Position numbers and translations under genes: made by a program
Assembly (NCBI RefSeq): GCF_031157275.1
Contig: NZ_JAVIFW010000017.1
Span: forward strand, 62,001-126,000
Source: Streptomyces sp. LHD-70
GTDB lineage: Bacteria; Actinomycetota; Actinomycetes; Streptomycetales; Streptomycetaceae
Direction: 5' to 3'
Length of the DNA: 64,000 nt
Notes under the pieces: model-generated
Databases searched by the model: none
Seen by the model: only the letters and a program-made list of their open reading frames with translations
Told to the model about the DNA's origin: nothing
Part shown: one piece after another, positions 1-64,000 of the stretch
Layout of the letters: every line of letters begins with the position of its first letter
Numbering within the stretch: the first letter of the stretch is position 1

Positions 1-555
1 GGTGGCCTGCTCCGGCGCCATGTAGGCGGGCGTCCCGAGCGCGACGTTGGTGCCCGTGAGGGCCGCGGTGTCGGCGGCGCGGGCGATGCCGAAGTCGATG
101 ACGCGCGGGCCGTCCGCGCCGAGCAGCACGTTGGACGGCTTGAGGTCGCGGTGCACGATGCCCGCGCCGTGGATGGTCTGCAGCGCCTCGGCCACACCAC
201 CCGCCAACTGCAGGACCGTGCGCAGCGGAAGGGCCCCGTGCCGGCTCACGGCCTCGGAGAGCGGCGGCCCGGGGACGTAGGCGGTGGCGAGCCAGAGTTC
301 GCCGTCCTCGGTGCGGCTGTCCAGGACGGGCGCGGTGTACGGGCCCTGTACGCGGCGTGCGGCGGCCACCTCCTGGCTGAACCGCTCCTTGAACAGCGGG
401 TCCTGGGCGTACTCGCGGCGCACCACCTTCAGGGCGACGGGCTGGCCGCCGCGCGTGTGCGACAGATAGACCACGCCCATGCCGCCCTGGCCGAGGCGCC
501 CTTGCAGCCGGTAACCGGCTATCTCCCTGGGCTCGTCAGGAGCCAGCTGTTCCAT
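1..555 (-). CDS. Ser/Thr protein kinase (Hanks type), N-terminal part; runs off window
   Basis: Phosphorylates Ser/Thr on target proteins; it is cytoplasmic at this end, and many Streptomyces kinases of this type carry a C-terminal membrane or sensor part, which would lie outside the window. Reading leftward from ATG at 555, 185 codons are open. Seen: glycine loop GQGGMGVVY (about residues 22-30), catalytic Lys43 in VALKVV, HRDLKPSN with Asp137, DFG at 154-156 and APE at 180-182, so the catalytic core is intact up to the window edge. The start is supported by GGGGAGG about 9 nt upstream. A TATCAT box (588-593) on the same strand could be its -10. The 24-bp repeat at 603-676 lies in its upstream region. 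No partner kinase or phosphatase is visible. Confidence 0.95.
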   Translation of the reverse strand, partial: MEQLAPDEPREIAGYRLQGRLGQGGMGVVYLSHTRGGQPVALKVVRREYAQDPLFKERFSQEVAAARRVQGPYTAPVLDSRTEDGELWLATAYVPGPPLSEAVSRHGALPLRTVLQLAGGVAEALQTIHGAGIVHRDLKPSNVLLGADGPRVIDFGIARAADTAALTGTNVALGTPAYMAPEQAT

Positions 556-602
556 CCGCGTACGCCTCCCCGTTCGTTGGAGTGGACATGATACGAACCG
601 GT

Positions 603-676
603 GTCCGGCCCTCCGGACCCGCCCGTGGCCGGGCCTCCGGACCCGCCCGTGGCCGGGCCTCCGGACCCGCCCGTGT
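603..676. repeat. 24-bp tandem repeat, about three units
   Basis: Two perfect 24-bp copies (613-636 and 637-660) and a third partial copy (661-676), all built on CCGGACCCGCCCGTGG, with a degenerate lead-in from 603. It lies between the divergently read kinase and GNAT gene, so it sits in both upstream regions. No function is evident; the short CCGG/GGCC palindromes could fold but no clean operator is seen. Confidence 0.85.
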
Positions 677-740
677 CCTGGCGTCTCGGCCCGTGAAATC
701 CCCTCGCGGCTCTCGCGGGCGCCATGCTTCGCTGGCGATC

Positions 741-1172
741 ATGAGCGCCCTGACCATCCGTACTGCCGAACCCGCCGACGCCACCGACGTGCTCGCCTTC
801 TGGAAGGAGGCCGCCGAGGGGACCAGCGTCAGCGACGACGAGGCCGGGGTGACCGGGCTCATCGCGCGCGACCCCGGCGCCCTGCTCCTCGCCGAGGCCG
901 ACGGGCTGCTCGTCGGCTCCGTGATCGCGGGCTACGACGGGTGGCGCTGCAGCCTGTACCGGCTGGCCGTCCTTCCCTCGCACCGCAGGCGGGGCATCGC
1001 GTCGGCGCTGCTCGACACGGCCGAGGAGCGGTTCGCGGCGCTCGGCGGCCGGCGCGGGGACGCCATGGTCCTGGAGGCCAACGAGCGGGCGCAGCAGGCC
1101 TGGTCGGCGGCCGGGTATCGGCGCGAGGACCACTGGCGGCGCTGGGTGAAGCCGCTGGCCGAGCGGGCCTGA
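741..1172 (+). CDS. GNAT-family N-acetyltransferase
   Basis: Transfers an acetyl group from acetyl-CoA to an unknown amine. At 143 aa it is the size of a single GNAT domain. The acetyl-CoA-binding motif A is clear: LAVLPSHRRRGIASALL, around residues 75-91, with the RxxGxG/A pyrophosphate loop. The late conserved region has the usual N-E-R-A-x-x-x-W/Y layout (ANERAQQAWSAAGY). The ATG at 741 was chosen because homology begins right there (SALTIRTAEPADA). The frame is open further upstream, but that part translates the 24-bp repeat. It is a single gene; substrate cannot be told. A large minisatellite begins 12 nt after the stop. Confidence 0.88.
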   Translation: MSALTIRTAEPADATDVLAFWKEAAEGTSVSDDEAGVTGLIARDPGALLLAEADGLLVGSVIAGYDGWRCSLYRLAVLPSHRRRGIASALLDTAEERFAALGGRRGDAMVLEANERAQQAWSAAGYRREDHWRRWVKPLAERA

Positions 1173-1183
1173 ACACCTCCCCG

Positions 1184-1607
1184 GAGCCGGACCGGGAACT
1201 GGACCCGGAGATCGGTCCGGAGCTCGGTCCGGGAGCTCTGCCCGGTGAGCTCTGCCCAGAGCTGGTCCGGGAACTGGACCGGAACTCGGCCCGAGAGCTG
1301 GACCCGGAGCTCTACCCAGAGCTCGGCCCGAGAGCTGGACCCGGAGCTCTACCCAGAACTCGGCCCGGGAACTGGACCGGAACTCGGCCGGAGAGCTCGG
1401 CCCGGGAACTGGACCCGGAGCTCTACCCAGAGCTGGTCCGGAGCTGGACCCGGAGCTCGGCCCGGAGCCCGGCCCGAGCTGGTCCCGGAGCTGGTCCGGA
1501 GCCCGGCCCAGAGCTGCCCCCGGAGCCCGGCCCAGAGCTGGACCCAGAGCTGGTCCCGGAGCTGGTCCGGAGCTCGGCCCAGAGCCCGGCCCAGAGCTCG
1601 TCCCGGC
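1184..1607. repeat. 12-bp degenerate minisatellite (GAGCTSGNCCNG)n
   Basis: More than 420 bp made almost wholly of a 12-bp unit, typically GAGCTGGACCCG, GAGCTCGGCCCG or GAGCCCGGCCCA, with some units shortened by indels. It fills most of the 630-bp gap between the GNAT stop (1172) and the CorC-like start (1804). One forward frame reads Glu-Leu-X-Pro tetrapeptides (ELDP, ELGP, ELYP), but indels break the phase, there is no start codon or ribosome site, and no homology is recognised, so I treat it as non-coding. The remaining 1608-1803 holds only the ribosome site for the next gene (GGAGGTGA at about 1793). Confidence 0.9.
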
Positions 1608-1803
1608 CACTTCCCTTTGCTGGTCCTTTACTCTGGTAGCTCCGCTCCCGCTCGTTCCGAGCCGAGCGGCCGTACCCGAACGAAAGGTGTGAGCGTCCGT
1701 CCATGGGCGAGCCTCCCAGTAGCGTCTCCACGACCAGAAGCACATCGGACCGACATCGCGCGGCCCTCCCTCCCCTGCCCGATCATGGGACGGAGGTGAC
1801 CCG

Positions 1804-3177
1804 ATGACCGAACTGCTCCTGCTCGGCGTGGCCCTGCTGCTCACCCTGGCCTGCGGTGTGTTCGTCGCCGCCGAGTTCTCCCTCACCACCGTCGAGCGCA
1901 GCAGCCTCGAGCGTGCCGTCGCCGACGGTGAGCGCGGTGCGGACAGCGCCCTCAAGGCCGTCCGCAGCCTCACCTTCCAGCTGTCCGGCGCCCAGCTCGG
2001 CATCACCGTGACCGGCCTGGTCATCGGCATGCTCGCCAAGCCGTCGATCGGCAAGCTGCTCTCCGGGCCGCTCAACGACCTCGGCCTGTCGAAGAGCACC
2101 GCCGACGGCGTCGCCCTGACCCTGGGCACCGTGCTCTCCACGATCGTCCTGATGGTCGTCGGCGAGCTCGTCCCGAAGAACTGGGCGATCTCCTCGCCGC
2201 TCGCCGTGGCCAAGCGCGTGGCCACCGCGCAGCGCTGGTTCAGCGCCGCGTTCAAGCCGCTGATCACGCACCTCAACAACACCGCGAACCGCTCCGTGCG
2301 CCGGATCGGCCTGGAGCCCGCCGAGGAGCTGGCGTCCGCGCGCGGCCCGCAGGAGCTGGTCGCCCTCGCCCGGCACTCCGCGAAGGAGGGCGCCCTGGAG
2401 GCGGACACGGCCGAGCTGTTCGTCCGTACGCTCAACCTGGCGGACCTCACCGCGGAGAACGTGATGACGCCGCGCGTGCAGGTGATGGCCCTGGACATCC
2501 AGGCCACCGCCGAGGACGTGGCCACCGCGACCCGCGCCACCGGCCTGTCCCGCTTCCCCGTCTACCGCGGCAACCTCGACTCCGTCGTCGGCGTGGCGCA
2601 CATCAAGGACGTGCTCGCCATACCCGCCGAGCGCAGGCCCCGCTTCCCCGTCGCCGAGCTGCTCCGCGAGCCGCTGCTCGTCCCCGAGACGCTCACCGTG
2701 GACCGCCTCCTGGACCGCATCTCCGGCAAGCGCACGATGGCCGTCGTCATCGACGAGTACGGCGGCACGGCCGGCGTCGCCACCCTGGAGGACATCGTCG
2801 AGGAGGTCGTCGGCGAGGTCCGCGACGAGCATGATCCGCACGAGACGTCCGACCTGGCCCCCGCGGGCACCGACGAGAACGGCCGCAGGCTGTACGACGC
2901 CGACGGCGCCGCCCGCACCGACCAGCTCGCGAAGATCGGCCTGCGCACGCCGGACGGCCCGTACGAGACGCTGGCGGGTCTGGTCGCCACCGAGCTCGGC
3001 CGGATTCCCGCGGCCGGGGACGTGGTCGAGGTCGACGGCTGGCGCCTCGACGTGATCGACGCCACCGGCCACCGCGCCGCACGGCTGCTCCTGCACGCAC
3101 CGCTCGACCTGCCCGGACGCACCGCCGCGTCCACCGCCCCGACCAGCACGCCCGGGACCGGGGAGGGTGCGCGATGA
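1804..3177 (+). CDS. CNNM/CorC (TlyC-like) membrane protein with CBS pair, first of two
   Basis: Integral membrane protein of the DUF21-CBS-CorC_HlyC family, long annotated as hemolysin-like and now linked to Mg2+/Co2+ transport or tolerance. Length 457 aa is normal. Order: DUF21 membrane domain (about 1-190, starting with a hydrophobic helix and the FVAAEFSL motif; GELVPKNWA near 125), a CBS pair (about 210-340, beginning ENVMTPR and containing VVIDEYGGTAGVATLEDI), then a C-terminal CorC/HlyC domain (about 355-440). The start has GGAGGTGA four nt upstream. The stop overlaps the next start as ATGA, so the two are translationally coupled and probably form a heteromeric or paired system. Confidence 0.93.
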   Translation: MTELLLLGVALLLTLACGVFVAAEFSLTTVERSSLERAVADGERGADSALKAVRSLTFQLSGAQLGITVTGLVIGMLAKPSIGKLLSGPLNDLGLSKSTADGVALTLGTVLSTIVLMVVGELVPKNWAISSPLAVAKRVATAQRWFSAAFKPLITHLNNTANRSVRRIGLEPAEELASARGPQELVALARHSAKEGALEADTAELFVRTLNLADLTAENVMTPRVQVMALDIQATAEDVATATRATGLSRFPVYRGNLDSVVGVAHIKDVLAIPAERRPRFPVAELLREPLLVPETLTVDRLLDRISGKRTMAVVIDEYGGTAGVATLEDIVEEVVGEVRDEHDPHETSDLAPAGTDENGRRLYDADGAARTDQLAKIGLRTPDGPYETLAGLVATELGRIPAAGDVVEVDGWRLDVIDATGHRAARLLLHAPLDLPGRTAASTAPTSTPGTGEGAR

Positions 3178-4187
3178 CCGCGATCCAGCTACTGATCGGC
3201 CTGGCCACGCTCGTGGTCAACGCCTTCTTCGTCGGCGCCGAGTTCGCCCTGATCTCGGTCCGGCGCAGCCAGATCGAGCCGCACGCCGAGGCGGGCGACC
3301 GGCGGGCCCGCAGCGTCATGTGGGGCCTGCAGCACGTCTCCGCCCTGATGGCCGCGGCCCAGCTCGGCATCACGCTGTGCACCCTGGTGCTCGGCATCGT
3401 CGCCGAGCCCGCGATCGCCCACCTCCTGGAGCCGGTCTTCGACGCGGTGGGCGTGCCGCACGGCCTGATCCACCCGGCGTCGTTCGTGATCGCCCTCGCC
3501 GTGGCCACGTATCTGCACATGCTGCTCGGCGAGATGATCCCGAAGAACATCGCGCTCGCCGAACCCGTGCGCAGCGCGCTGCTCCTCGGCCCGCCGCTCG
3601 TGGCGGTGACGCGGGCCCTGCGCCCGGTGATCTTCACGATCAACGCCTTCGCGAACGCCCTGCTCAAGCTGCTCAGGGTGGAGCCCAAGGACGAGGTGGA
3701 GGCCACGTTCTCGGACGACCAGCTGGCCCGGCTCGTCAAGGACTCCGGGGACGCGGGCCTGATCGACGACCGTGCGCAGGAGCGCCTGCACGACGCCCTC
3801 GAACTGGGCCGCCGCCCGGTCCGTGACGTGGTGCTGCCGCTTGAGCAGGTGGTGTACGCGGAGATCGGCGTCACCCCCGAGCAGCTGGAGCTGCTGTCGG
3901 CCCGCTCCGGGTTCTCCCGCTTCCCCGTGGTGGACCAGGGGCGCCGCATCGTGGGCTATCTGCACGTCAAGGACGCCCTCGACGCCTCGCCGCGCGACCT
4001 GCCGTTCCAGGTCAGGGACATGCGCCCGATCGCCCGCGTACGGGAGGCCACGCCGCTCGACGACGTGCTGACCGCCATGCGCCGCAGCCGCACCCATGTG
4101 GCGGCGGTCCTCGGCGAGGACGGGCGGCTCGCGGGCCTGGTGACCATGGAGGACGTCCTGCGGGAGCTGTTCGGCCAGCCCGTCTGA
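3174..4187 (+). CDS. CNNM/CorC-like membrane protein, second of two (no CorC tail)
   Basis: Paralogue of the preceding protein: DUF21 membrane domain (FFVGAEFALISVRR near the N-terminus, GEMIPKNIALAEP at about 120) followed by a CBS pair (about 205-330, with RDVVLPLEQ, FSRFPVVDQG and LVTMEDVLRELFG). At 337 aa it lacks the C-terminal CorC/HlyC domain that its partner has, as is usual for the second member of this actinobacterial pair. It starts inside the stop codon of the upstream gene (ATGA) and is therefore co-translated. The ABC-F gene follows 23 bp later on the same strand and may be in the same transcript. Ion specificity cannot be told from sequence. Confidence 0.92.
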   Translation: MTAIQLLIGLATLVVNAFFVGAEFALISVRRSQIEPHAEAGDRRARSVMWGLQHVSALMAAAQLGITLCTLVLGIVAEPAIAHLLEPVFDAVGVPHGLIHPASFVIALAVATYLHMLLGEMIPKNIALAEPVRSALLLGPPLVAVTRALRPVIFTINAFANALLKLLRVEPKDEVEATFSDDQLARLVKDSGDAGLIDDRAQERLHDALELGRRPVRDVVLPLEQVVYAEIGVTPEQLELLSARSGFSRFPVVDQGRRIVGYLHVKDALDASPRDLPFQVRDMRPIARVREATPLDDVLTAMRRSRTHVAAVLGEDGRLAGLVTMEDVLRELFGQPV

Positions 4188-4210
4188 GCGCGGGGGCCTG
4201 TGCGAGAGGG

Positions 4211-5893
4211 GTGCTGGTGAGTCAACTGGTCCTGCGGGACGTGTCGTTCGGCTACCCCGAGCGGCCGGTCCTGGAGCGGGTCTCGCTGTCCGTGCGGCCC
4301 GGTGAGCACGTCGGCGTGATCGGGGAGAACGGCTCCGGCAAGTCGACGCTGCTGCGGCTCCTCGCGGGGCGTGCCGTACCCGCCGAGGGCGAGCTGCGGG
4401 TGGTGTCGGACGGCGGGACGGGGTATCTCGCGCAGACCCTCGAACTGCCGCCGCACGCCACAGTGCAGGACGCCGTGGAGGACGCGCTCGCCGAGCTGCG
4501 GGACCTGGAGCGGCGCATCCGGCTCGCCGAGGAGTCCCTCGGCTCGGCCGGTCCCGCCGAACTCTCCGCGTACGCCGACCTGGTCGCCGCCTTCGAGGCC
4601 CGCGACGGCTACCGGGCCGACGCCCGCCTGGACGCGGCCCTGCACGGCCTCGGCGTACCGCATCTCGGGCGTGGGCGGACGCTCGGCTCGCTGTCCGGCG
4701 GGGAGGCCGCGCGGCTCGCGCTCGCCTGCGTGCTCGCGGCCGCGCCCGAACTGCTGCTCCTCGACGAGCCGACGAACCACCTGGACGCGGCCGCCCTCGA
4801 CTGGCTGGAGGAACGGCTGCGCACCCACCGCGGCACGGTCGTCGCCGTCACCCACGACCGGGTCTTCCTCGACCGGGTCGCGGACGCGATCGTCGAGGTC
4901 GACGGCGACCGGCACAGCGTCGATCGGTACGGCGGCGGCTGGTACGGCTATCTCGCGCAGCGCACGGCGGCCCGGCAGCGCTGGGAGCAGCGCCACCGCG
5001 AGTGGCGGGACGAGGTGGAGCGCCAGGAGAAGATCGCCGAGGGCGCCGCCGACCGGCTCGGCTCGGGCTGGCGGATGCGGGACAGCAGCACGTTCGCGAA
5101 GTTCTCCAAGCACCAGCGGTCGGTGGAGGGCCAGGTGTCCGGGGTGGTGCGCAACGCCCGGGAGCGGCTGCGGCGGCTGCGGGCCGAGCCGGTGCCGCGG
5201 CCACCGGACCCGCTGCGGTTCACGGCCGAGCCGGAGGGCGGGGACCATCCGTTCCTGCTGCCCGTGGAGCTGACGGACGTGGCGGTGGGTGAACGCCTGG
5301 CCGTCGAGCGCCTCCGCCTCGCGCCGGGCACGCGGCTCCTGGTCACGGGGCCCAACGGCGCGGGCAAGTCCACGCTGCTCGGCGTCCTCGCGGGTGCGGT
5401 CACCCCGGACCGCGGCGAGGTCCAACGCCCGGTCCGCGTCGGCCACTTGCCGCAGGAGGTCCCGTACGACGACGGCTCGGGCGCCTCGGGTCCTACTCTG
5501 CTGGCCGCCTTCGCCGCGGGCCTGCCCGGCCTGCCCGAGGACCACGCGGACCGGCTTCTCGCCCTCGGCCTCTTCCGCGAGGCAGACCTCGTGGTTCCCG
5601 TACGCGGACTCTCGGTCGGCCAGCGGCGCCGCCTGGCCCTGGCCCGCCTGGTCACCCGCCCCGCCGACCTGCTCCTCCTCGACGAACCCACCAACCACCT
5701 CTCCCCCGCCCTGGCGGAAGACCTGGACCAGGCCCTCGCGACCTACCCCGGCACGCTGGTGGTCGTCTCCCACGACCGCCGCCTGCGGGCCGCGTTCACG
5801 GGACACCGGATCGAGGTGGTCAGGGGGCGGGTTCCCCCCTTCCCGCCCCTTCCCGAACGTCCTGCGGACAGCCCTGGGGGCGTGCCCCGATAG
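4211..5893 (+). CDS. ABC-F family ATPase (two ABC domains)
   Basis: Soluble twin-ATPase of the ABC-F class, which acts on ribosomes (translation factor or antibiotic-resistance protection) rather than in transport. Seen: first Walker A GENGSGKST (38-46), signature LSGGEAARL, Walker B LLLLDEPTNHLD; a charged linker around 240-330; second Walker A GPNGAGKST (about 380), signature LSVGQRRRLAL and second LLLLDEPTNHL. No membrane segments. A GTG at 4217 has the better-spaced AGAGGGG site and may be the true start. The last ~22 codons fall inside an interspersed repeat that also supplies the TAG stop, so the C-terminal tail looks acquired or replaced. Whether it confers resistance or is housekeeping is unknown. 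Confidence 0.93.
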   Translation: MLVSQLVLRDVSFGYPERPVLERVSLSVRPGEHVGVIGENGSGKSTLLRLLAGRAVPAEGELRVVSDGGTGYLAQTLELPPHATVQDAVEDALAELRDLERRIRLAEESLGSAGPAELSAYADLVAAFEARDGYRADARLDAALHGLGVPHLGRGRTLGSLSGGEAARLALACVLAAAPELLLLDEPTNHLDAAALDWLEERLRTHRGTVVAVTHDRVFLDRVADAIVEVDGDRHSVDRYGGGWYGYLAQRTAARQRWEQRHREWRDEVERQEKIAEGAADRLGSGWRMRDSSTFAKFSKHQRSVEGQVSGVVRNARERLRRLRAEPVPRPPDPLRFTAEPEGGDHPFLLPVELTDVAVGERLAVERLRLAPGTRLLVTGPNGAGKSTLLGVLAGAVTPDRGEVQRPVRVGHLPQEVPYDDGSGASGPTLLAAFAAGLPGLPEDHADRLLALGLFREADLVVPVRGLSVGQRRRLALARLVTRPADLLLLDEPTNHLSPALAEDLDQALATYPGTLVVVSHDRRLRAAFTGHRIEVVRGRVPPFPPLPERPADSPGGVPR

Positions 5894-6035
5894 GGGCGCG
5901 GGGCTGTGACATCTGCGGCTCCGCCGCGGGGCGCGACCAGCCACGACGGCGCGGCAGCCGAAGAACCAACCTGCGGGGGTACGGCGGCAGCCGAAGAACA
6001 TCCTGCGGGGGTACGGGGGCGCAGCCCCCGAACCC
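5822..6035. repeat. Interspersed Streptomyces repeat, family A, copy 1 (with inner duplication)
   Basis: Begins inside the ABC-F C-terminus (CGCCCCTTCCCGAA and GTCCTGCGGACAGC blocks), continues through TAGGGGCGCGGGG and GCGGCTCCGCCGCGGGGCGCG to CAGCCACGACGG, and then repeats CAGCCGAAGAAC...CTGCGGGGGTACGG twice. The same blocks recur at 13262-13445 (inverted in part) and 34925-35070. A GGGGGC-GCA-GCCCCC hairpin at about 6015-6029 lies next to the start of the following gene. It can serve as a terminator for the ABC-F gene. Confidence 0.8.
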
Positions 6036-6057
6036 CCCGGCTACCATCGCTGACGCC

Positions 6058-6894
6058 ATGCAGATGAATGCCACCTACACCAGTCTCGTCGCGATAGGCG
6101 ACTCCTTCACCGAGGGCATGTCCGACCGCCTCCCCGACGGCTCCTACCGCGGCTGGGCCGATCTGCTCGCCGCGCGGATGGCGGCCGTACAGCCCGGATT
6201 CCGGTACGCCAACCTCGCCGTGCGCGGCAAGCTCATCGGGCAGATCGCCGCCGATCAGGCCGACGCCGCGGCCGCCCTGCGACCCGACGTCGTGACACTG
6301 GTCGGCGGGCTCAACGACACCCTGCGCCCCAAGTGCGACATGGGCCGCGTACGGGCGCTGCTCGACGAGGCCGTGGAGAAGCTGGCGCCCGCCTGCAAGC
6401 AGCTCGTGCTGATGCGCAGCCCCGGCCGCCAGGGCCCGGTGCTCGAACGGTTCCGGCCGCGGATGGAGGAGCTGTTCGCGCACATCGACGGCCTCGCCGA
6501 GCGGCACGGCGCCCTCGTCGTCGACCTGTACGGCGCGTCCGTGCTCGGCGACCAGCGGCTGTGGGACGTGGACCGGCTGCACCTCACCGCCGAGGGGCAC
6601 CGCCGGGTCGCGGAGGCGGTGTGGCAGACCCTCGGGTACGCGGCCGAGGAGGACTGGCGCGCCCCGCTGCCCGCCGCCGTCGACCCGCGCTGGGCGCAGC
6701 GCCGCGTCGCCGACGCCCGGTTCGCGCGGGAGCACCTGGGGCCCTGGATCGGCCGACGCCTGACCGGCCGGTCCTCGGGCGACGGCCGCAACGGGGCCCA
6801 GTTCGACCCGGCCGAGGGCAAGGCCTTCTGGATCGGCCCCGCCGAGGACGGCACGCCGGTTCCGGTGACGGGCTGGCGCCGCGTGGAGGCCTGA
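6058..6894 (+). CDS. SGNH/GDSL hydrolase
   Basis: Serine esterase/lipase of the SGNH fold. Seen: block I GDSFTEG (around residues 14-20, nucleophile Ser16), conserved Asn in GGLNDT (block III) and the Asp-x-x-His pair in DRLHLTAEGHRR near residue 175 (block V). Length 278 aa is typical, with a ~90-residue C-terminal part after the catalytic His. No signal peptide is visible, so it is probably cytoplasmic. A TACCAT box ends 10 nt before the ATG, so the mRNA may be almost leaderless. A second ATG lies two codons in. The TGA stop sits inside the first unit of a 17-bp tandem repeat. The substrate is unknown. Confidence 0.9.
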   Translation: MQMNATYTSLVAIGDSFTEGMSDRLPDGSYRGWADLLAARMAAVQPGFRYANLAVRGKLIGQIAADQADAAAALRPDVVTLVGGLNDTLRPKCDMGRVRALLDEAVEKLAPACKQLVLMRSPGRQGPVLERFRPRMEELFAHIDGLAERHGALVVDLYGASVLGDQRLWDVDRLHLTAEGHRRVAEAVWQTLGYAAEEDWRAPLPAAVDPRWAQRRVADARFAREHLGPWIGRRLTGRSSGDGRNGAQFDPAEGKAFWIGPAEDGTPVPVTGWRRVEA

Positions 6895-6973
6895 GCCTCC
6901 GTACGGCCTGAGCTTCCGTACGGCCTGAGCCTCCGTACGGCCTGAGCTTCCGTACGGCCTGAGCCTCCGTACG
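6889..6973. repeat. 17-bp tandem repeat, five units, overlapping a stop codon
   Basis: Five head-to-tail copies of GCCTGAGCYTCCGTACG at 6889, 6906, 6923, 6940 and 6957, with no indels. The variable base alternates C,T,C,T,C, giving a 34-bp higher-order unit, so expansion happened by two-unit steps. The first copy contains the TGA stop of the SGNH hydrolase; each further copy repeats TGA. The rest of the gap to the NACHT gene (6974-7133) shows no clear structure. Confidence 0.95.
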
Positions 6974-7133
6974 GACCGGGGCGACCCACGCCCCCACACC
7001 CGCGCCCCGCACCACCCCTCCCCCGACATGCGAAGGGTTTGTGCCGATACGGGGTGGCGGGAACTCTCCGGTGCCTTCTACCGTCTGCCACCCAACAGCC
7101 TTCACCGGAACACCAGTTGTCGGGGGTACGCAG

Positions 7134-9662
7134 GTGGATCCCGCACTCGTCCTCAGCCGTCTCACCCAGCCGTTCGTCACCGCCCTCGTGAAGCGGCTCT
7201 TCGTCACGCCCGGCCCCGGCGCCGGACTCGTCGAGAAGAGCGCCGTGCCGGTCCGCCGGCTCGTCGGCTTACACGGCGAGCCCCGCACCGTACGGGAGCG
7301 CGAACTGCACGCCCTGGGCGCGAAGCTCGTACGGCAGGCGGTGGGCGGGCCCGGTGAGAGGCCCGTGCGGCCGGACGAGGACCAGGTCGTCGCCGACGCG
7401 CTCGCCCGCACCCTCGACGCGCTCGGCGAGGTCGGGATGAGCGACGTCCAGGCGGTGGCGCTGCAGGCCGACGGGTTCGCGCAGCACCTCGGCTCACTCG
7501 CCCCGGACGCCACCCGCGAGCTGTCCGAGGAGGGCGCGCTCCTGCACGCCCTGCTCCTGGAGGTCACCGCCCGGCACATCCTGGAGTTCTTCACCACCCG
7601 GTCGGCCTTCGTACCCCGCACCCTCGTCGAGCACAGCGGCTTCCTCGCCGAACTCTGCAAGCGGTACGAGCGGTTGGAGGCGCGCGTGCCCTCGCAGGGG
7701 GCCGCCGACGCCGCGTTCGAGGAGCGCTTCGCACGGGACACCGCGATCCTCCACAACCGCCTGACGATCTTCGGCATAGACCTCGCCAGCGCCCCCGACT
7801 CCTGGCCGCTCGACACCACGTACCTCGGGCTGCGCTGCGAACCCGGCGGCGGGCCGCAGGGCTCGGCCACGCCGGTGCCGGTGTCGCGCGCGCTGGCCGG
7901 GCGCAGCCGGATCCTGGTGCGCGGAGTGGCCGGTTCCGGGAAGACGACACTGCTGCAGTGGCTCGCCGTCGCCACCGCCAAGGGCGAGCTGCCGCAGCAG
8001 CTGGCGGGCCTGCGCGACCGGGTGCCGTTCGTCCTTCCGGTACGCCGCTTCAGCCGCGAGAACCCGCCTGTGCCGGGCGAGTTCCTCGCCGTGAACGGCT
8101 ACCCGGGCTCCGACGCGCAGCCGCCCGGCTGGGCGGACCGGGTGCTGCGGCAGGGCCGCGGGCTCCTGCTCATCGACGGGGTGGACGAGGCGCCCGAGCC
8201 CGCCCGCGAACGCCTCCGCCACACCCTGCGCGACTGGACGGCGCTCTACCCGGGCAACGTCTGGCTGGTCACCACCCGCCCCTCCGCCGTACCCGAGGAC
8301 TGGCTGGCCGCCGAGGAGTTCGGCGAGGTCCAGCTGGCCCCGATGAGCCGGGACGAGGTCGCCGCGTTCGTCGAGCGCTGGCACGCCGCCGCCCGCCAGG
8401 AACCCGGCGCCGACCCGGCGGTCCTCGCGCGGTACGAGCAGACGCTGATCGACGCCCTGCGCCTCACCCGCGACCTGGGCCGCCTCGCCACCAACCCGCT
8501 GATGTGCGGACTCCTCTGCGCCCTGCACCGGCATCTGCGCGGCTATCTCCCCAGCGGCCGCAGGGAGTTGTACGACGCGGCCATGTCGATGCTGCTCGAA
8601 CTGCGGGACCGCCAGCGCGTCGTACCGGACGACGGCATCGCGCTCAGCCGGCAGCCGAAGATCCAGCTGCTGCAGAAGCTCGCGCACTGGATGCTGATCA
8701 ACGGCAAGTCGGAGATGGAGCGGGACATCGCCGTCGACATCCTGCGGCGCCATCTGCCCGCCGTACCGGCCGCGGCCAGGCAGGGCGACGCCGAGACGAT
8801 CTACCGCCACCTGCTCAACCGCACCGGCCTCCTGCGCGAACCCACCGCGGGGTCCGTGGACTTCATCCACCGCACGTTCCAGGACTATCTCGCCGCCGAC
8901 GCGATGGTGCAGCAGCACGACTTCGGGCTGCTGCTCAACCACTCCCATCTCACCGAGTGGGAGGACGTGGTCCGTATGGCGGTCTCCCTGTCCCGGCCGA
9001 ACGAGGTCGCGGAACTGCTGCGCGGCATGGTCTCCCGCCGTCCCGGACTGCGCACCGCGCACGCCCGGCACAGCAAGCTGCTCGCAGCGGCCTGTCTGGA
9101 GAACGTGAGCGAAATCGACCCGGAGGTACGGCAGTTGGTGCAGCGGGCCACCCAGCAGATGGTGAACCCGGCCAGCCCGGCCGGGGCCCGCGCGCTCGGC
9201 TGGATCGGCCCGATCGTCCTGGAGATGCTGCCGGACCCGCGCACGGTCTCAGACGACCGGGCGTACATCCTCGCGATCACCGCGTCCTCGGTCGCCGACG
9301 ACATGGCCATCGACTACCTCGCGGGCCTGCGCGAGCGCGAGCGCATGGACATCCGCGTGCAGCTCGCGAACGCCTGGCCGCGGTACGACACGGCCCGCTA
9401 CGCGCAGGAGGTCATCGCCCACCTCGACGAGCACGGCGGGCTCTACTTCCCCGTCTCCGACCTGCACGAGGCACGCGCCCTCGCCGACCTCGGCGGCCGC
9501 GCCCATCTGCACGTCAAGGGCCAGCTCGACCCGGCGCGGCTGGCCGGGATACTGCCCGTCGAGCGCGTCCGCCGGCTGCGCCTCGAACCCGACCACCCGG
9601 CCGCGGACGAGCAGTGGCAGGCCTCGTTCCCGTACGTGGAGGGGCCGATCTGGCGGGAGTGA
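7134..9662 (+). CDS. NACHT-domain STAND NTPase, solo gene
   Basis: Large signal-transducing NTPase. Bacterial NACHT proteins are known anti-phage sensors, but members also have other roles. From GTG 7134 it has 842 aa: an all-alpha N-terminal region (1-250), P-loop GVAGSGKTTLLQW (about 263-275), Walker B with the NACHT acidic pair LLLIDGVDEAPE (about 343-354), a sensor-like TTRPS, then a long helical C-terminal half probably of HEAT/winged-helix type. No TIR, nuclease or protease effector is recognised, so the N-terminal domain may be the effector. The frame is open to GTG 7041, but family resemblance starts at VDPALVLSRL, so 7134 is preferred. It stands alone between an SGNH hydrolase and purB. 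Confidence 0.85.
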   Translation: MDPALVLSRLTQPFVTALVKRLFVTPGPGAGLVEKSAVPVRRLVGLHGEPRTVRERELHALGAKLVRQAVGGPGERPVRPDEDQVVADALARTLDALGEVGMSDVQAVALQADGFAQHLGSLAPDATRELSEEGALLHALLLEVTARHILEFFTTRSAFVPRTLVEHSGFLAELCKRYERLEARVPSQGAADAAFEERFARDTAILHNRLTIFGIDLASAPDSWPLDTTYLGLRCEPGGGPQGSATPVPVSRALAGRSRILVRGVAGSGKTTLLQWLAVATAKGELPQQLAGLRDRVPFVLPVRRFSRENPPVPGEFLAVNGYPGSDAQPPGWADRVLRQGRGLLLIDGVDEAPEPARERLRHTLRDWTALYPGNVWLVTTRPSAVPEDWLAAEEFGEVQLAPMSRDEVAAFVERWHAAARQEPGADPAVLARYEQTLIDALRLTRDLGRLATNPLMCGLLCALHRHLRGYLPSGRRELYDAAMSMLLELRDRQRVVPDDGIALSRQPKIQLLQKLAHWMLINGKSEMERDIAVDILRRHLPAVPAAARQGDAETIYRHLLNRTGLLREPTAGSVDFIHRTFQDYLAADAMVQQHDFGLLLNHSHLTEWEDVVRMAVSLSRPNEVAELLRGMVSRRPGLRTAHARHSKLLAAACLENVSEIDPEVRQLVQRATQQMVNPASPAGARALGWIGPIVLEMLPDPRTVSDDRAYILAITASSVADDMAIDYLAGLRERERMDIRVQLANAWPRYDTARYAQEVIAHLDEHGGLYFPVSDLHEARALADLGGRAHLHVKGQLDPARLAGILPVERVRRLRLEPDHPAADEQWQASFPYVEGPIWRE

Positions 9663-9753
9663 GCCCTCCCAGCGCGCCCTGGGGCTCTCGTAGGTTCCGA
9701 CGAAGGGGACCGGGGCGTCGGCCTGTCCGAAAGTGTCAGTAAACTGGCCGACT

Positions 9754-11187
9754 GTGACTGCAAAGCCCCGCATCCCCAACGTCCTGGCCGGCCGCTACGC
9801 CTCCGTCGAGCTCGCCGCCCTGTGGTCCCCCGAGCAGAAGGTGAAACTGGAGCGCCAGCTGTGGCTGGCCGTCCTTCGCACCCAGAAGGACCTCGGGATC
9901 GAGGTGCCGCAGACCGCCCTCGACGACTACGAGCGCGTCCTCGACCAGGTCGACCTGGCCTCGATCGCCGAGCGCGAGAAGGTCACGCGGCACGATGTGA
10001 AGGCCCGCATCGAGGAGTTCAACGCCCTCGCCGGGCACGAGCAGGTCCACAAGGGCATGACGTCCCGCGACCTGACGGAGAACGTCGAGCAGCTGCAGGT
10101 CCGGCTCTCCCTTGAGCTGATGCGGGACCGCACGGTCGCCGTCCTGGCCCGCCTCGGCAAGCTCGCCGGTGAGTACGGCGAGCTGGTCATGGCCGGCCGC
10201 TCGCACAACGTCGCCGCCCAGGCCACCACCCTCGGCAAGCGCTTCGCGACGGCCACGGACGAGCTGCTCGTCGCGTACGGCCGCATCGAGGAGCTGCTGA
10301 ACCGCTACCCGCTGCGCGGCATCAAGGGCCCCGTCGGCACCGCGCAGGACATGCTGGACCTGCTCGGCGGCGACGCCGAGAAGCTGGCCGACCTGGAGCA
10401 GCGGATCGCCGGGCACCTGGGCTTCGCGCAGGCCTTCACCTCGGTCGGCCAGGTCTACCCGCGCTCACTCGACTACGAGGTCGTCACCTCGCTCGTCCAG
10501 CTGGCCGCCGCGCCCTCCTCGCTCGCGAAGACGATCCGTCTGATGGCCGGGCACGAGCTGGTCACCGAGGGCTTCAAGGCGGGCCAGGTCGGCTCGTCGG
10601 CGATGCCGCACAAGATGAACACCCGCTCCTGCGAGCGCGTCAACGGCCTCATGGTGATCCTGCGCGGCTACGCGTCGATGACCGGCGAGCTGGCGGGCGA
10701 CCAGTGGAACGAGGGCGACGTGTCCTGCTCCGTGGTGCGCCGGGTCGCGCTGCCGGACGCGTTCTTCGCGCTCGACGGCCTCCTGGAGACGTTCCTGACG
10801 GTGCTCGACGAGTTCGGCGCCTTCCCCGCCGTCGTCGCCCGTGAGCTGGACCGTTACCTGCCGTTCCTCGCCACCACCAAGGTGCTCATGGCGTCGGTGC
10901 GCGCGGGCGTCGGCCGCGAGGAGGCGCACGAGGCGATCAAGGAGAACGCGGTCGCCTCCGCCCTCGCGATGCGCGAGCAGGGCGCCGAGCGCAACGAGCT
11001 GCTCGACAAGCTGGCCGCCGACTCCCGGATCCCGCTCGACCGTGCGCAGCTCGACGAGCTGATGGCGGACAAGCTGTCCTTCACGGGCGCGGCCGCAGAC
11101 CAGGTGACGCAGGTCGTGGCCCGCGTCGAGGAGATCGTGAAGCAGCACCCGGAGGCCGCCGGGTACACGCCGGGAGCGATCCTCTGA
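9754..11187 (+). CDS. purB: Adenylosuccinate lyase
   Basis: Cleaves SAICAR to AICAR and adenylosuccinate to AMP, both releasing fumarate, in purine synthesis; soluble homotetramer. The 477-aa product shows the fumarase/aspartase-superfamily signature GSSAMPHKMNTR (about residues 279-290), the TSRDLTEN segment and AGRSHNVAAQATT with the catalytic His. Start: GTG at 9754 (TAKPRIPNVLAGRY) matches the usual N-terminus of the actinobacterial enzyme better than the GTG at 9733. A TAAACT box (9740-9745) only 8 nt before this GTG suggests a leaderless mRNA. The stop overlaps the probable CTG start of the next gene. Confidence 0.96.
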   Translation: MTAKPRIPNVLAGRYASVELAALWSPEQKVKLERQLWLAVLRTQKDLGIEVPQTALDDYERVLDQVDLASIAEREKVTRHDVKARIEEFNALAGHEQVHKGMTSRDLTENVEQLQVRLSLELMRDRTVAVLARLGKLAGEYGELVMAGRSHNVAAQATTLGKRFATATDELLVAYGRIEELLNRYPLRGIKGPVGTAQDMLDLLGGDAEKLADLEQRIAGHLGFAQAFTSVGQVYPRSLDYEVVTSLVQLAAAPSSLAKTIRLMAGHELVTEGFKAGQVGSSAMPHKMNTRSCERVNGLMVILRGYASMTGELAGDQWNEGDVSCSVVRRVALPDAFFALDGLLETFLTVLDEFGAFPAVVARELDRYLPFLATTKVLMASVRAGVGREEAHEAIKENAVASALAMREQGAERNELLDKLAADSRIPLDRAQLDELMADKLSFTGAAADQVTQVVARVEEIVKQHPEAAGYTPGAIL

Positions 11188-11786
11188 CGCTCCCAGGCCG
11201 GGACGAACTCGAAGCCGCCCGCGACCGCATCGTTCCCGATGTGGTCGCAGATATGGGGGTGGCGCGTAGCGCCTCGGTTGAGGGCGGCGGTGGGAGACGG
11301 GCGGGCGGACTGCGTGTGCTGTTCTGCGGCATCAACCCGTCCCTGATGACGGCGGTGACGGGCCACCACTTCGCCCGCCCCGGCAACCGCTTCTGGCCGG
11401 TCCTCCACCTGTCCGGCTTCACCCCGCGGCTGCTCCGCCCCTACGAGCAGCGGGAGTTGCTCTCGTACGGGCTCGGCATCACGAACGTCGTGGCCCGCGC
11501 GACCGCCCGCGCCGACGAGCTGTCCCCGGAGGAGTACGTGCAGGGCGGGCGGCTCCTGGAGGAGAAGGTGGCCCGGCTGCGGCCCGAGTGGCTGGCGGTC
11601 GTCGGGATCACCGCGTACCGCGCGGCGTTCGGCGAGCGCTCCGCGCAGATCGGCCCGCAGGAGCGGACGGTCGGCGGCAGCGGGGTGTGGGTGCTGCCCA
11701 ACCCCAGTGGGCTGAACGCGCGTTGGACGGTGGGTGCTATGGCCGAGGAGTACGGCAGGCTCAGATCCAGCCTTTCCGGCGATTGA
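11184..11786 (+). CDS. mug: G:T/U mismatch-specific DNA glycosylase, probable CTG start
   Basis: Removes uracil or thymine (and ethenocytosine) mispaired with guanine; Mug/TDG branch of the UDG superfamily. The catalytic GINPS segment (motif 1) and NPSGLNARW (motif 2) are present. The first ATG/GTG in frame (GTG 11241) would cut off residues that I recognise as family-conserved (LEAARDRIVPDVVAD). The reading frame continues upstream without ATG or GTG to a CTG at 11184 that overlaps the purB stop as CTGA. I therefore place the start there (200 aa), coupled to purB. Between this N-terminal piece and LRVLFCGINPS there is a non-conserved insert of about 20 residues (Gly/Arg-rich). The start is inferred; the glycosylase assignment is firm. 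Confidence 0.82.
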   Translation: MTLPGRDELEAARDRIVPDVVADMGVARSASVEGGGGRRAGGLRVLFCGINPSLMTAVTGHHFARPGNRFWPVLHLSGFTPRLLRPYEQRELLSYGLGITNVVARATARADELSPEEYVQGGRLLEEKVARLRPEWLAVVGITAYRAAFGERSAQIGPQERTVGGSGVWVLPNPSGLNARWTVGAMAEEYGRLRSSLSGD

Positions 11787-11845
11787 GGACGAGGCCGCAG
11801 ACCAAAAGGGGGTCTGGGGCTCAGCCCCAGGCGGCGCCCCATGAC
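11764..11845 (+). terminator. Double-hairpin terminator within interspersed repeat family B, copy 1
   Basis: Overlaps the mug stop. Hairpin 1: CAGACC/GGTCTG at 11799-11816 with an A-rich loop. Hairpin 2: CTGGGGC-TCA-GCCCCAG at 11814-11830, a perfect 7-bp stem. They are mutually exclusive by 3 nt. The leading part (CCGGCGATTGAGGACGAGGCC) recurs at 35086 and, in variant form, at 21870-21903 and 42166-42230. It lies between mug (+) and the convergent methyltransferase (-), so it probably ends transcription both ways. Confidence 0.75.
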
Positions 11846-11861
11846 TACGGCACCTTTCAGA

Positions 11862-12641
11862 TCAAGGCTTACGCCCCATCGCCCCGTACTGCGCGACCTG
11901 CTGAGGCTCCGTGCCCGGCTCGGCGCGCCAGCGGGAGCAGGAGACCAGGCCCGGCGGGAGCAGTTCGAGGCCGTCGAAGAACGCGGCGATCTCCTGGCCG
12001 GAACGGGCGCGGATCGGCGGCTTGGCGTTCTCGTTCCAGAACGCCATCGCCTCCGCGTTGCCGGAGCCGCCCAGCTCCAGGGTGGGGTGGGTGACCACCA
12101 GATAGCTGCCGGACGGCACCGCGTCCACAAGGCGGCGCACGATCTCCGTGGCCTGCTCGGTGTCCAGGACGAAGTTGAGGATGCCGAGCAGTATCACCGC
12201 GACCGGGCGGTCGAGGTCGAGGGTCTCGGCGGCGGCGCGCAGGATGGCGTCCGGGTCGTGCGCGTCCGCGTCGACATAGCTCGTGGCGCCCTCCGGTGTG
12301 CTGGTCAGCAGGGCGCGGGCGTGGGCGAGGACCGTGGGGTCGTTGTCGACGTAGACGATGCGGGAGTCGGGGGCGATGCGCTGGGCGACCTCGTGGGTGT
12401 TGTCCGCGGTGGGCAGCCCCGTACCGATGTCGAGGAACTGGCGGATGCCGGCCTCGCCCGCGAGGTACCGGACGGCGCGGCCAAGGAACTCCCGGTCGGC
12501 GCGGGCGACTTGGCCGATGCTCGGGTACATCGAGGTGACCTGGTCGCCGACCTCCTTGTCGACGGTGTAGTGGTCCTTGCCGCCGAGCCAGTAGTTCCAG
12601 ACGCGGGCGTTGTGCGCGACCTGTCCGCTGTGCTCAGTCAT
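11862..12641 (-). CDS. SAM-dependent methyltransferase, SAV2177/DUF574 family
   Basis: Member of an actinobacterial class I methyltransferase family (Methyltransf_19) that is strongly expanded in Streptomyces; targets are mostly unknown. Seen: N-terminal ARVWNYWLGGKDHYTVD, SAM motif FLDIGTGLPTADNTHE, VVYVDND-like acidic loop (RIVYVDNDP) and PVAVILLGILNFV at motif IV. Length 259 aa is normal. The ATG at 12641 (TEHSGQVAHNARVWN) has AAGGAGCC upstream and fits family starts; the open frame goes on to 12704 without support. No regulator is adjacent. It is convergent with mug across the hairpin region. Confidence 0.92.
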   Translation of the reverse strand: MTEHSGQVAHNARVWNYWLGGKDHYTVDKEVGDQVTSMYPSIGQVARADREFLGRAVRYLAGEAGIRQFLDIGTGLPTADNTHEVAQRIAPDSRIVYVDNDPTVLAHARALLTSTPEGATSYVDADAHDPDAILRAAAETLDLDRPVAVILLGILNFVLDTEQATEIVRRLVDAVPSGSYLVVTHPTLELGGSGNAEAMAFWNENAKPPIRARSGQEIAAFFDGLELLPPGLVSCSRWRAEPGTEPQQVAQYGAMGRKP

Positions 12642-12773
12642 CCGGGCTCCTTCGGCCGTCCATGGGCTTCGCCGTCCATGATCCTCAAGAGGCCATGGTG
12701 GCACGGCCGTTCAACTCCGGCGTGTCCGCGGACCGGGAGGCCCTGCCCCCGGGTCTCGGCTTCACGGCTGACG

Positions 12774-12808
12774 ACTCACGGCTCACGGCTCACGGCTCAC
12801 GGCTCACG
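12774..12808. repeat. 7-bp tandem repeat GCTCACG, five units
   Basis: Four perfect GCTCACG units (12781-12808) preceded by ACTCACG (12774-12780). The unit reads CGTGAGC on the minus strand, and the last unit contains the TGA stop (12804-12806) of the small gene that follows. Related degenerate units (TTCACGGCTGACG) precede it from about 12761. Confidence 0.9.
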
Positions 12809-13208
12809 GTGGGTCGACGTCCGTGGCCACCGCGAGTAAGCGCAGCAGCCTGGGCCGCTCCCGGTCGGTGACGGCCAGGGCCAGCCAGCGGTCGCCGGTG
12901 TGCCACAGATCGGCGCTGCTCGCCGACCAGCTCAGGCCGTGCCACGGCTCGGGTATGTCCTCCCCCTCTCCCCCGCGCAGCAGCACCCCTTGCAGCCCGA
13001 ACGGGCCGTGGGCCACCCACTTCTCCCCCAGCGGCTCGTGCAGGGCCGCCAGCTCCGCCGCGTACTGCTCGCATCTGTCTTCGTACTCCCCCGGGTCCGT
13101 CGCGTCGAAGTCCGTGCGCTGCAACTCCTCGACGTGGAACGCGCGCTCCGTGGGCAGCGCGCGGGCACACAGCTGGTCTATGGCGTGCAGATGCCGGGCC
13201 GGACTCAT
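12804..13208 (-). CDS. Conserved hypothetical protein, 134 aa
   Basis: Function not recognised. Soluble, acidic and Trp-rich (motifs HGLSWSASSADLWHTGDRW and GEKWVAHGPFGLQG), with no membrane segment or signal peptide and no metal-binding motif. The ATG at 13208 gives SPARHLHAIDQLCARALPTER; GGAGG lies almost against the start codon, so spacing is poor, but no better start follows. Codon use is normal for the window. It lies tail-to-tail with the methyltransferase promoter side and is divergent from the ROK gene across an interspersed repeat. Its stop codon is inside the heptamer repeat. Confidence 0.7.
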   Translation of the reverse strand: MSPARHLHAIDQLCARALPTERAFHVEELQRTDFDATDPGEYEDRCEQYAAELAALHEPLGEKWVAHGPFGLQGVLLRGGEGEDIPEPWHGLSWSASSADLWHTGDRWLALAVTDRERPRLLRLLAVATDVDPP

Positions 13209-13261
13209 GCCTCCAGTAAACCGGCGACCACTGACAACGGCCGGACGGGCTGGACTTGCTG

Positions 13262-13445
13262 GACGTTGGGCCGAAGGCGGGCGCCCCAAAGGGGCGCGGG
13301 ACCGTGACACTTGCGGCTCCGCTGCGGGGCGCGACAAGCCACGACGGAGCCGCAGCCGAAAGACGGGCGTCGCAGTGAGGGCCCGGGGCGCAGCCCACCG
13401 AAGCTGTCCGCAGGACTTTCGGGAAGGGGCGGGGAGGGGAGAGCT
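13262..13445. repeat. Interspersed repeat family A, copy 2
   Basis: Fills most of the 313-bp gap 13209-13521. GGGGCGCGGGACCGTGACACTTGCGGCTCCGC-type block, then GCGACAAGCCACGACGGAGCCGCAGCCGAAAG matches copy 1 (5895-5965), and then, in opposite orientation, GCTGTCCGCAGGAC and TTCGGGAAGGGGCGGGG match the part of copy 1 that lies inside the ABC-F gene. So the element is modular, with blocks able to invert. Remaining bases to 13521 hold the ROK ribosome site (GGGAGG at about 13510). Confidence 0.8.
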
Positions 13446-13521
13446 CAGGGGCTCGCCCTCGCCGCAGGCCGCCCCGGCGAGTACGATCCGGCGAACACGC
13501 TCGCGACCAGGGAGGACGACG

Positions 13522-14682
13522 GTGGGGCGGCTGACCGGCGGGGATCCCTCGCTGCTGCGGCGGATCAACTCCGCGGTGGTGCTGCACGCCCTGCGCGGCG
13601 TGGAGTTCGCGACGCTCACGGAGATCACCGGGGTCACCGGCCTCTCCCGGCCCACGGTCGAGGGCGTCGTCGAGGGCCTGATGGGCGCGGGCCTCGTCGT
13701 CGAGGTCGCCGCCGAGGAGGGCGTCGCCCGACGGCAGGGGCGGCCCGCACGCCGGTTCCGCTTCCGCGCCGAGGCCGGCCATCTGCTGGGCCTGGAGATC
13801 GGCGCGCACCGGGTCGCCGCCGTCCTCTCCGACCTGGACGGGCAGGTACTCGGCACCGCCGAGCGGGAGGTCGACGAGAAGGCCCGCGCCGACGAACGCC
13901 TGGAGCGGCTCCGGCTCACCGTCACGGACCTGCTCGCCGAGGCCGGGATCGCCCGGGAGTCGCTGCGCGCCGTGGGCGCGGCCAGCCCCGGCATCGTGCA
14001 GGCCGACGGCACGGTGGGGCTCTGCACCGCCCTGCCCGGCTGGACCGGCCTCGCGCTCGGCGACCGGCTGCGGCGCTCCTTCAAGTGCCCGGTCCTGGTC
14101 GAGAACGACGCCAACACGGCGGCGGTGGGCGAGCATTGGAAGGGCACGGCGACGGACTCGGACGACTTGGTGTTCGTGCTCGCGGGCCTGAGCCCGGGCG
14201 CGGGTTCGCTGATCGGCGGACGGCTGCACCGCGGCTTCGGCGGCGCTGCGGGCGAGATCGGCGCGCTGCATCTGCTCGGCCGCGAGGTCACGCCGGAGTC
14301 TCTGCTGTCCACGACGGGCGAGCCGCTGCACCCCCTGGACGAGCAGGCCGTCACCGAGGTCTTCGCGCACGCCAAGCGGGGCGACGAACAGGCCGCGGCC
14401 GCTGTGGAACGCTTCATCCGGCGTCTGGTGCACGATGTGGCGGCGCTGGTGCTCGCCCTCGATCCGGAGGTCGTGGTGATCGGCGGCTGGGCGGCCGGCC
14501 TGGACGGCGTACTGGAGCCGCTGCGCCGCGAGTTGGCCCGCTACTGTCTGCGCCCGCCGCGCGTCACGCTCTCCACACTCGGCGAGGCCGCGATCGCCAC
14601 GGGCGCCCTGCGCCTGGCCCTCGACCACGTCGAGGAGGAGCTGTTCGCGGTGGAGGGCACGGTCACGGCCCGCCGCGCGTAG
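13522..14682 (+). CDS. ROK-family transcriptional regulator (NagC/XylR type)
   Basis: Sugar-responsive repressor or activator: winged-helix DNA-binding N-terminus (about 1-80; LLRRINSAVVLHALRG, then TEITGVTGLSRPTVEGVVEGLM) followed by an ROK sugar-kinase-like domain (about 85-380; LLGLEIGAHRVAAVLSDLDG phosphate loop and VENDANTAAVGEHWKG). 386 aa, normal. The zinc motif CxCGxxGCxE usual in ROK proteins is missing; the region reads GGAAGEIGALHLLG, so the metal site is lost. GTG 13522 is chosen because GGGAGG lies 6 nt upstream and homology begins there, although the frame stays open to 12823. No sugar transporter or kinase lies next to it, so its regulon must be elsewhere. Confidence 0.92.
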   Translation: MGRLTGGDPSLLRRINSAVVLHALRGVEFATLTEITGVTGLSRPTVEGVVEGLMGAGLVVEVAAEEGVARRQGRPARRFRFRAEAGHLLGLEIGAHRVAAVLSDLDGQVLGTAEREVDEKARADERLERLRLTVTDLLAEAGIARESLRAVGAASPGIVQADGTVGLCTALPGWTGLALGDRLRRSFKCPVLVENDANTAAVGEHWKGTATDSDDLVFVLAGLSPGAGSLIGGRLHRGFGGAAGEIGALHLLGREVTPESLLSTTGEPLHPLDEQAVTEVFAHAKRGDEQAAAAVERFIRRLVHDVAALVLALDPEVVVIGGWAAGLDGVLEPLRRELARYCLRPPRVTLSTLGEAAIATGALRLALDHVEEELFAVEGTVTARRA

Positions 14683-14712
14683 CGACGGCTTGCGTCGTAC
14701 GCGCAGGTCATG

Positions 14713-14799
14713 CGTGCGGGCCGTACGCACAACACGTCATACGTGCGGGCCGTACGCACAACACGTCATACGTACGGGCCGTACCGCACAGGTCACGCC
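14713..14799. repeat. 29-bp tandem repeat, three units, between convergent genes
   Basis: Units at 14713-14741, 14742-14770 and a degenerate third to about 14799, each containing GTGCGGGCCGTACGCAC, itself an inverted repeat. Lies just after the ROK stop and before the convergent gntR stop (14837). The hairpins may serve as bidirectional terminators. There are no unique spacers, so it is not CRISPR. Confidence 0.85.
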
Positions 14800-14836
14800 C
14801 ACCGGTCGTACACAAGGGCCGTACCCGGAACGTCCC

Positions 14837-15583
14837 TCAGAACGTGAGGCGGCAGGTGTCCGCCCGATACGTGGCCACCGCGACCGCCGCCGTCCGCCCC
14901 TGGGCGAAGTAGCGCGTCGTGACGACCAGGACCGGAGCGCCCGGCAGCCGGTCCAGCTGCTTGGCCTCGTCCGCGCGGGCCGAGCCCAGCTCGACCGCCT
15001 GGTCCTCGTCGTCGAAGCCGAGGTTCCGCAGCTCGCGCAGGACGGCGTGCGCGCCCGCGGGGCCCGCCGGGGCGTCGTCCACGGCGAGCGCGGGCACCGA
15101 TGCGGCGGGGACGTAGAGCAGCTCGGTGGCGACGGGCTGCCCGCCGGTCACGCGGGAGCGGCGGACGATGTGCACGGTTTCGCCGGCCTCGGTGCCGAGG
15201 AGGCGGGCGACGGCGGCGGGCGGAGCGGCCGGGGTGCTGTCGGCCGCCTCCCAGTCGTCCCCGCTCTCGCCGGGCCTGCCCTGCTGCGCGGAGCCGACGG
15301 AGACGCCCATACGGGGCGGGGCGACGGTGGTGCCGACGCCGCGGCGGCGCTGGAGCCGGCCTTCGAGTTCCAGCTGCTCGAGCGCCTGACGCAGGGTGGC
15401 GCGGGCCACGCCGAAGCGGGCCGCGAGCTCTCGTTCGTTCGGCAGGATCTCGCCGACGGCGAACTCGGAGTCGAGCGCCTCGGCGAGCACGGTCTTGAGG
15501 TGCCAGTACTTCGGCTCCGGCACCGTTTGCAGCTGCGTGGTCCCCACCCTGTCCTCCGCATTCGCCGTGGCCCGGCGGCTCAT
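14837..15583 (-). CDS. GntR-family regulator, HutC/UTRA subfamily
   Basis: DNA-binding repressor with an effector-binding UTRA domain. Winged helix at about residues 25-95 (KYWHLKTVLAEAL, LPNERELAARFGVARATLRQALEQLELEGRLQRRRGVGT), then a linker and a UTRA fold at about 105-245 (VHIVRRSRVTGGQPVATELLYVP, ARADEAKQLDRLPGAPVLVVTTRYF). 248 aa, like DasR. ATG 15583 chosen: it has AAAGG 7 nt upstream and follows a good promoter, while the frame extends uselessly to 15889. A GGTC-N2-GACC palindrome typical of the HutC subfamily overlaps its -35 box, so autoregulation is likely. Ligand unknown; amino sugars are a guess by analogy only. Confidence 0.92.
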   Translation of the reverse strand: MSRRATANAEDRVGTTQLQTVPEPKYWHLKTVLAEALDSEFAVGEILPNERELAARFGVARATLRQALEQLELEGRLQRRRGVGTTVAPPRMGVSVGSAQQGRPGESGDDWEAADSTPAAPPAAVARLLGTEAGETVHIVRRSRVTGGQPVATELLYVPAASVPALAVDDAPAGPAGAHAVLRELRNLGFDDEDQAVELGSARADEAKQLDRLPGAPVLVVTTRYFAQGRTAAVAVATYRADTCRLTF

Positions 15584-15625
15584 TACGCGCCTTTGTTTAT
15601 TAAAGGTTCCTGCACTATCTACGCG

Positions 15626-15660
15626 ACGATAAGCGCGCCCCCACCCTTGGTCAAGACCAA
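15626..15660 (-). promoter_or_regulatory. gntR promoter with overlapping GGTC-AA-GACC operator
   Basis: Read on the minus strand: -35 TTGACC (15649-15654), 17-bp spacer, -10 TATCGT (15626-15631), then about 40 nt to the gntR ATG. The inverted repeat TTGGTC-AA-GACCAA (15647-15660) covers the -35 box. DasR-type sites of the GntR/HutC family have the core TGGTCTAGACCA, differing from this only at the central bases. Confidence 0.75.
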
Positions 15661-15767
15661 TCCTCAGGCTGTTACAGAAAGAACTCGCTTGATTCCGCTG
15701 AGTGTTCATGCGCTGTTCGCGGCGGTACACGCGCCCGCAATCCGGCGAACGGATCGGGAAACGGCAC

Positions 15768-15798
15768 GGAGCCCCCGCCCGGCAGGGGCGAGGGCTCC
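15768..15798 (-). terminator. Rho-independent-like hairpin after the ECF41 gene
   Basis: GGAGCCCCCGCCC / GGGCGAGGGCTCC arms (one mismatch, 13 bp) around a GGCAG loop, starting 18 nt beyond the sigma-factor stop (15816). No U-tract follows, as is common in Streptomyces. It separates the sigma gene from gntR, which has its own promoter. Confidence 0.75.
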
Positions 15799-15815
15799 GG
15801 AGGGGCCGTGGGGAC

Positions 15816-16706
15816 TCAGTCCGCGAGCGAGATAAGTTTGTCCGGGTTGCGCACGATGTAGACGGACTGGATGCGGCCGTCGACGACATCGACCTGGAGG
15901 ACGCTGTCGGGCTTGCCGTCGGAGAGGATCAACAGGGCCGGGCCGCCGTTGAGTTCGAGCACGCGGATCTCGGGGTTCGGCACGCCCTGCGGGACGACAC
16001 TCGCCATGAAGCGGCCGACGTGCTCGGCGCTCTCCAGGACCCGCAGCGGCGCCTTGGACTTGCCGCCGCTGTCGCCGACGAGCCGGGCGTCGGGCGCGAG
16101 CAGCCTCATCAGTCCGTCCAGGTCGCCCTCGGCCGCGGCGTCGAGGAAGCGCTCGGTGAGGTCGCGGCGCTCGGCCGGGTCGACGTCGAAGCGCGGTTTG
16201 CGCTCCTCGACGTGTTTCCGCGCGCGGCCCGCGAGTTGGCGTACGGCGGCCTCGGAGCGTTCCAGGGCCGTGGCGATCTGCGAGAACGGGAAGCCGAAGG
16301 CCTCGCGGAGCACGAACACCGCGCGTTCGAGCGGCGACAGCGACTCCAGGACCACCAGGACCGCCAGGGAGACCGACTCGGCGAGCACGGCCTGCTCGGC
16401 GGTGTCCGGCACGGTCGCGCCGAAGTCCGTGGCGAGCGGCTCGGGCAGCCACGGCCCGACGTACGCCTCGCGCCGTGACTGGACGTGGCGCAGCCGGTCG
16501 ATGGCGAGCCGGGTGGTGATCCGTACGAGGTAGGCGCGGGGTTCGCGGATCTCGTCGTGCTCGGCCGCGGACCAGCGGAGCCAGGCGTCCTGGACCACGT
16601 CCTCGGCGTCGGCGACGCGGCCGAGCATGCGGTAGGCGACGCCCGTGAGGACCGGGCGGTGTTCTTCGAAGAGGGCGGTCGCGGTATCGGTGGCCACGCA
16701 CCCCAT
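15816..16706 (-). CDS. ECF41-type RNA polymerase sigma factor with SnoaL-like C-terminal domain
   Basis: Alternative sigma factor. Sigma2 at about 5-75 (FEEHRPVLTGVAYRMLGRVADAEDVVQDAWLRW) and sigma4 at about 110-165 (LSPLERAVFVLREAFGFPF, then SEAAVRQLAGRARKHVEER), followed by a ~110-residue NTF2/SnoaL-like domain that marks the ECF41 group and regulates the sigma in cis, so no anti-sigma is expected or seen. Length 296 aa fits. ATG 16706 is used; a GTG three codons later (ATDTATALFEEHR) is an equally likely start. ECF41 genes often neighbour a carboxymuconolactone decarboxylase, oxidoreductase or epimerase; here the divergent neighbour is an alpha/beta hydrolase. Confidence 0.93.
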   Translation of the reverse strand: MGCVATDTATALFEEHRPVLTGVAYRMLGRVADAEDVVQDAWLRWSAAEHDEIREPRAYLVRITTRLAIDRLRHVQSRREAYVGPWLPEPLATDFGATVPDTAEQAVLAESVSLAVLVVLESLSPLERAVFVLREAFGFPFSQIATALERSEAAVRQLAGRARKHVEERKPRFDVDPAERRDLTERFLDAAAEGDLDGLMRLLAPDARLVGDSGGKSKAPLRVLESAEHVGRFMASVVPQGVPNPEIRVLELNGGPALLILSDGKPDSVLQVDVVDGRIQSVYIVRNPDKLISLAD

Positions 16707-16874
16707 CCAAGGCCGCGCGAGGGCCGCTGTCCAGGCACTTCCGCCCGTCGTGGCGCGGCGCACACACCGCCGGACGACGGACGGCGGGCCTCCGGTCCTG
16801 AACTGGGGGCTACCCAGGGGTAATTCTTGCTGACAAGCTGTCTATGACCCACCGGCGCCCTGACGAGGAGCAGC

Positions 16875-17714
16875 ATGACGGCCCCTGTGTCCTTCACGTC
16901 CTTCCCCATCGACACCGCGCACGGACCACGCCCCGTGACCGTCGCGTACCGGCGCGCGGGCGCGGGCGAGCCGCTGCTTCTGCTGCACGGCATCGGGCAC
17001 CATCTGCAGGCCTGGGACCCGGTGTTCGAGATCCTGGCGGCCGAGCGGGACGTGATCGCCGTGGACCTGCCGGGCTTCGGAGCCTCGCCCGCGCTGCCCG
17101 ACGGCGCCGCGTACGACCTGTCGACCGTCGTCGCCGCGCTGCGCGGGCTCTGCGAGGAGCTCGGGGTGGGCACCCCGCATGTCGCGGGCAACTCGCTCGG
17201 CGGGCTGCTCGCCCTGGAGTTGGGGCGCGAGAAGCTGGTGCGCTCGGTGACCGCGCTCGCCCCCGCAGGCTTCTGGAGCGAGGCGGAGCGGCGGTACGCC
17301 TTCGGTGTGCTGCTCGGCATGCGACAGGGAGCACGGCTGCTTCCGCTGCCCGCGATCGAGCGGCTCTCCCGTACGGCGGCGGGGCGTTGGGCGCTGACGA
17401 GCACCATCTACGCCCGCCCGTGGCGCCGTTCACCGGAGGCGGTCGTCGCGGAGACGCTGGCGCTGCGGGACGCGTCGGGCTTCGAGCAGACGCTGGCCGC
17501 GGGCCTCGACGTGGCCTTCCGGGACGATGTGCAGGGCCTGCCGGTCACTGTGGCGTGGGGCACGAAGGACCGGCTGCTGCTGCGCCGCCAGGGAGTGCGC
17601 GCGAAGCACGCGATGCCGCAGGCGCGGCTCGTCCGCCTGCCCGGCTGCGGGCACGTGCCTATGAGCGACGACCCGGCCGCGGTGGCCCGAGTGATCCTCG
17701 ACACGAGCCGCTGA
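16875..17714 (+). CDS. Alpha/beta-fold hydrolase
   Basis: Hydrolase of the alpha/beta fold, 279 aa. Seen: oxyanion loop LLLLHGIGHH (about 34-43), VDLPGFGAS after strand 4, nucleophile elbow GNSLGG (Ser near 110) and catalytic His in GCGHVPMSDDPAAVARVI near the C-terminus. The shape matches esterases and C-C hydrolases of the MhpC group; substrate unknown. ATG 16875 has GAGGAG upstream. It is divergent from the ECF41 sigma gene with a shared 168-bp control region, so it may belong to that sigma's regulon (inference). Confidence 0.9.
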   Translation: MTAPVSFTSFPIDTAHGPRPVTVAYRRAGAGEPLLLLHGIGHHLQAWDPVFEILAAERDVIAVDLPGFGASPALPDGAAYDLSTVVAALRGLCEELGVGTPHVAGNSLGGLLALELGREKLVRSVTALAPAGFWSEAERRYAFGVLLGMRQGARLLPLPAIERLSRTAAGRWALTSTIYARPWRRSPEAVVAETLALRDASGFEQTLAAGLDVAFRDDVQGLPVTVAWGTKDRLLLRRQGVRAKHAMPQARLVRLPGCGHVPMSDDPAAVARVILDTSR

Positions 17715-17976
17715 CCGGCCGGCCGCCGGGACGCACCCGGCGGCACCCGCCGACAGGCCCGCCATGACGCGGCGAGCGGCGTCGCGGCGGCGGGCGCCGG
17801 GCGGAAGATCACGGGGCGGCGGGAGTTGTGAGTCGGCTCACCCGAAGGCAGTACGGGCAAGCCCGGATGGGCCGTCGAGAGCATCAACTCACTGCAAGCG
17901 TGCCCGAGTTGAGGCCTTCACCCCGGCGGCTCCCACTTACGCCGGACTGACACGGGTGTTCCGTACTCTGGCGGAC

Positions 17977-18156
17977 ATGGCCAGTTTCTCCTCGTACCGT
18001 CGAGCGCCGCGCTCCGCCGCGTCGGTGAACGCGGACATCCGTGCGCTCTGGGCGCGCGCCCGCGGACGGCTGTCCGCCGATGAGCGGGTGGCCTATGACC
18101 GGCTCGTCGTCGAGTGGGCCGCCGCCGTGCGCGGCGAGCAGCACCGCGCCGCCTGA
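17977..18156 (+). CDS. Small protein, 59 aa, paralogue of the one at 50761
   Basis: Function unknown. Basic, Arg-rich N-terminus and a helical C-terminal half. Residues 17-59 align without gaps to the 58-aa product at 50761-50937: both have N-x-x-IR-x-L, GRLS, a conserved Tyr, LVV-x-WAAA-[VI]-R-x-E and end in Ala. A TACTCT box (17964-17969) stands 7 nt before the ATG with no ribosome site, so the mRNA is probably leaderless; CTGACA lies 11 nt before that box. The open frame extends upstream to 17764 but those codons are not supported. The 17715-17976 gap holds no other feature. Confidence 0.75.
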   Translation: MASFSSYRRAPRSAASVNADIRALWARARGRLSADERVAYDRLVVEWAAAVRGEQHRAA

Positions 18157-18174
18157 GCCGGGCGCAAGCACGTC

Positions 18175-18573
18175 ATGCGCCGCATCGATATCCACACCCT
18201 TGTCCGTTCTGCCCTTAGATCGCCAGACTCCTCCATCCGTAGATCGTCAGGCTCCTCCGTACATAGATCGTCAGACTCCGCACCGCGGTCAGTGGCACCC
18301 GATTCGCCCCATCGCGTCCCGTTCCGGCTCGTGCAGGCGCCCGTGCTCGGGCTGCTGGGCGCGCTGGGTCTGGTCGTGGTGATGCGCCTCGACAGCGCGG
18401 CCGGGCCCACGACGGCCCGGCTCGCGCTGGTCGCCTGGGCCTCCGCGGGCACGGGCGTCCTGGTCGCGGCGATCCTCACGCACTGTCTGGCACGCCGGAA
18501 CGCGCGCGCCCGCGACGACCATCCACGGGGCGCACACACCCGTGCGCGGGCACCGCGCGGCACGATCTTGTGA
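18175..18573 (+). CDS. Small membrane protein with two predicted TM helices, unknown function
   Basis: Up to 132 aa. The C-terminal half has two hydrophobic stretches (LVQAPVLGLLGALGLVVVM and LALVAWASAGTGVLVAAIL) followed by a basic tail, so a small inner-membrane protein. The first ~35 codons run through a 24-bp tandem repeat (TAGATCGYCAGRCTCCTCC, three units at about 18215-18286) and have no good ribosome site; GTG 18292 (94 codons to stop) may be the true start. It follows the 59-aa gene by 18 bp. No family recognised. Confidence 0.5.
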   Translation: MRRIDIHTLVRSALRSPDSSIRRSSGSSVHRSSDSAPRSVAPDSPHRVPFRLVQAPVLGLLGALGLVVVMRLDSAAGPTTARLALVAWASAGTGVLVAAILTHCLARRNARARDDHPRGAHTRARAPRGTIL

Positions 18574-18579
18574 CCCTCG

Positions 18580-18601
18580 GTTCAGCCTCCCTTCACCCAT
18601 G
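18580..18601 (+). promoter_or_regulatory. Putative PHO box (PhoP direct repeats) upstream of phoD
   Basis: Two 11-nt direct-repeat units, GTTCAGCCTCC (18580-18590) and CTTCACCCATG (18591-18601), fit the Streptomyces PhoP repeat unit GTTCACC with 11-nt period. It lies about 103 nt before the PhoD start. A TAGTAG at 18626-18631 could be the -10. Confidence 0.55.
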
Positions 18602-18703
18602 ACCGCAGCCTTGCGGCGCCCGACCTAGTAGCGTGCGGGCACCTGGGGCGGGCGTCGGCCGTCCCGTACCTGGATCGTCGTAGCCGTCACAGGAGGCGCA
18701 TCG

Positions 18704-20284
18704 ATGTCGCAAGGTCTGCCGAGCAACTCCCCCGGCCGTCGTGCCGTACTCCGTGGTTCGGTCGCCGCTTCGGCCGCGCTGGCGCTGCCCGCGCTCAGCG
18801 GGGCCGCACCGGCGCTCTCGCTGTCCGGGCGGCCGCGCGCGGCCTGGGGCGTGCAGGCCGGTGACATCGGCGCGCACTCCGGGCTCGTCTGGGTGCGCTC
18901 GGACCGGCCCGCCCGGATGATCGTGGAGACCTCCGCCACCGAGTCGTTCCGCAACCCCACCCGCTGGCACGGCCCGCTCCTCGGCCCCGGCACCGACTTC
19001 ACCGGGACGACGCGGCTGCGCGGACTGCCGCCCGGCGAGCAGGTGCACTACCGGGTGTGCCTGGCCGACCCGGACGACCCGCGCCGCACCGGCGAGGCCG
19101 TCACCGGCACGTTCCGTACCGCGTCCGCGCGGCGGTCCGACGGGGTCCGGTTCCTGTGGTCCGGCGACATCGCGGGGCAGGGCTGGGGCATCAACCCGGA
19201 GCGCGGCGGCTACCGCGTGTTCGAGGAGATGCGCCGCCTGGACCCGGACTTCTTCCTGTGCAGCGGCGACACCGTCTACGCCGACGGCCCGATCCAGTCG
19301 AGCGTCACGCTGCCGGACGGCCGCGTGTGGCGGAACGTCACGACGGAGGAGAAGGCCAAGGTCGCCGAGACCCTCGCGGAGTTCCGCGGCAACTTCCGCT
19401 ACAACCTGCTCGACGAGAACCTCCGCCGCTTCAACGCGCAGGTGCCGTCGATCGTGCAGTGGGACGACCACGAGGTGCGCAACAACTGGTACCCGGGCCA
19501 GATCCTGGACGACGGGCGGTACACGGAGAAGGACGTCGACGTGCTCGCGGCGCGTTCGCTGCGGGCCTTCGGCGAGTACTTCCCGGTGTCGTCGCTCGCG
19601 TCCGGCGACCGGGAGGGCCGGATGTACCGGGTCGTACGGCAGGGCCCGCTGCTCGACGTGTTCGTGCTCGACATGCGGACGTACCGCAACGCCAACTCGC
19701 CCGGCCGGCAGGTCGAGGACCCGGTCGGGATTCTCGGCGCCGAGCAACTCGACTGGCTGAAGCGGGAGTTGTCGCGGTCGCGGGCCGTGTGGAAGGTGAT
19801 CGCCTCCGACATGCCGCTGGGGCTCGTCGTACCCGACGGCAAGGAGAACTTCGAGGCCGTCGCGCAGGGTGACCCGGGTGCGCCGCTCGGCCGTGAGCTG
19901 CAGATCGCGGAGTTGCTCCGGCACATCAAGCACCGCCGGATCACCGGCACCGTGTGGCTGACGGCGGACGTGCACTACACCTCGGCGCAGCACTACGCCC
20001 CGGAGCGGGCGGCGTTCAAGGACTTCGCGCCGTTCTGGGAGTTCGTCTCGGGACCGCTGGCGGCGGGCGGGTTCCCGGCGCTGAAGCTGGACGGCACGTT
20101 CGGCCCGGAGCAGCCCTTCGTCAAGGCGCCGACGCGCGCGAACGTCTCACCGGCCGAGGTGCCGCCGTACTTCGGCGAGGTCGAGATCGACGGCGGCAGC
20201 GGGGAGTTGACGGTGCGGCTCCGGCAGGAGGGCGGCGGCGTGCTGTTCACGAAGGTGCTGCAGCCGGGGCGGGTCGGGCAGTAG
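18704..20284 (+). CDS. phoD: PhoD-type alkaline phosphatase, Tat-exported
   Basis: Secreted phosphodiesterase/phosphomonoesterase that frees phosphate from organic esters outside the cell. Twin-arginine signal peptide: SPGRRAVLRGS with Arg12-Arg13, then an Ala-rich hydrophobic stretch to about residue 40. The mature part starts with the PhoD N-terminal beta domain (WGVQAGDIGAHSGLVWVRSD) and has the metallophosphatase core: SGDIAGQGWG, LCSGDTVYADGPI, WDDHEVRNNW and TADVHYTSAQHY. 526 aa, normal. ATG with AGGAGG 8 nt upstream. A putative PHO box upstream suggests PhoP control. Loose GACAGCGGC repeats follow the stop (about 20300-20370). Confidence 0.94.
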   Translation: MSQGLPSNSPGRRAVLRGSVAASAALALPALSGAAPALSLSGRPRAAWGVQAGDIGAHSGLVWVRSDRPARMIVETSATESFRNPTRWHGPLLGPGTDFTGTTRLRGLPPGEQVHYRVCLADPDDPRRTGEAVTGTFRTASARRSDGVRFLWSGDIAGQGWGINPERGGYRVFEEMRRLDPDFFLCSGDTVYADGPIQSSVTLPDGRVWRNVTTEEKAKVAETLAEFRGNFRYNLLDENLRRFNAQVPSIVQWDDHEVRNNWYPGQILDDGRYTEKDVDVLAARSLRAFGEYFPVSSLASGDREGRMYRVVRQGPLLDVFVLDMRTYRNANSPGRQVEDPVGILGAEQLDWLKRELSRSRAVWKVIASDMPLGLVVPDGKENFEAVAQGDPGAPLGRELQIAELLRHIKHRRITGTVWLTADVHYTSAQHYAPERAAFKDFAPFWEFVSGPLAAGGFPALKLDGTFGPEQPFVKAPTRANVSPAEVPPYFGEVEIDGGSGELTVRLRQEGGGVLFTKVLQPGRVGQ

Positions 20285-20409
20285 CGGCTAGGCCCGGGAC
20301 GGCCGCGCGGCAGGACAGCGGCGAGACGGCGGGAAGACAGCGGCGCGACAGCAGAAAGACAGCGGCAAATCGGACAGAAGCCCTCTTAACCGATCAGTCA
20401 CAAAGCGTT

Positions 20410-20419
20410 CGTGATCACG
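20410..20419. promoter_or_regulatory. CGTGATCACG palindrome before the ACT-GNAT gene
   Basis: Perfect 10-bp palindrome 27 bp upstream of the ATG at 20446, in a locally less GC-rich stretch (TTAACCGATCAGTCACAAAGCG). Possible operator; no regulator assigned. Confidence 0.35.
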
Positions 20420-20445
20420 CAACACCGGTGGTTCAGAGTGCAGAC

Positions 20446-21855
20446 ATGACTGATCCGACTTCCGCGAAGCGCGCCCGCCGCGCCCAGCACCACTGGCGGC
20501 GGGACGTCGTCGAACTCGCCGCCCTGTTCACGGCCGTGGCCGTGGCCGACACCATCGCCAAGACCGTGGTGCACGGCCCCGAGGGACCCACCGCCCTGAT
20601 CTTCTCGGCGGTGGCCCTGCTCGTCACGGCCGGCCTGCACACCTGGTGGGCGCGGCGCCAGGGCCACGCTCCCCCGAAGCCCGATACGAGCAGCGATACG
20701 GGCGGCTATACGGGCGGCGATACCGGCACCCCGCCCGCCGCGGGGACCACCGAGCAGACCGAGGCCGCCCCGGCCGGCCTGTGGCGGATGCGTACCACCG
20801 TCCGGGACGAGCCGGGCTCGCTCGCCGCGCTGTGCACGGCGCTCGCCGAGCGGCACGTCGACATCCTCAGCCTGCAGACGCACCCGCTGGCCACGGGCAC
20901 CGTCGACGAGTTCCTCCTCCGTGCCCCCGGCGAGCGCACCGCCGCCGAGCTGACGCGTGCCGTCTCCGCGGCCGGCGGCTCGGGCACCTGGATCGAGCGC
21001 GCCGACGCCCACGACCTGGTCGACGCGCCGACCCGGATGCTGAACCTCGCCACCCGCACCGCCCTCGACGCGGCCGAACTCCCGCTCTCCCTGCGGCAGT
21101 TGCTGGGCCGCTGCACCATCCGCTCGATCCCGGCCGAATCGCCGTCGAGGACGACGGAGACGGCGGACGTCCCCGTGGAGGGCGTGCTCGACGGCACCCT
21201 GATGCGGCTGCGCGACCAGTCCGGCGGGGTGCTCACCGTGGAGCGGGCGTATCTGCCGTTCACGCCCACCGAGTTCGCCCGGGCCCGCGCCCTCGTCGAG
21301 CTCGACTCCCGGCTCGGGCCGCGGATGCCGCGCAGCCAGGACGTCCTCACGCTGCCCGAGGGCCCGGACATCACGGTGCGCCGCGCCGACCTCGACGACC
21401 TGGAGGCCGCCAAGGCGATGCACGAGCGCTGCTCGAAGCGGACCCTGAGCATGCGGTACCACGGCCCCGTCGGCGACGCGGACCGCTACCTCAACCACCT
21501 GCTCAGCCCTCGCTTCGGCCGCACCCTCACCGTGCAGACGCCCTCCGGCCGGCTCGTCGCGCTCGGCCACCTGCTGTGGGACGGCGACGAGACCGAGGTG
21601 GCGCTGCTCGTTGAGGACGACTGGCAGCGCCGCGGCATCGGCTCCGAACTCCTCGGCCGACTGGCCGGGTTGGCGTTCGAGGCGGGCTGCGAGAGCGTCT
21701 ACGCGGTCACGCAGTCGTCCAACACGGCGATGGTCGCCGCGATGCGCGGGCTCGGGCTTCCCCTTGATTACCAGATCGAGGAGGGGACGTTGGTGGTGAC
21801 GGCGCGTCTGCAGGCGGCTCCGGTCGGCGCGGAAAAAGGTGCGGCTTCGTCGTAA
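20446..21855 (+). CDS. Membrane-anchored ACT-GNAT acetyltransferase fusion
   Basis: 469 aa. Order: a basic N-terminus, two hydrophobic helices (VVELAALFTAVAVADTIAKTVV, about 24-45, and ALIFSAVALLVTAGLHTWW, about 54-72), a Thr/Gly/Asp-rich linker with short DTGG repeats, an ACT domain (about 110-185; RMRTTVRDEPGSLAALCTALAERHVDILSL), a middle region, and a C-terminal GNAT domain (about 310-460; VALLVEDDWQRRGIGSELLG is motif A). ACT-GNAT fusions are known in Actinobacteria as amino-acid-regulated protein lysine acetyltransferases; the two N-terminal helices suggest this one sits at the membrane. ATG 20446 chosen because homology starts there. Single gene; ligand unknown. Confidence 0.82.
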   Translation: MTDPTSAKRARRAQHHWRRDVVELAALFTAVAVADTIAKTVVHGPEGPTALIFSAVALLVTAGLHTWWARRQGHAPPKPDTSSDTGGYTGGDTGTPPAAGTTEQTEAAPAGLWRMRTTVRDEPGSLAALCTALAERHVDILSLQTHPLATGTVDEFLLRAPGERTAAELTRAVSAAGGSGTWIERADAHDLVDAPTRMLNLATRTALDAAELPLSLRQLLGRCTIRSIPAESPSRTTETADVPVEGVLDGTLMRLRDQSGGVLTVERAYLPFTPTEFARARALVELDSRLGPRMPRSQDVLTLPEGPDITVRRADLDDLEAAKAMHERCSKRTLSMRYHGPVGDADRYLNHLLSPRFGRTLTVQTPSGRLVALGHLLWDGDETEVALLVEDDWQRRGIGSELLGRLAGLAFEAGCESVYAVTQSSNTAMVAAMRGLGLPLDYQIEEGTLVVTARLQAAPVGAEKGAASS

Positions 21856-21856
21856 C

Positions 21857-21903
21857 CGGGGCTCCGCCCCAGACCCCGCTCCTCAAACGCCGGAGGGGCT
21901 GAT
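21857..21903. repeat. Interspersed repeat family B, copy 2, with GGGGC-TCC-GCCCC hairpin
   Basis: Lies between convergent stops (21855 and 21907). GGGGC-TCC-GCCCC at 21858-21870 followed by the inverted AGACCCCGCTCCTCAAACGCCGGAGGGGCTGA block common between Streptomyces genes. It probably acts as a bidirectional terminator. Related copies: 11764, 35080-35130 and 42166. Confidence 0.75.
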
Positions 21904-21906
21904 TCT

Positions 21907-23157
21907 TCAGCCCGCAGCCGTCCCCCGAGCCGCACCGACCCGGGCCGCCCCCGCGCCCCCCAGCGCCCCATCAAGGTCCGCCCAGAGATCCTCGACATCC
22001 TCAAGGCCCACCGACATCCGCAGCAACTTCTCCCCGACCCCCGCCGCCCGGCGATCCCCCTCGGCCACCACCCGATGGCTGATGGACGCCGGATGCTGGA
22101 TCAGGGTGTCGACGCTGCCGAGGCTGACCGCCGGGGTGATCAGCCGCACCCCGGCGATCACCTCGTGCGCCTCGCCGGTCACCTCGAAGGACACCATCGC
22201 GCCGCCGATCCGCGGGTAGTGCACCCGGCTCACCCGCGGGTCGGCGGCGAGGCGCTGAGCCAGCTCGGCGGCGGTCGCGGAGGCGGCGCGCACGCGTACG
22301 GGCAGGGTGGCGAGGCCGCGGTGCAGGAGGTACCCGGCGAGCGGGTGCAGCACCCCGCCGGTGGCGAAGCGCACCTGGCGCAGCGAGCGCGCGAACTCCT
22401 CGTCGCAGGCCACGACCCCGCCGAGCACGTCGCCGTGTCCGCCGAGGTACTTGGTGGCGCTGTGCAGCACGAGCCGGGCACCGCTCTCCACGGGCCGCTG
22501 CAGGACGGGCGTGGCGAAGGTGTTGTCGACGAGCAGCGGCACGGTCCCGCAGGCGTGCGCCACGGCCCGCAGGTCCAGCTCGGCGAGCGTCGGATTGGCG
22601 GGCGACTCGACCAGGACGAGGCCGGTGTCGGGCCGGATGGCCTCGGCGATCCCGGCCGGGTCGACCCAGGTCACCTCGGAGCCGAGCAGTCCGGCCGTCA
22701 GCAGGTGGTCGCTGCAGCCGTAGAGCGGCCGTACGGCCACCACGTGCCGCAGCCCGGCCGCGATGCGCACCATCAGCACCGCCGTCAGGGCGGCCATGCC
22801 GCTGGCGAACGCGACGGCGCTCTCGGCCCCTTCCAGGCGCGCGAGCCCGGTCTCGAACCGCCCGACGGTGGGGTTGCCGAGCCGCGCGTACACGGGCGGG
22901 CCCTCGTCGAGCTCCCCGGTCGCGGCGAACGTGTCGATGCGCTCGGCCTCCGCGCGGCTGTCGTACGAGGGGTACGTGGTGGACAGGTCGAGGGGCGGGG
23001 CGTGCAGGCCGAGTCCGGCGAGGTCCTCGCGCCCGGCGTGCACGGCCTCGGTGGTCAGGGCCCGCCGCGCGAAGGCGGGGTGTGCGGCGTGCGAGTCCCT
23101 GGCGTCTGTGCCCCTGCCGTCGGTGTCCCTGGCGTCTGTGTCCCTGGTGGAGTCCAT
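21907..23157 (-). CDS. Cys/Met-metabolism PLP enzyme (cystathionine/methionine gamma-lyase type)
   Basis: PLP-dependent gamma-elimination enzyme of the trans-sulfuration family, 416 aa. Seen: PPLDLSTTYPSYD substrate region, YARLGNPT, the cofactor-stacking Tyr in PLYGCSD, VESPANPTLAE, and the PLP lysine in LHSATKYLGGHGD. Methionine gamma-lyase and cystathionine gamma-lyase cannot be separated here. ATG 23157 (DSTRDT) is used; the frame goes to 23283 but that overlaps the divergent regulator promoter. Its N-terminus has an Asp/Thr repeat (DTDARDTDGRGTDARD) encoded by a short tandem repeat. An Lrp regulator starts 60 bp away in the other direction, pointing to amino-acid-induced catabolism. Confidence 0.88.
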   Translation of the reverse strand: MDSTRDTDARDTDGRGTDARDSHAAHPAFARRALTTEAVHAGREDLAGLGLHAPPLDLSTTYPSYDSRAEAERIDTFAATGELDEGPPVYARLGNPTVGRFETGLARLEGAESAVAFASGMAALTAVLMVRIAAGLRHVVAVRPLYGCSDHLLTAGLLGSEVTWVDPAGIAEAIRPDTGLVLVESPANPTLAELDLRAVAHACGTVPLLVDNTFATPVLQRPVESGARLVLHSATKYLGGHGDVLGGVVACDEEFARSLRQVRFATGGVLHPLAGYLLHRGLATLPVRVRAASATAAELAQRLAADPRVSRVHYPRIGGAMVSFEVTGEAHEVIAGVRLITPAVSLGSVDTLIQHPASISHRVVAEGDRRAAGVGEKLLRMSVGLEDVEDLWADLDGALGGAGAARVGAARGTAAG

Positions 23158-23216
23158 GGGCAGAGCCTGAACACTGGCCGGGGTCGTGGGTGAGAGTCCC
23201 GTGCTACGTTCGGCCG

Positions 23217-23846
23217 ATGGTTGATTCCGTCGTACTGGACCCGGTGGACCTGGACATTCTGCGACTGCTGCAGAACGACGCACGGACCACGTACCGCGAC
23301 CTCGCCGCCCAGGTCGGAGTGGCCGCCTCCACGTGCCTGGACCGGGTGGCGCGGCTGCGGCGCGCGGGCGTGATCCTCGGACACCAGCTGCGGCTCGACC
23401 CGGCGCGCCTCGGGCGGGGCCTGCAGGCGCTGCTCTCCGTGCAGCTGCGACCGCACCGCAGGGAGATCGTCGGGCCGTTCGTGGAGCGGATCCGGGGTCT
23501 GCCCGATGCCCTCGCGCTGTTCCATCTGGCGGGTCCCGACGACTACTTGGTGCATGTCGCCGTCGCCGACACCGCCGACCTGCAGCGGCTCGTCCTCGAC
23601 GAGTTCACGTCCCGGCGCGAGGTGGCCCGCGTCGAGACCCGGCTGATCTTCCAGCGCTGGGACTGCGGGCCCCTCCTGCCGCCCGCGGCCCCCGGAACGT
23701 CCGGAGCGCAGGGAACGACCGGAACGCCAGGAGCGACAGGAACACCCGGAGCACCCGGAGCACCCGGAGCACCCGGAGCACCCGGAGCACCCGGAACGAA
23801 AACCGGCTCCCTACCCGACGAACCTGGCGGCGTCACGGAAAAATAG
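23217..23846 (+). CDS. Lrp/AsnC regulator with collagen-like C-terminal tail
   Basis: Feast/famine regulator, 209 aa. HTH at about 8-55 (DLDILRLLQNDARTTYRDLAAQ, AASTCLDRVARLRRAGVI) and RAM ligand domain at about 65-140 (LSVQLRPHRREIVGPFVERI, VADTADLQRLVLDEF). A normal Lrp ends near residue 145-150; here a tail of 12 Gly-X-Y triplets follows (residues 160-195, mostly GAP), encoded in part by perfect 9-bp repeats. Divergent from the Cys/Met PLP enzyme, which it probably controls. ATG 23217 is at the usual family start. The tail may make trimers or be neutral slippage. Confidence 0.92.
   Translation: MVDSVVLDPVDLDILRLLQNDARTTYRDLAAQVGVAASTCLDRVARLRRAGVILGHQLRLDPARLGRGLQALLSVQLRPHRREIVGPFVERIRGLPDALALFHLAGPDDYLVHVAVADTADLQRLVLDEFTSRREVARVETRLIFQRWDCGPLLPPAAPGTSGAQGTTGTPGATGTPGAPGAPGAPGAPGAPGTKTGSLPDEPGGVTEK
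23748..23792. repeat. 9-bp in-frame minisatellite (Gly-Ala-Pro codons)
   Basis: Five or more perfect GGAGCACCC units within the Lrp gene, flanked by degenerate relatives from 23694 to 23801. Because the unit is 9 bp, gain or loss keeps the frame. Confidence 0.9.
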
Positions 23847-23912
23847 CCGACAGCAGACCGGGCACGCCCAGAGCAGAATCGACTGACGCGAACCGGCCCG
23901 CCGTACGAGGAT

Positions 23913-25610
23913 GTGCGCATGCCAGACACGACGCGCACCCCACTGCCCCGCCAGGTCGCCGACGCGTATGTCGACGCCCTCATCGCCCTCGACCCCATCA
24001 CCGGCACCTTCCTCGGGGTGCGGGAGTGCTCGAACGCGCTGCCCGACCTCTCCCCCGCGGGCGCGCAGGCGCTCGCGGACCTCGCCCGCACCACCCTCGA
24101 CCGGCTCGCGGAGGCCGAACGCGCCCCGGGCGGCGACAGCGACGTGGAGCGGCGCTGCGCCCGGCTCCTGAGGGAACGCCTCACGGCGGAGCTGGCCGTG
24201 CACGACTCCGACGAACATCTGCGCGCGGTCAGCAATCTCAGCTCGCCGGTGCACTCGGTGCGGCAGGTCTTCACGGTCACCCCGGTCGACTCCGAGGAGG
24301 ACTGGGCGGCCGTCGCGGAGCGCCTCGCCGCGGTGCCCACCGCCCTCGACGGCTACCGCGAGAGCCTCGCCCTCGGCCTGGACCGCAAGCTGCACGGCGG
24401 TCCGCGCGCCACCGAGACGTTCATCGGCCAGCTCGCCGAGTGGTCCGGGGCGGACGGCGGCAAGGGCTGGTTCGAGCAGTTCGCCGCCTCCGGCCCCGAG
24501 TCCCTGCGCGAGCGGCTCGACACCGCGGCCGCCGCCGCGACCCGCGCGGTGGCCGAGCTGCGGGAGTGGATGCGTGAGGTGTACGCGCCCGCGGTCACCG
24601 GCAGCGCGGACACGGTGGGCCGCGAGCGGTACGCCCGCTGGTCCCGCTACTTCAACGGCACGGACCTGGACCTGGACGAGGCGTACGCGTACGGCTGGTC
24701 CGAGTACCACCGCATCCTCGGCGAGATGCGCGTCGAGGCCGAGAAGGTGCTGCCCGGCGCGGCCACTCCGTGGGCGGCCCTGAAGCACCTGGACGAGCAC
24801 GGCGCGCACATCGAGGGCGTGGACGAGGTGCAGCGCTGGCTGCAGGGCCTGATGGACGAGGCCATGGACGCCCTGGACGGCACCCACTTCGAACTGGCCG
24901 CGCCCGTACGGAAGGTGGAGTCCCGGATCGCCCCGCCCGGCAGCGCCGCCGCGCCGTACTACACGCCGCCGTCGGAGGACTTCTCCCGCCCCGGCTGCAC
25001 GTGGCTGCCGACGATGGGCCAGACCCGCTTCCCCGTGTACGACCTGGTGTCGACCTGGTACCACGAGGGCGTGCCCGGCCACCACCTCCAGCTCGCGCAG
25101 TGGGTGCACGTCCGCGAGAACCTCTCCCGCTACCAGGCCTCGGTCGGCCTGGTCAGCGCCAACGCGGAGGGCTGGGCACTGTACGCGGAACGCCTGATGG
25201 ACGAGCTGGGCTTCCTCACCGACCCGGAGCGCCGGCTCGGCTACCTGGACGCGCAGATGATGCGGGCGGCCCGGGTGATCGTGGACATCGGCATGCATCT
25301 GGAGCTGGAGATCCCGGAGCACTCGCCGTTCCACCCCGGCGAGCGCTGGACGCCGGAGCTGGCGCAGGAGTTCTTCGGTCTGCACAGCGGCAGGCCCGCG
25401 GACTTCGTGGAGAGCGAGCTGATCCGCTACCTCTCGATGCCGGGCCAGGCCATCGGCTACAAGCTGGGCGAGCGCGCCTGGCTCCTCGGCCGCGAGAACG
25501 CCCGCAAGGCCCACGGCGACGCCTTCGACGCGAAGGCGTGGCACATGGCGGCGCTGTCGCAGGGCTCGCTCGGCCTGGACGATCTGGTGGACGAACTGTC
25601 CAAGCTGTGA
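23913..25610 (+). CDS. DUF885 family putative zinc metallopeptidase
   Basis: 565-aa soluble protein of the DUF885 family, regarded as M32/gluzincin-like peptidases. The zinc motif HEGVPGHHLQ lies near residue 385 in STWYHEGVPGHH, with the downstream acidic NAEGWALYAERLMDE that supplies the third ligand, and the YYTPPSEDFSRPG lead-in typical of the family. There is no signal peptide, so cytoplasmic. GTG 23913 or ATG 23919 (PDTTRTPLPRQVAD); the second has the more usual look. It follows the Lrp gene by 66 bp on the same strand and could be co-transcribed. Substrates are unknown, probably peptides. Confidence 0.88.
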   Translation: MRMPDTTRTPLPRQVADAYVDALIALDPITGTFLGVRECSNALPDLSPAGAQALADLARTTLDRLAEAERAPGGDSDVERRCARLLRERLTAELAVHDSDEHLRAVSNLSSPVHSVRQVFTVTPVDSEEDWAAVAERLAAVPTALDGYRESLALGLDRKLHGGPRATETFIGQLAEWSGADGGKGWFEQFAASGPESLRERLDTAAAAATRAVAELREWMREVYAPAVTGSADTVGRERYARWSRYFNGTDLDLDEAYAYGWSEYHRILGEMRVEAEKVLPGAATPWAALKHLDEHGAHIEGVDEVQRWLQGLMDEAMDALDGTHFELAAPVRKVESRIAPPGSAAAPYYTPPSEDFSRPGCTWLPTMGQTRFPVYDLVSTWYHEGVPGHHLQLAQWVHVRENLSRYQASVGLVSANAEGWALYAERLMDELGFLTDPERRLGYLDAQMMRAARVIVDIGMHLELEIPEHSPFHPGERWTPELAQEFFGLHSGRPADFVESELIRYLSMPGQAIGYKLGERAWLLGRENARKAHGDAFDAKAWHMAALSQGSLGLDDLVDELSKL

Positions 25611-25658
25611 CGGGAGTTGAGGATCGGGGGCACGCCTGTCGCGCCCCCGGTCCGGGCC

Positions 25659-26507
25659 CTACCTGCGGAAGCCGCCCTCGGAGTCGATGACGTTGCCCGT
25701 GATCCACTCGGCCTCGTCGGTGGCGAGCCAGGCGATCAGGCGGGCCGGGTCGTCGGGCATGCCCCAGCGCCCGCCGGGGAACCTCGCGGCGACCGCGTCG
25801 TACACCTCGCAGGTGAGGTAATCCGTGTCCACGGGGCCGGGGTTGACGGTGTTCACGGTCACCGCGAGGTCGGCGAGCGTGCTGGCGAGGGTGCGGGTGG
25901 CGGAGGCGAGGGCGCCCTTCTGCAGCGCGTACGCCACCTCGCCGGGCATGCCGCCCGCCATGTCCTGGCCGGAGGTCATCATCACGACGCGCCCGCCAGG
26001 GGTGCGCGGTGGCAGCTCGGCCCGCAGCCGGGCGTAGGCCTGGACGAGCAGGATCACGGAGCGGGTGTCGACGGCCCAGTGCCGGTCGAGCATGCCCTGG
26101 TCGATGGCGTCGAGCGGGCCGTCGTCGCCGCTGAGGGCGTGGTTGGCGACAAGCACGTCGACCCGCCCGCCGAGCGCGTCGGCCGCCTCGGCGAGCAGCC
26201 GTGCCGGCCCGCCCGCCTCGGTCAAGTCGCCCGGCCCGTGCAGGACTTGGGCCTGCCGCGGATCCGGCGCCGCGTCCCGGACGGACGCCACGACGTCCTC
26301 GGGCCGGTCGGCGCCCCACGGCATGGCGGCGTCGTGCGGGACGTGGTGATGCAGATAGACGCTCGCGCCGTACGCGACAAGCCTGCGGGCCACGGCGTGC
26401 CCGATGCCGCCGCGCCGGCTGGCACCGGTGACGAGGGCGGTTCGGCCGCGCAGCGGCAGCGGGTCACGGCGGAGCTGTTCGGGCGTGGGGTGCGGGAGTT
26501 GAGGCAT
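25659..26507 (-). CDS. Short-chain dehydrogenase/reductase
   Basis: NAD(P)-dependent oxidoreductase, 282 aa. Cofactor loop TGASRRGGIGHAVA near residue 25-38 (a GxxxGxG variant with two extra residues), VANHALSGDD (NNAG equivalent is ANHA) and the active-site Tyr-x-x-x-Lys in YALQK, with Ser in MMTSGQD. C-terminal PDDPARLIAWLATDEAEWITGNVIDSEGGF is classic. The modified NNAG and longer glycine loop place it in an atypical SDR branch. ATG 26507 chosen, as homology begins in PLPLRGRTALVTG. Convergent with the DUF885 gene; substrate unknown. Confidence 0.88.
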   Translation of the reverse strand: MPQLPHPTPEQLRRDPLPLRGRTALVTGASRRGGIGHAVARRLVAYGASVYLHHHVPHDAAMPWGADRPEDVVASVRDAAPDPRQAQVLHGPGDLTEAGGPARLLAEAADALGGRVDVLVANHALSGDDGPLDAIDQGMLDRHWAVDTRSVILLVQAYARLRAELPPRTPGGRVVMMTSGQDMAGGMPGEVAYALQKGALASATRTLASTLADLAVTVNTVNPGPVDTDYLTCEVYDAVAARFPGGRWGMPDDPARLIAWLATDEAEWITGNVIDSEGGFRR

Positions 26508-26568
26508 GACAGCTGATGATGGTTCCGGTACGGGAGGGACGCCACCGGAAATCACCGGGCCCGGCGAG

Positions 26569-26645
26569 GCTCAGGGGGCTCAGGGGGTGCTGAAGGGGTG
26601 CTGAGGGGTGCTGAGGGGTGCTGAGGGGGTGCTGAGGGCGGCTCA
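26569..26645. repeat. 10/11-bp tandem repeat GGGGTGCTGA, about seven units
   Basis: Units GGGGGTGCTGA or GGGGTGCTGA run from 26569 to the TGA stop (TCA on + at 26643-26645) of the rhodanese gene. It lies downstream of the rhodanese and upstream of the SDR, both on the minus strand. G-rich on the plus strand. Confidence 0.9.
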
Positions 26646-27146
26646 GCAACCGCAGTCCTCCCCCGTGACCGGCGCGGTCAGCGGGTCGGCAGCACGCTGC
26701 GGGGCAGGGCCTTCCCAGGTCTCGTACCGGAATCCCTCCCGCACCCAGTACTCGAATCCGCCGAGCATCTCCTTGACCTGGTAGCCGAGTTGGGCGAAGG
26801 CGAGAGCCGCGCGGGTCGCGCCGTTGCAGCCGGGACCCCAGCAGTACGTGACGACGGGCACCGCCGGGTCCAGAATCTGCCCGGCCTGCTCGGCGATGTG
26901 GGCGGTGGGCAGGTGGACGGCGCCGGGGATGTGCCCCTGGTCCCAGGACTCGGTGGAGCGGGTGTCGACGAGCACGAAGCCCGGGTCGCCGTCGGCCGCG
27001 AGAGCGACGGCGACGTCGGAGACGTCGGCGTGGAAGGCGAGGGACGCGGCGAAGTAGGCGGCGGCCGCCGACGGGGAGGCGGGCGGCACCCGCAGCACGG
27101 GGTTGTCGGCGGAAACGGCGAGGGTGGGGCTGACCTGTGTGTTCAT
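26643..27146 (-). CDS. Rhodanese-like sulfurtransferase
   Basis: Single rhodanese domain, 167 aa. Seen: VLVDTRSTESWDQGHIPGAVHLP and an active loop CWGPGCNGAT with the persulfide Cys in YCWGPGC (about residue 108), and the closing GGFEYWVREGF. The C-terminus ends in EDCGC, an extra Cys pair. Cytoplasmic, sulfur transfer or redox role. ATG 27146 (NTQVSPTLAV) selected; the frame extends ten codons further. Divergent from an Lrp regulator at 27241, which probably controls it. Its stop is at the edge of the tandem repeat. Confidence 0.9.
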   Translation of the reverse strand: MNTQVSPTLAVSADNPVLRVPPASPSAAAAYFAASLAFHADVSDVAVALAADGDPGFVLVDTRSTESWDQGHIPGAVHLPTAHIAEQAGQILDPAVPVVTYCWGPGCNGATRAALAFAQLGYQVKEMLGGFEYWVREGFRYETWEGPAPQRAADPLTAPVTGEDCGC

Positions 27147-27240
27147 GGAGAGAAATCTAGGCTCGCCGAAGATCACGGTGAAGAGACGATCCCCGGCGGC
27201 TCCCTTGTCCCGCCCGGGATTTCCCTGCTACTTCTCGCGC

Positions 27241-27717
27241 ATGACCGCTCATTCCCCGGACGCCTCCCCTGCGTACCCCTACAGCCCGGACGCCACCGAC
27301 CGGCGCATCCTCGACGTCCTCCAGCGCGAGGGCCGCGCCAGCTACGCGGAGCTGGCCCGCGCCGTGGCCATGTCGGCCAGCGCCGTCACGGAGCGGGTGC
27401 GGCGCATGGAGGAGGCCGGGGTGATCCAGGGGTACGCGGCCGTGGTGGACCCCGAGCGGCTCGGCCTGCCGATCCTGGCGTTCGTACGGCTGCGCTATCC
27501 GCACGGCAACTACAAGCCGTTCCACGATCTGGTCGAGGCGACGCCGGAGATCCTGGAGGCGCACCACGTCACCGGCGACGACTGCTTCGTCCTCAAGGTC
27601 TCGGCCCGCTCGATGCGGCACCTGGAGGAGATCTCGGGCAAGGTCGGCGCACTCGGCTCGGTCACCACGAGCGTCGTCTACTCCTCGCCACTGCCCCGCC
27701 GCCCGCTGGGCACGTGA
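27241..27717 (+). CDS. Lrp/AsnC-family regulator
   Basis: 158 aa: HTH at about 18-65 (ATDRRILDVLQREGRASYAELARAVAMSASAVTERVRRMEEAG) and RAM domain at about 75-145 (LAFVRLRYPHGNYKPFHDLVE, VTGDDCFVLKVSARSMRHLEE). The ATG at 27241 gives a normal Lrp N-terminus. It is divergent from the rhodanese gene with a 94-bp shared region, so this pair is probably a regulator-target unit. The ligand is likely an amino acid, perhaps sulfur-containing given the rhodanese (inference). Confidence 0.92.
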   Translation: MTAHSPDASPAYPYSPDATDRRILDVLQREGRASYAELARAVAMSASAVTERVRRMEEAGVIQGYAAVVDPERLGLPILAFVRLRYPHGNYKPFHDLVEATPEILEAHHVTGDDCFVLKVSARSMRHLEEISGKVGALGSVTTSVVYSSPLPRRPLGT

Positions 27718-27721
27718 GCCC

Positions 27722-27779
27722 GGGGCCTGGGACCCGGGGGACCCAGGGGGCCTGGGGGCCTGGGGGGCCTGGGGCCCGC
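27722..27779 (+). repeat. G-run tract with G-quadruplex potential
   Basis: Starting 5 nt after the Lrp stop: eight runs of three to six G separated by short CCT or ACCC segments (GGGGCCTGGGACCCGGGGG...). Composed of degenerate GGGGGCCT units. On the transcript it could fold as a quadruplex or as GGGCCC hairpins; placement suggests termination. Confidence 0.75.
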
Positions 27780-27823
27780 CGGGCATGCGATGAGTTCTCG
27801 CGGCGCGAGCGGTCTCTACGTAC

Positions 27824-28786
27824 ATGACGAACGACAACGGCACAGCCACCACAGCCACCACAGCCACCACAGCCATCACCGCCACCACGGCCACCACGGC
27901 CACCACGGCCACCACGGCCACCCCGCACGACCTGCGGCACGCCGGAGCCCGCCTCGCCTACGACACGCAGGGCCCGCTGCCCACCGCCGACGGGCGTCCG
28001 CCGCTGCTCATGGTGGGCCAGCCCATGGAGGCCTCCGGTTTCAGAGCCCTGGCCTCGTACTTCCCGGACCGGACCGTCGTCACGTACGACCCGCGCGGGC
28101 TCGGGCGCAGCAGCCGCGAGGACGGCCGGGTGGACCACGATCCCGGCGTGCAGGCCGGTGATCTGCACGCCCTGATCGGGGAGCTCGGCGCCGGTCCGGT
28201 GGAGATGTTCGCGAGCAGCGGCGGCGCGGTGACCGCACTCGCTCTCGTGGCCGCCCACCCCGGCGACGTCACGACGCTCGTCGCGCACGAGCCGCCCCTG
28301 CTCGCGCTCCTCCCGGACGCCGAGGCCGCCGAGCGCGCCCGCGCGGGGGTCAGGGACGCCTACGAGAAGAACGGCTGGGGCGCGGGCTTCGCGGCGTTCA
28401 TCGCGTGGACGTCCTGGCAGGGCGAGTTCACCGACGCGTACTTCGCCCAGCCCGACCCGGACCCGGGCGCGTTCGACCTGCCCACCGAGGACGACGGCAC
28501 GCGCGAGGACCCGCTGCTCTCCGACCGTTCCTGGGCGGTCAGCGGCTACCGCCCGGACGCCGAGGCGCTCACCGCCGCGCCGACCCGGATCGTGCTCGCG
28601 GTCGCCGAGGAGTCCGGCGACGCCCTGACCGGCCGTACGACCCACGCGGCCGCCGAACTGCTCGGCCAGAAGGCGACGGTCTTCCCCAGTCACCACGGCG
28701 GCTTCGCGGACGAGAGCTCCGGCTATCCGGGGCAGCCGGAGACGTTCGCGATCAAGCTCAGCGCGGTGCTCGACACGAACCGCTGA
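27824..28786 (+). CDS. Alpha/beta hydrolase with Ala-Thr-Thr repeat N-terminus
   Basis: 320 aa. After a low-complexity N-terminus (ATT repeats, residues 8-33) comes an alpha/beta-hydrolase domain: PPLLMVGQPM, VVTYDPRGLGRSSRED, nucleophile elbow ASSGGAV (Ser near 130) and a C-terminal His in PSHHGGFADE. Related Streptomyces proteins are annotated as esterases. No ribosome site is obvious before ATG 27824, and the true start may lie after the repeat (for example at the LRHAGARLAYD segment, though no start codon is close). Ends three bases from the stop of the convergent gene. Substrate unknown. Confidence 0.85.
   Translation: MTNDNGTATTATTATTAITATTATTATTATTATPHDLRHAGARLAYDTQGPLPTADGRPPLLMVGQPMEASGFRALASYFPDRTVVTYDPRGLGRSSREDGRVDHDPGVQAGDLHALIGELGAGPVEMFASSGGAVTALALVAAHPGDVTTLVAHEPPLLALLPDAEAAERARAGVRDAYEKNGWGAGFAAFIAWTSWQGEFTDAYFAQPDPDPGAFDLPTEDDGTREDPLLSDRSWAVSGYRPDAEALTAAPTRIVLAVAEESGDALTGRTTHAAAELLGQKATVFPSHHGGFADESSGYPGQPETFAIKLSAVLDTNR
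27845..27922. repeat. 9-bp in-frame minisatellite (Ala-Thr-Thr codons)
   Basis: Nearly nine head-to-tail GCCACCACA/GCCACCACG units, with third-base variants in the second half and one ATC. Encodes residues 8-33 of the hydrolase. Multiples of 9 bp keep the frame. Confidence 0.93.
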
Positions 28787-28789
28787 GCC

Positions 28790-29359
28790 TCAATCCAGGC
28801 GTCTGCCGAGCAGGCGTCTGAGCCATCCGGCGGCCGGGGCGGGTCCGGTGCGCTCCGGGAGCGGGCCGAACGCATGCAGCTGCGTGCGGTCCAGCCAGTG
28901 CGCGGGGTCGGGGTCGTCGGCGTGCGGGCCGAACATCCACCGCTGTGCCGCCACGCTCAGGCCGTCCGAGTCGAGGACACACTCACCGGCCCGGAACTCC
29001 CCCTCGAACGGCAGCGGCTCACCCTCCTCGAAGTCGACGGACTCCGGCGACAGCGCCACCAGCCGCCGCAGCACCTCGGTCTGGACCTCGAAGGAGGCGG
29101 CGAGCGCGGCGGTCTGGAACGTGTAGGCGTATGTGCCGTGCCCCTCCGGGACGCGGATCTCCGCCGCCGGGTCGCCGACGATCAGGACCGTGGGGCCGTA
29201 CGTCCCGATCCGGAACTCACCGTCGGCCACCGGCGCGTACCGCCCGGGGAAGAGCCGCTCGACCGCCGAACACGCGGCGTCCGCCCCGCCCTCGGGGAGC
29301 ACGCCGATGTCCTCGGCGGGACGGTGCGGAGCGACGGCGCAGAGGTTCCGGGTAGCCAT
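28790..29359 (-). CDS. Conserved hypothetical protein, 189 aa
   Basis: Not recognised. Soluble, acidic, with a mixed alpha/beta look; conserved-looking pieces are VERLFPGRYAPVADGEFRIGTYG, GTYAYTFQTAALAASFEVQ and a C-terminal basic end (WLRRLLGRRLD). Contains Cys7 and Cys31 but no metal motif. ATG 29359 (ATRNLCAVAPHRP) is the first possible start. Its stop is 3 bp from the stop of the convergent hydrolase. Codon bias is normal, so a genuine gene; some actinobacterial proteins of this size with a similar start are grouped as DUFs, but I cannot name the family safely. Confidence 0.75.
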   Translation of the reverse strand: MATRNLCAVAPHRPAEDIGVLPEGGADAACSAVERLFPGRYAPVADGEFRIGTYGPTVLIVGDPAAEIRVPEGHGTYAYTFQTAALAASFEVQTEVLRRLVALSPESVDFEEGEPLPFEGEFRAGECVLDSDGLSVAAQRWMFGPHADDPDPAHWLDRTQLHAFGPLPERTGPAPAAGWLRRLLGRRLD

Positions 29360-29412
29360 GCAGCCGGAGGGTACGGGGCCGCACTGACAACGCCCCGCCC
29401 CCTCGGTGCCGC

Positions 29413-29565
29413 TCAGATGTGGGAGGACACCACCGCCACTACCGCGGCCGGCCGGGGTGAGGCGGCCTCGGCCTCGGGGCCGGGCGCGGGCGACGCGGCG
29501 ATGGGGACGGCGATCGCGGCGACGATGGCGAGGACGGCGGCGGCGCGCAGGGCGGTCTTGAGCAC
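29413..29565 (-). CDS. Short secreted or membrane peptide, 50 aa
   Basis: GTG at 29565 with GGAG 9 nt upstream starts a 50-codon frame: short basic N-terminus (LKTALRAAA), an uninterrupted hydrophobic stretch (VLAIVAAIAVPIAA) and an Ala/Pro-rich end with a second weakly hydrophobic run (PAAVVAVVSSH). It looks like a signal peptide plus a short tail, or a single-pass micro-protein. The same frame is open upstream to 29808 but without support. No homologue recognised. It lies between the EEP gene (29723) and the hypothetical at 29359, same strand. Confidence 0.45.
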   Translation of the reverse strand: MLKTALRAAAVLAIVAAIAVPIAASPAPGPEAEAASPRPAAVVAVVSSHI

Positions 29566-29722
29566 GGTGAAACTCCGATCCAACGGTCTGGACGTGGTCC
29601 CAGGCAGGGACGCGGTGATGTCGTACGCCTTGATCGTCGCGGCCCGCACCGGCCCCGGCATCCTCCGCAGGTCCTGGTCGTCTCCCCCGCGCGGCGGAGA
29701 GCGCCGACCGGCCCGACGCGAC

Positions 29723-30661
29723 TCAGCCCAGCGCGATCCGGGCGGCGACCGGCAGATGGTCGCTGCCGGTCCGGGGCAGGGTGCGGAGGTCGGCGACGAT
29801 CGCCCCACGCGCCATCACCTGGTCGATCCGGGCGACCGGGAACGCTGCGGGGAAGGTGAACGCCAAGCCGCGCTCCGCGACGTTCAGCCGCGAGGTCAGC
29901 GGGTCAAGCCCCCGGTCCTCGACCGTGCCGTTGAGGTCGCCGAGCAGGACCACCCGGCTCCGCCGCTCCGCGGCCACGACCTTCCCGAGCAGCTCGGCGC
30001 TCTCGTCCCGCCGGGCCGAAGCGAGGCCGCCCGCCCCCACCCGGACCGACGGCAGGTGGGCGACGTACACCGCGACGTCTCCGTGCGGAGTCCGCACCAC
30101 CGCCCGCAGTCCGCGCCGCCAACTCTCCGTGATCCCACGGGGTTTGATGTCCACGAGCCGGGCCCCCGAGAGCGGATGCCGCGACCAGAGCCCGACCGTG
30201 CCCCGGACCGCGTGGTACGGGTAGTCCGAGGCGAGCGTCCTCTCGTACGCGGGCAGCGCCGAGGGCACCAGCTCCTGCACGGCGATCAGATCGGGCTCGG
30301 CGGCGGCCAGCGCGCGTGCGGTGCCCGCCGGGTCGGCGTTCTCGTCACTGACGTTGTGCTGCACGACGAGCAGATCGCGCGGCCCGGCCTGCGCCTCGGG
30401 CAGCAGCAGCCCGCCGAAGAGGTACGTCCAGGCCGCCACCGGCAGCACCAGGGCGGCCAGGGCCAGGGCGGACCGGCGCACGAGCGCGACGCCGAGCAGC
30501 ACGACGACCACGAGCCCGAGCCACGGCAGGAACGACTCGAGCAGACTCCCCGACCGCACACCGGAGTTGGGCACCCACCGGTGGCCCAGGAGCAGCGTGG
30601 CCACCAGCACGGCGAGCCCCGCGAGCCACCGCCCGCGCGGCGCAGTCCCCCCGTTACCCAC
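29723..30661 (-). CDS. Membrane-anchored endonuclease/exonuclease/phosphatase-family protein
   Basis: 312 aa. Three hydrophobic N-terminal segments (about 12-28, 45-62 and 66-88) followed by an EEP domain: VVQHNVSDENADP, IAVQELV (catalytic Glu), VLLGDLNGTVED and the C-terminal GSDHLPVAARIAL with the catalytic Asp-His pair. The domain faces out by the usual topology of this group. Substrate may be nucleic acid or a phosphoester; not decidable. GTG 30661 overlaps the last 8 bp of sbcC, so it is translationally coupled as third gene of an sbcD-sbcC-EEP operon. Confidence 0.88.
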   Translation of the reverse strand: MGNGGTAPRGRWLAGLAVLVATLLLGHRWVPNSGVRSGSLLESFLPWLGLVVVVLLGVALVRRSALALAALVLPVAAWTYLFGGLLLPEAQAGPRDLLVVQHNVSDENADPAGTARALAAAEPDLIAVQELVPSALPAYERTLASDYPYHAVRGTVGLWSRHPLSGARLVDIKPRGITESWRRGLRAVVRTPHGDVAVYVAHLPSVRVGAGGLASARRDESAELLGKVVAAERRSRVVLLGDLNGTVEDRGLDPLTSRLNVAERGLAFTFPAAFPVARIDQVMARGAIVADLRTLPRTGSDHLPVAARIALG

Positions 30662-33653
30662 CCACGCCCCGCACCCGCACCCGCGACCCCGCCCGCCCCT
30701 TCACGACCTCCAGCTGGGCGTGGACGCGGCGGCGCAGGTCGGCGACGTGGCTGACGATGCCGACGGTGCGGTCGCGTTCGCGGAGGGAGTCCAGGACGTC
30801 GAGGACCTCGTCGAGCGTCTCGTCGTCGAGGCTGCCGAAGCCCTCGTCGATGAAGAGGGTGTCGAGGCGTACGCCGCCCGCCTCCTCGGTGACGACGTCG
30901 GCGAGGCCGAGGGCGAGGGCCAGGGAGGCGAAGAAGGTCTCGCCGCCGGAGAGCGTCGCGGTGTCGCGTTCGCTGCCGGTCCAGGCGTCCACGACGTGCA
31001 GGCCGAGCCCGGAGCGGCCGCGGCCCGCGCGGTCGTCGGAGTGGACGAGGGTGTAGCGGCCGGACGACATGCGCTGCAGGCGGGCCGTCGCGGCGGCGGC
31101 GACCTGTTCGAGCCGGGCGGCCAGGACGTACGACTCCAGGCGCATCTTGCGTTCGTTCTCCGCCGACGTGCCCGCCGTGAGGCCCGCGAGCCGGGCGACG
31201 CGGTCGAACACGGTGCGCAGCGGCCCCAGTTGGCGTGTCTCGGTGGCCGACTGGCGGGAGAGGCGGTCGAGTTCGGCGCAGCGGTGGTCTGCGGCGGCGC
31301 GTGTCGTGACGGCGGTGCGCAGCCGGCGGTCGGCCGCCTCCGCCGTGACCTGGGCTGCGGCGGGGTCAGCGGGCGGGAGCCGGTCGGCGGCGGCCGTCTC
31401 GGGCTCGGCGAGGACCGCGCGTACGGCGGCCTCCTCCTGCCGGCGGGCGTCGATGCGGTGCTGGAGTTCGCGGTACGCGGCGTCGTCGAGGGCGGCGTCG
31501 GCGGCGTCCTGCGGGGTGGCGAAACCGGCGCGGTAGGCGGCGTCGGCGAGGCGGGCGTCGGCGTCCTTGAGGCGGCGGGCGGCGTCCTCGGCGGCGCGTA
31601 CGGCGTCGGCCGCGTCGGTGAGCAGGGCCGCCTGCCGTTCCAGTTGGGCGGCGCGCTGGGCGACGCTCGCGGCGCCGCCCCTGGCCTGCGCCAAGTCCTC
31701 CTCCAGGGTGGCCTGTTCGCGGTCGAGGGACTCGCGCAGGGAGGTGCGGGACGCGGCGCGGGTGGCGGCCTCCTGGCGCTGGGCGAGCCGCCGCTCGTGC
31801 TCGGCCTCGGCGCGGGCGAGTGCCTCGCGGGCGCCGTGCAGGCCGAGCGCGAGCTGCCGGGCATCGGCGTGGTGGCGCGTCAACTCCTCAGCGGCGTCGG
31901 CGAGTTCGCGGGCGGGCGCGTCCCCGGCGGCGGCGGTCTGCGCGGCGAGGGCCTCGCGTACGTCGGCGAGGGCGCGCTCGGCCTCGGCGCGCCGCTCGTC
32001 GGCCTGCCGGTACGCGGCGAGCGCGGCCTCCTCGTCCTGGCGTCCGACGTGGCCCTCGACCGTACGGGCGGGCTCCGGATGGTCGGTGGCGCCGCAGACG
32101 GCGCAGGGCTCGCCGGGGGTGAGGCCCTGCGCGAGTTCGGCGGCGATGCCCTGGAGGCGGCGCTCCTTGAGGTGCAGCCAGTGCTCGTGCGCCGCCCCGG
32201 CTGCCTCGCGGGCGGCGAGGGCCTGCTCCTTGGTCCGGCCCGCCTGGGCGTCGAGCCGGTCGCGGCGGTGTGCGGCGGCGGCGCGCTCGCGGGCGGGTTC
32301 GAGCTGCCCGGCGAGGTGTTCGGCGCGGGTCGCGGCGTCCTGGGCGTGCTCGATCCGCTCCTGGAGCGTGCGGCGGCTCGTCTCCCAGCCGTCGAGCCAG
32401 GCGGCGGCCTCGTGCAGGGCCTCCGTGTCGGCGCGTTCCTGCCGGTCGGCCTCGGCGCGGCGCTCGGTGAGCTCGGCGATCCGCTGTTCGGCGCGGCGGG
32501 CGGATTCGAGGCCGCCGAGCTCCTCAAGTGCCTTGCGGGCGGCGGTGGTCAGGCCGGAGGCTGAGGCTCCGTCGAACGCGGCGGGAAGCAGTGCCCGCGC
32601 GCCCGCCTCCGCCCGGCGGGCGCTCTGGTGCTCGGCGTCGGTCTCGGCACGCAGGGCGAGCGCGGGCGTCACGGCCTCGGCCTTGCGGGCCCGGTCCATC
32701 CGCTCCTGCCAGGCCCGCTGCTCCCCGGCGCGCTCGTCGAGCCGTACGGCCCCCGCCCGCGCCTGTGCGTACCGGGCCTGCAGCCGGTGGGTCTCTCGTA
32801 CGGCGTCGAGTGCGGTCTGGGCGCTGGCCTGGGCGGACTCGGCGGCGGTGACGGCGCAGGCGGCGACGGCGAGGCGCTCGCGGGCACCGGCGCGGGCGAC
32901 GGCCGCCCACTGAGCCAGGGCGGCGGCGAGGCCGGGTTCGCCGGAGGCGATGTCGGGGAGCGGGAGTTCGGCGGCGTCGCCCGCGGCCTGCTGGATGCGG
33001 TGGGCGACGGCGAGGAGCCGGTCGTCGCCCGCGCTGACCTGGGCCTGGGCGGTGCGGCGCCGCTCGGCGAGATGGGTCTCGACGGCGGCGAAGCGGCGGG
33101 TGTCGAAGAGCCGTCCGAGGAGCTTGCCGCGCGCCTCGGCGTCGGCGCGCAGGAACCGCGCGAAGTCGCCCTGCGGCAACAGGACGACCTGGCAGAACTG
33201 CTCGCGGCTCATGCCGAGCAGCGACTCGATCTCGTGGCCGATCTCCTGGTGGGAGCGGCTGAGGTCCTTCCAGCTGCCGGACTCCGCGTCGTACTCGCGC
33301 AGCCAGGCCTTGGCCTTCTCGGTGGTGGTGCCGGTGCCGCGCTTCTTCGGGCGCTCCCAGGGCGGCTGCCGGGTGACCTCGATGCGGCGTCCGGCGACGG
33401 TGAGGTCGAGGCACACCTCGGTGCGTACGGCGGGGGCCGCGTGGTCGGAGCGCAGGGTGCCGCCGGGGGTCTGGCGGGCGCCGGGCACGGCGTTGTAGAG
33501 GGCGAAGCAGACGGCGTCGAGGACGGAGGTCTTGCCCGCGCCGGTCGCGCCGTGCAGCAGGAAGAGCCCGGCGCTGCCGAGCTCGTCGAAGTCGACCTCC
33601 TGGCGTCCGCCGAAGGGCCCGAAGGCCGTGACCGCGAGGTGGTGCAGCCTCAC
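30654..33653 (-). CDS. sbcC: Exonuclease subunit SbcC (Rad50-like SMC ATPase)
   Basis: ATPase subunit of the SbcCD (Mre11-Rad50-like) nuclease that opens hairpins and processes DNA ends. 999 aa, normal. Walker A GATGAGKTS at 35-43, Q-loop region near LLPQGDFARFL (about 155), long Ala/Glu/Arg coiled coils on both sides of a zinc hook Cys-x-x-Cys (GEPCAVCG at about 514-521), ABC signature LSGGETFFASLALALG (about 897) and Walker B LDTLFIDEGFGSLDD (about 925-940). Starts inside the sbcD stop (ATGA) and overlaps the downstream EEP gene, so all three are one translation-coupled operon. Confidence 0.95.
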   Translation of the reverse strand: MRLHHLAVTAFGPFGGRQEVDFDELGSAGLFLLHGATGAGKTSVLDAVCFALYNAVPGARQTPGGTLRSDHAAPAVRTEVCLDLTVAGRRIEVTRQPPWERPKKRGTGTTTEKAKAWLREYDAESGSWKDLSRSHQEIGHEIESLLGMSREQFCQVVLLPQGDFARFLRADAEARGKLLGRLFDTRRFAAVETHLAERRRTAQAQVSAGDDRLLAVAHRIQQAAGDAAELPLPDIASGEPGLAAALAQWAAVARAGARERLAVAACAVTAAESAQASAQTALDAVRETHRLQARYAQARAGAVRLDERAGEQRAWQERMDRARKAEAVTPALALRAETDAEHQSARRAEAGARALLPAAFDGASASGLTTAARKALEELGGLESARRAEQRIAELTERRAEADRQERADTEALHEAAAWLDGWETSRRTLQERIEHAQDAATRAEHLAGQLEPARERAAAAHRRDRLDAQAGRTKEQALAAREAAGAAHEHWLHLKERRLQGIAAELAQGLTPGEPCAVCGATDHPEPARTVEGHVGRQDEEAALAAYRQADERRAEAERALADVREALAAQTAAAGDAPARELADAAEELTRHHADARQLALGLHGAREALARAEAEHERRLAQRQEAATRAASRTSLRESLDREQATLEEDLAQARGGAASVAQRAAQLERQAALLTDAADAVRAAEDAARRLKDADARLADAAYRAGFATPQDAADAALDDAAYRELQHRIDARRQEEAAVRAVLAEPETAAADRLPPADPAAAQVTAEAADRRLRTAVTTRAAADHRCAELDRLSRQSATETRQLGPLRTVFDRVARLAGLTAGTSAENERKMRLESYVLAARLEQVAAAATARLQRMSSGRYTLVHSDDRAGRGRSGLGLHVVDAWTGSERDTATLSGGETFFASLALALGLADVVTEEAGGVRLDTLFIDEGFGSLDDETLDEVLDVLDSLRERDRTVGIVSHVADLRRRVHAQLEVVKGRAGSRVRVRGVGG

Positions 33654-34813
33654 CGAGCGACCTCCTTGACGCCGTCGGAGACGCGCACGTCGTCGAACGC
33701 GGCCTGCAGCACGGCCCGTTCGGCCTCGTCGGGCCCGGCGCCGCGGACGTGGGCGACGAAGTCCTCGGCGATCTCCCGGTCCTCGCGGCCCTTGAGCCGC
33801 TGCGCGTACGAGACGACCGGATCGCCGTCGGGCCTGCGCGGGGCGAAGGCGAGGCTGAGGGTGTGCGGGAAGCGGGCGCAGAGCCGGGCCATGGGTTCCT
33901 GCGGGCGCACGGAGTCGGTGAGGGTGGCCTCCACCCAGGCGTCCTCGTACCGCTCCAACTCCGGTTCGGCGAGCAGCACTTCGAGCTCACCCTCGATCCG
34001 GGCGAGGCGGCGCGGCACCGGGCAGTCGATCCGCCCGGCGGCGATCTCCCCGGCGGGCCCGAGGTCGATGAGCCACATGGTCTTGCGGTGGTGCTGCTCG
34101 GAGAAGGAGTACGCGAGCGGGGAGCCGGAGTAGCGGACGCGCTCGGAGACGGTCTGGCAGCCGTGGAGGTGGCCGAGCGCGGCGTAGTCGACGCCGTCGA
34201 AGACGGTGGCGGGCACGGACTCGACGCCGCCGACCGTGATGTCCCGTTCGCTGTCGCTGGGTTCCCCGCCGGTGACGAAGGCGTGCGCGAGGACGACGGA
34301 GCGGGTGCCGGGCGGGCGCTCCGCCAGATCGGCGCGTACGCGGTCCATGGCGGCCCCGATGACCGCCTCATGAGCGGCCTTCTTCACCTTGAACTCGTCC
34401 TTGACCAGGGCGGGTTCGAGGTAGGGAAGGCCGTAGAAGGCGACGTCGCCGTGCTCGTCGGCCAGGACCACGGGCGTGTCACAGGCGGCGGGGGCCGTCC
34501 GCAGGTGAATGCCCGCGCGCCCGATCAGCCCGGCCCCGACGCCGAGCCGCCGGGCGGAATCATGATTCCCGGAGATCATCACGGTCGGCACACCGAGTTC
34601 GGCGAGCCGGTGCAGCGCGTCGTCGAAGACCTCGACGGCCGCGAGCGGCGGCACGGCCCGGTCGTACACATCGCCGGAGACGAGCACCGCATCGACCTGC
34701 TCGGCCCGCACGGTGGCGACGAGATGGTCGATGAACGCCCGCTGGGCGTCGAGCAGATTCACGCGATGGAACGCCCGCCCCAGGTGCCAGTCCGACGTGT
34801 GAAGGAGCCTCAT
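33650..34813 (-). CDS. sbcD: Exonuclease subunit SbcD (Mre11-like nuclease)
   Basis: Metal-dependent nuclease subunit of SbcCD, 387 aa. Phosphodiesterase motifs: LLHTSDWHLGR (Asp8, His10), VSGDVYDRA (about 46-54), SGNHDS (about 80-85), and later LGHLHGCQ with metal-binding histidines near 220. C-terminal capping domain follows (about 270-387). First gene of the operon; ends ATGA into sbcC. The ATG at 34813 lies directly at the N-terminal motif so the start is certain. The promoter should be in 34814-34924, before the interspersed repeat. Confidence 0.95.
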   Translation of the reverse strand: MRLLHTSDWHLGRAFHRVNLLDAQRAFIDHLVATVRAEQVDAVLVSGDVYDRAVPPLAAVEVFDDALHRLAELGVPTVMISGNHDSARRLGVGAGLIGRAGIHLRTAPAACDTPVVLADEHGDVAFYGLPYLEPALVKDEFKVKKAAHEAVIGAAMDRVRADLAERPPGTRSVVLAHAFVTGGEPSDSERDITVGGVESVPATVFDGVDYAALGHLHGCQTVSERVRYSGSPLAYSFSEQHHRKTMWLIDLGPAGEIAAGRIDCPVPRRLARIEGELEVLLAEPELERYEDAWVEATLTDSVRPQEPMARLCARFPHTLSLAFAPRRPDGDPVVSYAQRLKGREDREIAEDFVAHVRGAGPDEAERAVLQAAFDDVRVSDGVKEVAR

Positions 34814-34924
34814 GATCCCCGAGGGTATCGGCCGGTCGGCGCTGCTTCGGCCGGTTTCGGGACGTACGGGCGTCCCACGTGACCACCGTCACCGCTCGCC
34901 GGGACGAGGCACGGCGCCGGCCCG

Positions 34925-35130
34925 CTCACTTCTGCTTTCCCCTCCCCGCCCCTTCCCGAAGCCCTCGCCGGACGGGCTGATGGATAGGGGCGCGGGGAAC
35001 TGCGCATCTTTTCAGGGGCGCGGGGAACTGCGCAAAGCCCGAGCCACGACGGCGGGAAAGCCGAACGACGACAGGGGGGAGCCCCTCCGCGATTGAGGAG
35101 CGGGGGGCCGGGGGCGGAGCCCCCTGGGGG
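34925..35130. repeat. Composite interspersed repeat: family A (copy 3) joined to family B (copy 3)
   Basis: Fills most of the 352-bp gap 34814-35165. Family A blocks: CCCCGCCCCTTCCCGAAG, then GGGGCGCGGGGAACTGCGCA twice (about 34986 and 35016), then GAGCCACGACGGCGGGAAAGCCGAACGACG. Family B follows: GAGCCCCTCCGCGATTGAGGAGCGGGG...GGGGGCGGAGCCCCC (35078-35130), with a strong GGGGGC/GCCCCC fold. The two families are adjacent here but separate at other sites. The leftmost part (34814-34924) should carry the sbcD promoter; I see no clear boxes. Confidence 0.8.
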
Positions 35131-35165
35131 AGGAGGGGTCGGCGGTGCGCACATAGGCTGGCCGG

Positions 35166-35792
35166 ATGCAGGACGAGTACCGCACCGTGGCCCGCGAGGG
35201 CGTGCACGAGACCGAGGTCAACCGCTCCCGCTTCCTGTGCGCGCTCGCGCCGGCGGCGACGGAGGAGGAGGCCCAGGCGTTCGTCGCGCGCGTCCGCAAG
35301 GAGCACCCGGGCGCCAACCACAACTGCTGGGCGTACGTGATCGGCGCCGACGCGTCCGTGCAGAAGGCGAGCGACGACGGGGAGCCCGGGGGCACGGCGG
35401 GCGTGCCGATGCTGCAGATGCTGACGCGGCGGGACATGCGGTACGTCGTCGCGGTCGTCACGCGCTACTTCGGCGGCGTGAAACTCGGCGCGGGCGGCCT
35501 GATCCGGGCGTACGGCGGCGCGGTCGGCGAGGCCCTGGACGCGCTCGGCACGATCACGCGGCGCCGCTTCCGCCTCGCCACGGTGACGGTGGACCACCAG
35601 CGCGCGGGCAAGGTGCAGAACGATCTGCGGTCCACGGGGCGCGAGGTGCGGGACGTGCACTACGGCGAGGCGGTGACGATCGAGATCGGCCTGCCGGACG
35701 CGGACGTCGAGGCCTTCCGCGCCTGGCTCGCGGACGCGACGGCGGGCACGGCGGAGCTCCAGCTCGGCGGGGAGGCGTACGGGGACGCGTGA
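35166..35792 (+). CDS. YigZ/IMPACT-family protein
   Basis: 208-aa soluble protein of the UPF0029/IMPACT family, widespread and implicated in translation or stress through eukaryotic relatives; the bacterial role is not settled. N-terminal Impact domain (about 15-120): VNRSRFLCALAP, HPGANHNCWAYVIG, SDDGEPGGTAGVPML, VVTRYFGGVKLGAGGLIRAYGGAV. C-terminal DUF1949 ferredoxin-like domain (about 135-200). ATG 35166 is right at the family N-terminus. Preceded by a repeat element, so it has its own promoter. Confidence 0.93.
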   Translation: MQDEYRTVAREGVHETEVNRSRFLCALAPAATEEEAQAFVARVRKEHPGANHNCWAYVIGADASVQKASDDGEPGGTAGVPMLQMLTRRDMRYVVAVVTRYFGGVKLGAGGLIRAYGGAVGEALDALGTITRRRFRLATVTVDHQRAGKVQNDLRSTGREVRDVHYGEAVTIEIGLPDADVEAFRAWLADATAGTAELQLGGEAYGDA

Positions 35793-35814
35793 AGGCCCGC
35801 CCGCGCCGGGGCGC

Positions 35815-36087
35815 TCACTCCTCGTCCGGCGCGGCCTCGTCGACCTCCGCGACCCAGCCGTACGGCAGCTCGTCGCCGTCGACGGTCGCGGCCTCGACGG
35901 TGCGGGTCGCCGGGTCGATGTCCGCCTGGACGCCCTCGCCCGCGTACCGGGGGAATCCGCTCGCGCCGGTCTCGCCGGTGCGCACGACGGTGGCCGAGCG
36001 CAGCGCGGTGCCGTGGTCGGGATGGCCTTCGGCGTCGGTGAGCTGGGGCTTCAGGACGACGGTGAACCGCTCCGGGATCGCGCTCAT
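35815..36087 (-). CDS. Small conserved hypothetical protein, 90 aa
   Basis: Not recognised. Soluble, very acidic at the C-terminus (EVDEAAPDEE). N-terminal SAIPERFTVVLKPQLTDAEGHPD hints at a small beta-rich fold. ATG 36087 is the only good start. Convergent with the YigZ gene, 22 bp apart, and divergent from the MreB-like gene. Normal codon bias, so probably real. Confidence 0.7.
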   Translation of the reverse strand: MSAIPERFTVVLKPQLTDAEGHPDHGTALRSATVVRTGETGASGFPRYAGEGVQADIDPATRTVEAATVDGDELPYGWVAEVDEAAPDEE

Positions 36088-36275
36088 GCCCCGAGGCTAA
36101 GCCGCACGCCGGGACCCCGCCTCCCGTCGGCCGGGCCCTTCCGCCACGCACCGCTGAATCGGACGCCCCACGCTCGCCGCCCTGTTCGGGCTGTGCGAGC
36201 GTCGAAGGCACGGCCCGCCTGTTCCCTTCGGGTTCCCGGGTCTCCGGCGTACCGGTTCCAGTGAGCGGAGAGCCC

Positions 36276-37241
36276 ATGCGCACCTTGGCCCGCGGATACT
36301 CGATCGACCTCGGCAGCGCGATGCTGCGGATCCTCGCCCGCAACGGGGAGCGGATCCTGCACATGCCGACGGTCGCCGCGCTCGACTTCGAGGGCCGAAT
36401 ACGCGCACGGGGCAGCCGCGCCGTGGAGATCCAGGGCAGCCGTCCGGACATGCTGCACCTGGTCCGGCCGGTGCTGCAGCGGTCCGTCGCCGACCCGCTG
36501 GTCGCCGCGTATCTGCTGCGCGCGGCGCTGCGGGAGGTCTCGGGCGACGCCAAGGCCAAGCACTTCGCCGCCGCGACGCTGTGCGTGCCGGACCGGTTGG
36601 GCGAGCTACAGGCCGAGGCCCTGCTTGTGGCGTGCGAGACGGCAGGGCTGCGGCGGGTCCGGCTTGTCGCCAAGTCCCTTGCCTCCGCGGTCGGTTCGGG
36701 CATTCCGCTGGCCGAGCCCGCGGGCGCGCTCGTCGTCGACGTGGGCGCCGAGCGCAGCTCCGCCGCGCTGCTCTCCTGCGGTGACGTGATCGCGACGAGC
36801 AGCTTCCCGGTCGGCGGGCTTGACGTGGACGAGGGGCTCGTACGGCTCCTCCGGCACCGGCACGGGCTGATCATCTCCCCGACCGAGGCGGAGCGCACCA
36901 AGGTCCGGATCGGCACGGCCGCGGCCGACACCCTTCCGGTACGCGGCCACGACCTGCTGCGCGGCCTGCCCGACACCCGCACGGTCCCGGTCGCGGACCT
37001 GGCCCGGGTCCCCCTCGCCACGTATGACGCCCTGGCGAAGCATGTGCTCGCCCTGCTGTCGGACAGTCCGCCGAAGCTGGTGGAGGACGTGCACGACCGG
37101 GGCCTCGTCCTGTGCGGCGAGGGCGCCCGCATGCGCGGCCTCGCCGACCGCCTCCGCGACCACCTCAGCCTGCCGGTCCACGTTCCGGACCAGCCGGGGG
37201 ACGTGGGGGTCCTCGGCGCCTGGGACGTGGTGGAGGTCTGA
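36276..37241 (+). CDS. MreB/Mbl-like actin-family protein (orphan)
   Basis: 321-aa actin-superfamily protein of the MreB_Mbl group, but not in an mreBCD cluster. Phosphate-1 loop YSIDLGSAMLRIL near the N-terminus, phosphate-2 region GALVVDVGAERSSAALL (about 150-166), and a C-terminal GEGARMRGLADRL adenosine-type motif. It diverges in the phosphate loops from canonical MreB (DLGT...), so ATP binding may be altered. Streptomyces have several such divergent MreB-like proteins linked to spore-wall formation. ATG 36276 has GGAGA 6 nt upstream; the GTG 15 nt earlier is less likely. Neighbours give no clue. Confidence 0.85.
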   Translation: MRTLARGYSIDLGSAMLRILARNGERILHMPTVAALDFEGRIRARGSRAVEIQGSRPDMLHLVRPVLQRSVADPLVAAYLLRAALREVSGDAKAKHFAAATLCVPDRLGELQAEALLVACETAGLRRVRLVAKSLASAVGSGIPLAEPAGALVVDVGAERSSAALLSCGDVIATSSFPVGGLDVDEGLVRLLRHRHGLIISPTEAERTKVRIGTAAADTLPVRGHDLLRGLPDTRTVPVADLARVPLATYDALAKHVLALLSDSPPKLVEDVHDRGLVLCGEGARMRGLADRLRDHLSLPVHVPDQPGDVGVLGAWDVVEV

Positions 37242-37257
37242 CCGCCGGGCAGGGGAG

Positions 37258-37776
37258 CTACTCCCCCGATTCCCCCGTCGCCCCGTCGACGCGCTCCCGC
37301 AGCAGATCGGCGTGGCCGTTGTGGCGTGCGTACTCCTCGATCATGTGCGTGAGGACGTAGCGCAAGGTGTACTCCTCGCCGTGGGCCGTCCCGGTCACGT
37401 CGAGCGAGGCGGCCGAGGCGGTGAACTCCCTTGCGTACGCGCACTCTTCCCGCCAGGCCGCGAAGGCCTCGCCGGGGTCGGCGCCCCCCACGTCGAACTC
37501 GGCGAACTCACCCGGCCGCCCGCCCGGCCAGCGCGTCGTGGTCGCCTGCCCGGCAAGGACGCCCCGGAACCAGCTCCGCTCGACCTCGGCCGCGTGCCGG
37601 ACGAGACCGAGCAGGGTGAGCGCGGAGGGTTCGACGGCCCGCGTGCGCAGTTGCCCGACGGTGAGGCCCGCGCACTTGCGCTCGAGGATCGCCCGCTGGT
37701 CGTCGAGGAAGCGGCAGAGCGAGGCGCGCTCGTCCGCCTCGGTCCGCAGGGGCCGGGTGTCGTTCCGCTGAGTCAT
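37258..37776 (-). CDS. DinB/DUF664-family protein
   Basis: 172-aa four-helix-bundle protein of the DinB superfamily (DUF664), thought to be metal-dependent thiol (mycothiol) S-transferases or relatives. Seen: LCRFLDDQRAILERKCAGL, LGLVRHAAEVERSWF (metal His in RHAAEVE) and HMIEEYARHNGHADLLRE near the C-terminus with two further metal histidines. ATG 37776 chosen for homology; the frame is open upstream to 38055 under the next gene. Convergent with the MreB-like gene. Confidence 0.88.
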   Translation of the reverse strand: MTQRNDTRPLRTEADERASLCRFLDDQRAILERKCAGLTVGQLRTRAVEPSALTLLGLVRHAAEVERSWFRGVLAGQATTTRWPGGRPGEFAEFDVGGADPGEAFAAWREECAYAREFTASAASLDVTGTAHGEEYTLRYVLTHMIEEYARHNGHADLLRERVDGATGESGE

Positions 37777-37884
37777 CCGGCCATCCTGGCAACAGCGACG
37801 GCGGGAATGCCCGCCGGGTCGCGGCTGTTGGCGTGGACGGAGCACTGCCGACCGGGCAGTGGAGCGAACCGACGGAGGCCGAGC

Positions 37885-38307
37885 ATGTACGCGGACGAGG
37901 CGACCATCCGCAGGATTCTCACGGAGACCGGGGACACCTGGGCGGTCGTCGGCCTGTCCGGCAACCGGGAGCGCGCTGCGTACGGGGTCGCCGAGGTGCT
38001 GCAGCGCTTCGGGAAGCGGATCGTCCCCATCCACCCGAAGGCGGAGACGGTGCACGGAGAGCAGGGGTACGCCTCGCTCGCGGACGTCCCCTTCCCGGTG
38101 GACGTGGTCGATGTCTTCGTCAACGGCTCGCTGGCAGGCCAGGTGGCCGACGAGGCGGTCGCGGTGGGCGCCCGGGCGGTCTGGTTCCAGCTGGGCGTGC
38201 TCGACGAGGCGGCGTACGAACGGACGCGCGCGGCGGGCCTGGACATGGTGATGGACCGGTGCCCGGCGATCGAGATACCCGGCCTGGACTCAGCGCCTGC
38301 GCGGTAA
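37885..38307 (+). CDS. CoA-binding domain protein
   Basis: 140-aa Rossmann-like CoA-binding protein (CoA_binding_2 family): WAVVGLSGNRERAAYGVAEVLQRFGKRIVPIHP is the nucleotide loop, DVVDVFVNGSLAGQVADEAV and AVWFQLGVLDEAA the next strands, and MVMDRCPAIEI the end. Length is typical for stand-alone members; role unknown. GGAGG stands 7 nt before ATG 37885. Divergent from the DinB-like gene with a 108-bp gap. Confidence 0.9.
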   Translation: MYADEATIRRILTETGDTWAVVGLSGNRERAAYGVAEVLQRFGKRIVPIHPKAETVHGEQGYASLADVPFPVDVVDVFVNGSLAGQVADEAVAVGARAVWFQLGVLDEAAYERTRAAGLDMVMDRCPAIEIPGLDSAPAR

Positions 38308-38361
38308 CCGCCGGGCGGCCAGGGCGAGTTGGCCCCGGCACGCTGGCATCCCCGCGTCCGC

Positions 38362-38925
38362 TCAGCCCGCCGCCACCCCGAGCCCTTCGATGACGACCGC
38401 ACCGGGCAGCTCCGCGAAGGCCTTGCCCGGCACGATCAGCTTGCCGCGCCTGCGGCCGCTGCCGACCAGGACGTACGGGACGTCGAGGACGGCCGCGTCC
38501 ACGAGGACCGGCCACTCCTCGGGCAGCCCGATCGGCGTGATGCCGCCGTACTCCATGCCGGTCTCGCCGGTCGCCGTGTCCATCGGGGCGAACGAGGCCT
38601 TGCGGGCGCCGAGTTGACGGCGGACCACGCCGTTGACGTCCACGCGCGTGCCGGACAGGACCAGGCAGGCCGCGAGGCTGCTCTCGCCGCCGCGCTTGCC
38701 GGAGACGACCACGCAGTTCGCGGACTGGTCGAGGAGCTCGGGCCCGTAGTGCTCCACGAAGACCGCCGTGTCGGCGATCTCCGGGTCCGTGTCGACGTAC
38801 ACGAATCGCTCGGCGGGGACGCTGCCGCGCCAGTGGCGTACCGCGTTGGCGACGGGCGTGGTCAGCTCGTCCAGGCACTCGGGGGCGGGACGGGCGTGGT
38901 CGAAGGAGCCGATGGGAGCGCGCAT
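38362..38925 (-). CDS. YbaK/EbsC-type aminoacyl-tRNA deacylase
   Basis: 187-aa protein with the YbaK/ProRS INS-like domain, which hydrolyses mischarged aminoacyl-tRNA in trans. Seen: FVYVDTDPEIADTAVFVEHYG, the conserved Lys in SGKRGGESSLAACLV, VNGVVRRQLGARKASFAP and GYGG-like GMEYGGITPIGLPEEWPVLVD. ATG 38925 (RAPIGSFDHARPAPE) preferred over the upstream ATG 38946. Convergent with the CoA-binding gene. Confidence 0.87.
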   Translation of the reverse strand: MRAPIGSFDHARPAPECLDELTTPVANAVRHWRGSVPAERFVYVDTDPEIADTAVFVEHYGPELLDQSANCVVVSGKRGGESSLAACLVLSGTRVDVNGVVRRQLGARKASFAPMDTATGETGMEYGGITPIGLPEEWPVLVDAAVLDVPYVLVGSGRRRGKLIVPGKAFAELPGAVVIEGLGVAAG

Positions 38926-38989
38926 GAGCTGAACGTAACAGCGCACCCCGGGGCCGCCCCCGGCCGTCTCACGTGCCGAACGCGCCCCG

Positions 38990-39562
38990 TCACGTCGCCG
39001 GCGGGATGGACACCGCCATCGTCATCTCGACCGGCACGTCACCGTCGTTGTGATAGCCGTGCGGGACGTTCGACTCGAACGTGGCCGAGCATCCGGCCGG
39101 TACGGAGTGGTCGACGCCGTCCACCCGCAGGGTCAGGTCGCCCGCCGAGACGTGCACCAGCTCGACCGTGCCGCGCGGGTGCGGGTCGGACTCGCTGCTC
39201 TCGCCGGGCATGATCCGCCAGGACCAGAGTTCGAGCGGGCCGCGCTTCTCCGTGCCGACGAGGAGTTTGGTCCAACTCCCGGCCTCCGTCGACCACATGC
39301 GCACGATCTGCTCCTCGGGCACGACGCGGACGTGCCCGCCCTGCTCGTAGTCGAGGAGCGTGGTGATGCTGACGCCGAGCGCGTCGGCGAGCTTGACCGT
39401 CGTCCCCACGCTGGGGTTCGTCCGCGCCTGCTCGATCTGGATGATCATGCCGCGGCTGACCCCTGAGCGGGCCGCGAGGGCGTCGAGCGTGAAGCCGCGC
39501 TCACCGCGCCAGCGCTTCAGATTGCGGGCGAGCGACTGGGTGAGCTGATCGAGGTCCGACAC
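38990..39562 (-). CDS. XRE-cupin transcriptional regulator
   Basis: 190 aa: HTH_3 domain (about 8-65; LARNLKRWRGERGFTLDALAARSGVSRGMIIQIEQ, PSVGTTVKLADALGVS) plus a C-terminal cupin (about 95-185; ELWSWRIMPGESSESDPHPRGTVELVHVSAGDLTLRVDG). Such regulators sense small molecules in the cupin. GTG 39562 with GGACGG upstream is preferred to the longer frame. Divergent from an EamA exporter; an AGTTCA-N6-TGAACT inverted repeat sits between them, probably its operator. Confidence 0.9.
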   Translation of the reverse strand: MSDLDQLTQSLARNLKRWRGERGFTLDALAARSGVSRGMIIQIEQARTNPSVGTTVKLADALGVSITTLLDYEQGGHVRVVPEEQIVRMWSTEAGSWTKLLVGTEKRGPLELWSWRIMPGESSESDPHPRGTVELVHVSAGDLTLRVDGVDHSVPAGCSATFESNVPHGYHNDGDVPVEMTMAVSIPPAT

Positions 39563-39633
39563 GTCCCGTCCATGGTCGAGTCTGCGGGCAGAAACCGGCG
39601 CCACCACGCGCAGTCGAATATTTTGAATGATAG

Positions 39634-39667
39634 AGTTCACTTCACTGAACTACGGTGTGGTGCACCA
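39634..39667. promoter_or_regulatory. Divergent control region: AGTTCA-N6-TGAACT and TGGTGCACCA
   Basis: Perfect inverted repeat AGTTCA (39634-39639) / TGAACT (39646-39651) and, 6 bp on, a perfect 10-bp palindrome TGGTGCACCA (39658-39667), in an unusually AT-rich stretch (AATATTTTGAATGATAGAG at about 39618). They lie between the XRE-cupin GTG (39562) and the EamA ATG (39701). Confidence 0.6.
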
Positions 39668-39700
39668 AACGTCCAGCACACTGTACTGCGAGGCCGCCGC

Positions 39701-40567
39701 ATGTCCGCACTCTTCGCCCTGGCCACCAGCCTCCTCTGGGGGCTCGCCGACTTCGGCGGAGGGCTGCTCACGCGACGTATCCCGGCCCTGACGGTCGTGG
39801 TCGTCTCGCAGTGCGTCGCGGTGGTCGTGCTCGGCGGACTCGTCGTCGCGACCGGCGCGTGGAGCGAGTGGGGCCCGCAGCTGTGGTTCGCGGTCGCCGC
39901 CGGTGCCGTCGGACCGGTCGCGATGCTCGCCTTCTACCGGGCCCTCGCCCTCGGCCCGATGGGCGTGGTCTCCCCGCTCGGCTCCATCGGCGTGCTCGTC
40001 CCGGTCGGCGTCGGCCTGCTCCTCGGCGAGCGGCCGGGACTCCTGCAGTACGGCGGGATCGCGGTCGCCGTCGTCGGCGTACTCCTCGCGGGCGGGCCGG
40101 AGTTGCGGGGTGCGCCGGTGCAGCGGCAGGCCATTCTGCTCACCTTCGTCGCCGCGTTCGGGTTCGGCGCCGTGATGGCGCTGATCGCGGAGGCCTCGAC
40201 GACGGTCACCGGGCTGTTCCTCGCGCTCTTCGTGCAGCGCGTCACCAACGTCGTGGCGGGCGGCTCGGCCCTCTGGCTCTCGGTGCGGCGCGGGGCACGG
40301 GCCCTGCCGGAGGAGGGCGGGTTCCGGGTCGTGTGGGCGGCGCTGCCCGCGCTCGCGTTCGTGGGTCTCGCCGATGTGGCGGCCAACGGGACGTACGCGA
40401 TGGCCGCGCGGACCGGACCCGTCACCGTCGCCGCCGTACTCGCCTCGCTCTACCCGGTGGTGACGGCGCTCGCCGCGCGCGGAGTGCTCAAGGAGCAGCT
40501 GCGCGCCGTCCAGGCCGCAGGCGCGGGACTCGCCCTCCTCGGGACCGTCCTCCTCGCCGGGGGCTGA
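39701..40567 (+). CDS. EamA/DMT-family exporter
   Basis: 288-aa integral membrane protein with ten hydrophobic segments arranged as two EamA repeats (about 3-138 and 148-286). Starts SALFALATSLLWGLADFGG and has LAFYRALALGPMGVVSPLGS and LLLGERPG typical of the drug/metabolite transporter superfamily; second repeat ends YPVVTALAARGVLKEQLRAVQ. Substrate unknown. Divergent from the XRE-cupin regulator that most likely represses it until an inducer, possibly the exported compound, is bound. Confidence 0.92.
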   Translation: MSALFALATSLLWGLADFGGGLLTRRIPALTVVVVSQCVAVVVLGGLVVATGAWSEWGPQLWFAVAAGAVGPVAMLAFYRALALGPMGVVSPLGSIGVLVPVGVGLLLGERPGLLQYGGIAVAVVGVLLAGGPELRGAPVQRQAILLTFVAAFGFGAVMALIAEASTTVTGLFLALFVQRVTNVVAGGSALWLSVRRGARALPEEGGFRVVWAALPALAFVGLADVAANGTYAMAARTGPVTVAAVLASLYPVVTALAARGVLKEQLRAVQAAGAGLALLGTVLLAGG

Positions 40568-40579
40568 GGTCTGCGGGCT

Positions 40580-40634
40580 CGACGCGGGCCTACTGACCGG
40601 CCCCGCCGGCACGACGCGGGCCTACTGTCCGGCC
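40580..40634. repeat. 23-bp direct repeat at the 3' end of the acyltransferase gene
   Basis: CGACGCGGGCCTACTGACCGGCC (40580-40602) and CGACGCGGGCCTACTGTCCGGCC (40612-40634): 22 of 23 identical. The second copy contains the TAG stop (CTA at 40622-40624) and last codons of the minus-strand acyltransferase, so the gene end has been duplicated downstream of itself. Confidence 0.9.
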
Positions 40635-41434
40635 GCCCGGCTGTCCTCGGCGGCCTTCAGGTGGTCCGCCAACTCGGCGAGCGCGCGCAGCTCTTCGGGG
40701 GTGACGCCCTCCGGGATCGGCACCGGCGCGGGGGTGCGCAACGGCGGCTGCCAGCCCTGCTCGGCGTCCCAGGTCCGCACCACCCGCGCGGGCGCCCCGG
40801 CCACCACCGCGTGGTCCGGCACCTCGCCCCGTACGACGGAACCGGCCGCCACCACCACGTTCCGGCCGATGCGCGCGCCCGGCAGGATCACGGCGTTGGT
40901 GCCGATCCAGCAGCCCGGGCCGATCTCCACCGGCTCCATCCGCGGCCACTGCTTGCCGACCGGGGTGTGCGGGTCGTCGTAACTGTGGTTCGTGGACGTG
41001 ACGTAGACGTTCGGGCCGAAGTAGCAGTCGTCGCCGATCGTCACCGAGGTGTCGGCGATGACATGGCTGCCACGGCCCAGGACCACACCGTCGCCGATAC
41101 GCAGGATGGGCTCGGGCCCGAGATCCAGGTCCGGCATCAGACCCGCCGTCAGCGTGACCTGCTCGCCGATGATGCAGTGCGCGCCGAGCCGGATCCACGG
41201 TTCGCCGAAGACGGTGCCCTGCGGGAAGGCCAGCCTGGTTCCCGTACCGATCGCGCCGAAGCGCAGCCGCCCGGGGCGGGCCGCCGTGACCGCGCCTGCG
41301 CACTGCACCCAGCGCCAGCCGGCGTGCACGGCACGCGTGACGGCGCGGCGGCGCCAGGCGGCAAGAGCACTGCTCCGCCCGCCCGACCTGCCCGCCCTGC
41401 CCGCGAATGAGAACGCGTTCTTGTTTTTCGGCAC
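40622..41434 (-). CDS. Hexapeptide-repeat (left-handed beta-helix) acyltransferase
   Basis: O-acetyltransferase-type protein, 270 aa. The central part (about 75-205) shows hexapeptide repeats [LIV]-G-x-x-x-x: IRLGAHCIIGEQVTLTAG, ILRIGDGVVLGRGSHVIAD, VTIGDDCYFGPNVYVTS, then the loop NHSYDDPHTPVGKQW with the catalytic-type His, and VEIGPGCWIGTNAVILPGARIGRNVVVAAGSVVRG. Closest in shape to maltose/virginiamycin-type acetyltransferases; acceptor unknown. C-terminal ~40 residues are acidic helix. GTG 41434 chosen; the frame extends to 41491. Confidence 0.87.
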   Translation of the reverse strand: MPKNKNAFSFAGRAGRSGGRSSALAAWRRRAVTRAVHAGWRWVQCAGAVTAARPGRLRFGAIGTGTRLAFPQGTVFGEPWIRLGAHCIIGEQVTLTAGLMPDLDLGPEPILRIGDGVVLGRGSHVIADTSVTIGDDCYFGPNVYVTSTNHSYDDPHTPVGKQWPRMEPVEIGPGCWIGTNAVILPGARIGRNVVVAAGSVVRGEVPDHAVVAGAPARVVRTWDAEQGWQPPLRTPAPVPIPEGVTPEELRALAELADHLKAAEDSRAAGQ

Positions 41435-41582
41435 CCGCTCACCGTACTCAGCGCCGCAGCGGCCGACAGGCCCGTGAGCTGTGATCTTCACCCCACCCGG
41501 CGCGCGAGGCCAGAGAGCCGTGACTTACCGTTCCGGAAAAGACATGGGCGCGACGGACACGAACGACAACCCAGGAGACGCA

Positions 41583-42113
41583 ATGGCAGAGCGGGCGTTG
41601 ATCGCAGGCGTCGGCGGCGCGGAACCCGAGGTGGACGAGACGGCCTTCGCCGCGCCCACCTCCGTCGTCATCGGCGACGTGACCCTGAAGGCGGGGGCCA
41701 GCGTCTGGTACCACACGGTGCTGCGCGCCGACTGCGGCCCGATCGTCCTCGGCGCCGACAGCAACATCCAGGACAACTGCACCGTGCACGTCGACCCGGG
41801 CTTCCCGGTGACCATCGGCGACCGGGTCTCGGTGGGCCACAACGCCACGGTGCACGGCTGCACGATCGAGGACGACTGCCTCATCGGCATGGGCGCGACG
41901 CTCCTCAACGGCGCGGTGATCGGCGCCGGTTCACTCGTCGCGGCGCAGGCGCTCGTACCGCAGGGACTTCAGGTGCCTCCGGGTTCACTCGTCGCGGGCG
42001 TACCGGCGAAGGTCAAGCGCCCGCTGACCGACGAGGAGCGCGAGGGCATCAAGCTGAACGCGGCGATGTACACGGAGCTGGCGAAGACGCACGCGGCTGC
42101 GCACGCGGAGTAG
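41583..42113 (+). CDS. Gamma-carbonic-anhydrase-like (PaaY/YrdA) protein
   Basis: 176-aa left-handed beta-helix protein of the gamma-CA/YrdA family, zinc or iron enzyme or acyl-CoA-related. Seen: SVWYHTVLRADCGPIVLGADSNIQDNCTVHVDPGFPVTIGDRVSVGHNATVHGC, containing the three metal histidines (VHVD, VGHN, TVHG). ATG 41583 has AGGAGA upstream and fits the family (AERALIAGVGG). Divergent from the acyltransferase, another beta-helix protein, but the two are not closely alike in sequence. Confidence 0.9.
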   Translation: MAERALIAGVGGAEPEVDETAFAAPTSVVIGDVTLKAGASVWYHTVLRADCGPIVLGADSNIQDNCTVHVDPGFPVTIGDRVSVGHNATVHGCTIEDDCLIGMGATLLNGAVIGAGSLVAAQALVPQGLQVPPGSLVAGVPAKVKRPLTDEEREGIKLNAAMYTELAKTHAAAHAE

Positions 42114-42165
42114 GTCTTACGGAGGGTGATCCGGGTCGTCGACCTTGGCACCGCAGATCGCCCTC

Positions 42166-42230
42166 CGGGCTCGTCCTCAAACTCCCCCAGCCTCCGGCCG
42201 GGAGGTGCCCCCAGACGGGCTTGATGTGGC
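42166..42230. repeat. Interspersed repeat family B, copy 4 (inverted)
   Basis: Between convergent genes ending 42113 and 42336. Read on the minus strand it gives ATCAAGCCCGTCTGGGGGC, a CCTCCCGGCCGGAGG hairpin (42191-42205), then GTTTGAGGACGAGCCCGGAGGGC, the same layout as copies at 11764 and 21857. Likely bidirectional terminator. Confidence 0.7.
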
Positions 42231-42335
42231 CGCTGACATGCCCAGCGGGCGCACGCGGCGCAGCCCACGGGATCACACGGGACGGCCCCGCTCCCCTGCC
42301 TGCGGCGTAGGGGGCGGGGCCTGGGGAGGTGTGGC

Positions 42336-42788
42336 TCAGCTGTTGGGGCGCAGCGTCCAGACGACGGTCATCTCGGTGGTCACGGCGCCGTCCCCACGGG
42401 TGACGGCGACGGCCACGGGGAACTCGGGCCGCTTGCCCTCGTCCAGCTCCGCGAGCACGTCGGCGATCGGGCGGCCGAGGGTCGCGGTGGCGGTGACGCG
42501 GCCCGTGGCGATCTTCTTGAACGCGATGTCGGCGGTGACCGGCAGCGGCACGGCACGCGACAGCTGGTCCCCGAACGCGGCGAGGACGATGGCGCCGCTG
42601 GCCGACTCCCCGAGCGTGAAGATCGCCCCGGCGTGGGGGCCGCCGACGTGGTTGCGGTAGTCGGGGTCGTCGGGCAGGTGGAGAACGGCCCGCTCGGGCG
42701 TGGTCTCGGCGTACTCCAGGTTCAGGGTCCGGACCATCGGGACGGTGGCGGCGAGCATCTCGCCGATGGACATCTGGTCAGCGCTCAT
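42336..42788 (-). CDS. Hot-dog-fold thioesterase (DUF4442/PaaI-like)
   Basis: 150 aa, single hot-dog domain. Seen: ERAVLHLPDDPDYRNHVGGPHAGAIFTLGESASG, where the NHVGGPHAGA loop precedes the central helix as in PaaI-type acyl-CoA thioesterases, and TADIAFKKIATGRVTATATL. No catalytic Asp/Glu of the PaaI type can be assigned with certainty. ATG 42788 start. Divergent from the proline-rich protein across a region with a strong palindrome. Confidence 0.87.
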   Translation of the reverse strand: MSADQMSIGEMLAATVPMVRTLNLEYAETTPERAVLHLPDDPDYRNHVGGPHAGAIFTLGESASGAIVLAAFGDQLSRAVPLPVTADIAFKKIATGRVTATATLGRPIADVLAELDEGKRPEFPVAVAVTRGDGAVTTEMTVVWTLRPNS

Positions 42789-42835
42789 GAGCGGGATGTT
42801 ACCCGTGGGTATCTTCCACGCCTCCGGCCACCCCG

Positions 42836-42877
42836 GTGACGTACGTCACGTGCCGCTCGGCCACTCCGGAGCGGCAC
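42836..42877. promoter_or_regulatory. 14-bp palindrome followed by a 9-bp-stem inverted repeat
   Basis: Perfect palindrome GTGACGTACGTCAC (42836-42849), directly followed by GTGCCGCTC (42850-42858), 10-nt loop, GAGCGGCAC (42869-42877), also perfect. Lies 48-89 bp upstream of the thioesterase ATG and 108 bp upstream of the proline-rich gene; suited to a dimeric regulator serving both. Confidence 0.6.
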
Positions 42878-42984
42878 CTATATGCGCAGGTCACCCCCTT
42901 TGCCCGGCCCTTTGGGCGGCCCGCAGGTCACAATTGGGGGCGCGCGTGGCAGGCGGGCCCGCCGCACCTCTATCGTTACGGGCC

Positions 42985-44118
42985 ATGTGGCCAGGACAGC
43001 AGCCGCCCGGGGGCGAGCAAAACCCGCAGGACCCTGATCAGCAGCAGTACCAGCAGCCGGGGTACCCGCAGTCGGGACAACAGCAGCCCAACCCGTACGC
43101 ACAGCCGGGCTATCCGCAGCAGGCCACGCCTCCCGCGGGCGCGCCGATGCAGCCGGGCACTCCTCCCCCGCCCCCCGGTGCGCCCCTGCAGCCCGGCACG
43201 CCGCCGCCCGGCGCGTACCCGCAGCAGGGCGACTACCAGCAGCAGGGCGGACCGCACTGGAACGTGCCGACCACTCCGCTCGGCGCGCCCCAACCCCCCG
43301 GCGGCGGCCGGAACAAGACGACCGTCACGGCGATCGTCGCGGCGACCGCGGTCGTGATCGCCGCCGGTGTGACGGGCTTCCTGGTCCTCGGCGGCAAGGA
43401 CGACAAGACCAAGGACGAGTCCAAGGGCAGCGAGAAGAAGCCCACGTCCTCCGCCCCGGCCACGCCGAGCGAGGAGCCCTCGCCCACGGAGGAGGGCCGC
43501 GGCAACGGACCTTCGGTCGAACCGGTCATCGACGGCTGGCAGGTCGTGGTCAACCCCAAGCGCGGCACCGCCTTCGACGTACCCCCCGGCTGGGTCGTCA
43601 AGGAGCCGGACAGCACGCTGAGTTACCTCGACGAGAAGACCGAGAAGCCGGTCACGACGATGACGGGCATCACGGAGTACAAGCCCGACTGGTGCCAGTA
43701 CGACGAGGACGAGGACGGCCAGAAGGACAGCTGGAAGCTGGCCGCCGCGGGCACCAAGGGCGCCAACGGCGCGAAGAACACCGGCGAGGCCGCGCAGAAC
43801 ACCGTCGGCTGGTGGGTGTACGGCCCGTACACGCAGCCCAGCCAGAAGAACATCGGCCTGTCCAAGCCCTCCAAGTACAAGTCGAAGCTCACCGGCCTCG
43901 AGGGCAGCATCGCGTACGCCGAGTCGCAGGGCGTGCCGAAGTCCAAGAACCCGTGTGCCACCGAGGGCAAGGCCCTGTCGTTCGCGTTCAAGAACAAGGC
44001 CAACGACTTCGTGGTGTGGTCGCTCTTCGGTCCGAAGGACGTGAAGGACGAGCTCAGCGAGGCCACGATCAAGAAGATCCTCAGCTCGGTGCGGCTCGCG
44101 GGCATGCCGCAGAGCTGA
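42985..44118 (+). CDS. Proline/glutamine-rich membrane-anchored protein
   Basis: 377 aa. Residues 1-105 are Pro/Gln/Gly-rich (QQPGYPQ-type repeats, cytoplasmic side), then one TM helix (about 112-133; TAIVAATAVVIAAGVTGFLVLGG), a charged Ser/Glu/Lys linker, and an extracytoplasmic domain of ~210 residues with four Cys-capable positions (YKPDWCQYDED and KNPCATEGK are the visible Cys). This architecture is common in Streptomyces; function unknown. A TATCGT box (42971-42976) stands 8 nt before the ATG and no ribosome site is seen, so the mRNA is probably leaderless. Confidence 0.85.
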   Translation: MWPGQQPPGGEQNPQDPDQQQYQQPGYPQSGQQQPNPYAQPGYPQQATPPAGAPMQPGTPPPPPGAPLQPGTPPPGAYPQQGDYQQQGGPHWNVPTTPLGAPQPPGGGRNKTTVTAIVAATAVVIAAGVTGFLVLGGKDDKTKDESKGSEKKPTSSAPATPSEEPSPTEEGRGNGPSVEPVIDGWQVVVNPKRGTAFDVPPGWVVKEPDSTLSYLDEKTEKPVTTMTGITEYKPDWCQYDEDEDGQKDSWKLAAAGTKGANGAKNTGEAAQNTVGWWVYGPYTQPSQKNIGLSKPSKYKSKLTGLEGSIAYAESQGVPKSKNPCATEGKALSFAFKNKANDFVVWSLFGPKDVKDELSEATIKKILSSVRLAGMPQS

Positions 44119-44174
44119 CCTCGCTCCGCTGAAGCGGTTTGGCAGGCCAGGGGCGGTGCGGCGATAGTTCAGCG

Positions 44175-45485
44175 GTGGACAGAGCCGTGACGCCCCGACT
44201 GCGCCGCCCCGCCTGGGCCGGCCGCAACTACACCCTGCTGACCGCGGCCGCGGTCGTCACCAACCTGGGCAGCCACGGCGCCCTGATCGCCGCGGCCTTC
44301 GCGGTCCTCGACGCCGGGGGCGACGGCGGTGACGTGGGGCTCGTCGCCATGGCCCGTACGATCCCGCTCGTCGTCTTCCTGCTCATCGGCGGCGCCGTCG
44401 CCGACCGGCTGCCGCGGCACCATGTGATGGTCGCCGCCAACATCCTCAACTGCCTTTCCCAGGCGGCGTTCGCGGTCCTGGTCCTCGCCGGGGAACCGCA
44501 GCTGTGGCAGATGATGCTGCTCACCGCGCTCGGCGGTACGGGCCAGGCGTTCTTCAGCCCGGCCGCCGAGGGCATGCTGCTCTCCAGCGTCACCGGGGAC
44601 CAGGCGAGCCGCGCGTTCGCCCTCTTCCGGATGGCGATGCACGGCGCCGCGATCGGCGGTGCGGCGCTCGGCGGCGCCCTGATCGCGGCGATCGGGCCCG
44701 GTTGGGTGCTCGCCGTGGACGCGGTCGCGTTCGCGCTCGCCGGTGGGCTGCGCGCGTTCCTGCGGGTGGCCGACGTGCCCGAGCGCGCGCCCGGCGGCGG
44801 GATGCTCGCCGATCTGCGGGACGGCTGGCGGGAGGTGATCGGCCGGCCCTGGCTGTGGACGATCGTCGTCCAGTTCTCCGTGGTGGTGGCGGTGATCGGC
44901 GCGGCCGAGGCGGTCTACGGTCCGCTGGTCGCCCGGGACTCGCTCGGGGGTGCGGCGCCCTGGGGCCTCGCCCTGAGCGCGTTCGGCGTGGGCACGATCG
45001 CGGGCGCGTTCCTGATGATGCGGTGGAAGCCGCGGCGGCTGCTGCTCGCCGGTTCGCTGTGCGTGTTCCCGCTCGCACTGCCGTCGGCGGCGCTGGCCGT
45101 GCCGGTCCAACTCCCGCTGCTCGCCGCCGCGATGTTCGTCAGCGGCGTCGCCATCGAGGTGTTCGGCGTCTCGTGGATGACGGCCCTGCACCAGGAGATC
45201 CCCGAGGACAAGTTCTCCCGGGTCTCCGCGTACGACTGGTTCGGCTCCGTCTCCCTCGTCCCCCTGGCCACTGCACTCGCGGGCCCGGCCGAGACGGCCT
45301 TCGGCCGGGGCACCGCGCTGTGGGGCTGCGCGGTGCTCGTCGTGCTGATGACGGCGGCGGTCCTGTGCGTCCCGGACGTACGCCGCCTCACGCGCCGCAC
45401 CGAGGAGAAGGTGGCGGGCTCCTCCGGTCCGGCCGGGACGGACGCCTCAGCCGACGCTGAAGGTGCCGCCCGGCGGCTCGGGTGA
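44175..45485 (+). CDS. MFS transporter
   Basis: 436-aa integral membrane protein of the major facilitator superfamily (MFS_3/EntS-like exporters). About 11-12 hydrophobic helices; the loop-2/3 motif GGAVADRLPRHHVMVAAN is the MFS signature A. Second half begins about residue 220 (RPWLWTIVVQFSVVVAVIG). Substrate unknown. GTG 44175 (DRAVTPRLRRPAW) is preferred; GTG 44187 is also possible, and the frame opens to 44139. Its last 39 bp overlap the end of the convergent gene. Confidence 0.9.
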   Translation: MDRAVTPRLRRPAWAGRNYTLLTAAAVVTNLGSHGALIAAAFAVLDAGGDGGDVGLVAMARTIPLVVFLLIGGAVADRLPRHHVMVAANILNCLSQAAFAVLVLAGEPQLWQMMLLTALGGTGQAFFSPAAEGMLLSSVTGDQASRAFALFRMAMHGAAIGGAALGGALIAAIGPGWVLAVDAVAFALAGGLRAFLRVADVPERAPGGGMLADLRDGWREVIGRPWLWTIVVQFSVVVAVIGAAEAVYGPLVARDSLGGAAPWGLALSAFGVGTIAGAFLMMRWKPRRLLLAGSLCVFPLALPSAALAVPVQLPLLAAAMFVSGVAIEVFGVSWMTALHQEIPEDKFSRVSAYDWFGSVSLVPLATALAGPAETAFGRGTALWGCAVLVVLMTAAVLCVPDVRRLTRRTEEKVAGSSGPAGTDASADAEGAARRLG

Positions 45486-46313
45486 GGCCACGGCGTCCTG
45501 CTCGGCCACGGGTCGCGCGTCCCCGACGAACCGCCGCAGCTCCGCGCCGCCGGTGACGCGCGCCGGGAACACGTCACCGGCGGTACGCCTCGCGAGGGCG
45601 GCGGTGTCGAGTTCGCGGTGTGCGGCGACGAGGACCGCGTTGCCGAAGCGCCGCCCGCGCAGCACGGCGGGTTCGGCGATGAGCAGCAGCTCCTCGAACA
45701 CCGCCCGGAACGTGGCGAGTTGGGAGCGCAGGAAGGTGAACGGGGCACTGTCGGGGAGGTTGGCGAGGTAGATCCCGTCGGGCCGAAGGACGCGCTCGGC
45801 CTGGCGCGCGTAGTCGAGGGTGCTCAGGTGCGCGGGCACCCGCGAGCCGCCGAAGACGTCCCCGACGACGACGTCCGCACTGTCGTCCGGCGCCGCCTCC
45901 AGCCAGGCGCGGGCGTCGGCGCGATGCGTACGGATCCCGGAGCCGTCGGCCACCGGCAGCACTTCGGCGATCAGCCGGGCCAGACCCTGGTCGGCCTCGA
46001 CGACGTCCTGCGCCGACCCGGGCCGGGTCGCGGCGAGGTAGCGCGGCAGCGTGAGGGCACCCCCACCGAGGTGCACGACATCGAGGGGCCGCCCCTCGTC
46101 CGCAGCGAGATCGAGTACGTGCGCGAGCCTGCGGGCGTACTCGAACTCCAGGTACGTGGGCTCGTCCAGATCCACGTACGACTGCGGCGCACCGTCGACG
46201 GTCAGGAGCCAGGCCCGAGGGCGGTCGACGTCCGGCAGCAGCTTGGCGGTGCCGTGGTCCACGGGGCGGGTGACGGGGATCGGCTCGTCCGCCGGGGGTG
46301 TCGATGCGTCCAC
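45447..46313 (-). CDS. Spermidine-synthase-like methyltransferase-fold protein
   Basis: 288 aa, Rossmann fold of the spermidine synthase/SpeE group without the MFS fusion: TYLEFEYARRLAHVLDL, VVHLGGGALTLPRYLA (SAM-type motif I), DVVEADQGLARLIAE, VVVGDVFGGSRVPAHLSTLDYARQAERVLRPDGIYLANL. Actinobacterial members are annotated as fused or solo spermidine synthases but often lack polyamine-specific residues, so the substrate is open. GTG 46313 start (DASTPPADEPIPVTRP). The stop lies within the 3' end of the convergent MFS gene (39-bp overlap). Confidence 0.85.
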   Translation of the reverse strand: MDASTPPADEPIPVTRPVDHGTAKLLPDVDRPRAWLLTVDGAPQSYVDLDEPTYLEFEYARRLAHVLDLAADEGRPLDVVHLGGGALTLPRYLAATRPGSAQDVVEADQGLARLIAEVLPVADGSGIRTHRADARAWLEAAPDDSADVVVGDVFGGSRVPAHLSTLDYARQAERVLRPDGIYLANLPDSAPFTFLRSQLATFRAVFEELLLIAEPAVLRGRRFGNAVLVAAHRELDTAALARRTAGDVFPARVTGGAELRRFVGDARPVAEQDAVASPEPPGGTFSVG

Positions 46314-46357
46314 GGGGTGATTGTGCCGGGGCACGGAGGCCAGTCCCAGGGAGGGGA

Positions 46358-47200
46358 TCAATTCACCCACACCCGCCCCACCTCCCCCACCCAAGCAGCC
46401 GCCTGCGCAAGCCCCGCCCGCGCCGCGGGCGCCCGACGGCTCGGGTCCAGGGTCCGGCGCCCGAACGCACGGCGCGCCTCCGCGTTCGGGGTGATCACAG
46501 TCACCCGCGCACCCTCCGCGGCCAAGCGTTCCGCCTGACGCCGCGGGGAGGGCAACGGACCGCCGCCCGCCGGTTGCGGGGCGAGCACGACGACCCGCGC
46601 GTACCCCGTGGCCAAATGCACGTTGGCGCAGGAGTGGATCCCGCCGTCGATCCACTTGCGCCCCTCGATCGTGACGGCAGGCCACACCCCGGGCACCGCA
46701 CAGCTCGCCGCGACGGCGTCCACGACCGGCACCCCGCTGGCGGCGTCGAAGGCCCGCAGCTCCCCCGTGGCCGCGTCGACCGCGGTGACGAGCAGGCGCC
46801 GCTCAGGCCAGCGGTGGGAGACGAGGCGCCGCGCGATCACCTCGCGCCGCGACGCCTCGTCCCCCGTGTCGGCGGCCACGGCGAGCGCGCCGAGCTTCCT
46901 GCCGTACGCCTCGGGGGTGCGTGAACCGAGCACGGCGCGGGCGTACTTGAGGACGAGCCCCGCGCCCAGCTGTCCGGGGATCTCCCCGGCGGGATCGGCG
47001 AGTTGGCGCTCGTACAGCTCGGGCAGCGTCAGCTTGCCGGAGGTGAGCTGGGCGCCGACGACGGAGCCCGCGGAGGAGCCGACGACCAGGTCGGCGTCGC
47101 TGAGGTCCACGCCCGCCTCGGCGAGGCCGTGAAGCACGCCGATCTCCCAGCCGACGCCGCTGAGTCCACCCGCTCCGAGCACCAGTGCCGTCTCCGCCAT
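46358..47200 (-). CDS. Patatin-like phospholipase
   Basis: Lipid acyl hydrolase with Ser-Asp dyad, 280 aa. Oxyanion motif GAGGLSGVGWEIGVLHGL at the N-terminus, nucleophile elbow GSSAGS (Ser about 43), and the catalytic Asp in WIDGGIHSCANVHLA. Close to the RssA-like bacterial patatins. ATG 47200 gives AETALVLGAGG, directly at the first motif, so the start is sure. Same strand as the gene downstream at 46313 with a 44-bp gap, possibly co-transcribed. Confidence 0.92.
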   Translation of the reverse strand: MAETALVLGAGGLSGVGWEIGVLHGLAEAGVDLSDADLVVGSSAGSVVGAQLTSGKLTLPELYERQLADPAGEIPGQLGAGLVLKYARAVLGSRTPEAYGRKLGALAVAADTGDEASRREVIARRLVSHRWPERRLLVTAVDAATGELRAFDAASGVPVVDAVAASCAVPGVWPAVTIEGRKWIDGGIHSCANVHLATGYARVVVLAPQPAGGGPLPSPRRQAERLAAEGARVTVITPNAEARRAFGRRTLDPSRRAPAARAGLAQAAAWVGEVGRVWVN

Positions 47201-47292
47201 GACCGCCACCCCTCCGCCGTACCGCCGTGCCGGTGCACGGCTCGCAGGGGCAGCAGTCTGGCGCACGGCGCCGCGCCCGGTCCCGGCGGGGG

Positions 47293-48045
47293 TCAGGCTC
47301 CGACGTTCTTGAGCGCCTCGCGCACCGACAGCGGCGCGAGCCGGTCGGCGTGGTCGGCGACGAAGGCGCGGACGGCGTCCGGGTCCGTCTTCGCGTACTC
47401 CCGCAGGCACCAGCCGACCGCCTTGCGGATGAAGAAGTCGGGGTGGCCGGACTGCCGCAGGCAGTAGGCGAAGAGGCGTTCGGTGTCGGTGGCGTCCTTG
47501 AAGCGCAGCTGGTGCAGGAGTGCCGTACGGGCCACCCACCGGTCGTCGTCCTCGATCCAGCGGTCCATGTCCCGCCTGAGCCCCGGGTCGGCCGCGACGA
47601 GCCCGCCCACCACGTGCCCGGCGAGGAGGTCCACGGTGTCCCACCACGAGACGGTCGTCACGAGATGCCGGGCGACGGGCAGGAACGCGGACGAGCAGGC
47701 GCGCACGTACCGCCGCAGGTAGTCCACGGCGAAGTAGTGGTACTCCCGTTCCGGCAGCCGCCAGCAGCGCAGCGCGACCGCCGCGCAGTCCGCCTCGCCC
47801 GGCCGCGGCAGCCCGGCGAGCACCCCGCGGGACAGGGCCCGCCGCTCGGTCGACATGATCCCGAGGAACGGCGCGACGCCCTTCATGTACGCGGCCATCT
47901 CCCCGGCACGCTCCGCGTCGGCGCCCTTCGGGTACGTGAGGACCAGCCGCGCGAGCACCTCGTCGGCGAGCTCACTGGCGGGAACGGGGGGCGCCCCGGG
48001 AGACGTGGCGGACTCGGCGGAGCCGGACGGCACTGTGGCGCACAT
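47293..48045 (-). CDS. AlkD-like DNA alkylation repair protein
   Basis: HEAT-like-repeat DNA glycosylase family (AlkC/AlkD), about 250 aa. Seen: MKGVAPFLGIMSTERRAL, EREYHYFAVDYLRR, TVSWWDTVDLLAGHVVG and FFIRKAVGWCLREYAKTDPDAVRAFVADH, a clear AlkD-type signature (WWDTVD and KAVGW carry the Trp/Asp that bind the lesion). Starts at ATG 48045 (CATVPSGSAES); ATGs at 48057 and 48072 are also in frame. Divergent from the TVP38 gene with a 49-bp gap, so promoters overlap. Confidence 0.9.
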   Translation of the reverse strand: MCATVPSGSAESATSPGAPPVPASELADEVLARLVLTYPKGADAERAGEMAAYMKGVAPFLGIMSTERRALSRGVLAGLPRPGEADCAAVALRCWRLPEREYHYFAVDYLRRYVRACSSAFLPVARHLVTTVSWWDTVDLLAGHVVGGLVAADPGLRRDMDRWIEDDDRWVARTALLHQLRFKDATDTERLFAYCLRQSGHPDFFIRKAVGWCLREYAKTDPDAVRAFVADHADRLAPLSVREALKNVGA

Positions 48046-48094
48046 GAGACGCACCATACGGCGATCACACATATGTGTCGGTTAGTCTCCCCGG

Positions 48095-48832
48095 ATGTTC
48101 GATCCCGTGCCCCGGCCCGCGGCCGCCACCCCCGAGGGCTTCGCCGTACGCGTCGGCCGCGTGCTGCTCGCCCCGTGGTCCCGGTTCGCCCTGCTCGTCG
48201 TGCTGCTCGCGGCGGCCGGCACGAGCGTTCTCCTCCTGGAACCGCAGCAACTCATCGCCGACGGCTGGCCGGTGCGGCTCAACGGCGCGACAGCGGGCAT
48301 GGGCGTGATCGTGTTCGCCGTCGCGTACGGACTGTGCACCGCCGCGTTCGTGCCCCGGCCGCTGCTCAACCTGGCGGCGGGTGCCCTGTTCGGTACGCAG
48401 GCGGGTCTTGCCGGGGCGATCGCGGGCACCGTCATCGGCGCGGGCATCGCCTTCGGTCTGGGCCGGGCGCTCGGCCAGGACGCCCTGCGACCGCTGCTGC
48501 GCGGCCGCCTCGTGCACGCGGTGGACGGCCAGCTCAGCCGGCACGGCTTCCGCTCGATGATGGCGGCGCGGCTCTTCCCCGGGGTGCCGTTCTGGGCCTC
48601 CAACTACTGCGCGGCGGTCTCCCGCATGGGCTGGTTCCCGTTCCTCCTCGCCACCGGCCTCGGCTCGATCCCGAACACGGCGGCGTACGTGGTGGCGGGC
48701 AGCCGCGCGAGCACGCCGACCTCCCCCGCCTTCCTCGTCGCCATGGGCTTCATCGCCCTGACCGGTCTCGCCGCGGCGATCGTCGCCTGGTGCAAGCGCC
48801 ACAAGCTGCGCGGCGACAGCACCACGGGGTGA
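48095..48832 (+). CDS. TVP38/TMEM64 (VTT-domain) membrane protein
   Basis: 245-aa integral membrane protein of the DedA-related VTT family. Five to six hydrophobic segments. Core motif: FVPRPLLNLAAGALFGTQAGLAGAIAGTVIGAGIAF and HGFRSMMAARLFPGVPFWASNYCAAVSRMGWFPFLLATGLGSIPNTAAYV. Role in bacteria unclear (lipid handling is suggested for relatives). ATG 48095 start. Normal length. Confidence 0.9.
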   Translation: MFDPVPRPAAATPEGFAVRVGRVLLAPWSRFALLVVLLAAAGTSVLLLEPQQLIADGWPVRLNGATAGMGVIVFAVAYGLCTAAFVPRPLLNLAAGALFGTQAGLAGAIAGTVIGAGIAFGLGRALGQDALRPLLRGRLVHAVDGQLSRHGFRSMMAARLFPGVPFWASNYCAAVSRMGWFPFLLATGLGSIPNTAAYVVAGSRASTPTSPAFLVAMGFIALTGLAAAIVAWCKRHKLRGDSTTG

Positions 48833-48976
48833 CGGCCGACCGCGCCCGGCTCTTGACCGGCACAACCCCTGGGCAGGCCCCCGAAAGGCTGCCGCTACGC
48901 TTCCCCTGAACAACGGCGACGACCACAGAGCCAGATGCCTAAGCCGACACCTCGACCGTCCATCCACTCAGGGGTC

Positions 48977-49000
48977 CTGACCTGCCAGTTCGCTGGTCAG
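48977..49000 (+). promoter_or_regulatory. UUCG-tetraloop hairpin in the uppP leader
   Basis: CTGA-CCTG-CCAG-TTCG-CTGG-TCAG: inner stem CCAG/CTGG closed by TTCG, outer stem CTGA/TCAG, with a 4-nt bulge on the 5' side. It ends 34 nt before the uppP ATG. The rest of the 202-bp gap (48833-49034) shows only possible promoter boxes (for example TACGCT at 48896). Confidence 0.5.
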
Positions 49001-49034
49001 TCCATGATCAGTACGCGAATGGCCTAGCACCCAC

Positions 49035-49907
49035 ATGTCTTGGTTCGAATCCTTCATCCTCGGACTCGTGCAGGGGCTCACCGAGTTCCTCCCCATCTCC
49101 TCCAGCGCCCATCTGCGGCTCACGGCGGCCTTCGCGGGCTGGCACGACCCGGGTGCCGCGTTCACGGCCATCACGCAGATCGGCACGGAGACCGCGGTCC
49201 TCATCTACTTCCGCAAGGACATCGTCAGGATCGTCTCGGCCTGGTTCCGTTCGCTCACCGACAAGGAGATGCGCGGCGACCACGACGCCCAGATGGGCTG
49301 GCTGGTGATCATCGGCTCGATCCCGATCGGCGTCCTCGGCATCACGCTCAAGGACCAGATCGAGGGCCCGTTCCGTGACCTGCGTCTGATCGCGACGACG
49401 CTGATCGTCATGGGCATCGTCCTCGGCATCGCCGACCGCCTGGCCGCCCGCGACGAGGTCGGCGGCCGCCACCGCGCCATCCGCGAACGCAAGACCCTCA
49501 AGGAACTCGGCGTACGCGACGGCCTGATCTACGGCATCTGCCAGGCCATGGCCCTGATCCCGGGCGTCTCCCGCTCCGGCGCGACCATCAGCGGCGGCCT
49601 GCTCATGGGCTACACCCGTGAGGCGGCGGCCCGGTACTCCTTCCTGCTCGCCATCCCGGCGGTGCTCGCCTCGGGGGCGTACGAGCTGAAGGACGCGGGC
49701 GAGGGCCATGTCTCCTGGGGGCCGACGATCTTCGCGACGATCATCGCCTTCATCGTGGGCTACGCGGTGATCGCCTGGTTCATGAAGTTCATCACCACGA
49801 AGTCCTTCATGCCCTTCGTCTACTACCGCGTCGTCCTCGGCACCGTCCTGTTCATCCTCGTGGGCATGGGTGTACTGAGCCCGCACGCGGGAGAGTCCGC
49901 GGGCTGA
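49035..49907 (+). CDS. uppP: Undecaprenyl-diphosphatase (bacitracin resistance)
   Basis: Integral membrane enzyme (BacA family) that dephosphorylates undecaprenyl diphosphate to recycle the lipid carrier for peptidoglycan and other wall polymers; overproduction gives bacitracin resistance. 290 aa with about eight helices. Both signature motifs are present: GLVQGLTEFLPISSSAHLRL (residues 10-29, catalytic Glu17 and the SSSAH loop) and IPGVSRSGATISGGLLMG (about 175-192, catalytic Ser/Arg). ATG 49035 is at the family start. Single gene with a structured leader. Confidence 0.96.
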   Translation: MSWFESFILGLVQGLTEFLPISSSAHLRLTAAFAGWHDPGAAFTAITQIGTETAVLIYFRKDIVRIVSAWFRSLTDKEMRGDHDAQMGWLVIIGSIPIGVLGITLKDQIEGPFRDLRLIATTLIVMGIVLGIADRLAARDEVGGRHRAIRERKTLKELGVRDGLIYGICQAMALIPGVSRSGATISGGLLMGYTREAAARYSFLLAIPAVLASGAYELKDAGEGHVSWGPTIFATIIAFIVGYAVIAWFMKFITTKSFMPFVYYRVVLGTVLFILVGMGVLSPHAGESAG

Positions 49908-49943
49908 CACCCCTGACCGTCGGCACCCCTCAGGAGCCGGGCG

Positions 49944-50138
49944 TCACTGCTGCGGCGGCTGGTCCTTGTCCTGGCCGGCTCCAAACTGCCCCTTGAGCTT
50001 GTCCTGAGCGGTGTCGACCTGGCCCTTGTACTTGCCCTGGGTCTTCTCGTCGACCATGTCACCGGCCTTGTCGACGCCCTTCCCTGCCTGGTCCTCGTGG
50101 CCCTTGAGCATCTGCTTGAGCTTGTCCATCACAGACAT
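49944..50138 (-). CDS. MT0933-type small 'antitoxin' protein, 64 aa
   Basis: Lys/Asp/Gly-rich hydrophilic protein of the MT0933_antitox family (Rv0909-like), abundant in Streptomyces: VMDKLKQMLKGHEDQAGKG, VDEKTQGKYKGQVDTAQDKLKG. No toxin gene (Rv0910-like SRPBCC) is next to it, so the antitoxin label is by family only; the composition also resembles CsbD-like stress proteins. ATG 50138 has AGGAAGGG upstream. Convergent with uppP. Confidence 0.85.
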   Translation of the reverse strand: MSVMDKLKQMLKGHEDQAGKGVDKAGDMVDEKTQGKYKGQVDTAQDKLKGQFGAGQDKDQPPQQ

Positions 50139-50305
50139 GGCAGCCCTTCCTGCTTGGCTTTCTCGGGTCCTTCCAGCATCGCGGACCTGTGCCCGGGGTG
50201 CATCCGCTGACGCGATACGCGGGCTCCGCCGCAGCTCAGGCGCGATGGCCCGGCGGTGGCGAAATCCGGCTGCCCCGTGCCCGTACCTGTCCGTAGCGTG
50301 CGGCC

Positions 50306-50656
50306 ATGAGAATCATGCGGAGCCATCTCGTCTGCCTCGGCTGCCGGCACGCGTTCAAGAAGGCGTCGCCGGGGCCGGTGCCCTGCCCCACCTGCCGGCT
50401 GCCGATGATCGACGCCGGTGAGCAGCTGGCCGTACCGCCGCGTCGGGACCTGGACGGCTGGCAGGCCCTGACCGTGGTCCTCCGGGCCGGGCTGCGTTTC
50501 CACCCGAGCTGTGGCTGTATGCCGGACGGGCCCGGCTATCGTCCGCGCACGATGCGCGAGGTGCGCGAACGCCAGGAGCTCGCCGCCCGAACCGGCCGTC
50601 CCCTCGCGGAAGTTCTCGCCGACCCCGATCCCTGGGCCGAAGAGGGACAAGGGTGA
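50306..50656 (+). CDS. Small zinc-ribbon protein, 116 aa, unknown function
   Basis: N-terminal zinc-ribbon-like Cys pairs (Cys10-x-x-Cys13 and Cys27-x-x-Cys30, in LVCLGCRHAFKK and PCPTCRLPM), then a helical region with another Cys pair (PSCGCMPDG, about residue 69-72) and an acidic C-terminus. Similar Streptomyces proteins carry misleading enzyme names; no catalytic domain is visible. ATG 50306 start; a second ATG lies three codons on. The minus-strand frame over the same bases looks like a shadow. Confidence 0.7.
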   Translation: MRIMRSHLVCLGCRHAFKKASPGPVPCPTCRLPMIDAGEQLAVPPRRDLDGWQALTVVLRAGLRFHPSCGCMPDGPGYRPRTMREVRERQELAARTGRPLAEVLADPDPWAEEGQG

Positions 50657-50760
50657 ACACCGGCGACTTCCACGCATATTGCTGTGGGTGTGACCGGATA
50701 GGCACAGAAGTCGCGCTCAGGGCACGGTCGTTGTCATACCCAGGCCCTAGACTCTTTCAC

Positions 50761-50937
50761 ATGATCGCCACTTCGCCCGATGGTGTCCCGTGGTCCGCCG
50801 ACCAGTTGAACGAGCGGATACGCGGCCTGATGCTGTGCTCCGGCGGGCGGTTGAGCGATGAACAGCGTGCTGAGTACCAGGTGCTTGTGGTCGCCTGGGC
50901 AGCGGCCATTCGTGAAGAGGTAGTGAAGGTCGCCTGA
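50761..50937 (+). CDS. Small protein, 58 aa, paralogue of the one at 17977
   Basis: Unknown function. Aligns over residues 16-58 without gaps to the 59-aa product at 17977-18156 (see there). Acidic to neutral N-terminus, helical C-terminus rich in Ala/Val (VLVVAWAAAIREE). TAGACT (50748-50753) ends 7 nt before the ATG and there is no ribosome site, so probably leaderless; TTGTCA lies 11 nt before that box, the same spacing as in the paralogue. Confidence 0.78.
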   Translation: MIATSPDGVPWSADQLNERIRGLMLCSGGRLSDEQRAEYQVLVVAWAAAIREEVVKVA

Positions 50938-51007
50938 CCGGCAGGCGTCCTGCGCCGGTCCGCGCACGCCCCTTGGCCTCGCGGCTCCGGGCGACAACAC
51001 TGAATCG

Positions 51008-51526
51008 ATGACGCAGCGCGTGGACCTCGCAGCCGTGATGGACCGGCTCGCCATCGACACCCTCATCTCCGACTACGCCATGGCCGTCGACGACGGCGAC
51101 TGGCTCGCGTACCGCGGCCTCTTCACCCCCGACGGCCGGGCCGACTACAGCTCCGCGGGCGGCATCGAAGGCGCCGCCCACCAGGTCGCCGAGTGGCTGG
51201 CCGGCACCCTCCAGCTCTTCCCGATGCGCCAGCATCTGATCGTCAACCGCAGACTCCGCTTCGGTCCGCTCGAAGGGGACGTGGGCGACACCGCCCAGGT
51301 GCAGGCCGACTACACCAACCCGATGCGCACCCGGCCCGACGGCGGCGCCCCGGACTTCGAGTGCGGCGGGCGGTACACGTTCTCGGTCCTGCGCACCCGC
51401 GTCGGCTGGCGCGTCACCAAGGTCGTCGTACGCGAGAAGTGGCGCCGTACGGCGATCGAGCGGCCGGACTCGGAGGACCGGCGGGAGCGGCCTCCCGCCC
51501 CGCGCCGGCAGCCCGACGGCTCCTGA
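51008..51526 (+). CDS. SnoaL/NTF2-like protein
   Basis: 172-aa NTF2-fold protein (SnoaL_4 type): LAIDTLISDYAMAVDDGDWLAYRGLFTPDGRADYSSAGG with the usual Asp-x-x-Tyr/His pocket residues, QHLIVNRRLRF and GGRYTFSVLRTRVGWRVTKVV. C-terminal ~30 residues are Arg/Pro-rich and disordered. Could be a small isomerase/cyclase or a binding protein. ATG 51008; no strong ribosome site. Confidence 0.85.
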   Translation: MTQRVDLAAVMDRLAIDTLISDYAMAVDDGDWLAYRGLFTPDGRADYSSAGGIEGAAHQVAEWLAGTLQLFPMRQHLIVNRRLRFGPLEGDVGDTAQVQADYTNPMRTRPDGGAPDFECGGRYTFSVLRTRVGWRVTKVVVREKWRRTAIERPDSEDRRERPPAPRRQPDGS

Positions 51527-51631
51527 CCTCGCACCCTCCACCCTCCGCGACCGAGCCGGTACGCCACGCGCCACGCCCCCTGTCGAAGATCGCGAAGCGG
51601 GCGCACACTGGACGTACGTACGCACGGGTAC

Positions 51632-51649
51632 GCACCGGACGTCCGGTGC
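51632..51649. promoter_or_regulatory. 18-bp perfect palindrome before lnt
   Basis: GCACCGGACGTCCGGTGC at 51632-51649, 15 bp before the lnt ATG and just before its ribosome site (GAGGGAGG). It is preceded by a run of CGTACGTACGCACGGGTACGCAC. It could be an operator or, in RNA, a hairpin that affects translation. Confidence 0.6.
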
Positions 51650-51664
51650 CGAGGGAGGCACGGC

Positions 51665-53320
51665 ATGGAGCTGACCGGCCGGTCGACCGGCGTACTGCGC
51701 AGGGTCGGCTTCCGGGACGGCGGCCCGAAGGGCCTGTCGCGGCTCCGGCACACCGGAAGCGACGCCCGGACGCGCGGCTCGGGCCGGAGCGGGCCCGTCG
51801 GCCGGCTGCTCGACTCCCGCTGGGGGCGCGGCGCCCTCGCCGTCCTCGCGGGCGCGCTGCCCGCGCTCGCCTTCCCGGAACCGTCCTGGTGGTGGTTCGC
51901 GTACGTCGCGCTCGTGCCCTGGCTGCTGCTGGTCCGCTCGGCGCCGACCGCGCGCAGGGCCGTGTACGACGGCTGGCTCGGCGGGGCCGGGTTCATGCTG
52001 GCGGTGCACCACTGGCTGCTGCCGAGTCTGCATGTCTTCACGTTCGTGATCGCCGTGCTGCTCGGCGCGCTGTGGGCGCCCTGGGGGCTGCTCGTACGGC
52101 ATCTGCTCGGCGGTTCGCCCGCGCCCCGGCGGGTCGCGGCGGCCCTGGTGCTTGTGCCCAGTGGGTGGTTGATGGTCGAACTGGTGCGGTCCTGGGAGGG
52201 GTTGGGCGGCCCGTGGGGGCTGCTCGGGTCGAGCCAGTGGCAGGTCGAGCCAGCGCTCCGGGTCGCCTCGGTGGGCGGAGTGTGGCTGCTGAGCCTCGTT
52301 GTCGTCGCCGTGAACACCGCGTTCGCCGTGCTGATCGCGGTGGAGCGGGCCCGGGTCGCGGCGGTGGCCGGAGCGGCGGCCGTGGCCATCGTCGCCTCCG
52401 CGGCCTGGGCGTGGGCACCCCGTCCCCAGGCGGCGGGTTCGGCGCGGGTCGCCGTCGTCCAGCCCGGCGTGATCGAAGGCGTGGGCAGCGTCGCGAAGCG
52501 CTTCGCGCGCGAGGAGGCGTTGACTCGTACGGTCGCGGGGCGCGGCGTCGACCTGGTCGTGTGGGGCGAGAGCAGCGTCGGGTACGACCTGGACGAGCGG
52601 CCCGACCTCGCGGCACGCCTGGGGCAGCTGTCCCGGGAGGTCGGCGCGCAGATCCTGGTGAACGTCGACGCGCGCCGCTCCGACGAGCCCGGAATCTTCA
52701 AGTCCGCGATCCTCGTGGGTCCCGAGGGCCCGACCGGCGGGCGCTACGACAAGATGCGGCTCGTGCCGTTCGGCGAGTACGTACCGGCGCGCGCCCTGCT
52801 CGGCTGGGCCACCTCGGTCGGCAGGGCCGCGGGCGAGGACCGCAGGCGCGGCGAGGCCCCCGTGGTCCTGCCGGTGACCGGCAACCCGGACGCCTCCGGC
52901 GCCCGGGCCTGGGGGAAGGTCGGGCCGCTGGTGTGCTTCGAGTCGGCGTTCCCCGACATGAGCCGCCATCTGACGCGCTCGGGTGCGCAGTTGCTGCTCG
53001 CCCAGTCGGCGACGTCCACGTTCCAGGACAGTTGGGCGCCCGCCCAGCACGCCTCGCTCGCCGCCCTGCGCGCCGCCGAGAACGGCCGCCCGATGGTGCA
53101 CGCCACGCTCACCGGCGTCTCCGCGGTCCACGGCCCGGACGGCGCACGCGTGGGCACCGCGCTGGGTACGGAGGAGAGCACGGCCCGGACGTACGACGTC
53201 CCCCTGGCCACCGGCACGACGCTGTACGTCCGCTTCGGCGACTGGGCGGTGTACGGAGCGGTCCTCGCACTGGCTCTGCTGTGCGGCTGGGAAGCACGGC
53301 GCGCTCTCTGGCGCCGTTAG
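51665..53320 (+). CDS. lnt: Apolipoprotein N-acyltransferase
   Basis: Membrane enzyme that adds the third acyl chain to the N-terminal Cys of lipoproteins. 551 aa: N-terminal extension (1-50, Arg/Gly-rich), about seven membrane segments (about 55-255), then a nitrilase-fold catalytic domain (about 265-510) with the triad Glu in VVWGESSVGYD, Lys in YDKMRLVPFGEYVPA and Cys in LVCFESAFPDMS, and a final TM helix. ATG 51665 with GAGGGAGG upstream. Streptomyces usually have two Lnt homologues; this could be either. A long palindrome precedes it. Confidence 0.93.
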   Translation: MELTGRSTGVLRRVGFRDGGPKGLSRLRHTGSDARTRGSGRSGPVGRLLDSRWGRGALAVLAGALPALAFPEPSWWWFAYVALVPWLLLVRSAPTARRAVYDGWLGGAGFMLAVHHWLLPSLHVFTFVIAVLLGALWAPWGLLVRHLLGGSPAPRRVAAALVLVPSGWLMVELVRSWEGLGGPWGLLGSSQWQVEPALRVASVGGVWLLSLVVVAVNTAFAVLIAVERARVAAVAGAAAVAIVASAAWAWAPRPQAAGSARVAVVQPGVIEGVGSVAKRFAREEALTRTVAGRGVDLVVWGESSVGYDLDERPDLAARLGQLSREVGAQILVNVDARRSDEPGIFKSAILVGPEGPTGGRYDKMRLVPFGEYVPARALLGWATSVGRAAGEDRRRGEAPVVLPVTGNPDASGARAWGKVGPLVCFESAFPDMSRHLTRSGAQLLLAQSATSTFQDSWAPAQHASLAALRAAENGRPMVHATLTGVSAVHGPDGARVGTALGTEESTARTYDVPLATGTTLYVRFGDWAVYGAVLALALLCGWEARRALWRR

Positions 53321-53374
53321 GGACCGCCTCCCCGATCTTTGCGTTGCCCTGGCCGCCGCCGGGCATCCCGCCCC

Positions 53375-54355
53375 TCAGGCGCCGGGCGCTCCCGCAGCTC
53401 CCGCAGCTCCCGCAGCTCCCGCCGTCCCCGCAGCCCCCGCAGCCCCCGCAGCCCCCGCCAGGGACTCCCGTACCACCCGTTCGCACATCTCGTGCGTCGC
53501 CAGCGCGTCCCGCGCGCTGACCACCCGGCCCGCGCGGACCTCGTCCAGGAAGGCGTGCACCGACTGCTCGATGCCGCGCTGGCGGGCGACCGGGACCCAG
53601 TCGCCGCGTCGGCGGATCGTCGGCTGGCCCTTGTGGTCGATGACCTCGGCGAGGTTGCGCACCTCGCGCTTGGTGTCCTGGCCCGAGACCTCGAGGATCT
53701 CCTCCGTGGACCCGCTGAGCCGGTTCATGATGCCGAGGGCCGTGAACCCGTCACCGGCGAGCTGCAGCACCACGTGGTGCATCAGACCGTCCCGTACGCG
53801 AGCGCGCACGGAGATGTCGTCGACCGGACCCGGCGCGAGGAACCGCAGGGTGTCGACGACGTGGATGAAGTCGTCGAGCACCAGCGTCCGCGGGTCCTCG
53901 GGCAGCCCGACCCGGTTCTTCTGCATCACGATCAGCTCGCGCGGATGCTCGGCGCACTGCGCGTACCCGGGCGCGAGGCGGCGGTTGAAGCCCACGGCGA
54001 GGCTCACGTTCCGCTCCTCGGCGAGCGCCACGAGCCGCTCGGACTCGGCGAGTTCGTATGCGAGCGGCTTGTCGACATACGTCGGCACACCCGCGTCGAG
54101 CAGCCGCGTGACGATGTCGGGGTGCGCCACCGTCGGCGCGTGCACGAAGGCCGCGTCGAGGCCCTGGGCGAGGAGCCCGTCGAGGTCGGCATGGCACTGC
54201 TCGACCGGCACGCGGTGCGCGGCGGCGACGCGTTCGAGCGTGGCGGGCGTGCGGGTCTGCAGATGCAGCTCCGCCCCGGGGAGTGCGCCGAGGACGGGCA
54301 GATAGGCCTTCTGCGCGATGTCGCCGAGCCCGATGCAGCCGACCTTCACGTACAT
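53375..54355 (-). CDS. Gfo/Idh/MocA oxidoreductase with collagen-like C-terminal tail
   Basis: NAD(P)-dependent dehydrogenase, 326 aa. Rossmann loop VGCIGLGDIAQKAYLPVL at the N-terminus, the EKP-type motif as YVDKPLA (about 95-101), and a C-terminal alpha/beta domain (FIHVVDTLRFL with catalytic-type His). After residue 300 a tail of Gly-Ala-Ala triplets (GAAGAAGAAGTAG...) runs to the end, encoded by 9-bp repeats. ATG 54355 start. Substrate unknown. Downstream of the flavin monooxygenase on the same strand (134-bp gap). Confidence 0.9.
   Translation of the reverse strand: MYVKVGCIGLGDIAQKAYLPVLGALPGAELHLQTRTPATLERVAAAHRVPVEQCHADLDGLLAQGLDAAFVHAPTVAHPDIVTRLLDAGVPTYVDKPLAYELAESERLVALAEERNVSLAVGFNRRLAPGYAQCAEHPRELIVMQKNRVGLPEDPRTLVLDDFIHVVDTLRFLAPGPVDDISVRARVRDGLMHHVVLQLAGDGFTALGIMNRLSGSTEEILEVSGQDTKREVRNLAEVIDHKGQPTIRRRGDWVPVARQRGIEQSVHAFLDEVRAGRVVSARDALATHEMCERVVRESLAGAAGAAGAAGTAGAAGAAGAAGAPGA
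53378..53455. repeat. 9-bp in-frame minisatellite (Gly-Ala-Ala codons)
   Basis: Runs of GCAGCTCCC and GCAGCCCCC units on the plus strand (GGGAGCTGC on the coding strand), about eight units, forming residues 301-326 of the Gfo/Idh/MocA protein right up to its stop. Confidence 0.92.
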
Positions 54356-54489
54356 GCTCCTGAGGTTCGCGGTGGTGCGAGCGCTGCTCGCGGTGCGGAA
54401 TGCCCGGAAGCATACGTGCCGCTCGGGGCTCAGGGCAGGGCGGAGGGCGCAGGGTGGAGGCGGGAGCGCGGGGCGCGGGGCGCGGCCGG

Positions 54490-55698
54490 TCAACTCCGGG
54501 ACCGGGACGCCTCCGTACGCCCGGCGCCGGTCTGCCGGTCCTGCGGCGGGTGCCAGTCCATGATGCCGTCGAGGGTGCGCAGGACGAGGTTCGGGCCGGC
54601 CTTGTTCACGCCCGCGATCAGCGCGTTCCGCAGCAGCATCACCGGGCGGCTGCAGGGTGCGGTGTTGATACGGCCCGTGCGGTACGCCTTGGCGACGATG
54701 CCCATCGTGCGCGGCAGCCGCTCCGCCGAGTACGCCGCGAGGGCCGGGCCCGGCTCCCGCTCCGGGTCGACGTGGTGGGCGAGGACCACCGCGTCCTCGA
54801 TGGCCTGGTTGCCGCCCTGCCCGAGGCTCGGCGTCATGGCGTGCGCGGCGTCGCCGAGCAGGGCGACCCGGCCCTTGTGGTACGCGGGCAGCGCGTGCCG
54901 CATGTAATACACGTCGTGCCGCAGGATCTGCTCGGGCGCCACACCGGCGAGGATCTCCGGGATCGGCTCGTGCCAGTGCCCGAACCTCCGCATCAGCTCC
55001 GCCCGTTCGCCGCCGGGCGCCTCCCACCCGGCGGGCACTCCGGCCGCCGCGTACGCGTACGCCGTACCGTCCTTCATCAGGTGCGAGCCCCACAACTCGC
55101 CCTGCCCCCAGGTCTCGTGCGAGCCGAAGTGCCGCTCGGGTGCGGGCACGACGACGCGCCAGGTGGTGAACCCCGCGTACGTCGGACCGGGGTGCCCGGG
55201 GAACAGGGCCTTGCGCACGACGGAGTTGATGCCGTCCGCGCCGACGACCAGCTCGGCCTCCAGATCCCCGGCGTCGGTCGTCACCGTGGCGGGCCGGCCG
55301 GGTCCGCCGGGGTCGGCGAGGCGCGCGGCCAGGCCGGTGCGGACGGTGCCCTCCGGCAGGCGGGAGCGGAGCACGTCGACCAGGGTGGCGCGGTGCAGCA
55401 GCACAAGCGAGCCGCCGAACCGCTCGGCGATGGCCTCGCTGCTGGTACGGGAGAGCCAGCGGCCGCTGGGCGTACGCAGTCCGCCGTCGCGCTGCCAGGC
55501 GGCGAGGGCCCGGATCTCGTCGCCGAGCCCGACGACGTCGAGGGCGCGCTGGGCGTTGGGCGCGAGGGAGATGCCGGCGCCCACGGGCTCCAACTCGGGC
55601 GAGCGCTCCAGGACGGTCACCGCCCAGCCCTGCTGATGCAGCACGGCGGCCGCGGTGAGACCGCCTACGCCGCCTCCGATCACGATGGCACGGGCCAT
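54490..55698 (-). CDS. FAD-dependent monooxygenase (UbiH/PHBH type)
   Basis: Flavoprotein hydroxylase, 402 aa. Seen: dinucleotide loop AIVIGGGVGGLTAAAVLHQQG, the DG motif LVVGADGINSVVRKALFP, and GDAAHAMTPSLGQGGNQAIEDA, the second FAD motif. Group A aromatic/heterocycle monooxygenase shape; substrate unknown. ATG 55698 with GGAGGAG upstream. Divergent from a TetR gene with two operator-like palindromes between them, so induced by a small molecule that TetR senses, probably its own substrate. Confidence 0.93.
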   Translation of the reverse strand: MARAIVIGGGVGGLTAAAVLHQQGWAVTVLERSPELEPVGAGISLAPNAQRALDVVGLGDEIRALAAWQRDGGLRTPSGRWLSRTSSEAIAERFGGSLVLLHRATLVDVLRSRLPEGTVRTGLAARLADPGGPGRPATVTTDAGDLEAELVVGADGINSVVRKALFPGHPGPTYAGFTTWRVVVPAPERHFGSHETWGQGELWGSHLMKDGTAYAYAAAGVPAGWEAPGGERAELMRRFGHWHEPIPEILAGVAPEQILRHDVYYMRHALPAYHKGRVALLGDAAHAMTPSLGQGGNQAIEDAVVLAHHVDPEREPGPALAAYSAERLPRTMGIVAKAYRTGRINTAPCSRPVMLLRNALIAGVNKAGPNLVLRTLDGIMDWHPPQDRQTGAGRTEASRSRS

Positions 55699-55720
55699 GA
55701 CGACTCCTCCCCTTCCTGAA

Positions 55721-55766
55721 ACTACACCTGTAGTGCGTACGTGGACGACGTTACTACAGGTGTAGT
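55721..55766. promoter_or_regulatory. Twin TetR operators ACTACA-N2-TGTAGT
   Basis: ACTACACCTGTAGT (55721-55734) and ACTACAGGTGTAGT (55753-55766): each has perfect 6-bp inverted arms, and the two are exact reverse complements of each other, centred 32 bp apart (about three helical turns). They fill the 89-bp gap between the divergent monooxygenase and TetR genes. Confidence 0.85.
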
Positions 55767-55787
55767 CGTACGGGATAGGGTGACCCC

Positions 55788-56408
55788 ATGCCTGAACGCC
55801 CACCCGTCTCCCCCCGCGCCCCTTCCTCCTCCCGGGCGGAGCTGATCGCCGACACCGCGATCACCCTGCTCGCCGAGCGCGGCATGCGGGGCCTCACCCA
55901 CCGCGCGGTCGACGAGGCGGCGGGGCTGCCGCAGGGCTCCACCTCCAATCACGCGCGCACGCGGCTCGCCCTCCTGGAGGCCACCGTGCGACGGCAGGCG
56001 GAACGCGAGGCGCAGACGCTGATGCCGACGGAGATGCCCGACCCCGAGGGCGGCGCCGAGGCCCTGGCCGACACCCTGGCGCGCGCCCTGCACCGCGCCC
56101 TCACCGAGCACCGCCATCTCACCGTCTCCCGCTACGAGTTGGCCCTCGAAGCGACCCGCCGCCCCGAACTGCGCGCGTTCTACGACCAGCAGGGCGCGCA
56201 GTTCCGCACCATGGTCGAGTCCCTGCTGACAGCGGCCGGCTCCCCCGCCCCACGCCGCCACACCCTGTCCCTCGTGGCCTGGAGCGAGGGCCTGATGTTC
56301 GCCTGCGCGGCCGGCTCGTACCACGCGGAGGTCCCGTCCCTCGACGAACTACGGGCGGGATTCAGGGAGTTGCTGGGCGGGATGCTGGGGTGCGGTGAGC
56401 GCGGTTAG
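55788..56408 (+). CDS. TetR-family repressor
   Basis: 206 aa. N-terminal TetR HTH (about 15-65): AELIADTAITLLAERGMRGLTHRAVDEAAGLPQGSTSNHARTR, a variant with SNHARTR in the recognition end as in the TetR group that controls nearby oxidoreductases. Ligand domain about 80-200. ATG 55788. It should bind the twin ACTACA-N2-TGTAGT palindromes and repress itself and the monooxygenase. Confidence 0.92.
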   Translation: MPERPPVSPRAPSSSRAELIADTAITLLAERGMRGLTHRAVDEAAGLPQGSTSNHARTRLALLEATVRRQAEREAQTLMPTEMPDPEGGAEALADTLARALHRALTEHRHLTVSRYELALEATRRPELRAFYDQQGAQFRTMVESLLTAAGSPAPRRHTLSLVAWSEGLMFACAAGSYHAEVPSLDELRAGFRELLGGMLGCGERG

Positions 56409-56483
56409 CGGAACTTCGGTGGCACGGGGCGCGCGGGGAGACCTCCGGGCGGCCCGGAGGGCGCGGCACCGTGGCCCGTCTCG

Positions 56484-57009
56484 ATGGCCGTACTCGGTGT
56501 GCTGGGTGTACTCCTGACCGTCGCGGCCCCGCCGCTGCTCGTCGCCTTCCGCCAGGGCCCGGCCACGTTCATGGCCGTTGCCGTGACCGGCGCCGCGCTG
56601 TCCGGTCACGATCGCCGCGCTCAGCGCCCTGCTGACCGCCGCCTACGTCCTGCCCTCGCTCACCCTCGGCCACTGGCTGGCACGGCGCGCCGGGCACCGC
56701 GGGCTCGGCGGCGGGCGGCTCTGGCGATGGGTGGTCGTCGGCACCGCGCTCGGGCTGATCTCCACGGCTGTTCTGCCCACGCTGGTGCGGCTTCTGGTTG
56801 CCGGAGGCTCGGACTTGCGTCAGGCCCTCGGGGAGGGGCTGGTGTTCCCGGCCGCTCTCTGGGTGACCTCGACTCCGGCCGCGCTCGCCGCGCACACGAC
56901 CCTGCAGCGCGAGGCGGCGGAACGACCGGTCCGGCCGGTCGGCGCCATCCTGCTCGGAGGGGTGCTGGTCTTCGCGGTCGAGCTGACGGTTCTTGCTGCG
57001 GCCCTCTGA
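56484..57009 (+). pseudogene. Frameshifted small membrane protein gene
   Basis: Two reading frames that join into one protein. Frame 1 from ATG 56484 codes VLGVLGVLLTVAAPPLLVAFRQ...AVTGAALSGH; frame 2 continues from about 56605 as IAALSALLTAAYVLPSLTLGHWLARR and runs to 57009 through VVVGTALGLISTAVLPTLVRLL and ILLGGVLVFAVELTVL. Removing one G of TCCGGTCACG (56601-56610) fuses them into about 174 aa with four hydrophobic segments and a small charged loop. Either a one-base insertion (pseudogene) or a sequencing error. Family not recognised. Confidence 0.75.
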
Positions 57010-57122
57010 ACCGTCACCGCGCCCCCACCCCCGCCAGACACCGGCGGCCACGTTCACACGTGCGGGGCAATCTCCTCTCGATCTCTCGCTCAAGAGGCCG
57101 TCTGCACACCAGAGTTGCGCAG

Positions 57123-57644
57123 ATGCACCGAACGAGGACCGCAGCGGCCCTGCTCATCGCCATGACCGCCTCGGCCGTCAGCGGCTGTGTCTCCGTGGGC
57201 GGGGTGGACGCGCCGCACTCCCGGTCCGACGCGTCCGAGTCCGCGTCCGAGTCCGAGCCCGCCCCGCAGGCCCGTGGCGACGCCGAGCCGCGCCTCGTCA
57301 CCGCACCGGCCCATGAGGCGCTACGGATGATGAGGCCGGACGCCCCCGAGTCCAAGGACTACCTGCGCCTGCCCGAGCAGCCGAAGCACGACCGCGCCCC
57401 AGGAGTCGGTGCCGCACAGCCCGCACAGCCCGCACAGCCCGCACAGCCCGCCCAGCCCCGACAGCAGCACACCGGCGGGACCAACCACGCCGGCCCCGCC
57501 GACGACTCCCCCCTCCACGGCGCCCCCGCACGCCCGAAGTCGATGCTGCCCGAGGCCGACCTCTGCGGGCTCGGCGAGCGCTACGGGCGGTGGGCCCCGG
57601 ACAGCCCGCAGGCGCGCATCTGCCGTGCGGAGTACGGGAGTTGA
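57123..57644 (+). CDS. Putative lipoprotein with Ala-Gln-Pro repeats
   Basis: 173-aa exported protein: basic N-terminus, hydrophobic core (AAALLIAMTASA) and lipobox VSGC with Cys22, so lipidated and anchored outside. Low-complexity Ser/Glu segment, then AQP repeats (residues 98-112), then a short folded end (DLCGLGERYGRWAPDSPQARICRAEYG) with a Cys pair. Function unknown; resembles small Streptomyces lipoproteins with only the C-terminal motif conserved. ATG 57123; ribosome site weak. Confidence 0.82.
   Translation: MHRTRTAAALLIAMTASAVSGCVSVGGVDAPHSRSDASESASESEPAPQARGDAEPRLVTAPAHEALRMMRPDAPESKDYLRLPEQPKHDRAPGVGAAQPAQPAQPAQPAQPRQQHTGGTNHAGPADDSPLHGAPARPKSMLPEADLCGLGERYGRWAPDSPQARICRAEYGS
57414..57458. 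repeat. 9-bp in-frame minisatellite (Ala-Gln-Pro codons)
   Basis: Five GCACAGCCC-type units encoding residues 98-112 of the lipoprotein, the last unit varied to GCCCAGCCC. Confidence 0.9.
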
Positions 57645-57672
57645 GCCGCCCGAGCCGGGACGGTGAGGCCGA

Positions 57673-58188
57673 CTACTCCTCCCGGCGCGGCGGGCCCACC
57701 GGCCCGCCGTCCCCGCCCGCCCCGAGCCGCAGCTCCAGGCGTTCGATCGCGGCGCGGATGCCGTTGCCGTAGGCGTCGTCACCGAGGGTGCCGATGGCTC
57801 CGCGGGCGCGGCGGAGGTGGGCGCGGGCCTCGTCCTCGCGGTGGAGCTTCACATAGTCCGCCGCAAGGTTGAGGTGCAACGACGGGTAGAACGCGCGCAC
57901 TTCGAGCGATCTGTGGTGCTGCTCGACCCGCTCGTCCGTCAGGACATCCGCGGCCGTCAGCGCTCGCAGGTCCCAGGCGAGCTCATCGGCCGGGTCGTCC
58001 TGGGTGTCCGCCATGTAGTGCGCGATCGTGACGCGGTGCAGCGGGTCGCCGTGCTCCCCGATCTCGGTCCAGAGCTCGAGGAGGCGGTTGCGCGCCTCCT
58101 CACGGTCGCCCGCGCGATGCAGCATGACTGCTTGCCCCGCCCGTGCCATCACGGCGTCCTCGGACGACTGCTCCTGCTGCTCCGCCAC
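57673..58188 (-). CDS. TPR-like helical protein, unknown function
   Basis: About 171 aa, all-alpha and Ala/Leu/Arg-rich with helix pairs spaced like tetratricopeptide repeats (LHRAGDREEARNRLLELWTEIGE, LHLNLAADYVKLHREDEARAHLRRAR). GTG 58188 (AEQQEQSSEDAVMARAGQ) with GGGAGA upstream is preferred over ATG 58227 or ATG 58149. Homologues exist in Streptomyces as hypothetical or 'tetratricopeptide repeat' proteins. Convergent with the lipoprotein gene; its start is near the end of ung on the same strand. Confidence 0.75.
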   Translation of the reverse strand: MAEQQEQSSEDAVMARAGQAVMLHRAGDREEARNRLLELWTEIGEHGDPLHRVTIAHYMADTQDDPADELAWDLRALTAADVLTDERVEQHHRSLEVRAFYPSLHLNLAADYVKLHREDEARAHLRRARGAIGTLGDDAYGNGIRAAIERLELRLGAGGDGGPVGPPRREE

Positions 58189-58272
58189 TGCGTTCTCCCG
58201 ACTCGTACGACCATCTGCGAACAGCACCGACGCTATCCGCCACCACTGACAATCCAGCTCAGGCGCGGGCGC

Positions 58273-58977
58273 TCAGGAGACGAAGTCGGCCAGGTCGGGG
58301 ATGCGCCAGTCGATGGGCGTGTGGCCCTGGGCGGCGACCGCCTTGTCGATCTGTGTGAAGGGCTGGGAGCCGAAGAACTTCTTCGCGGAGAGCGGCGAGG
58401 GGTGGGCGCCCTTCACCACGATGTGCCGCTCGGCGTCGATGAGCGGGAGCTTCTTCTGGGCGTAGTTCCCCCACAGCACGAAGACCGCCGGGTCGGGGCG
58501 GGAGGCGACCGCGCGGATCACGGCGTCCGTGAACTTCTCCCAGCCCTTGCCCTTGTGCGAGTTGGCCTCGCCCGCGCGGACCGTGAGAACGGCGTTCAGG
58601 AGCAGCACGCCCTGCCGGGCCCAGGGCATCAGATAGCCGTTGTCCGGGACGGGGGTGCCGAGCTCGGCCTGCATCTCCTTGTAGATGTTCCGCAGGGAGG
58701 GCGGGGTCTTCACGCCGGGGCGGACCGAGAAGCACAGGCCGTGGCCCTGGCCCTCGCCGTGGTACGGGTCCTGGCCGAGGACGAGCACCTTCACATCCTC
58801 GTACGGCGTGGCCTCCAGGGCGGCGAAGACCTGCTCGCGGGGCGGGTAGACGGGGCCCTTCGCGCGCTCCTCCTCGACGAACTCGGTGAGTTCCTTGAAG
58901 TAGGGCTTCTCCAGCTCCTCGCCGAGAACCTCGCGCCAGGACTCGGGGAGCAGGGCTGCGGTGGTCGGGTCCGTCAC
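58273..58977 (-). CDS. ung: Uracil-DNA glycosylase, family 1
   Basis: Removes uracil from DNA for base-excision repair; 234 aa, normal. Water-activating motif GQDPYHG at residues 68-74 (Asp70), FSVRPGVKTPPSLRNIYKE, LLLNAVLTVRAGEANSHKGKGW, FVLWGNYAQ and the DNA-intercalation loop HPSPLS. GTG 58977 is chosen for GGAGG 8 nt upstream and family start TDPTTAALLPESW; the open frame extends to 59013. Probably monocistronic. Confidence 0.96.
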   Translation of the reverse strand: MTDPTTAALLPESWREVLGEELEKPYFKELTEFVEEERAKGPVYPPREQVFAALEATPYEDVKVLVLGQDPYHGEGQGHGLCFSVRPGVKTPPSLRNIYKEMQAELGTPVPDNGYLMPWARQGVLLLNAVLTVRAGEANSHKGKGWEKFTDAVIRAVASRPDPAVFVLWGNYAQKKLPLIDAERHIVVKGAHPSPLSAKKFFGSQPFTQIDKAVAAQGHTPIDWRIPDLADFVS

Positions 58978-59040
58978 GTGAACAACCTCCAGTGTGCGGT
59001 CACTTCTCACCATCGAACCTACCGGCGACCACTGACAACG

Positions 59041-59074
59041 CCGAAGGGCGGCCGGAGTTCCGGCCGCCCTTCGG
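59041..59074 (-). terminator. 15-bp perfect-stem terminator after the peptide-binding protein
   Basis: CCGAAGGGCGGCCGG - AGTT - CCGGCCGCCCTTCGG (59041-59055 / 59060-59074). Lies 28 nt beyond the stop of the minus-strand gene that ends at 59102. No U-tract, as usual in Streptomyces. Confidence 0.9.
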
Positions 59075-59101
59075 GGTCGTGCAGTGCACTCGGACCGCCG
59101 T

Positions 59102-60685
59102 CTACCAGCTGGTCTTCCGGCTCAGCTCCCACATCGTCATGATCGTCGAGGGGTCGAGGGCGCGCTCACCGCCGGCGATCTCCTCGGAGGCGGCGACGTA
59201 CTGCTTGCCCTGCCACAGCGGCAGCAGCCGGGCGTCCTCGACGAGGATCTCCTGCGCCTTCTCGAACTCCTCGGCCACGGCGCCGCGGTCCGTCTCACGG
59301 CGCGACTGGGGCAGCAGCTGGTCGGTGATGCGCGGGCTGGCGTACGGGATGCCCAGGTTGTTGCGCTCGCCGACGAACGGCGCGATGAAGTTCTCCGGGT
59401 CCGGGAAGTCGGGGAACCAGCCGCGGCCGAAGACGGGGTACTCGCCGCTGCGGAAGCCCTTCTCGAACTCCTTCCAGGGGCGGCCCTTGACCGTCACGTC
59501 GAAGAGGCCGGAGGCCTCCAGCTGGCGCTTGATCTCCTCGAACTCCGTCTTGGTGACCGAGCCGTAGCGGTCCGTGGCGTACCAGAGGGTCAGCGGGACG
59601 GGGTCCGTGATGCCCGCTTCGCTGAGGATCTTCTTCGCCTTGGAGGGGCTGGGCTTTCCGTACGTGTCGAAGAAGCCCGTGGTGTGGCCGGCGACGCCGG
59701 TCGGGACCATCGAGTAGAGCGGTTCGACGGTGTCCTTGTAGATGTTGTGCACGATCGCGCCGCGGTCGATGACCTGAGCGACGGCCTCGCGCACAGCGGG
59801 GTTCTTCGCCCAGCGGTCCTTGGGGTTGAACACCAGGAAGCGGGTCTCCGTGCCGGCGCCCTCGACGAGCTGGAGCTTGTTCTCGCCGGCGGCGGTGCCC
59901 TGGAGGTCGACGATGTCCTGCGAGGTCAGACCGCGGAACGTGACGTCGATGTCGTGCTTCTTCAGGGCCTTCACCATGGTGCCGGAGTCCTGGAAGTACC
60001 GGATGGTGACGGCGTTGTTCTTGTGCTCGGCGAAGCCCTTGTAGTTCGGGTTCCTGGTGAGTTCGGCGGTCTTGCCGACCTCGTACGAATCGAGTTGGTA
60101 CGGGCCGGAACCGACGATGCTGCTCTCCTTGCGGAGCGAGTTCGCCGGGTACTCCTGCGGGTCCACGATCGACATGGCCGGGGTGGCGAGGACGAACGGG
60201 AAGGTCGCGTCGGCCTTCTTCAGGTGGAAGGTGACATCGCGGTCGCCGTCGGTCGTGACGCGTTCGAGACTGCCGAGCAGACCCGCGGGGCCGCCCTCGA
60301 CGCCGATCTTGCCGATCCGGTCGATGGAGTGCTTCACGGCCTTGGCGTCGAGCGGGTCGCCGTCGGAGAACTTCAGGCCCTCGCGCAGCTTGCAGTGGTA
60401 CGCGGTGTTCGACTCGTCGGTGAACTCGCAGGCCTCGGCGGCGTCCGGCTCGGGCGTCGCGGCGCCGGTCGGGTAGCTGACCAGCGTCTGGTAGACGTTC
60501 CGGTACAGCTCCCAGGATCCGTCCCAGGCCGCGGCGGGGTCGAGGGTGCTGGGCGCACTGGTGGTGCCGACGACGATGGGCTTTTCCTCGTCGGTACTTT
60601 CGGAAGTGAAGACACCGCATCCCGCGAGCAGGGATATGGACGCAAGAGTCGCAGCGGCCTGCAGACTTCGGGTCCGGTTGAACAC
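59102..60685 (-). CDS. Peptide/solute-binding lipoprotein (SBP_bac_5, OppA-like)
   Basis: Extracytoplasmic substrate-binding protein of a peptide/nickel-type ABC importer, 527 aa. Signal with lipobox LLAGC (SISLLAGCGVF); then domain start IVVGTTSAPSTLDPAAAWDG and family motifs RNVYQTLVSYPTG, LREGLKFSDGDPLDAKAVKHSIDRI. GTG 60685 is chosen since GAGGAG sits 7 nt upstream; the GTG six bases earlier has the site almost touching. No permease or ATPase genes are adjacent, so it is an orphan binding protein that must share transport components encoded elsewhere. Preceded by its own promoter, followed by a strong terminator. Confidence 0.93.
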   Translation of the reverse strand: MFNRTRSLQAAATLASISLLAGCGVFTSESTDEEKPIVVGTTSAPSTLDPAAAWDGSWELYRNVYQTLVSYPTGAATPEPDAAEACEFTDESNTAYHCKLREGLKFSDGDPLDAKAVKHSIDRIGKIGVEGGPAGLLGSLERVTTDGDRDVTFHLKKADATFPFVLATPAMSIVDPQEYPANSLRKESSIVGSGPYQLDSYEVGKTAELTRNPNYKGFAEHKNNAVTIRYFQDSGTMVKALKKHDIDVTFRGLTSQDIVDLQGTAAGENKLQLVEGAGTETRFLVFNPKDRWAKNPAVREAVAQVIDRGAIVHNIYKDTVEPLYSMVPTGVAGHTTGFFDTYGKPSPSKAKKILSEAGITDPVPLTLWYATDRYGSVTKTEFEEIKRQLEASGLFDVTVKGRPWKEFEKGFRSGEYPVFGRGWFPDFPDPENFIAPFVGERNNLGIPYASPRITDQLLPQSRRETDRGAVAEEFEKAQEILVEDARLLPLWQGKQYVAASEEIAGGERALDPSTIMTMWELSRKTSW

Positions 60686-60724
60686 GCGCACGCTCCTCGA
60701 TCAACCACGCCAGGGGGTTGGCGC

Positions 60725-60774
60725 ACCTTACCGCAGTGCCCTGCCGGGCCAACGTTCAGGCCGGGCAGGGCACT
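60725..60774 (-). promoter_or_regulatory. Large hairpin overlapping the peptide-binding-protein promoter
   Basis: AGTGCCCTGCC (60735-60745) pairs with GGGCAGGGCACT (60763-60774), extended by GGCC pairs near the loop. On the minus strand the promoter TTGGCC (60747-60752) - 16 bp - TAAGGT (60725-60730) lies across it. The hairpin is at the right place to terminate the SDR operon coming from 60836. Confidence 0.6.
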
Positions 60775-60835
60775 TGATGTACCGACTCGTCTCATTCAGC
60801 CGGTACGCGGGCTACGCACCGGCTTGACCGTTTGG

Positions 60836-61591
60836 TCAGCCGACGCCCGCATTGAGGAAAATGCCGCCGTCCACGACGAGCGTCTGCCCGGTGACCCAGT
60901 CCGACTGGTCCGAGGTGAGGAACGCGGCGGCCCCGCCGATGTCCGCAGGCACGCCGAGGCGGCCGAGCGGGTAGGCGGAGGTGACCTCCTCCTCGCGGCC
61001 CTCGTACAGCGCCTTGGCGAACTTGGTCTTCACCACGGCGGGCGCGATGGCGTTGACCCGCACCTTGGGCGCGAACTCGTGCGCCAGCTGCAGCGTCAGG
61101 TTGACCATCGCGGCCTTGCTCATGCCGTACGCGCCGACGAACGGGGAGGCCGAGACGCCGGCGATGGAGGCGATGTTGACGATCGCGCCGCCGTTCTCGG
61201 ACTGCCAGGCCTTCCAGGTCCGCTGGGCGAAGCCGAGCGCCGAGATCACGTTGGTCTCGAAGACCTTGCGCGCGACGTTCAGGTCCATGTCGGCCATCGG
61301 CCCGAACACCGGGTTCGTACCGGCGTTGTTGACCAGGAAGTCGACCCGGCCGAAGGCCTCCATGGCGCGCTCCACGGCGACGGCCTGGTGGGCCTCGTCG
61401 TGCGCCTTGCCGGCGACGCCGATGACCCGGTCGGCGCCGAGCTTCTCGACGGCCTCCTTGAGCGCGTCCTCGTTGCGTCCCGTGATGCAGACCCGGTCGC
61501 CGCGGGCGACGAGCGCCTCGGCGATGCCGTATCCGATGCCGCGGCTCGCGCCCGTGACGAGCGCGGCCCGCCCGCTGTCCTGCACGGTCAT
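60836..61591 (-). CDS. SDR oxidoreductase (FabG-like)
   Basis: 251-aa classical short-chain dehydrogenase: TGASRGIGYGIAEAL (about 13-27), LVNNAGTNPVFG, catalytic Ser in NIASIAGVSAS and Tyr-x-x-x-Lys in YGMSKAAMV, and a C-terminal GQTLVVDGGIFLNAG. Resembles 3-oxoacyl-ACP/CoA reductases; substrate uncertain. ATG 61591. Follows fabG on the same strand with a 48-bp gap, so one operon, ended by the hairpin at 60735-60774. Confidence 0.92.
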   Translation of the reverse strand: MTVQDSGRAALVTGASRGIGYGIAEALVARGDRVCITGRNEDALKEAVEKLGADRVIGVAGKAHDEAHQAVAVERAMEAFGRVDFLVNNAGTNPVFGPMADMDLNVARKVFETNVISALGFAQRTWKAWQSENGGAIVNIASIAGVSASPFVGAYGMSKAAMVNLTLQLAHEFAPKVRVNAIAPAVVKTKFAKALYEGREEEVTSAYPLGRLGVPADIGGAAAFLTSDQSDWVTGQTLVVDGGIFLNAGVG

Positions 61592-61639
61592 GTTCTGCTT
61601 CCTTTACGTCCCGTATGGGTCTGTCGGGGTGCGGCCGGG

Positions 61640-62401
61640 TCAGTTGAGCGGGCCGCCGGCGACGTACATGACCTGGCCGGAGACGAAGCCCGCGGCGTCG
61701 CCGGTGAAGAAGGCGATGGCGTTGGCGATGTCGTCGGGGCGGCCGACGCGCTGGACCGGGATCTGGGTGGCGGCCGCGGCCTGGAAGTCCTCGAAGCCCA
61801 TGCCGACGCGCTCGGCGGTGGTCTTGGTCATCTCGGTGACGATGAAGCCGGGGGCGACGGAGTTGGCGGTGATGCCGAACTTGCCGAGCTCCTTGGCGAG
61901 GGTCTTGGTGAAGCCCTGCAGACCGGCCTTGGCCGCCGAGTAGTTGACCTGGCCGCGGTTGCCGAGCGCGGAAGAGCTGGACAGGTTGACGACCCGGCCG
62001 AAGCCCGCGTCCACCATGTGCTTCTGGCAGGCCTTCGACATCAGGAAGGCGCCCCGCAGGTGCACGTTCATGACCGTGTCCCAGTCGGAGGCGCTCATCT
62101 TGAAGAGCAGGTTGTCGCGGAGCACGCCCGCGTTGTTGACGAGGATCGTGGGAGCGCCGAGCTCGTCCGCGATCCGGGCCACGGCGGCCTCGACCTGTGC
62201 CTCGTCGGAGACGTCGCAGCCGACGGCGATCGCCTTGCCGCCGGCGGCCTGGATCTGCTCGACGGTGTCCTTGCAGGCGGCCTCGTCGAGGTCGATGACG
62301 GCGACGGCGCGGCCTTCGGCGGCCAGTCGGATCGCGGTGGCGGCGCCGATGCCGCGCGCGGCTCCGGTGACTACGGCGACGCGCTGCTCGGTGGTGGACA
62401 T
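61640..62401 (-). CDS. fabG: 3-oxoacyl-ACP reductase FabG
   Basis: NADPH-dependent beta-ketoacyl reductase of fatty-acid (or polyhydroxyalkanoate/CoA-linked) metabolism, 253 aa. TGAARGIGAATAIRL cofactor loop, VNNAGVLRDNLLFKM (typical FabG), Ser in NLSSSSALGNRGQVNY with Tyr-x-x-x-Lys YSAAK, NSVAPGFIVTEMT. ATG 62401. First gene of the two-SDR operon. A TAAGCGGTCGCTCA palindrome-like site lies ~70 bp upstream of the start. Confidence 0.92.
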   Translation of the reverse strand: MSTTEQRVAVVTGAARGIGAATAIRLAAEGRAVAVIDLDEAACKDTVEQIQAAGGKAIAVGCDVSDEAQVEAAVARIADELGAPTILVNNAGVLRDNLLFKMSASDWDTVMNVHLRGAFLMSKACQKHMVDAGFGRVVNLSSSSALGNRGQVNYSAAKAGLQGFTKTLAKELGKFGITANSVAPGFIVTEMTKTTAERVGMGFEDFQAAAATQIPVQRVGRPDDIANAIAFFTGDAAGFVSGQVMYVAGGPLN

Positions 62402-62470
62402 GCTGGTTCTCCCTCGCCCTTGGAATGCGGCTCTCGCGGCGCTCTCGCCAGGACTTTTCCCCAGGGGGGT

Positions 62471-62484
62471 GAGCGACCGCTTAG
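62471..62484. promoter_or_regulatory. TAAGCG-N2-CGCTCA palindrome-like site upstream of fabG
   Basis: On the minus strand TAAGCGGTCGCTCA, one mismatch from a TAAGCG-N2-CGCTTA palindrome; the core AGCGACCGCT is at 62472-62481. Similar spaced palindromes bind TetR-type acyl-CoA regulators, so it may control the fabG-SDR operon. Confidence 0.35.
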
Positions 62485-62579
62485 TACCTACGCATCCGTG
62501 ACGCTAGAAGCCCTGGCACCCGGTGTCAACGGCCCACCGGTGTCCAGGGCTTCTCGAGGGACGGAGTTCAGCCTCGGGC

Positions 62580-62963
62580 TCAGCGCACGAGGAGGTCCAG
62601 GAGCCGCTCCACCTCGGCCTCCGGGTCGGCCGTCAGACCGGAGTGCACGGGGCCCGGCTGGACCACCGTGGAGCGGGGCGCGATCAGCCAGCGGAAGCGC
62701 CGGCCGATGTCGTCCCGCGCCGCCTGGCCCGCGTCCTCGCCGCCCCGGCAGACTCCTTCGACGGCGCGCAGCGCGGCCCGTACGCCCGCGACGTCCGCCG
62801 CCGGGTCGAGCGCGGTCAGCTTGCGCTCGTCGAGGTGGGTGCGGGCGGCCACGAAGGACTTGGCGCGGCAGTAGACCACCACGCCCGCGTTGAACTGCTC
62901 GCCGCGCTCCACGCGAGGGACCACCCGCAGCAGCGCGTACTCGAACACATCGCGCTCGCTCAT
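62580..62963 (-). CDS. DUF3037 family protein
   Basis: 127-aa protein of unknown role. N-terminal RDVFEYALLRVVPRVERGEQFNAGVVVYCRAK is the family hallmark, then VAARTHLDERKLTALDP and a helical C-terminus with FRWLIAPRSTVVQPGPVHSGL. ATG 62963 overlaps the stop of the HipA-like kinase as ATGA, so the pair is translationally coupled. I recall this gene following a HipA-like gene in other bacteria, which suggests the two proteins act together. Confidence 0.85.
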   Translation of the reverse strand: MSERDVFEYALLRVVPRVERGEQFNAGVVVYCRAKSFVAARTHLDERKLTALDPAADVAGVRAALRAVEGVCRGGEDAGQAARDDIGRRFRWLIAPRSTVVQPGPVHSGLTADPEAEVERLLDLLVR

Positions 62964-63811
62964 TCGCCCGCGCCCTTCTTGTCCTTGGTGGGGTGCGGCC
63001 ACGGAGTGAGGTGGTCGGTGAGCCACCCCGGCGCGTTGGACTGCTTGCGCTCGACGCGCGGGCCGAGGGTGATCCGCTCGGCGAGGCCCTTTACTCGCGC
63101 GTGCAGCACGTCGACGTACGCGCGGCGCAGTTCGTCCGGGCTGTCGAAGCCGGGCTCGTCGACCAGCCACTCATCGGGGACGTCGGCGGCGACCTCGGTG
63201 AGGAGTTCCTCCGTCACGCGCGGCGCGAGTTCGGCGGCGGCCGCGGCGACGTCCGGGCCGAAGGGCGCGAGCGCGTGGTCGGAGGCGTCGTACGGCTTCG
63301 CGGCGGCGACCTGGGCGGTGCGCCAGTTGTGGTGCCAGATCATGCTCGCGCCATGGTCGATCAGCCACAGGTCGCCGTGCCACACCAGCATGTTCGGGTT
63401 CCGCCAGGACCGGTCGACGTTGTTGATCAGCGCGTCGAACCAGACCACCCGCCCCGCCTCGGCGGCGCTCACCTCGTACGCGAGCGGGTCGAAGCCGAGG
63501 GAGCCCGGCAGGTAGTCCATGCCGAAGTTGAGGCCGCCGCTGGCCTTGAGCAGCTCCTGCACCTCCTGGTCCGGCTCGGCCAGGCCGATCACGGGGTCGA
63601 GCTGGATCTGCACCAGGTCGGGCACCCGCAGCCCCAGCCGACGCGCCAACTGCCCGCAGACGACCTCCGCGACGAGCGTCTTGCGGCCCTGGCCGGCCCC
63701 GGTGAACTTCATGACGTATACGCCGAGGTCGTCAGCCTCGACGAGTCCGGGCAGAGATCCACCCTCACGTAGTGGGGCGACATATCGGGTGGCAGTGACT
63801 TCTGCAAGCAT
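62960..63811 (-). CDS. HipA-family (HipA_2-like) kinase
   Basis: 283-aa protein kinase-like fold related to the HipA toxin kinase. Seen: VMKFTGAGQGRKTLVAEVV (ATP-binding Lys), the catalytic loop NNVDRSWRNPNMLVW (Asp and Asn) and the metal motif IDHGASMIWHH (Asp). No N-subdomain of classical HipA and no HipB antitoxin upstream; instead it overlaps a DUF3037 gene. A promoter TTGGAT-18-TATAAC with the start codon 8 nt after the -10 implies a leaderless mRNA. Target unknown; classical HipA phosphorylates glutamyl-tRNA synthetase. Confidence 0.87.
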   Translation of the reverse strand: MLAEVTATRYVAPLREGGSLPGLVEADDLGVYVMKFTGAGQGRKTLVAEVVCGQLARRLGLRVPDLVQIQLDPVIGLAEPDQEVQELLKASGGLNFGMDYLPGSLGFDPLAYEVSAAEAGRVVWFDALINNVDRSWRNPNMLVWHGDLWLIDHGASMIWHHNWRTAQVAAAKPYDASDHALAPFGPDVAAAAAELAPRVTEELLTEVAADVPDEWLVDEPGFDSPDELRRAYVDVLHARVKGLAERITLGPRVERKQSNAPGWLTDHLTPWPHPTKDKKGAGE

Positions 63812-63819
63812 TATCCCAG

Positions 63820-63849
63820 GTTATAGGGCCGCACAGCTTGCCGATCCAA
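63820..63849 (-). promoter_or_regulatory. Promoter of the HipA-like operon (leaderless)
   Basis: Minus strand: -35 TTGGAT (63844-63849), 18-bp spacer, -10 TATAAC (63820-63825), then 8 nt to the ATG at 63811. No ribosome site. Confidence 0.65.
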
Positions 63850-64000
63850 GGAGCTCTTTCGAGAGCTGACCTCTACCGCAGGAGCTTCACCGGTAGCGCC
63901 GGGGAGGATCTGGAGAGTGTGCAGGCGAACGTACCGAGATCTGCCCGCCACCCATTGCCTCGAGGGAGAATCTGGGGAGATTCAGCCTGAGGACCCGCAC
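63850..64000. other. Terminal 151 bp, no gene seen
   Basis: Upstream of the HipA-like promoter. I see no coding frame with good bias; the frame from GTG near 63920 meets TGA within 25 codons. It contains GGGGAGGATCTGGAGAG and GAGGGAGAATCTGGGGAGA repeats of a GGAGAATCTGG kind, of unknown meaning. Confidence 0.4.

Follow-up and report, generated by a model that had tools for sequence, protein, structure and literature searches.

A short-form HipA_2 kinase and DUF3037 gene pair in Streptomyces sp. LHD-70, practically core in the genus

The window, a stretch of 64,000 nucleotides from contig NZ_JAVIFW010000017.1 of Streptomyces sp. LHD-70, carries near one end a two-gene module on the minus strand. 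An earlier note on this DNA had put a HipA_2-type kinase and an overlapping DUF3037 gene at 62580 to 63811; place and families were confirmed, as was the ATGA overlap on reading the sequence. The features are as follows.

62960 to 63811, minus strand: HipA_2-type kinase gene, first of the pair (ATG start, 283 amino acids, PF20613)
62580 to 62963, minus strand: DUF3037 gene, single-domain short form, second of the pair (ATG start, 127 amino acids, PF11236)
62960 to 62963, minus strand: ATGA overlap of the kinase stop and the DUF3037 start (stop-to-start distance -4), read in the sequence
63818 to 63823, minus strand: putative -10 element TAACCT, ending 6 nt before the kinase ATG, a leaderless geometry
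58273 to 62401, minus strand: conserved downstream neighbourhood by Pfam, outside the module (two short-chain dehydrogenases, SDR; a solute-binding protein; a uracil-DNA glycosylase, UDG)

The immediate neighbours of the pair by Pfam are the two SDR genes downstream and a TetR gene upstream, just beyond the window. No adjacent gene for a helix-turn-helix HipB antitoxin was found beside the pair, so that the absence of HipB noted before holds. The TetR gene was considered as a partner and rejected, since it was present in none of 23 other Streptomyces loci. The ATGA overlap is not universal either, and in other loci the stop-to-start distance goes from about -25 to +68 nt.

The kinase matched PF20613 (HipA_2) with 61.1 bits (cut-off 27) and the PADLOC profile PDC-M66A with 74.1 bits. 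PF20613 was its sole Pfam match, with no HipA_C domain at E <= 0.1. Residues K35, E49, D133, N138 and D152, whose catalytic roles we assume from the HipA family, are identical in all 43 rows of short-form kinases including that of the window, and to judge by the sequence the kinase residues described before as intact appear to be so. The AlphaFold2 model of the protein (pLDDT 90.3) had as its best fold match in the PDB the Helicobacter pylori kinase CtkA (Z 16.0, rmsd 3.0, 208 aligned residues, 14% identity). Lower scores went to type II phosphatidylinositol 4-kinases (Z up to 13.8, with rmsd 3.9 over 217 residues), to Fam20 chains (Z about 11-12) and to chains of HipA (Z about 10-11). The modelled fold puts the window protein with the compact HipA/CtkA-like kinases. 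CtkA, the closest solved fold and also a compact kinase, is absent among the PDB sequence matches of the window kinase at E <= 1, and we know of no DUF3037 partner for it. In the PDB sequence search the window kinase had marginal matches only, to a designed filament and to beta-lactamases with E values of 0.13 and above, which were taken as chance. Canonical HipBA shares a related kinase fold according to the model, but the window kinase has PF20613 without HipA_C or HipB, and a control search found HipA_C in just 3 of 101 genomes of the genus.

The second protein matched PF11236 with 150.4 bits (cut-off 22.6) over residues 9-126, with no second Pfam domain at E <= 0.1. Its match to PADLOC PDC-M66B (34.8 bits) covers positions 4-128 of a profile of 281 positions, and the C-terminal half that follows DUF3037 in other members (DUF1829 or a DNA-binding part) is missing from the window protein. 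Six residues (R20, E22, N25, R89, S98 and H107) were invariant in 38 of 38 aligned DUF3037 proteins. The structural model (pLDDT 94.2) found no fold match in the PDB at E <= 0.001 (best Z 3.4), and the PDB sequence search with this protein gave no matches.

Of 50 Streptomyces loci, 39 have upstream of the kinase gene a TANNNT motif whose end is exactly 6 nt from the start codon, and 40 have one that ends 5-8 nt from it (background, 8 of 5500 positions); a Shine-Dalgarno-like 5-mer was found upstream of the start in one of the 50. Of the earlier proposal of a leaderless promoter with translation persisting under stress, the geometry alone is borne out, by this motif position and by the scarcity of Shine-Dalgarno-like sequences, and a predicted leaderless start of the kinase gene is well supported. 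A generic sigma-70 scan gave no match at this promoter. The pattern TARCCTGGGRHRATG occurred once in each of five of the six genomes searched and not in the sixth; in the LHD-70 genome its single match is at the kinase gene. A second element, close to TGGATTGYAAGG, is found at -37 in 13 of the 50 loci (among them L002, L005, L006, L037, L050 and L103), where the -10 element is often weakened. TGGATTGYAAGG itself was present once in each of the genomes G055, G165 and G031, always at the kinase start, was absent from G166, and occurred once in the LHD-70 genome, elsewhere than at the kinase start; a reversed control pattern had one occurrence across these five genomes. A wide regulon for the exact pattern TGGATTGYAAGG was therefore rejected, its copies being single in the genomes that have it and nearly all at the kinase start.

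Of 199 genomes of the genus, 193 have DUF3037, always as a single match, and 198 have HipA_2. One genome, G008, has neither family, and the pair is therefore dispensable. The closest relative among the 37 loci aligned is that of Streptomyces boluensis (L211), with 92% identity in the kinase and 96% in the DUF3037 protein. In 22 of 23 other Streptomyces loci, which were picked by hand and mostly from long contigs, the order kinase-DUF3037-SDR-SDR-UDG is kept (the exception is L100), and 17 of these 22 also have the solute-binding gene. In 12 loci of other genera of the class the pair is likewise intact, but none has this downstream order. Median dN/dS was 0.22 for the kinase and 0.18 for DUF3037, compared with 0.20 and 0.20 for the two SDR genes and 0.16 for UDG at the same loci; in a second sample, of 39 loci, the values for the pair were 0.26 and 0.20. 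Both are under purifying selection, with a constraint similar to that of the neighbouring genes. Five Streptomyces genomes with HipA_2 and no DUF3037 match were considered as candidates for a solitary core kinase and none is a clear case. In G010 a run of N follows a core-type kinase, in G050 the contig ends there, and in G079 and G152 the HipA_2 match is an orphan-type paralogue. The kinase of the fifth, G017 (L128), has a core-type start and promoter, an orphan-type C-terminus and an Rdx gene just downstream, and is either a recombinant or an assembly chimera. Another locus, L105 of G170, carries about 2.2 kb upstream of an intact pair a 37-codon stub of the kinase start, apparently a partial duplication.

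The association of both genes extends far beyond the genus. In a sample of 296 genomes of the class Actinomycetes, 28 of them Streptomyces, DUF3037 was found in 135, HipA_2 in 133 and both in 131. The kinase match lies upstream on the same strand within 1 kb in 130 of the 131, one of which (G443) has a long-form pair, and in the sole exception the two families are on separate contigs. DUF3037 without HipA_2 was found in four genomes of the class, two of them with weak matches, and searching two of the four, G282 and G480, with the window kinase found none. HipA_2 without DUF3037 was found in two, one by a partial and the other by a weak match. We also scanned named genomes with a kinase alignment, which favours places closest to its first sequence, and in all of the best 80 of 592 confirmed places a DUF3037 gene of about 121-150 amino acids lay downstream. 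These 80 come from Actinomycetes, Spirosoma, metagenome-assembled genomes (MAGs) of Ardenticatenales and Rubrobacteraceae, and a MAG named Lautropia. The co-occurrence analysis that the earlier note had suggested as a check has thus revealed a very strong conservation of the gene pair.

Two forms of the pair could be distinguished. The short form, with a DUF3037 protein of about 121-157 amino acids, is that of the window, of other loci of the class, of Bacteroidales and of Spirosoma. The long form, with a protein of 276-297 amino acids, was found in plasmids of Pantoea and Pseudorhodobacter and in three Actinomycete genomes, so the view that all Actinomycete loci are short-form had to be dropped. 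In these three (G242, G297 and G443; loci L117, L118 and L119) DUF3037 proteins of 290, 288 and 297 amino acids follow divergent kinase-like frames. G242 and G297 carry a short-form pair as well, and therefore both forms are distinct genes. The kinases of the two plasmids are 27% and 34% identical to that of the window. In a tree of 54 kinases the sampled long forms were split from the short forms by a long and supported branch (96/94, length 5.5). The long forms in this tree are few, five sequences of which two are identical, and their branches are very long. The regular expression used caught 3 of 37 long-form kinases from viral contigs, and the other 34 lie outside the tree together with those of G242, G297 and G443. 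With few long-form kinases sampled, the sequences place the window pair in a different branch from the long-form pairs.

A second, non-adjacent HipA_2 gene without DUF3037 beside it was present in 14 of the 28 Streptomyces of the class sample. Orphan kinases of this kind in eight Streptomyces loci (L108-L115) are 54-57% identical to the window kinase, and in the tree the Streptomyces orphan paralogue adjoins the Streptomyces core kinase (86/80). The orphans examined group with the short-form kinases, and therefore such a kinase does not always need DUF3037 beside it. In seven of the eight loci an Rdx-family gene (PF10262) directly follows the orphan kinase, and copies of the -37 element are also found before the orphan kinases of L110 and L114.

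We looked for the pair in mobile elements. The DUF3037 protein had no match among 50,697 phage records and seven among 72,556 plasmid records, one of the seven being a record of 11.85 Mb. A scan of viral contigs with the kinase alignment gave 17 stretches that matched by pattern, none of them a relative of the window kinase, whereas 37 viral-contig loci were found with a long-form DUF3037 protein of the Pantoea plasmid as the query. As one query was an alignment and the other a single protein, and as their host groups differ too, a real contrast between a short form missing from viral contigs and a long form present in them is suggestive only. Viral collections probably sample Streptomyces hosts poorly. 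Among plasmids, one of Leptolyngbya (L121) has a short DUF3037 gene (142 amino acids) without a full kinase in front and near IS elements.

The pairing of such a kinase with DUF3037 is already known, as PADLOC PDC-M66 and as HipAD/DS-6. In Retron-Sda1 an operon of a HipA-like kinase and DUF3037 protects against Bas51 in the absence of the retron; deletion of the kinase abolishes defence and deletion of DUF3037 is toxic (PMC12548924). Its authors point to PDC-M66 and to the resemblance of the C-terminus of the DUF3037 protein to a retron DNA-binding protein (PMC12548924). DS-6, found with DefensePredictor and renamed HipAD, pairs a kinase with a protein that carries both DUF3037 and DUF1829; mutation of a kinase residue abolishes defence and a complex of kinase and DUF3037 was predicted (PMC13092281). 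In view of these works, the earlier label of a module of unknown purpose no longer holds for the family. Like PDC-M66/HipAD, the window has a HipA_2 kinase with conserved residues beside a same-strand downstream DUF3037 gene, and no HipB. Unlike it, the window protein has 127 amino acids and one domain, while DS-6B combines DUF3037 with DUF1829 and long-form proteins have 276-297. The long form is found on two plasmids and in the viral-contig loci; the window form is core and chromosomal, and the accessory, often mobile distribution typical of PDC-M66/HipAD does not describe it. Lacking both the C-terminal half and this distribution, the pair has therefore not been filed as a HipAD defence system. 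Retron-Sda1 has a similar two-gene pair that differs in sitting by a retron and in the DNA-binding-like C-terminal region of its DUF3037. All the tested family members that we found have a C-terminally extended DUF3037 protein. Literature searches under the HipA and DUF3037 names gave, among the papers listed, no experiments on the branch of the window; a full-text search for DUF3037 gave three papers, none with Streptomyces in the title, and none was found under SCO1347-1349, which we guessed to be the S. coelicolor locus numbers. The main text of a HipA phylogeny paper has no mention of PF20613, DUF or Streptomyces (PMC8262856), and a phosphoproteome paper on S. rimosus names HipA in the reference list only (PMC9600765).

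Short-form pairs are also found away from the core locus in elfamycin-type gene clusters (L120, positions 5195-6366; L227, 6176-6958; L228, 6381-7555). One such cluster, on a Streptomyces globosus plasmid, has the pair inside it next to ccrA, with a predicted facT transporter close by. The cluster-borne kinases of L120, L135, L227 and L228 were placed among the short-form kinases in the tree. In L228 (genome G595), with the same arrangement as the plasmid, the genes for the kinase, DUF3037, a crotonyl-CoA reductase and a dioxygenase-like protein measure 783, 396, 1371 and 846 nt. The kirromycin genes kirHIV, kirHV, kirN and kirHVI have 783, 396, 1368 and 846 nt, and KirHV was reported to have its closest relative in Streptomyces sp. 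CB00455 (PMC5818483); the genome of this strain carries such a short-form pair (L135). From gene lengths and order and from the CB00455 relative, KirHIV is likely a HipA_2 kinase and KirHV a DUF3037 protein, relatives of the window pair like those of the S. globosus plasmid. Against this match, kirN and kirHVI are said to overlap, which is not so in L228, kirN differs by 3 nt, and the start that gives 846 nt in L228 is one of two possible. In the two papers found with these names, kirHIV and kirHV are labelled hypothetical or uncharacterised, or magnesium ATPase in one table. Both were deleted singly in S. collinus, and kirromycin production was unaffected (PMC5818483). This strain thus seems to tolerate losing a short DUF3037 next to its kinase, and the core chromosomal DUF3037 may cover for the lost kirHV.

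By homology with Retron-Sda1 and DS-6 the pair most likely works like a kinase and its inhibitor. With moderate confidence we interpret it as a core short-form kinase-inhibitor pair, toxin-antitoxin-like, with a probably resident regulatory role rather than one in mobile phage defence. The first gene would give a HipA_2 protein kinase. Translation of the second would follow directly through the overlap and yield a single-domain DUF3037 protein, which would bind the kinase and hold it in check. Transcription from the putative leaderless promoter is probably steady, and DUF3037 would not act on it because the window protein is without the C-terminal half, the presumed DNA-binding part of the defence form. 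On loss or displacement of the inhibitor, by stress or perhaps infection, the kinase would phosphorylate a component of the cell, most likely one of translation, and growth would slow. Several findings speak against this reading. A strict toxin-inhibitor pair predicts harm from the deletion of kirHV, which was harmless to kirromycin production; orphan HipA_2 genes are kept in half of the sampled Streptomyces (14 of 28) and the pair is dispensable, as in G008; and the class sample has four genomes with DUF3037 and no HipA_2, and two with the reverse.

The earlier proposal of a toxin-antitoxin or defence module with DUF3037 in place of HipB stands in part. It is supported in the distant relatives Retron-Sda1 and HipAD/DS-6, and an ordinary mobile defence module is disfavoured here by the presence in 193 of 199 genomes, the synteny in 22 of 23 loci, the neighbour-like constraint and the lack of matches in phage and viral records. 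A true anti-phage abortive-infection system like HipAD/DS-6 and Retron-Sda1, which became fixed in Streptomyces and other Actinomycetes, is unlikely, if still a serious contender. It would account for the same families in the same gene order and for the PDC-M66 matches of both proteins, and two relatives have been shown to act in defence, one of them with DUF3037 as the detoxifying partner. The core and syntenic position of the pair argues against it, as does the DUF3037 protein without its C-terminal half; its absence from the phage records (0 of 50,697) and from viral contigs, compared with 37 long-form loci, points the same way but is suggestive only.

We consider it rather improbable that the kinase is a housekeeping signalling enzyme, with DUF3037 as activator, substrate adaptor or second enzyme and no toxin-antitoxin logic. 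Core status and neighbour-like constraint would fit such a role, the polar residues of DUF3037 invariant in 38 of 38 proteins are perhaps beyond the need of a pure inhibitor, and the kirHV deletion had no effect on kirromycin production. The toxicity of losing DUF3037 alone in Retron-Sda1 fits an inhibitor and weighs against it. A broader and doubtful idea sees in the short-form pair an ancient signalling unit, resident in Actinomycetes and some other phyla, with the mobile HipAD having arisen from it or at its side. The short-form kinase would then act on elongation-factor or translation machinery; if that were true, it would explain why EF-Tu-binding elfamycin clusters have their own copies, possibly for self-protection. 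A decayed or neutral toxin-antitoxin remnant without present function, for which one could cite G008 without both families and G282 and G480 with DUF3037 and no HipA_2, is highly improbable given the dN/dS of about 0.2 in both genes, the kinase residues kept in 43 of 43 rows and the retained promoter motif, the constraint having disfavoured it already. The long-form pairs of three Actinomycetes left our weighing of all these readings unchanged.

The locus gives a gene pair described until now as a phage-defence toxin-antitoxin system a short relative, practically core in Streptomyces, which we read with moderate confidence as a resident kinase-inhibitor pair. This short form gives a probable name to the "hypothetical" genes kirHIV and kirHV, of which deletion mutants have already been made, and it offers a direct way to study the relation between resident cell regulation and a kinase toxin with its inhibitor.
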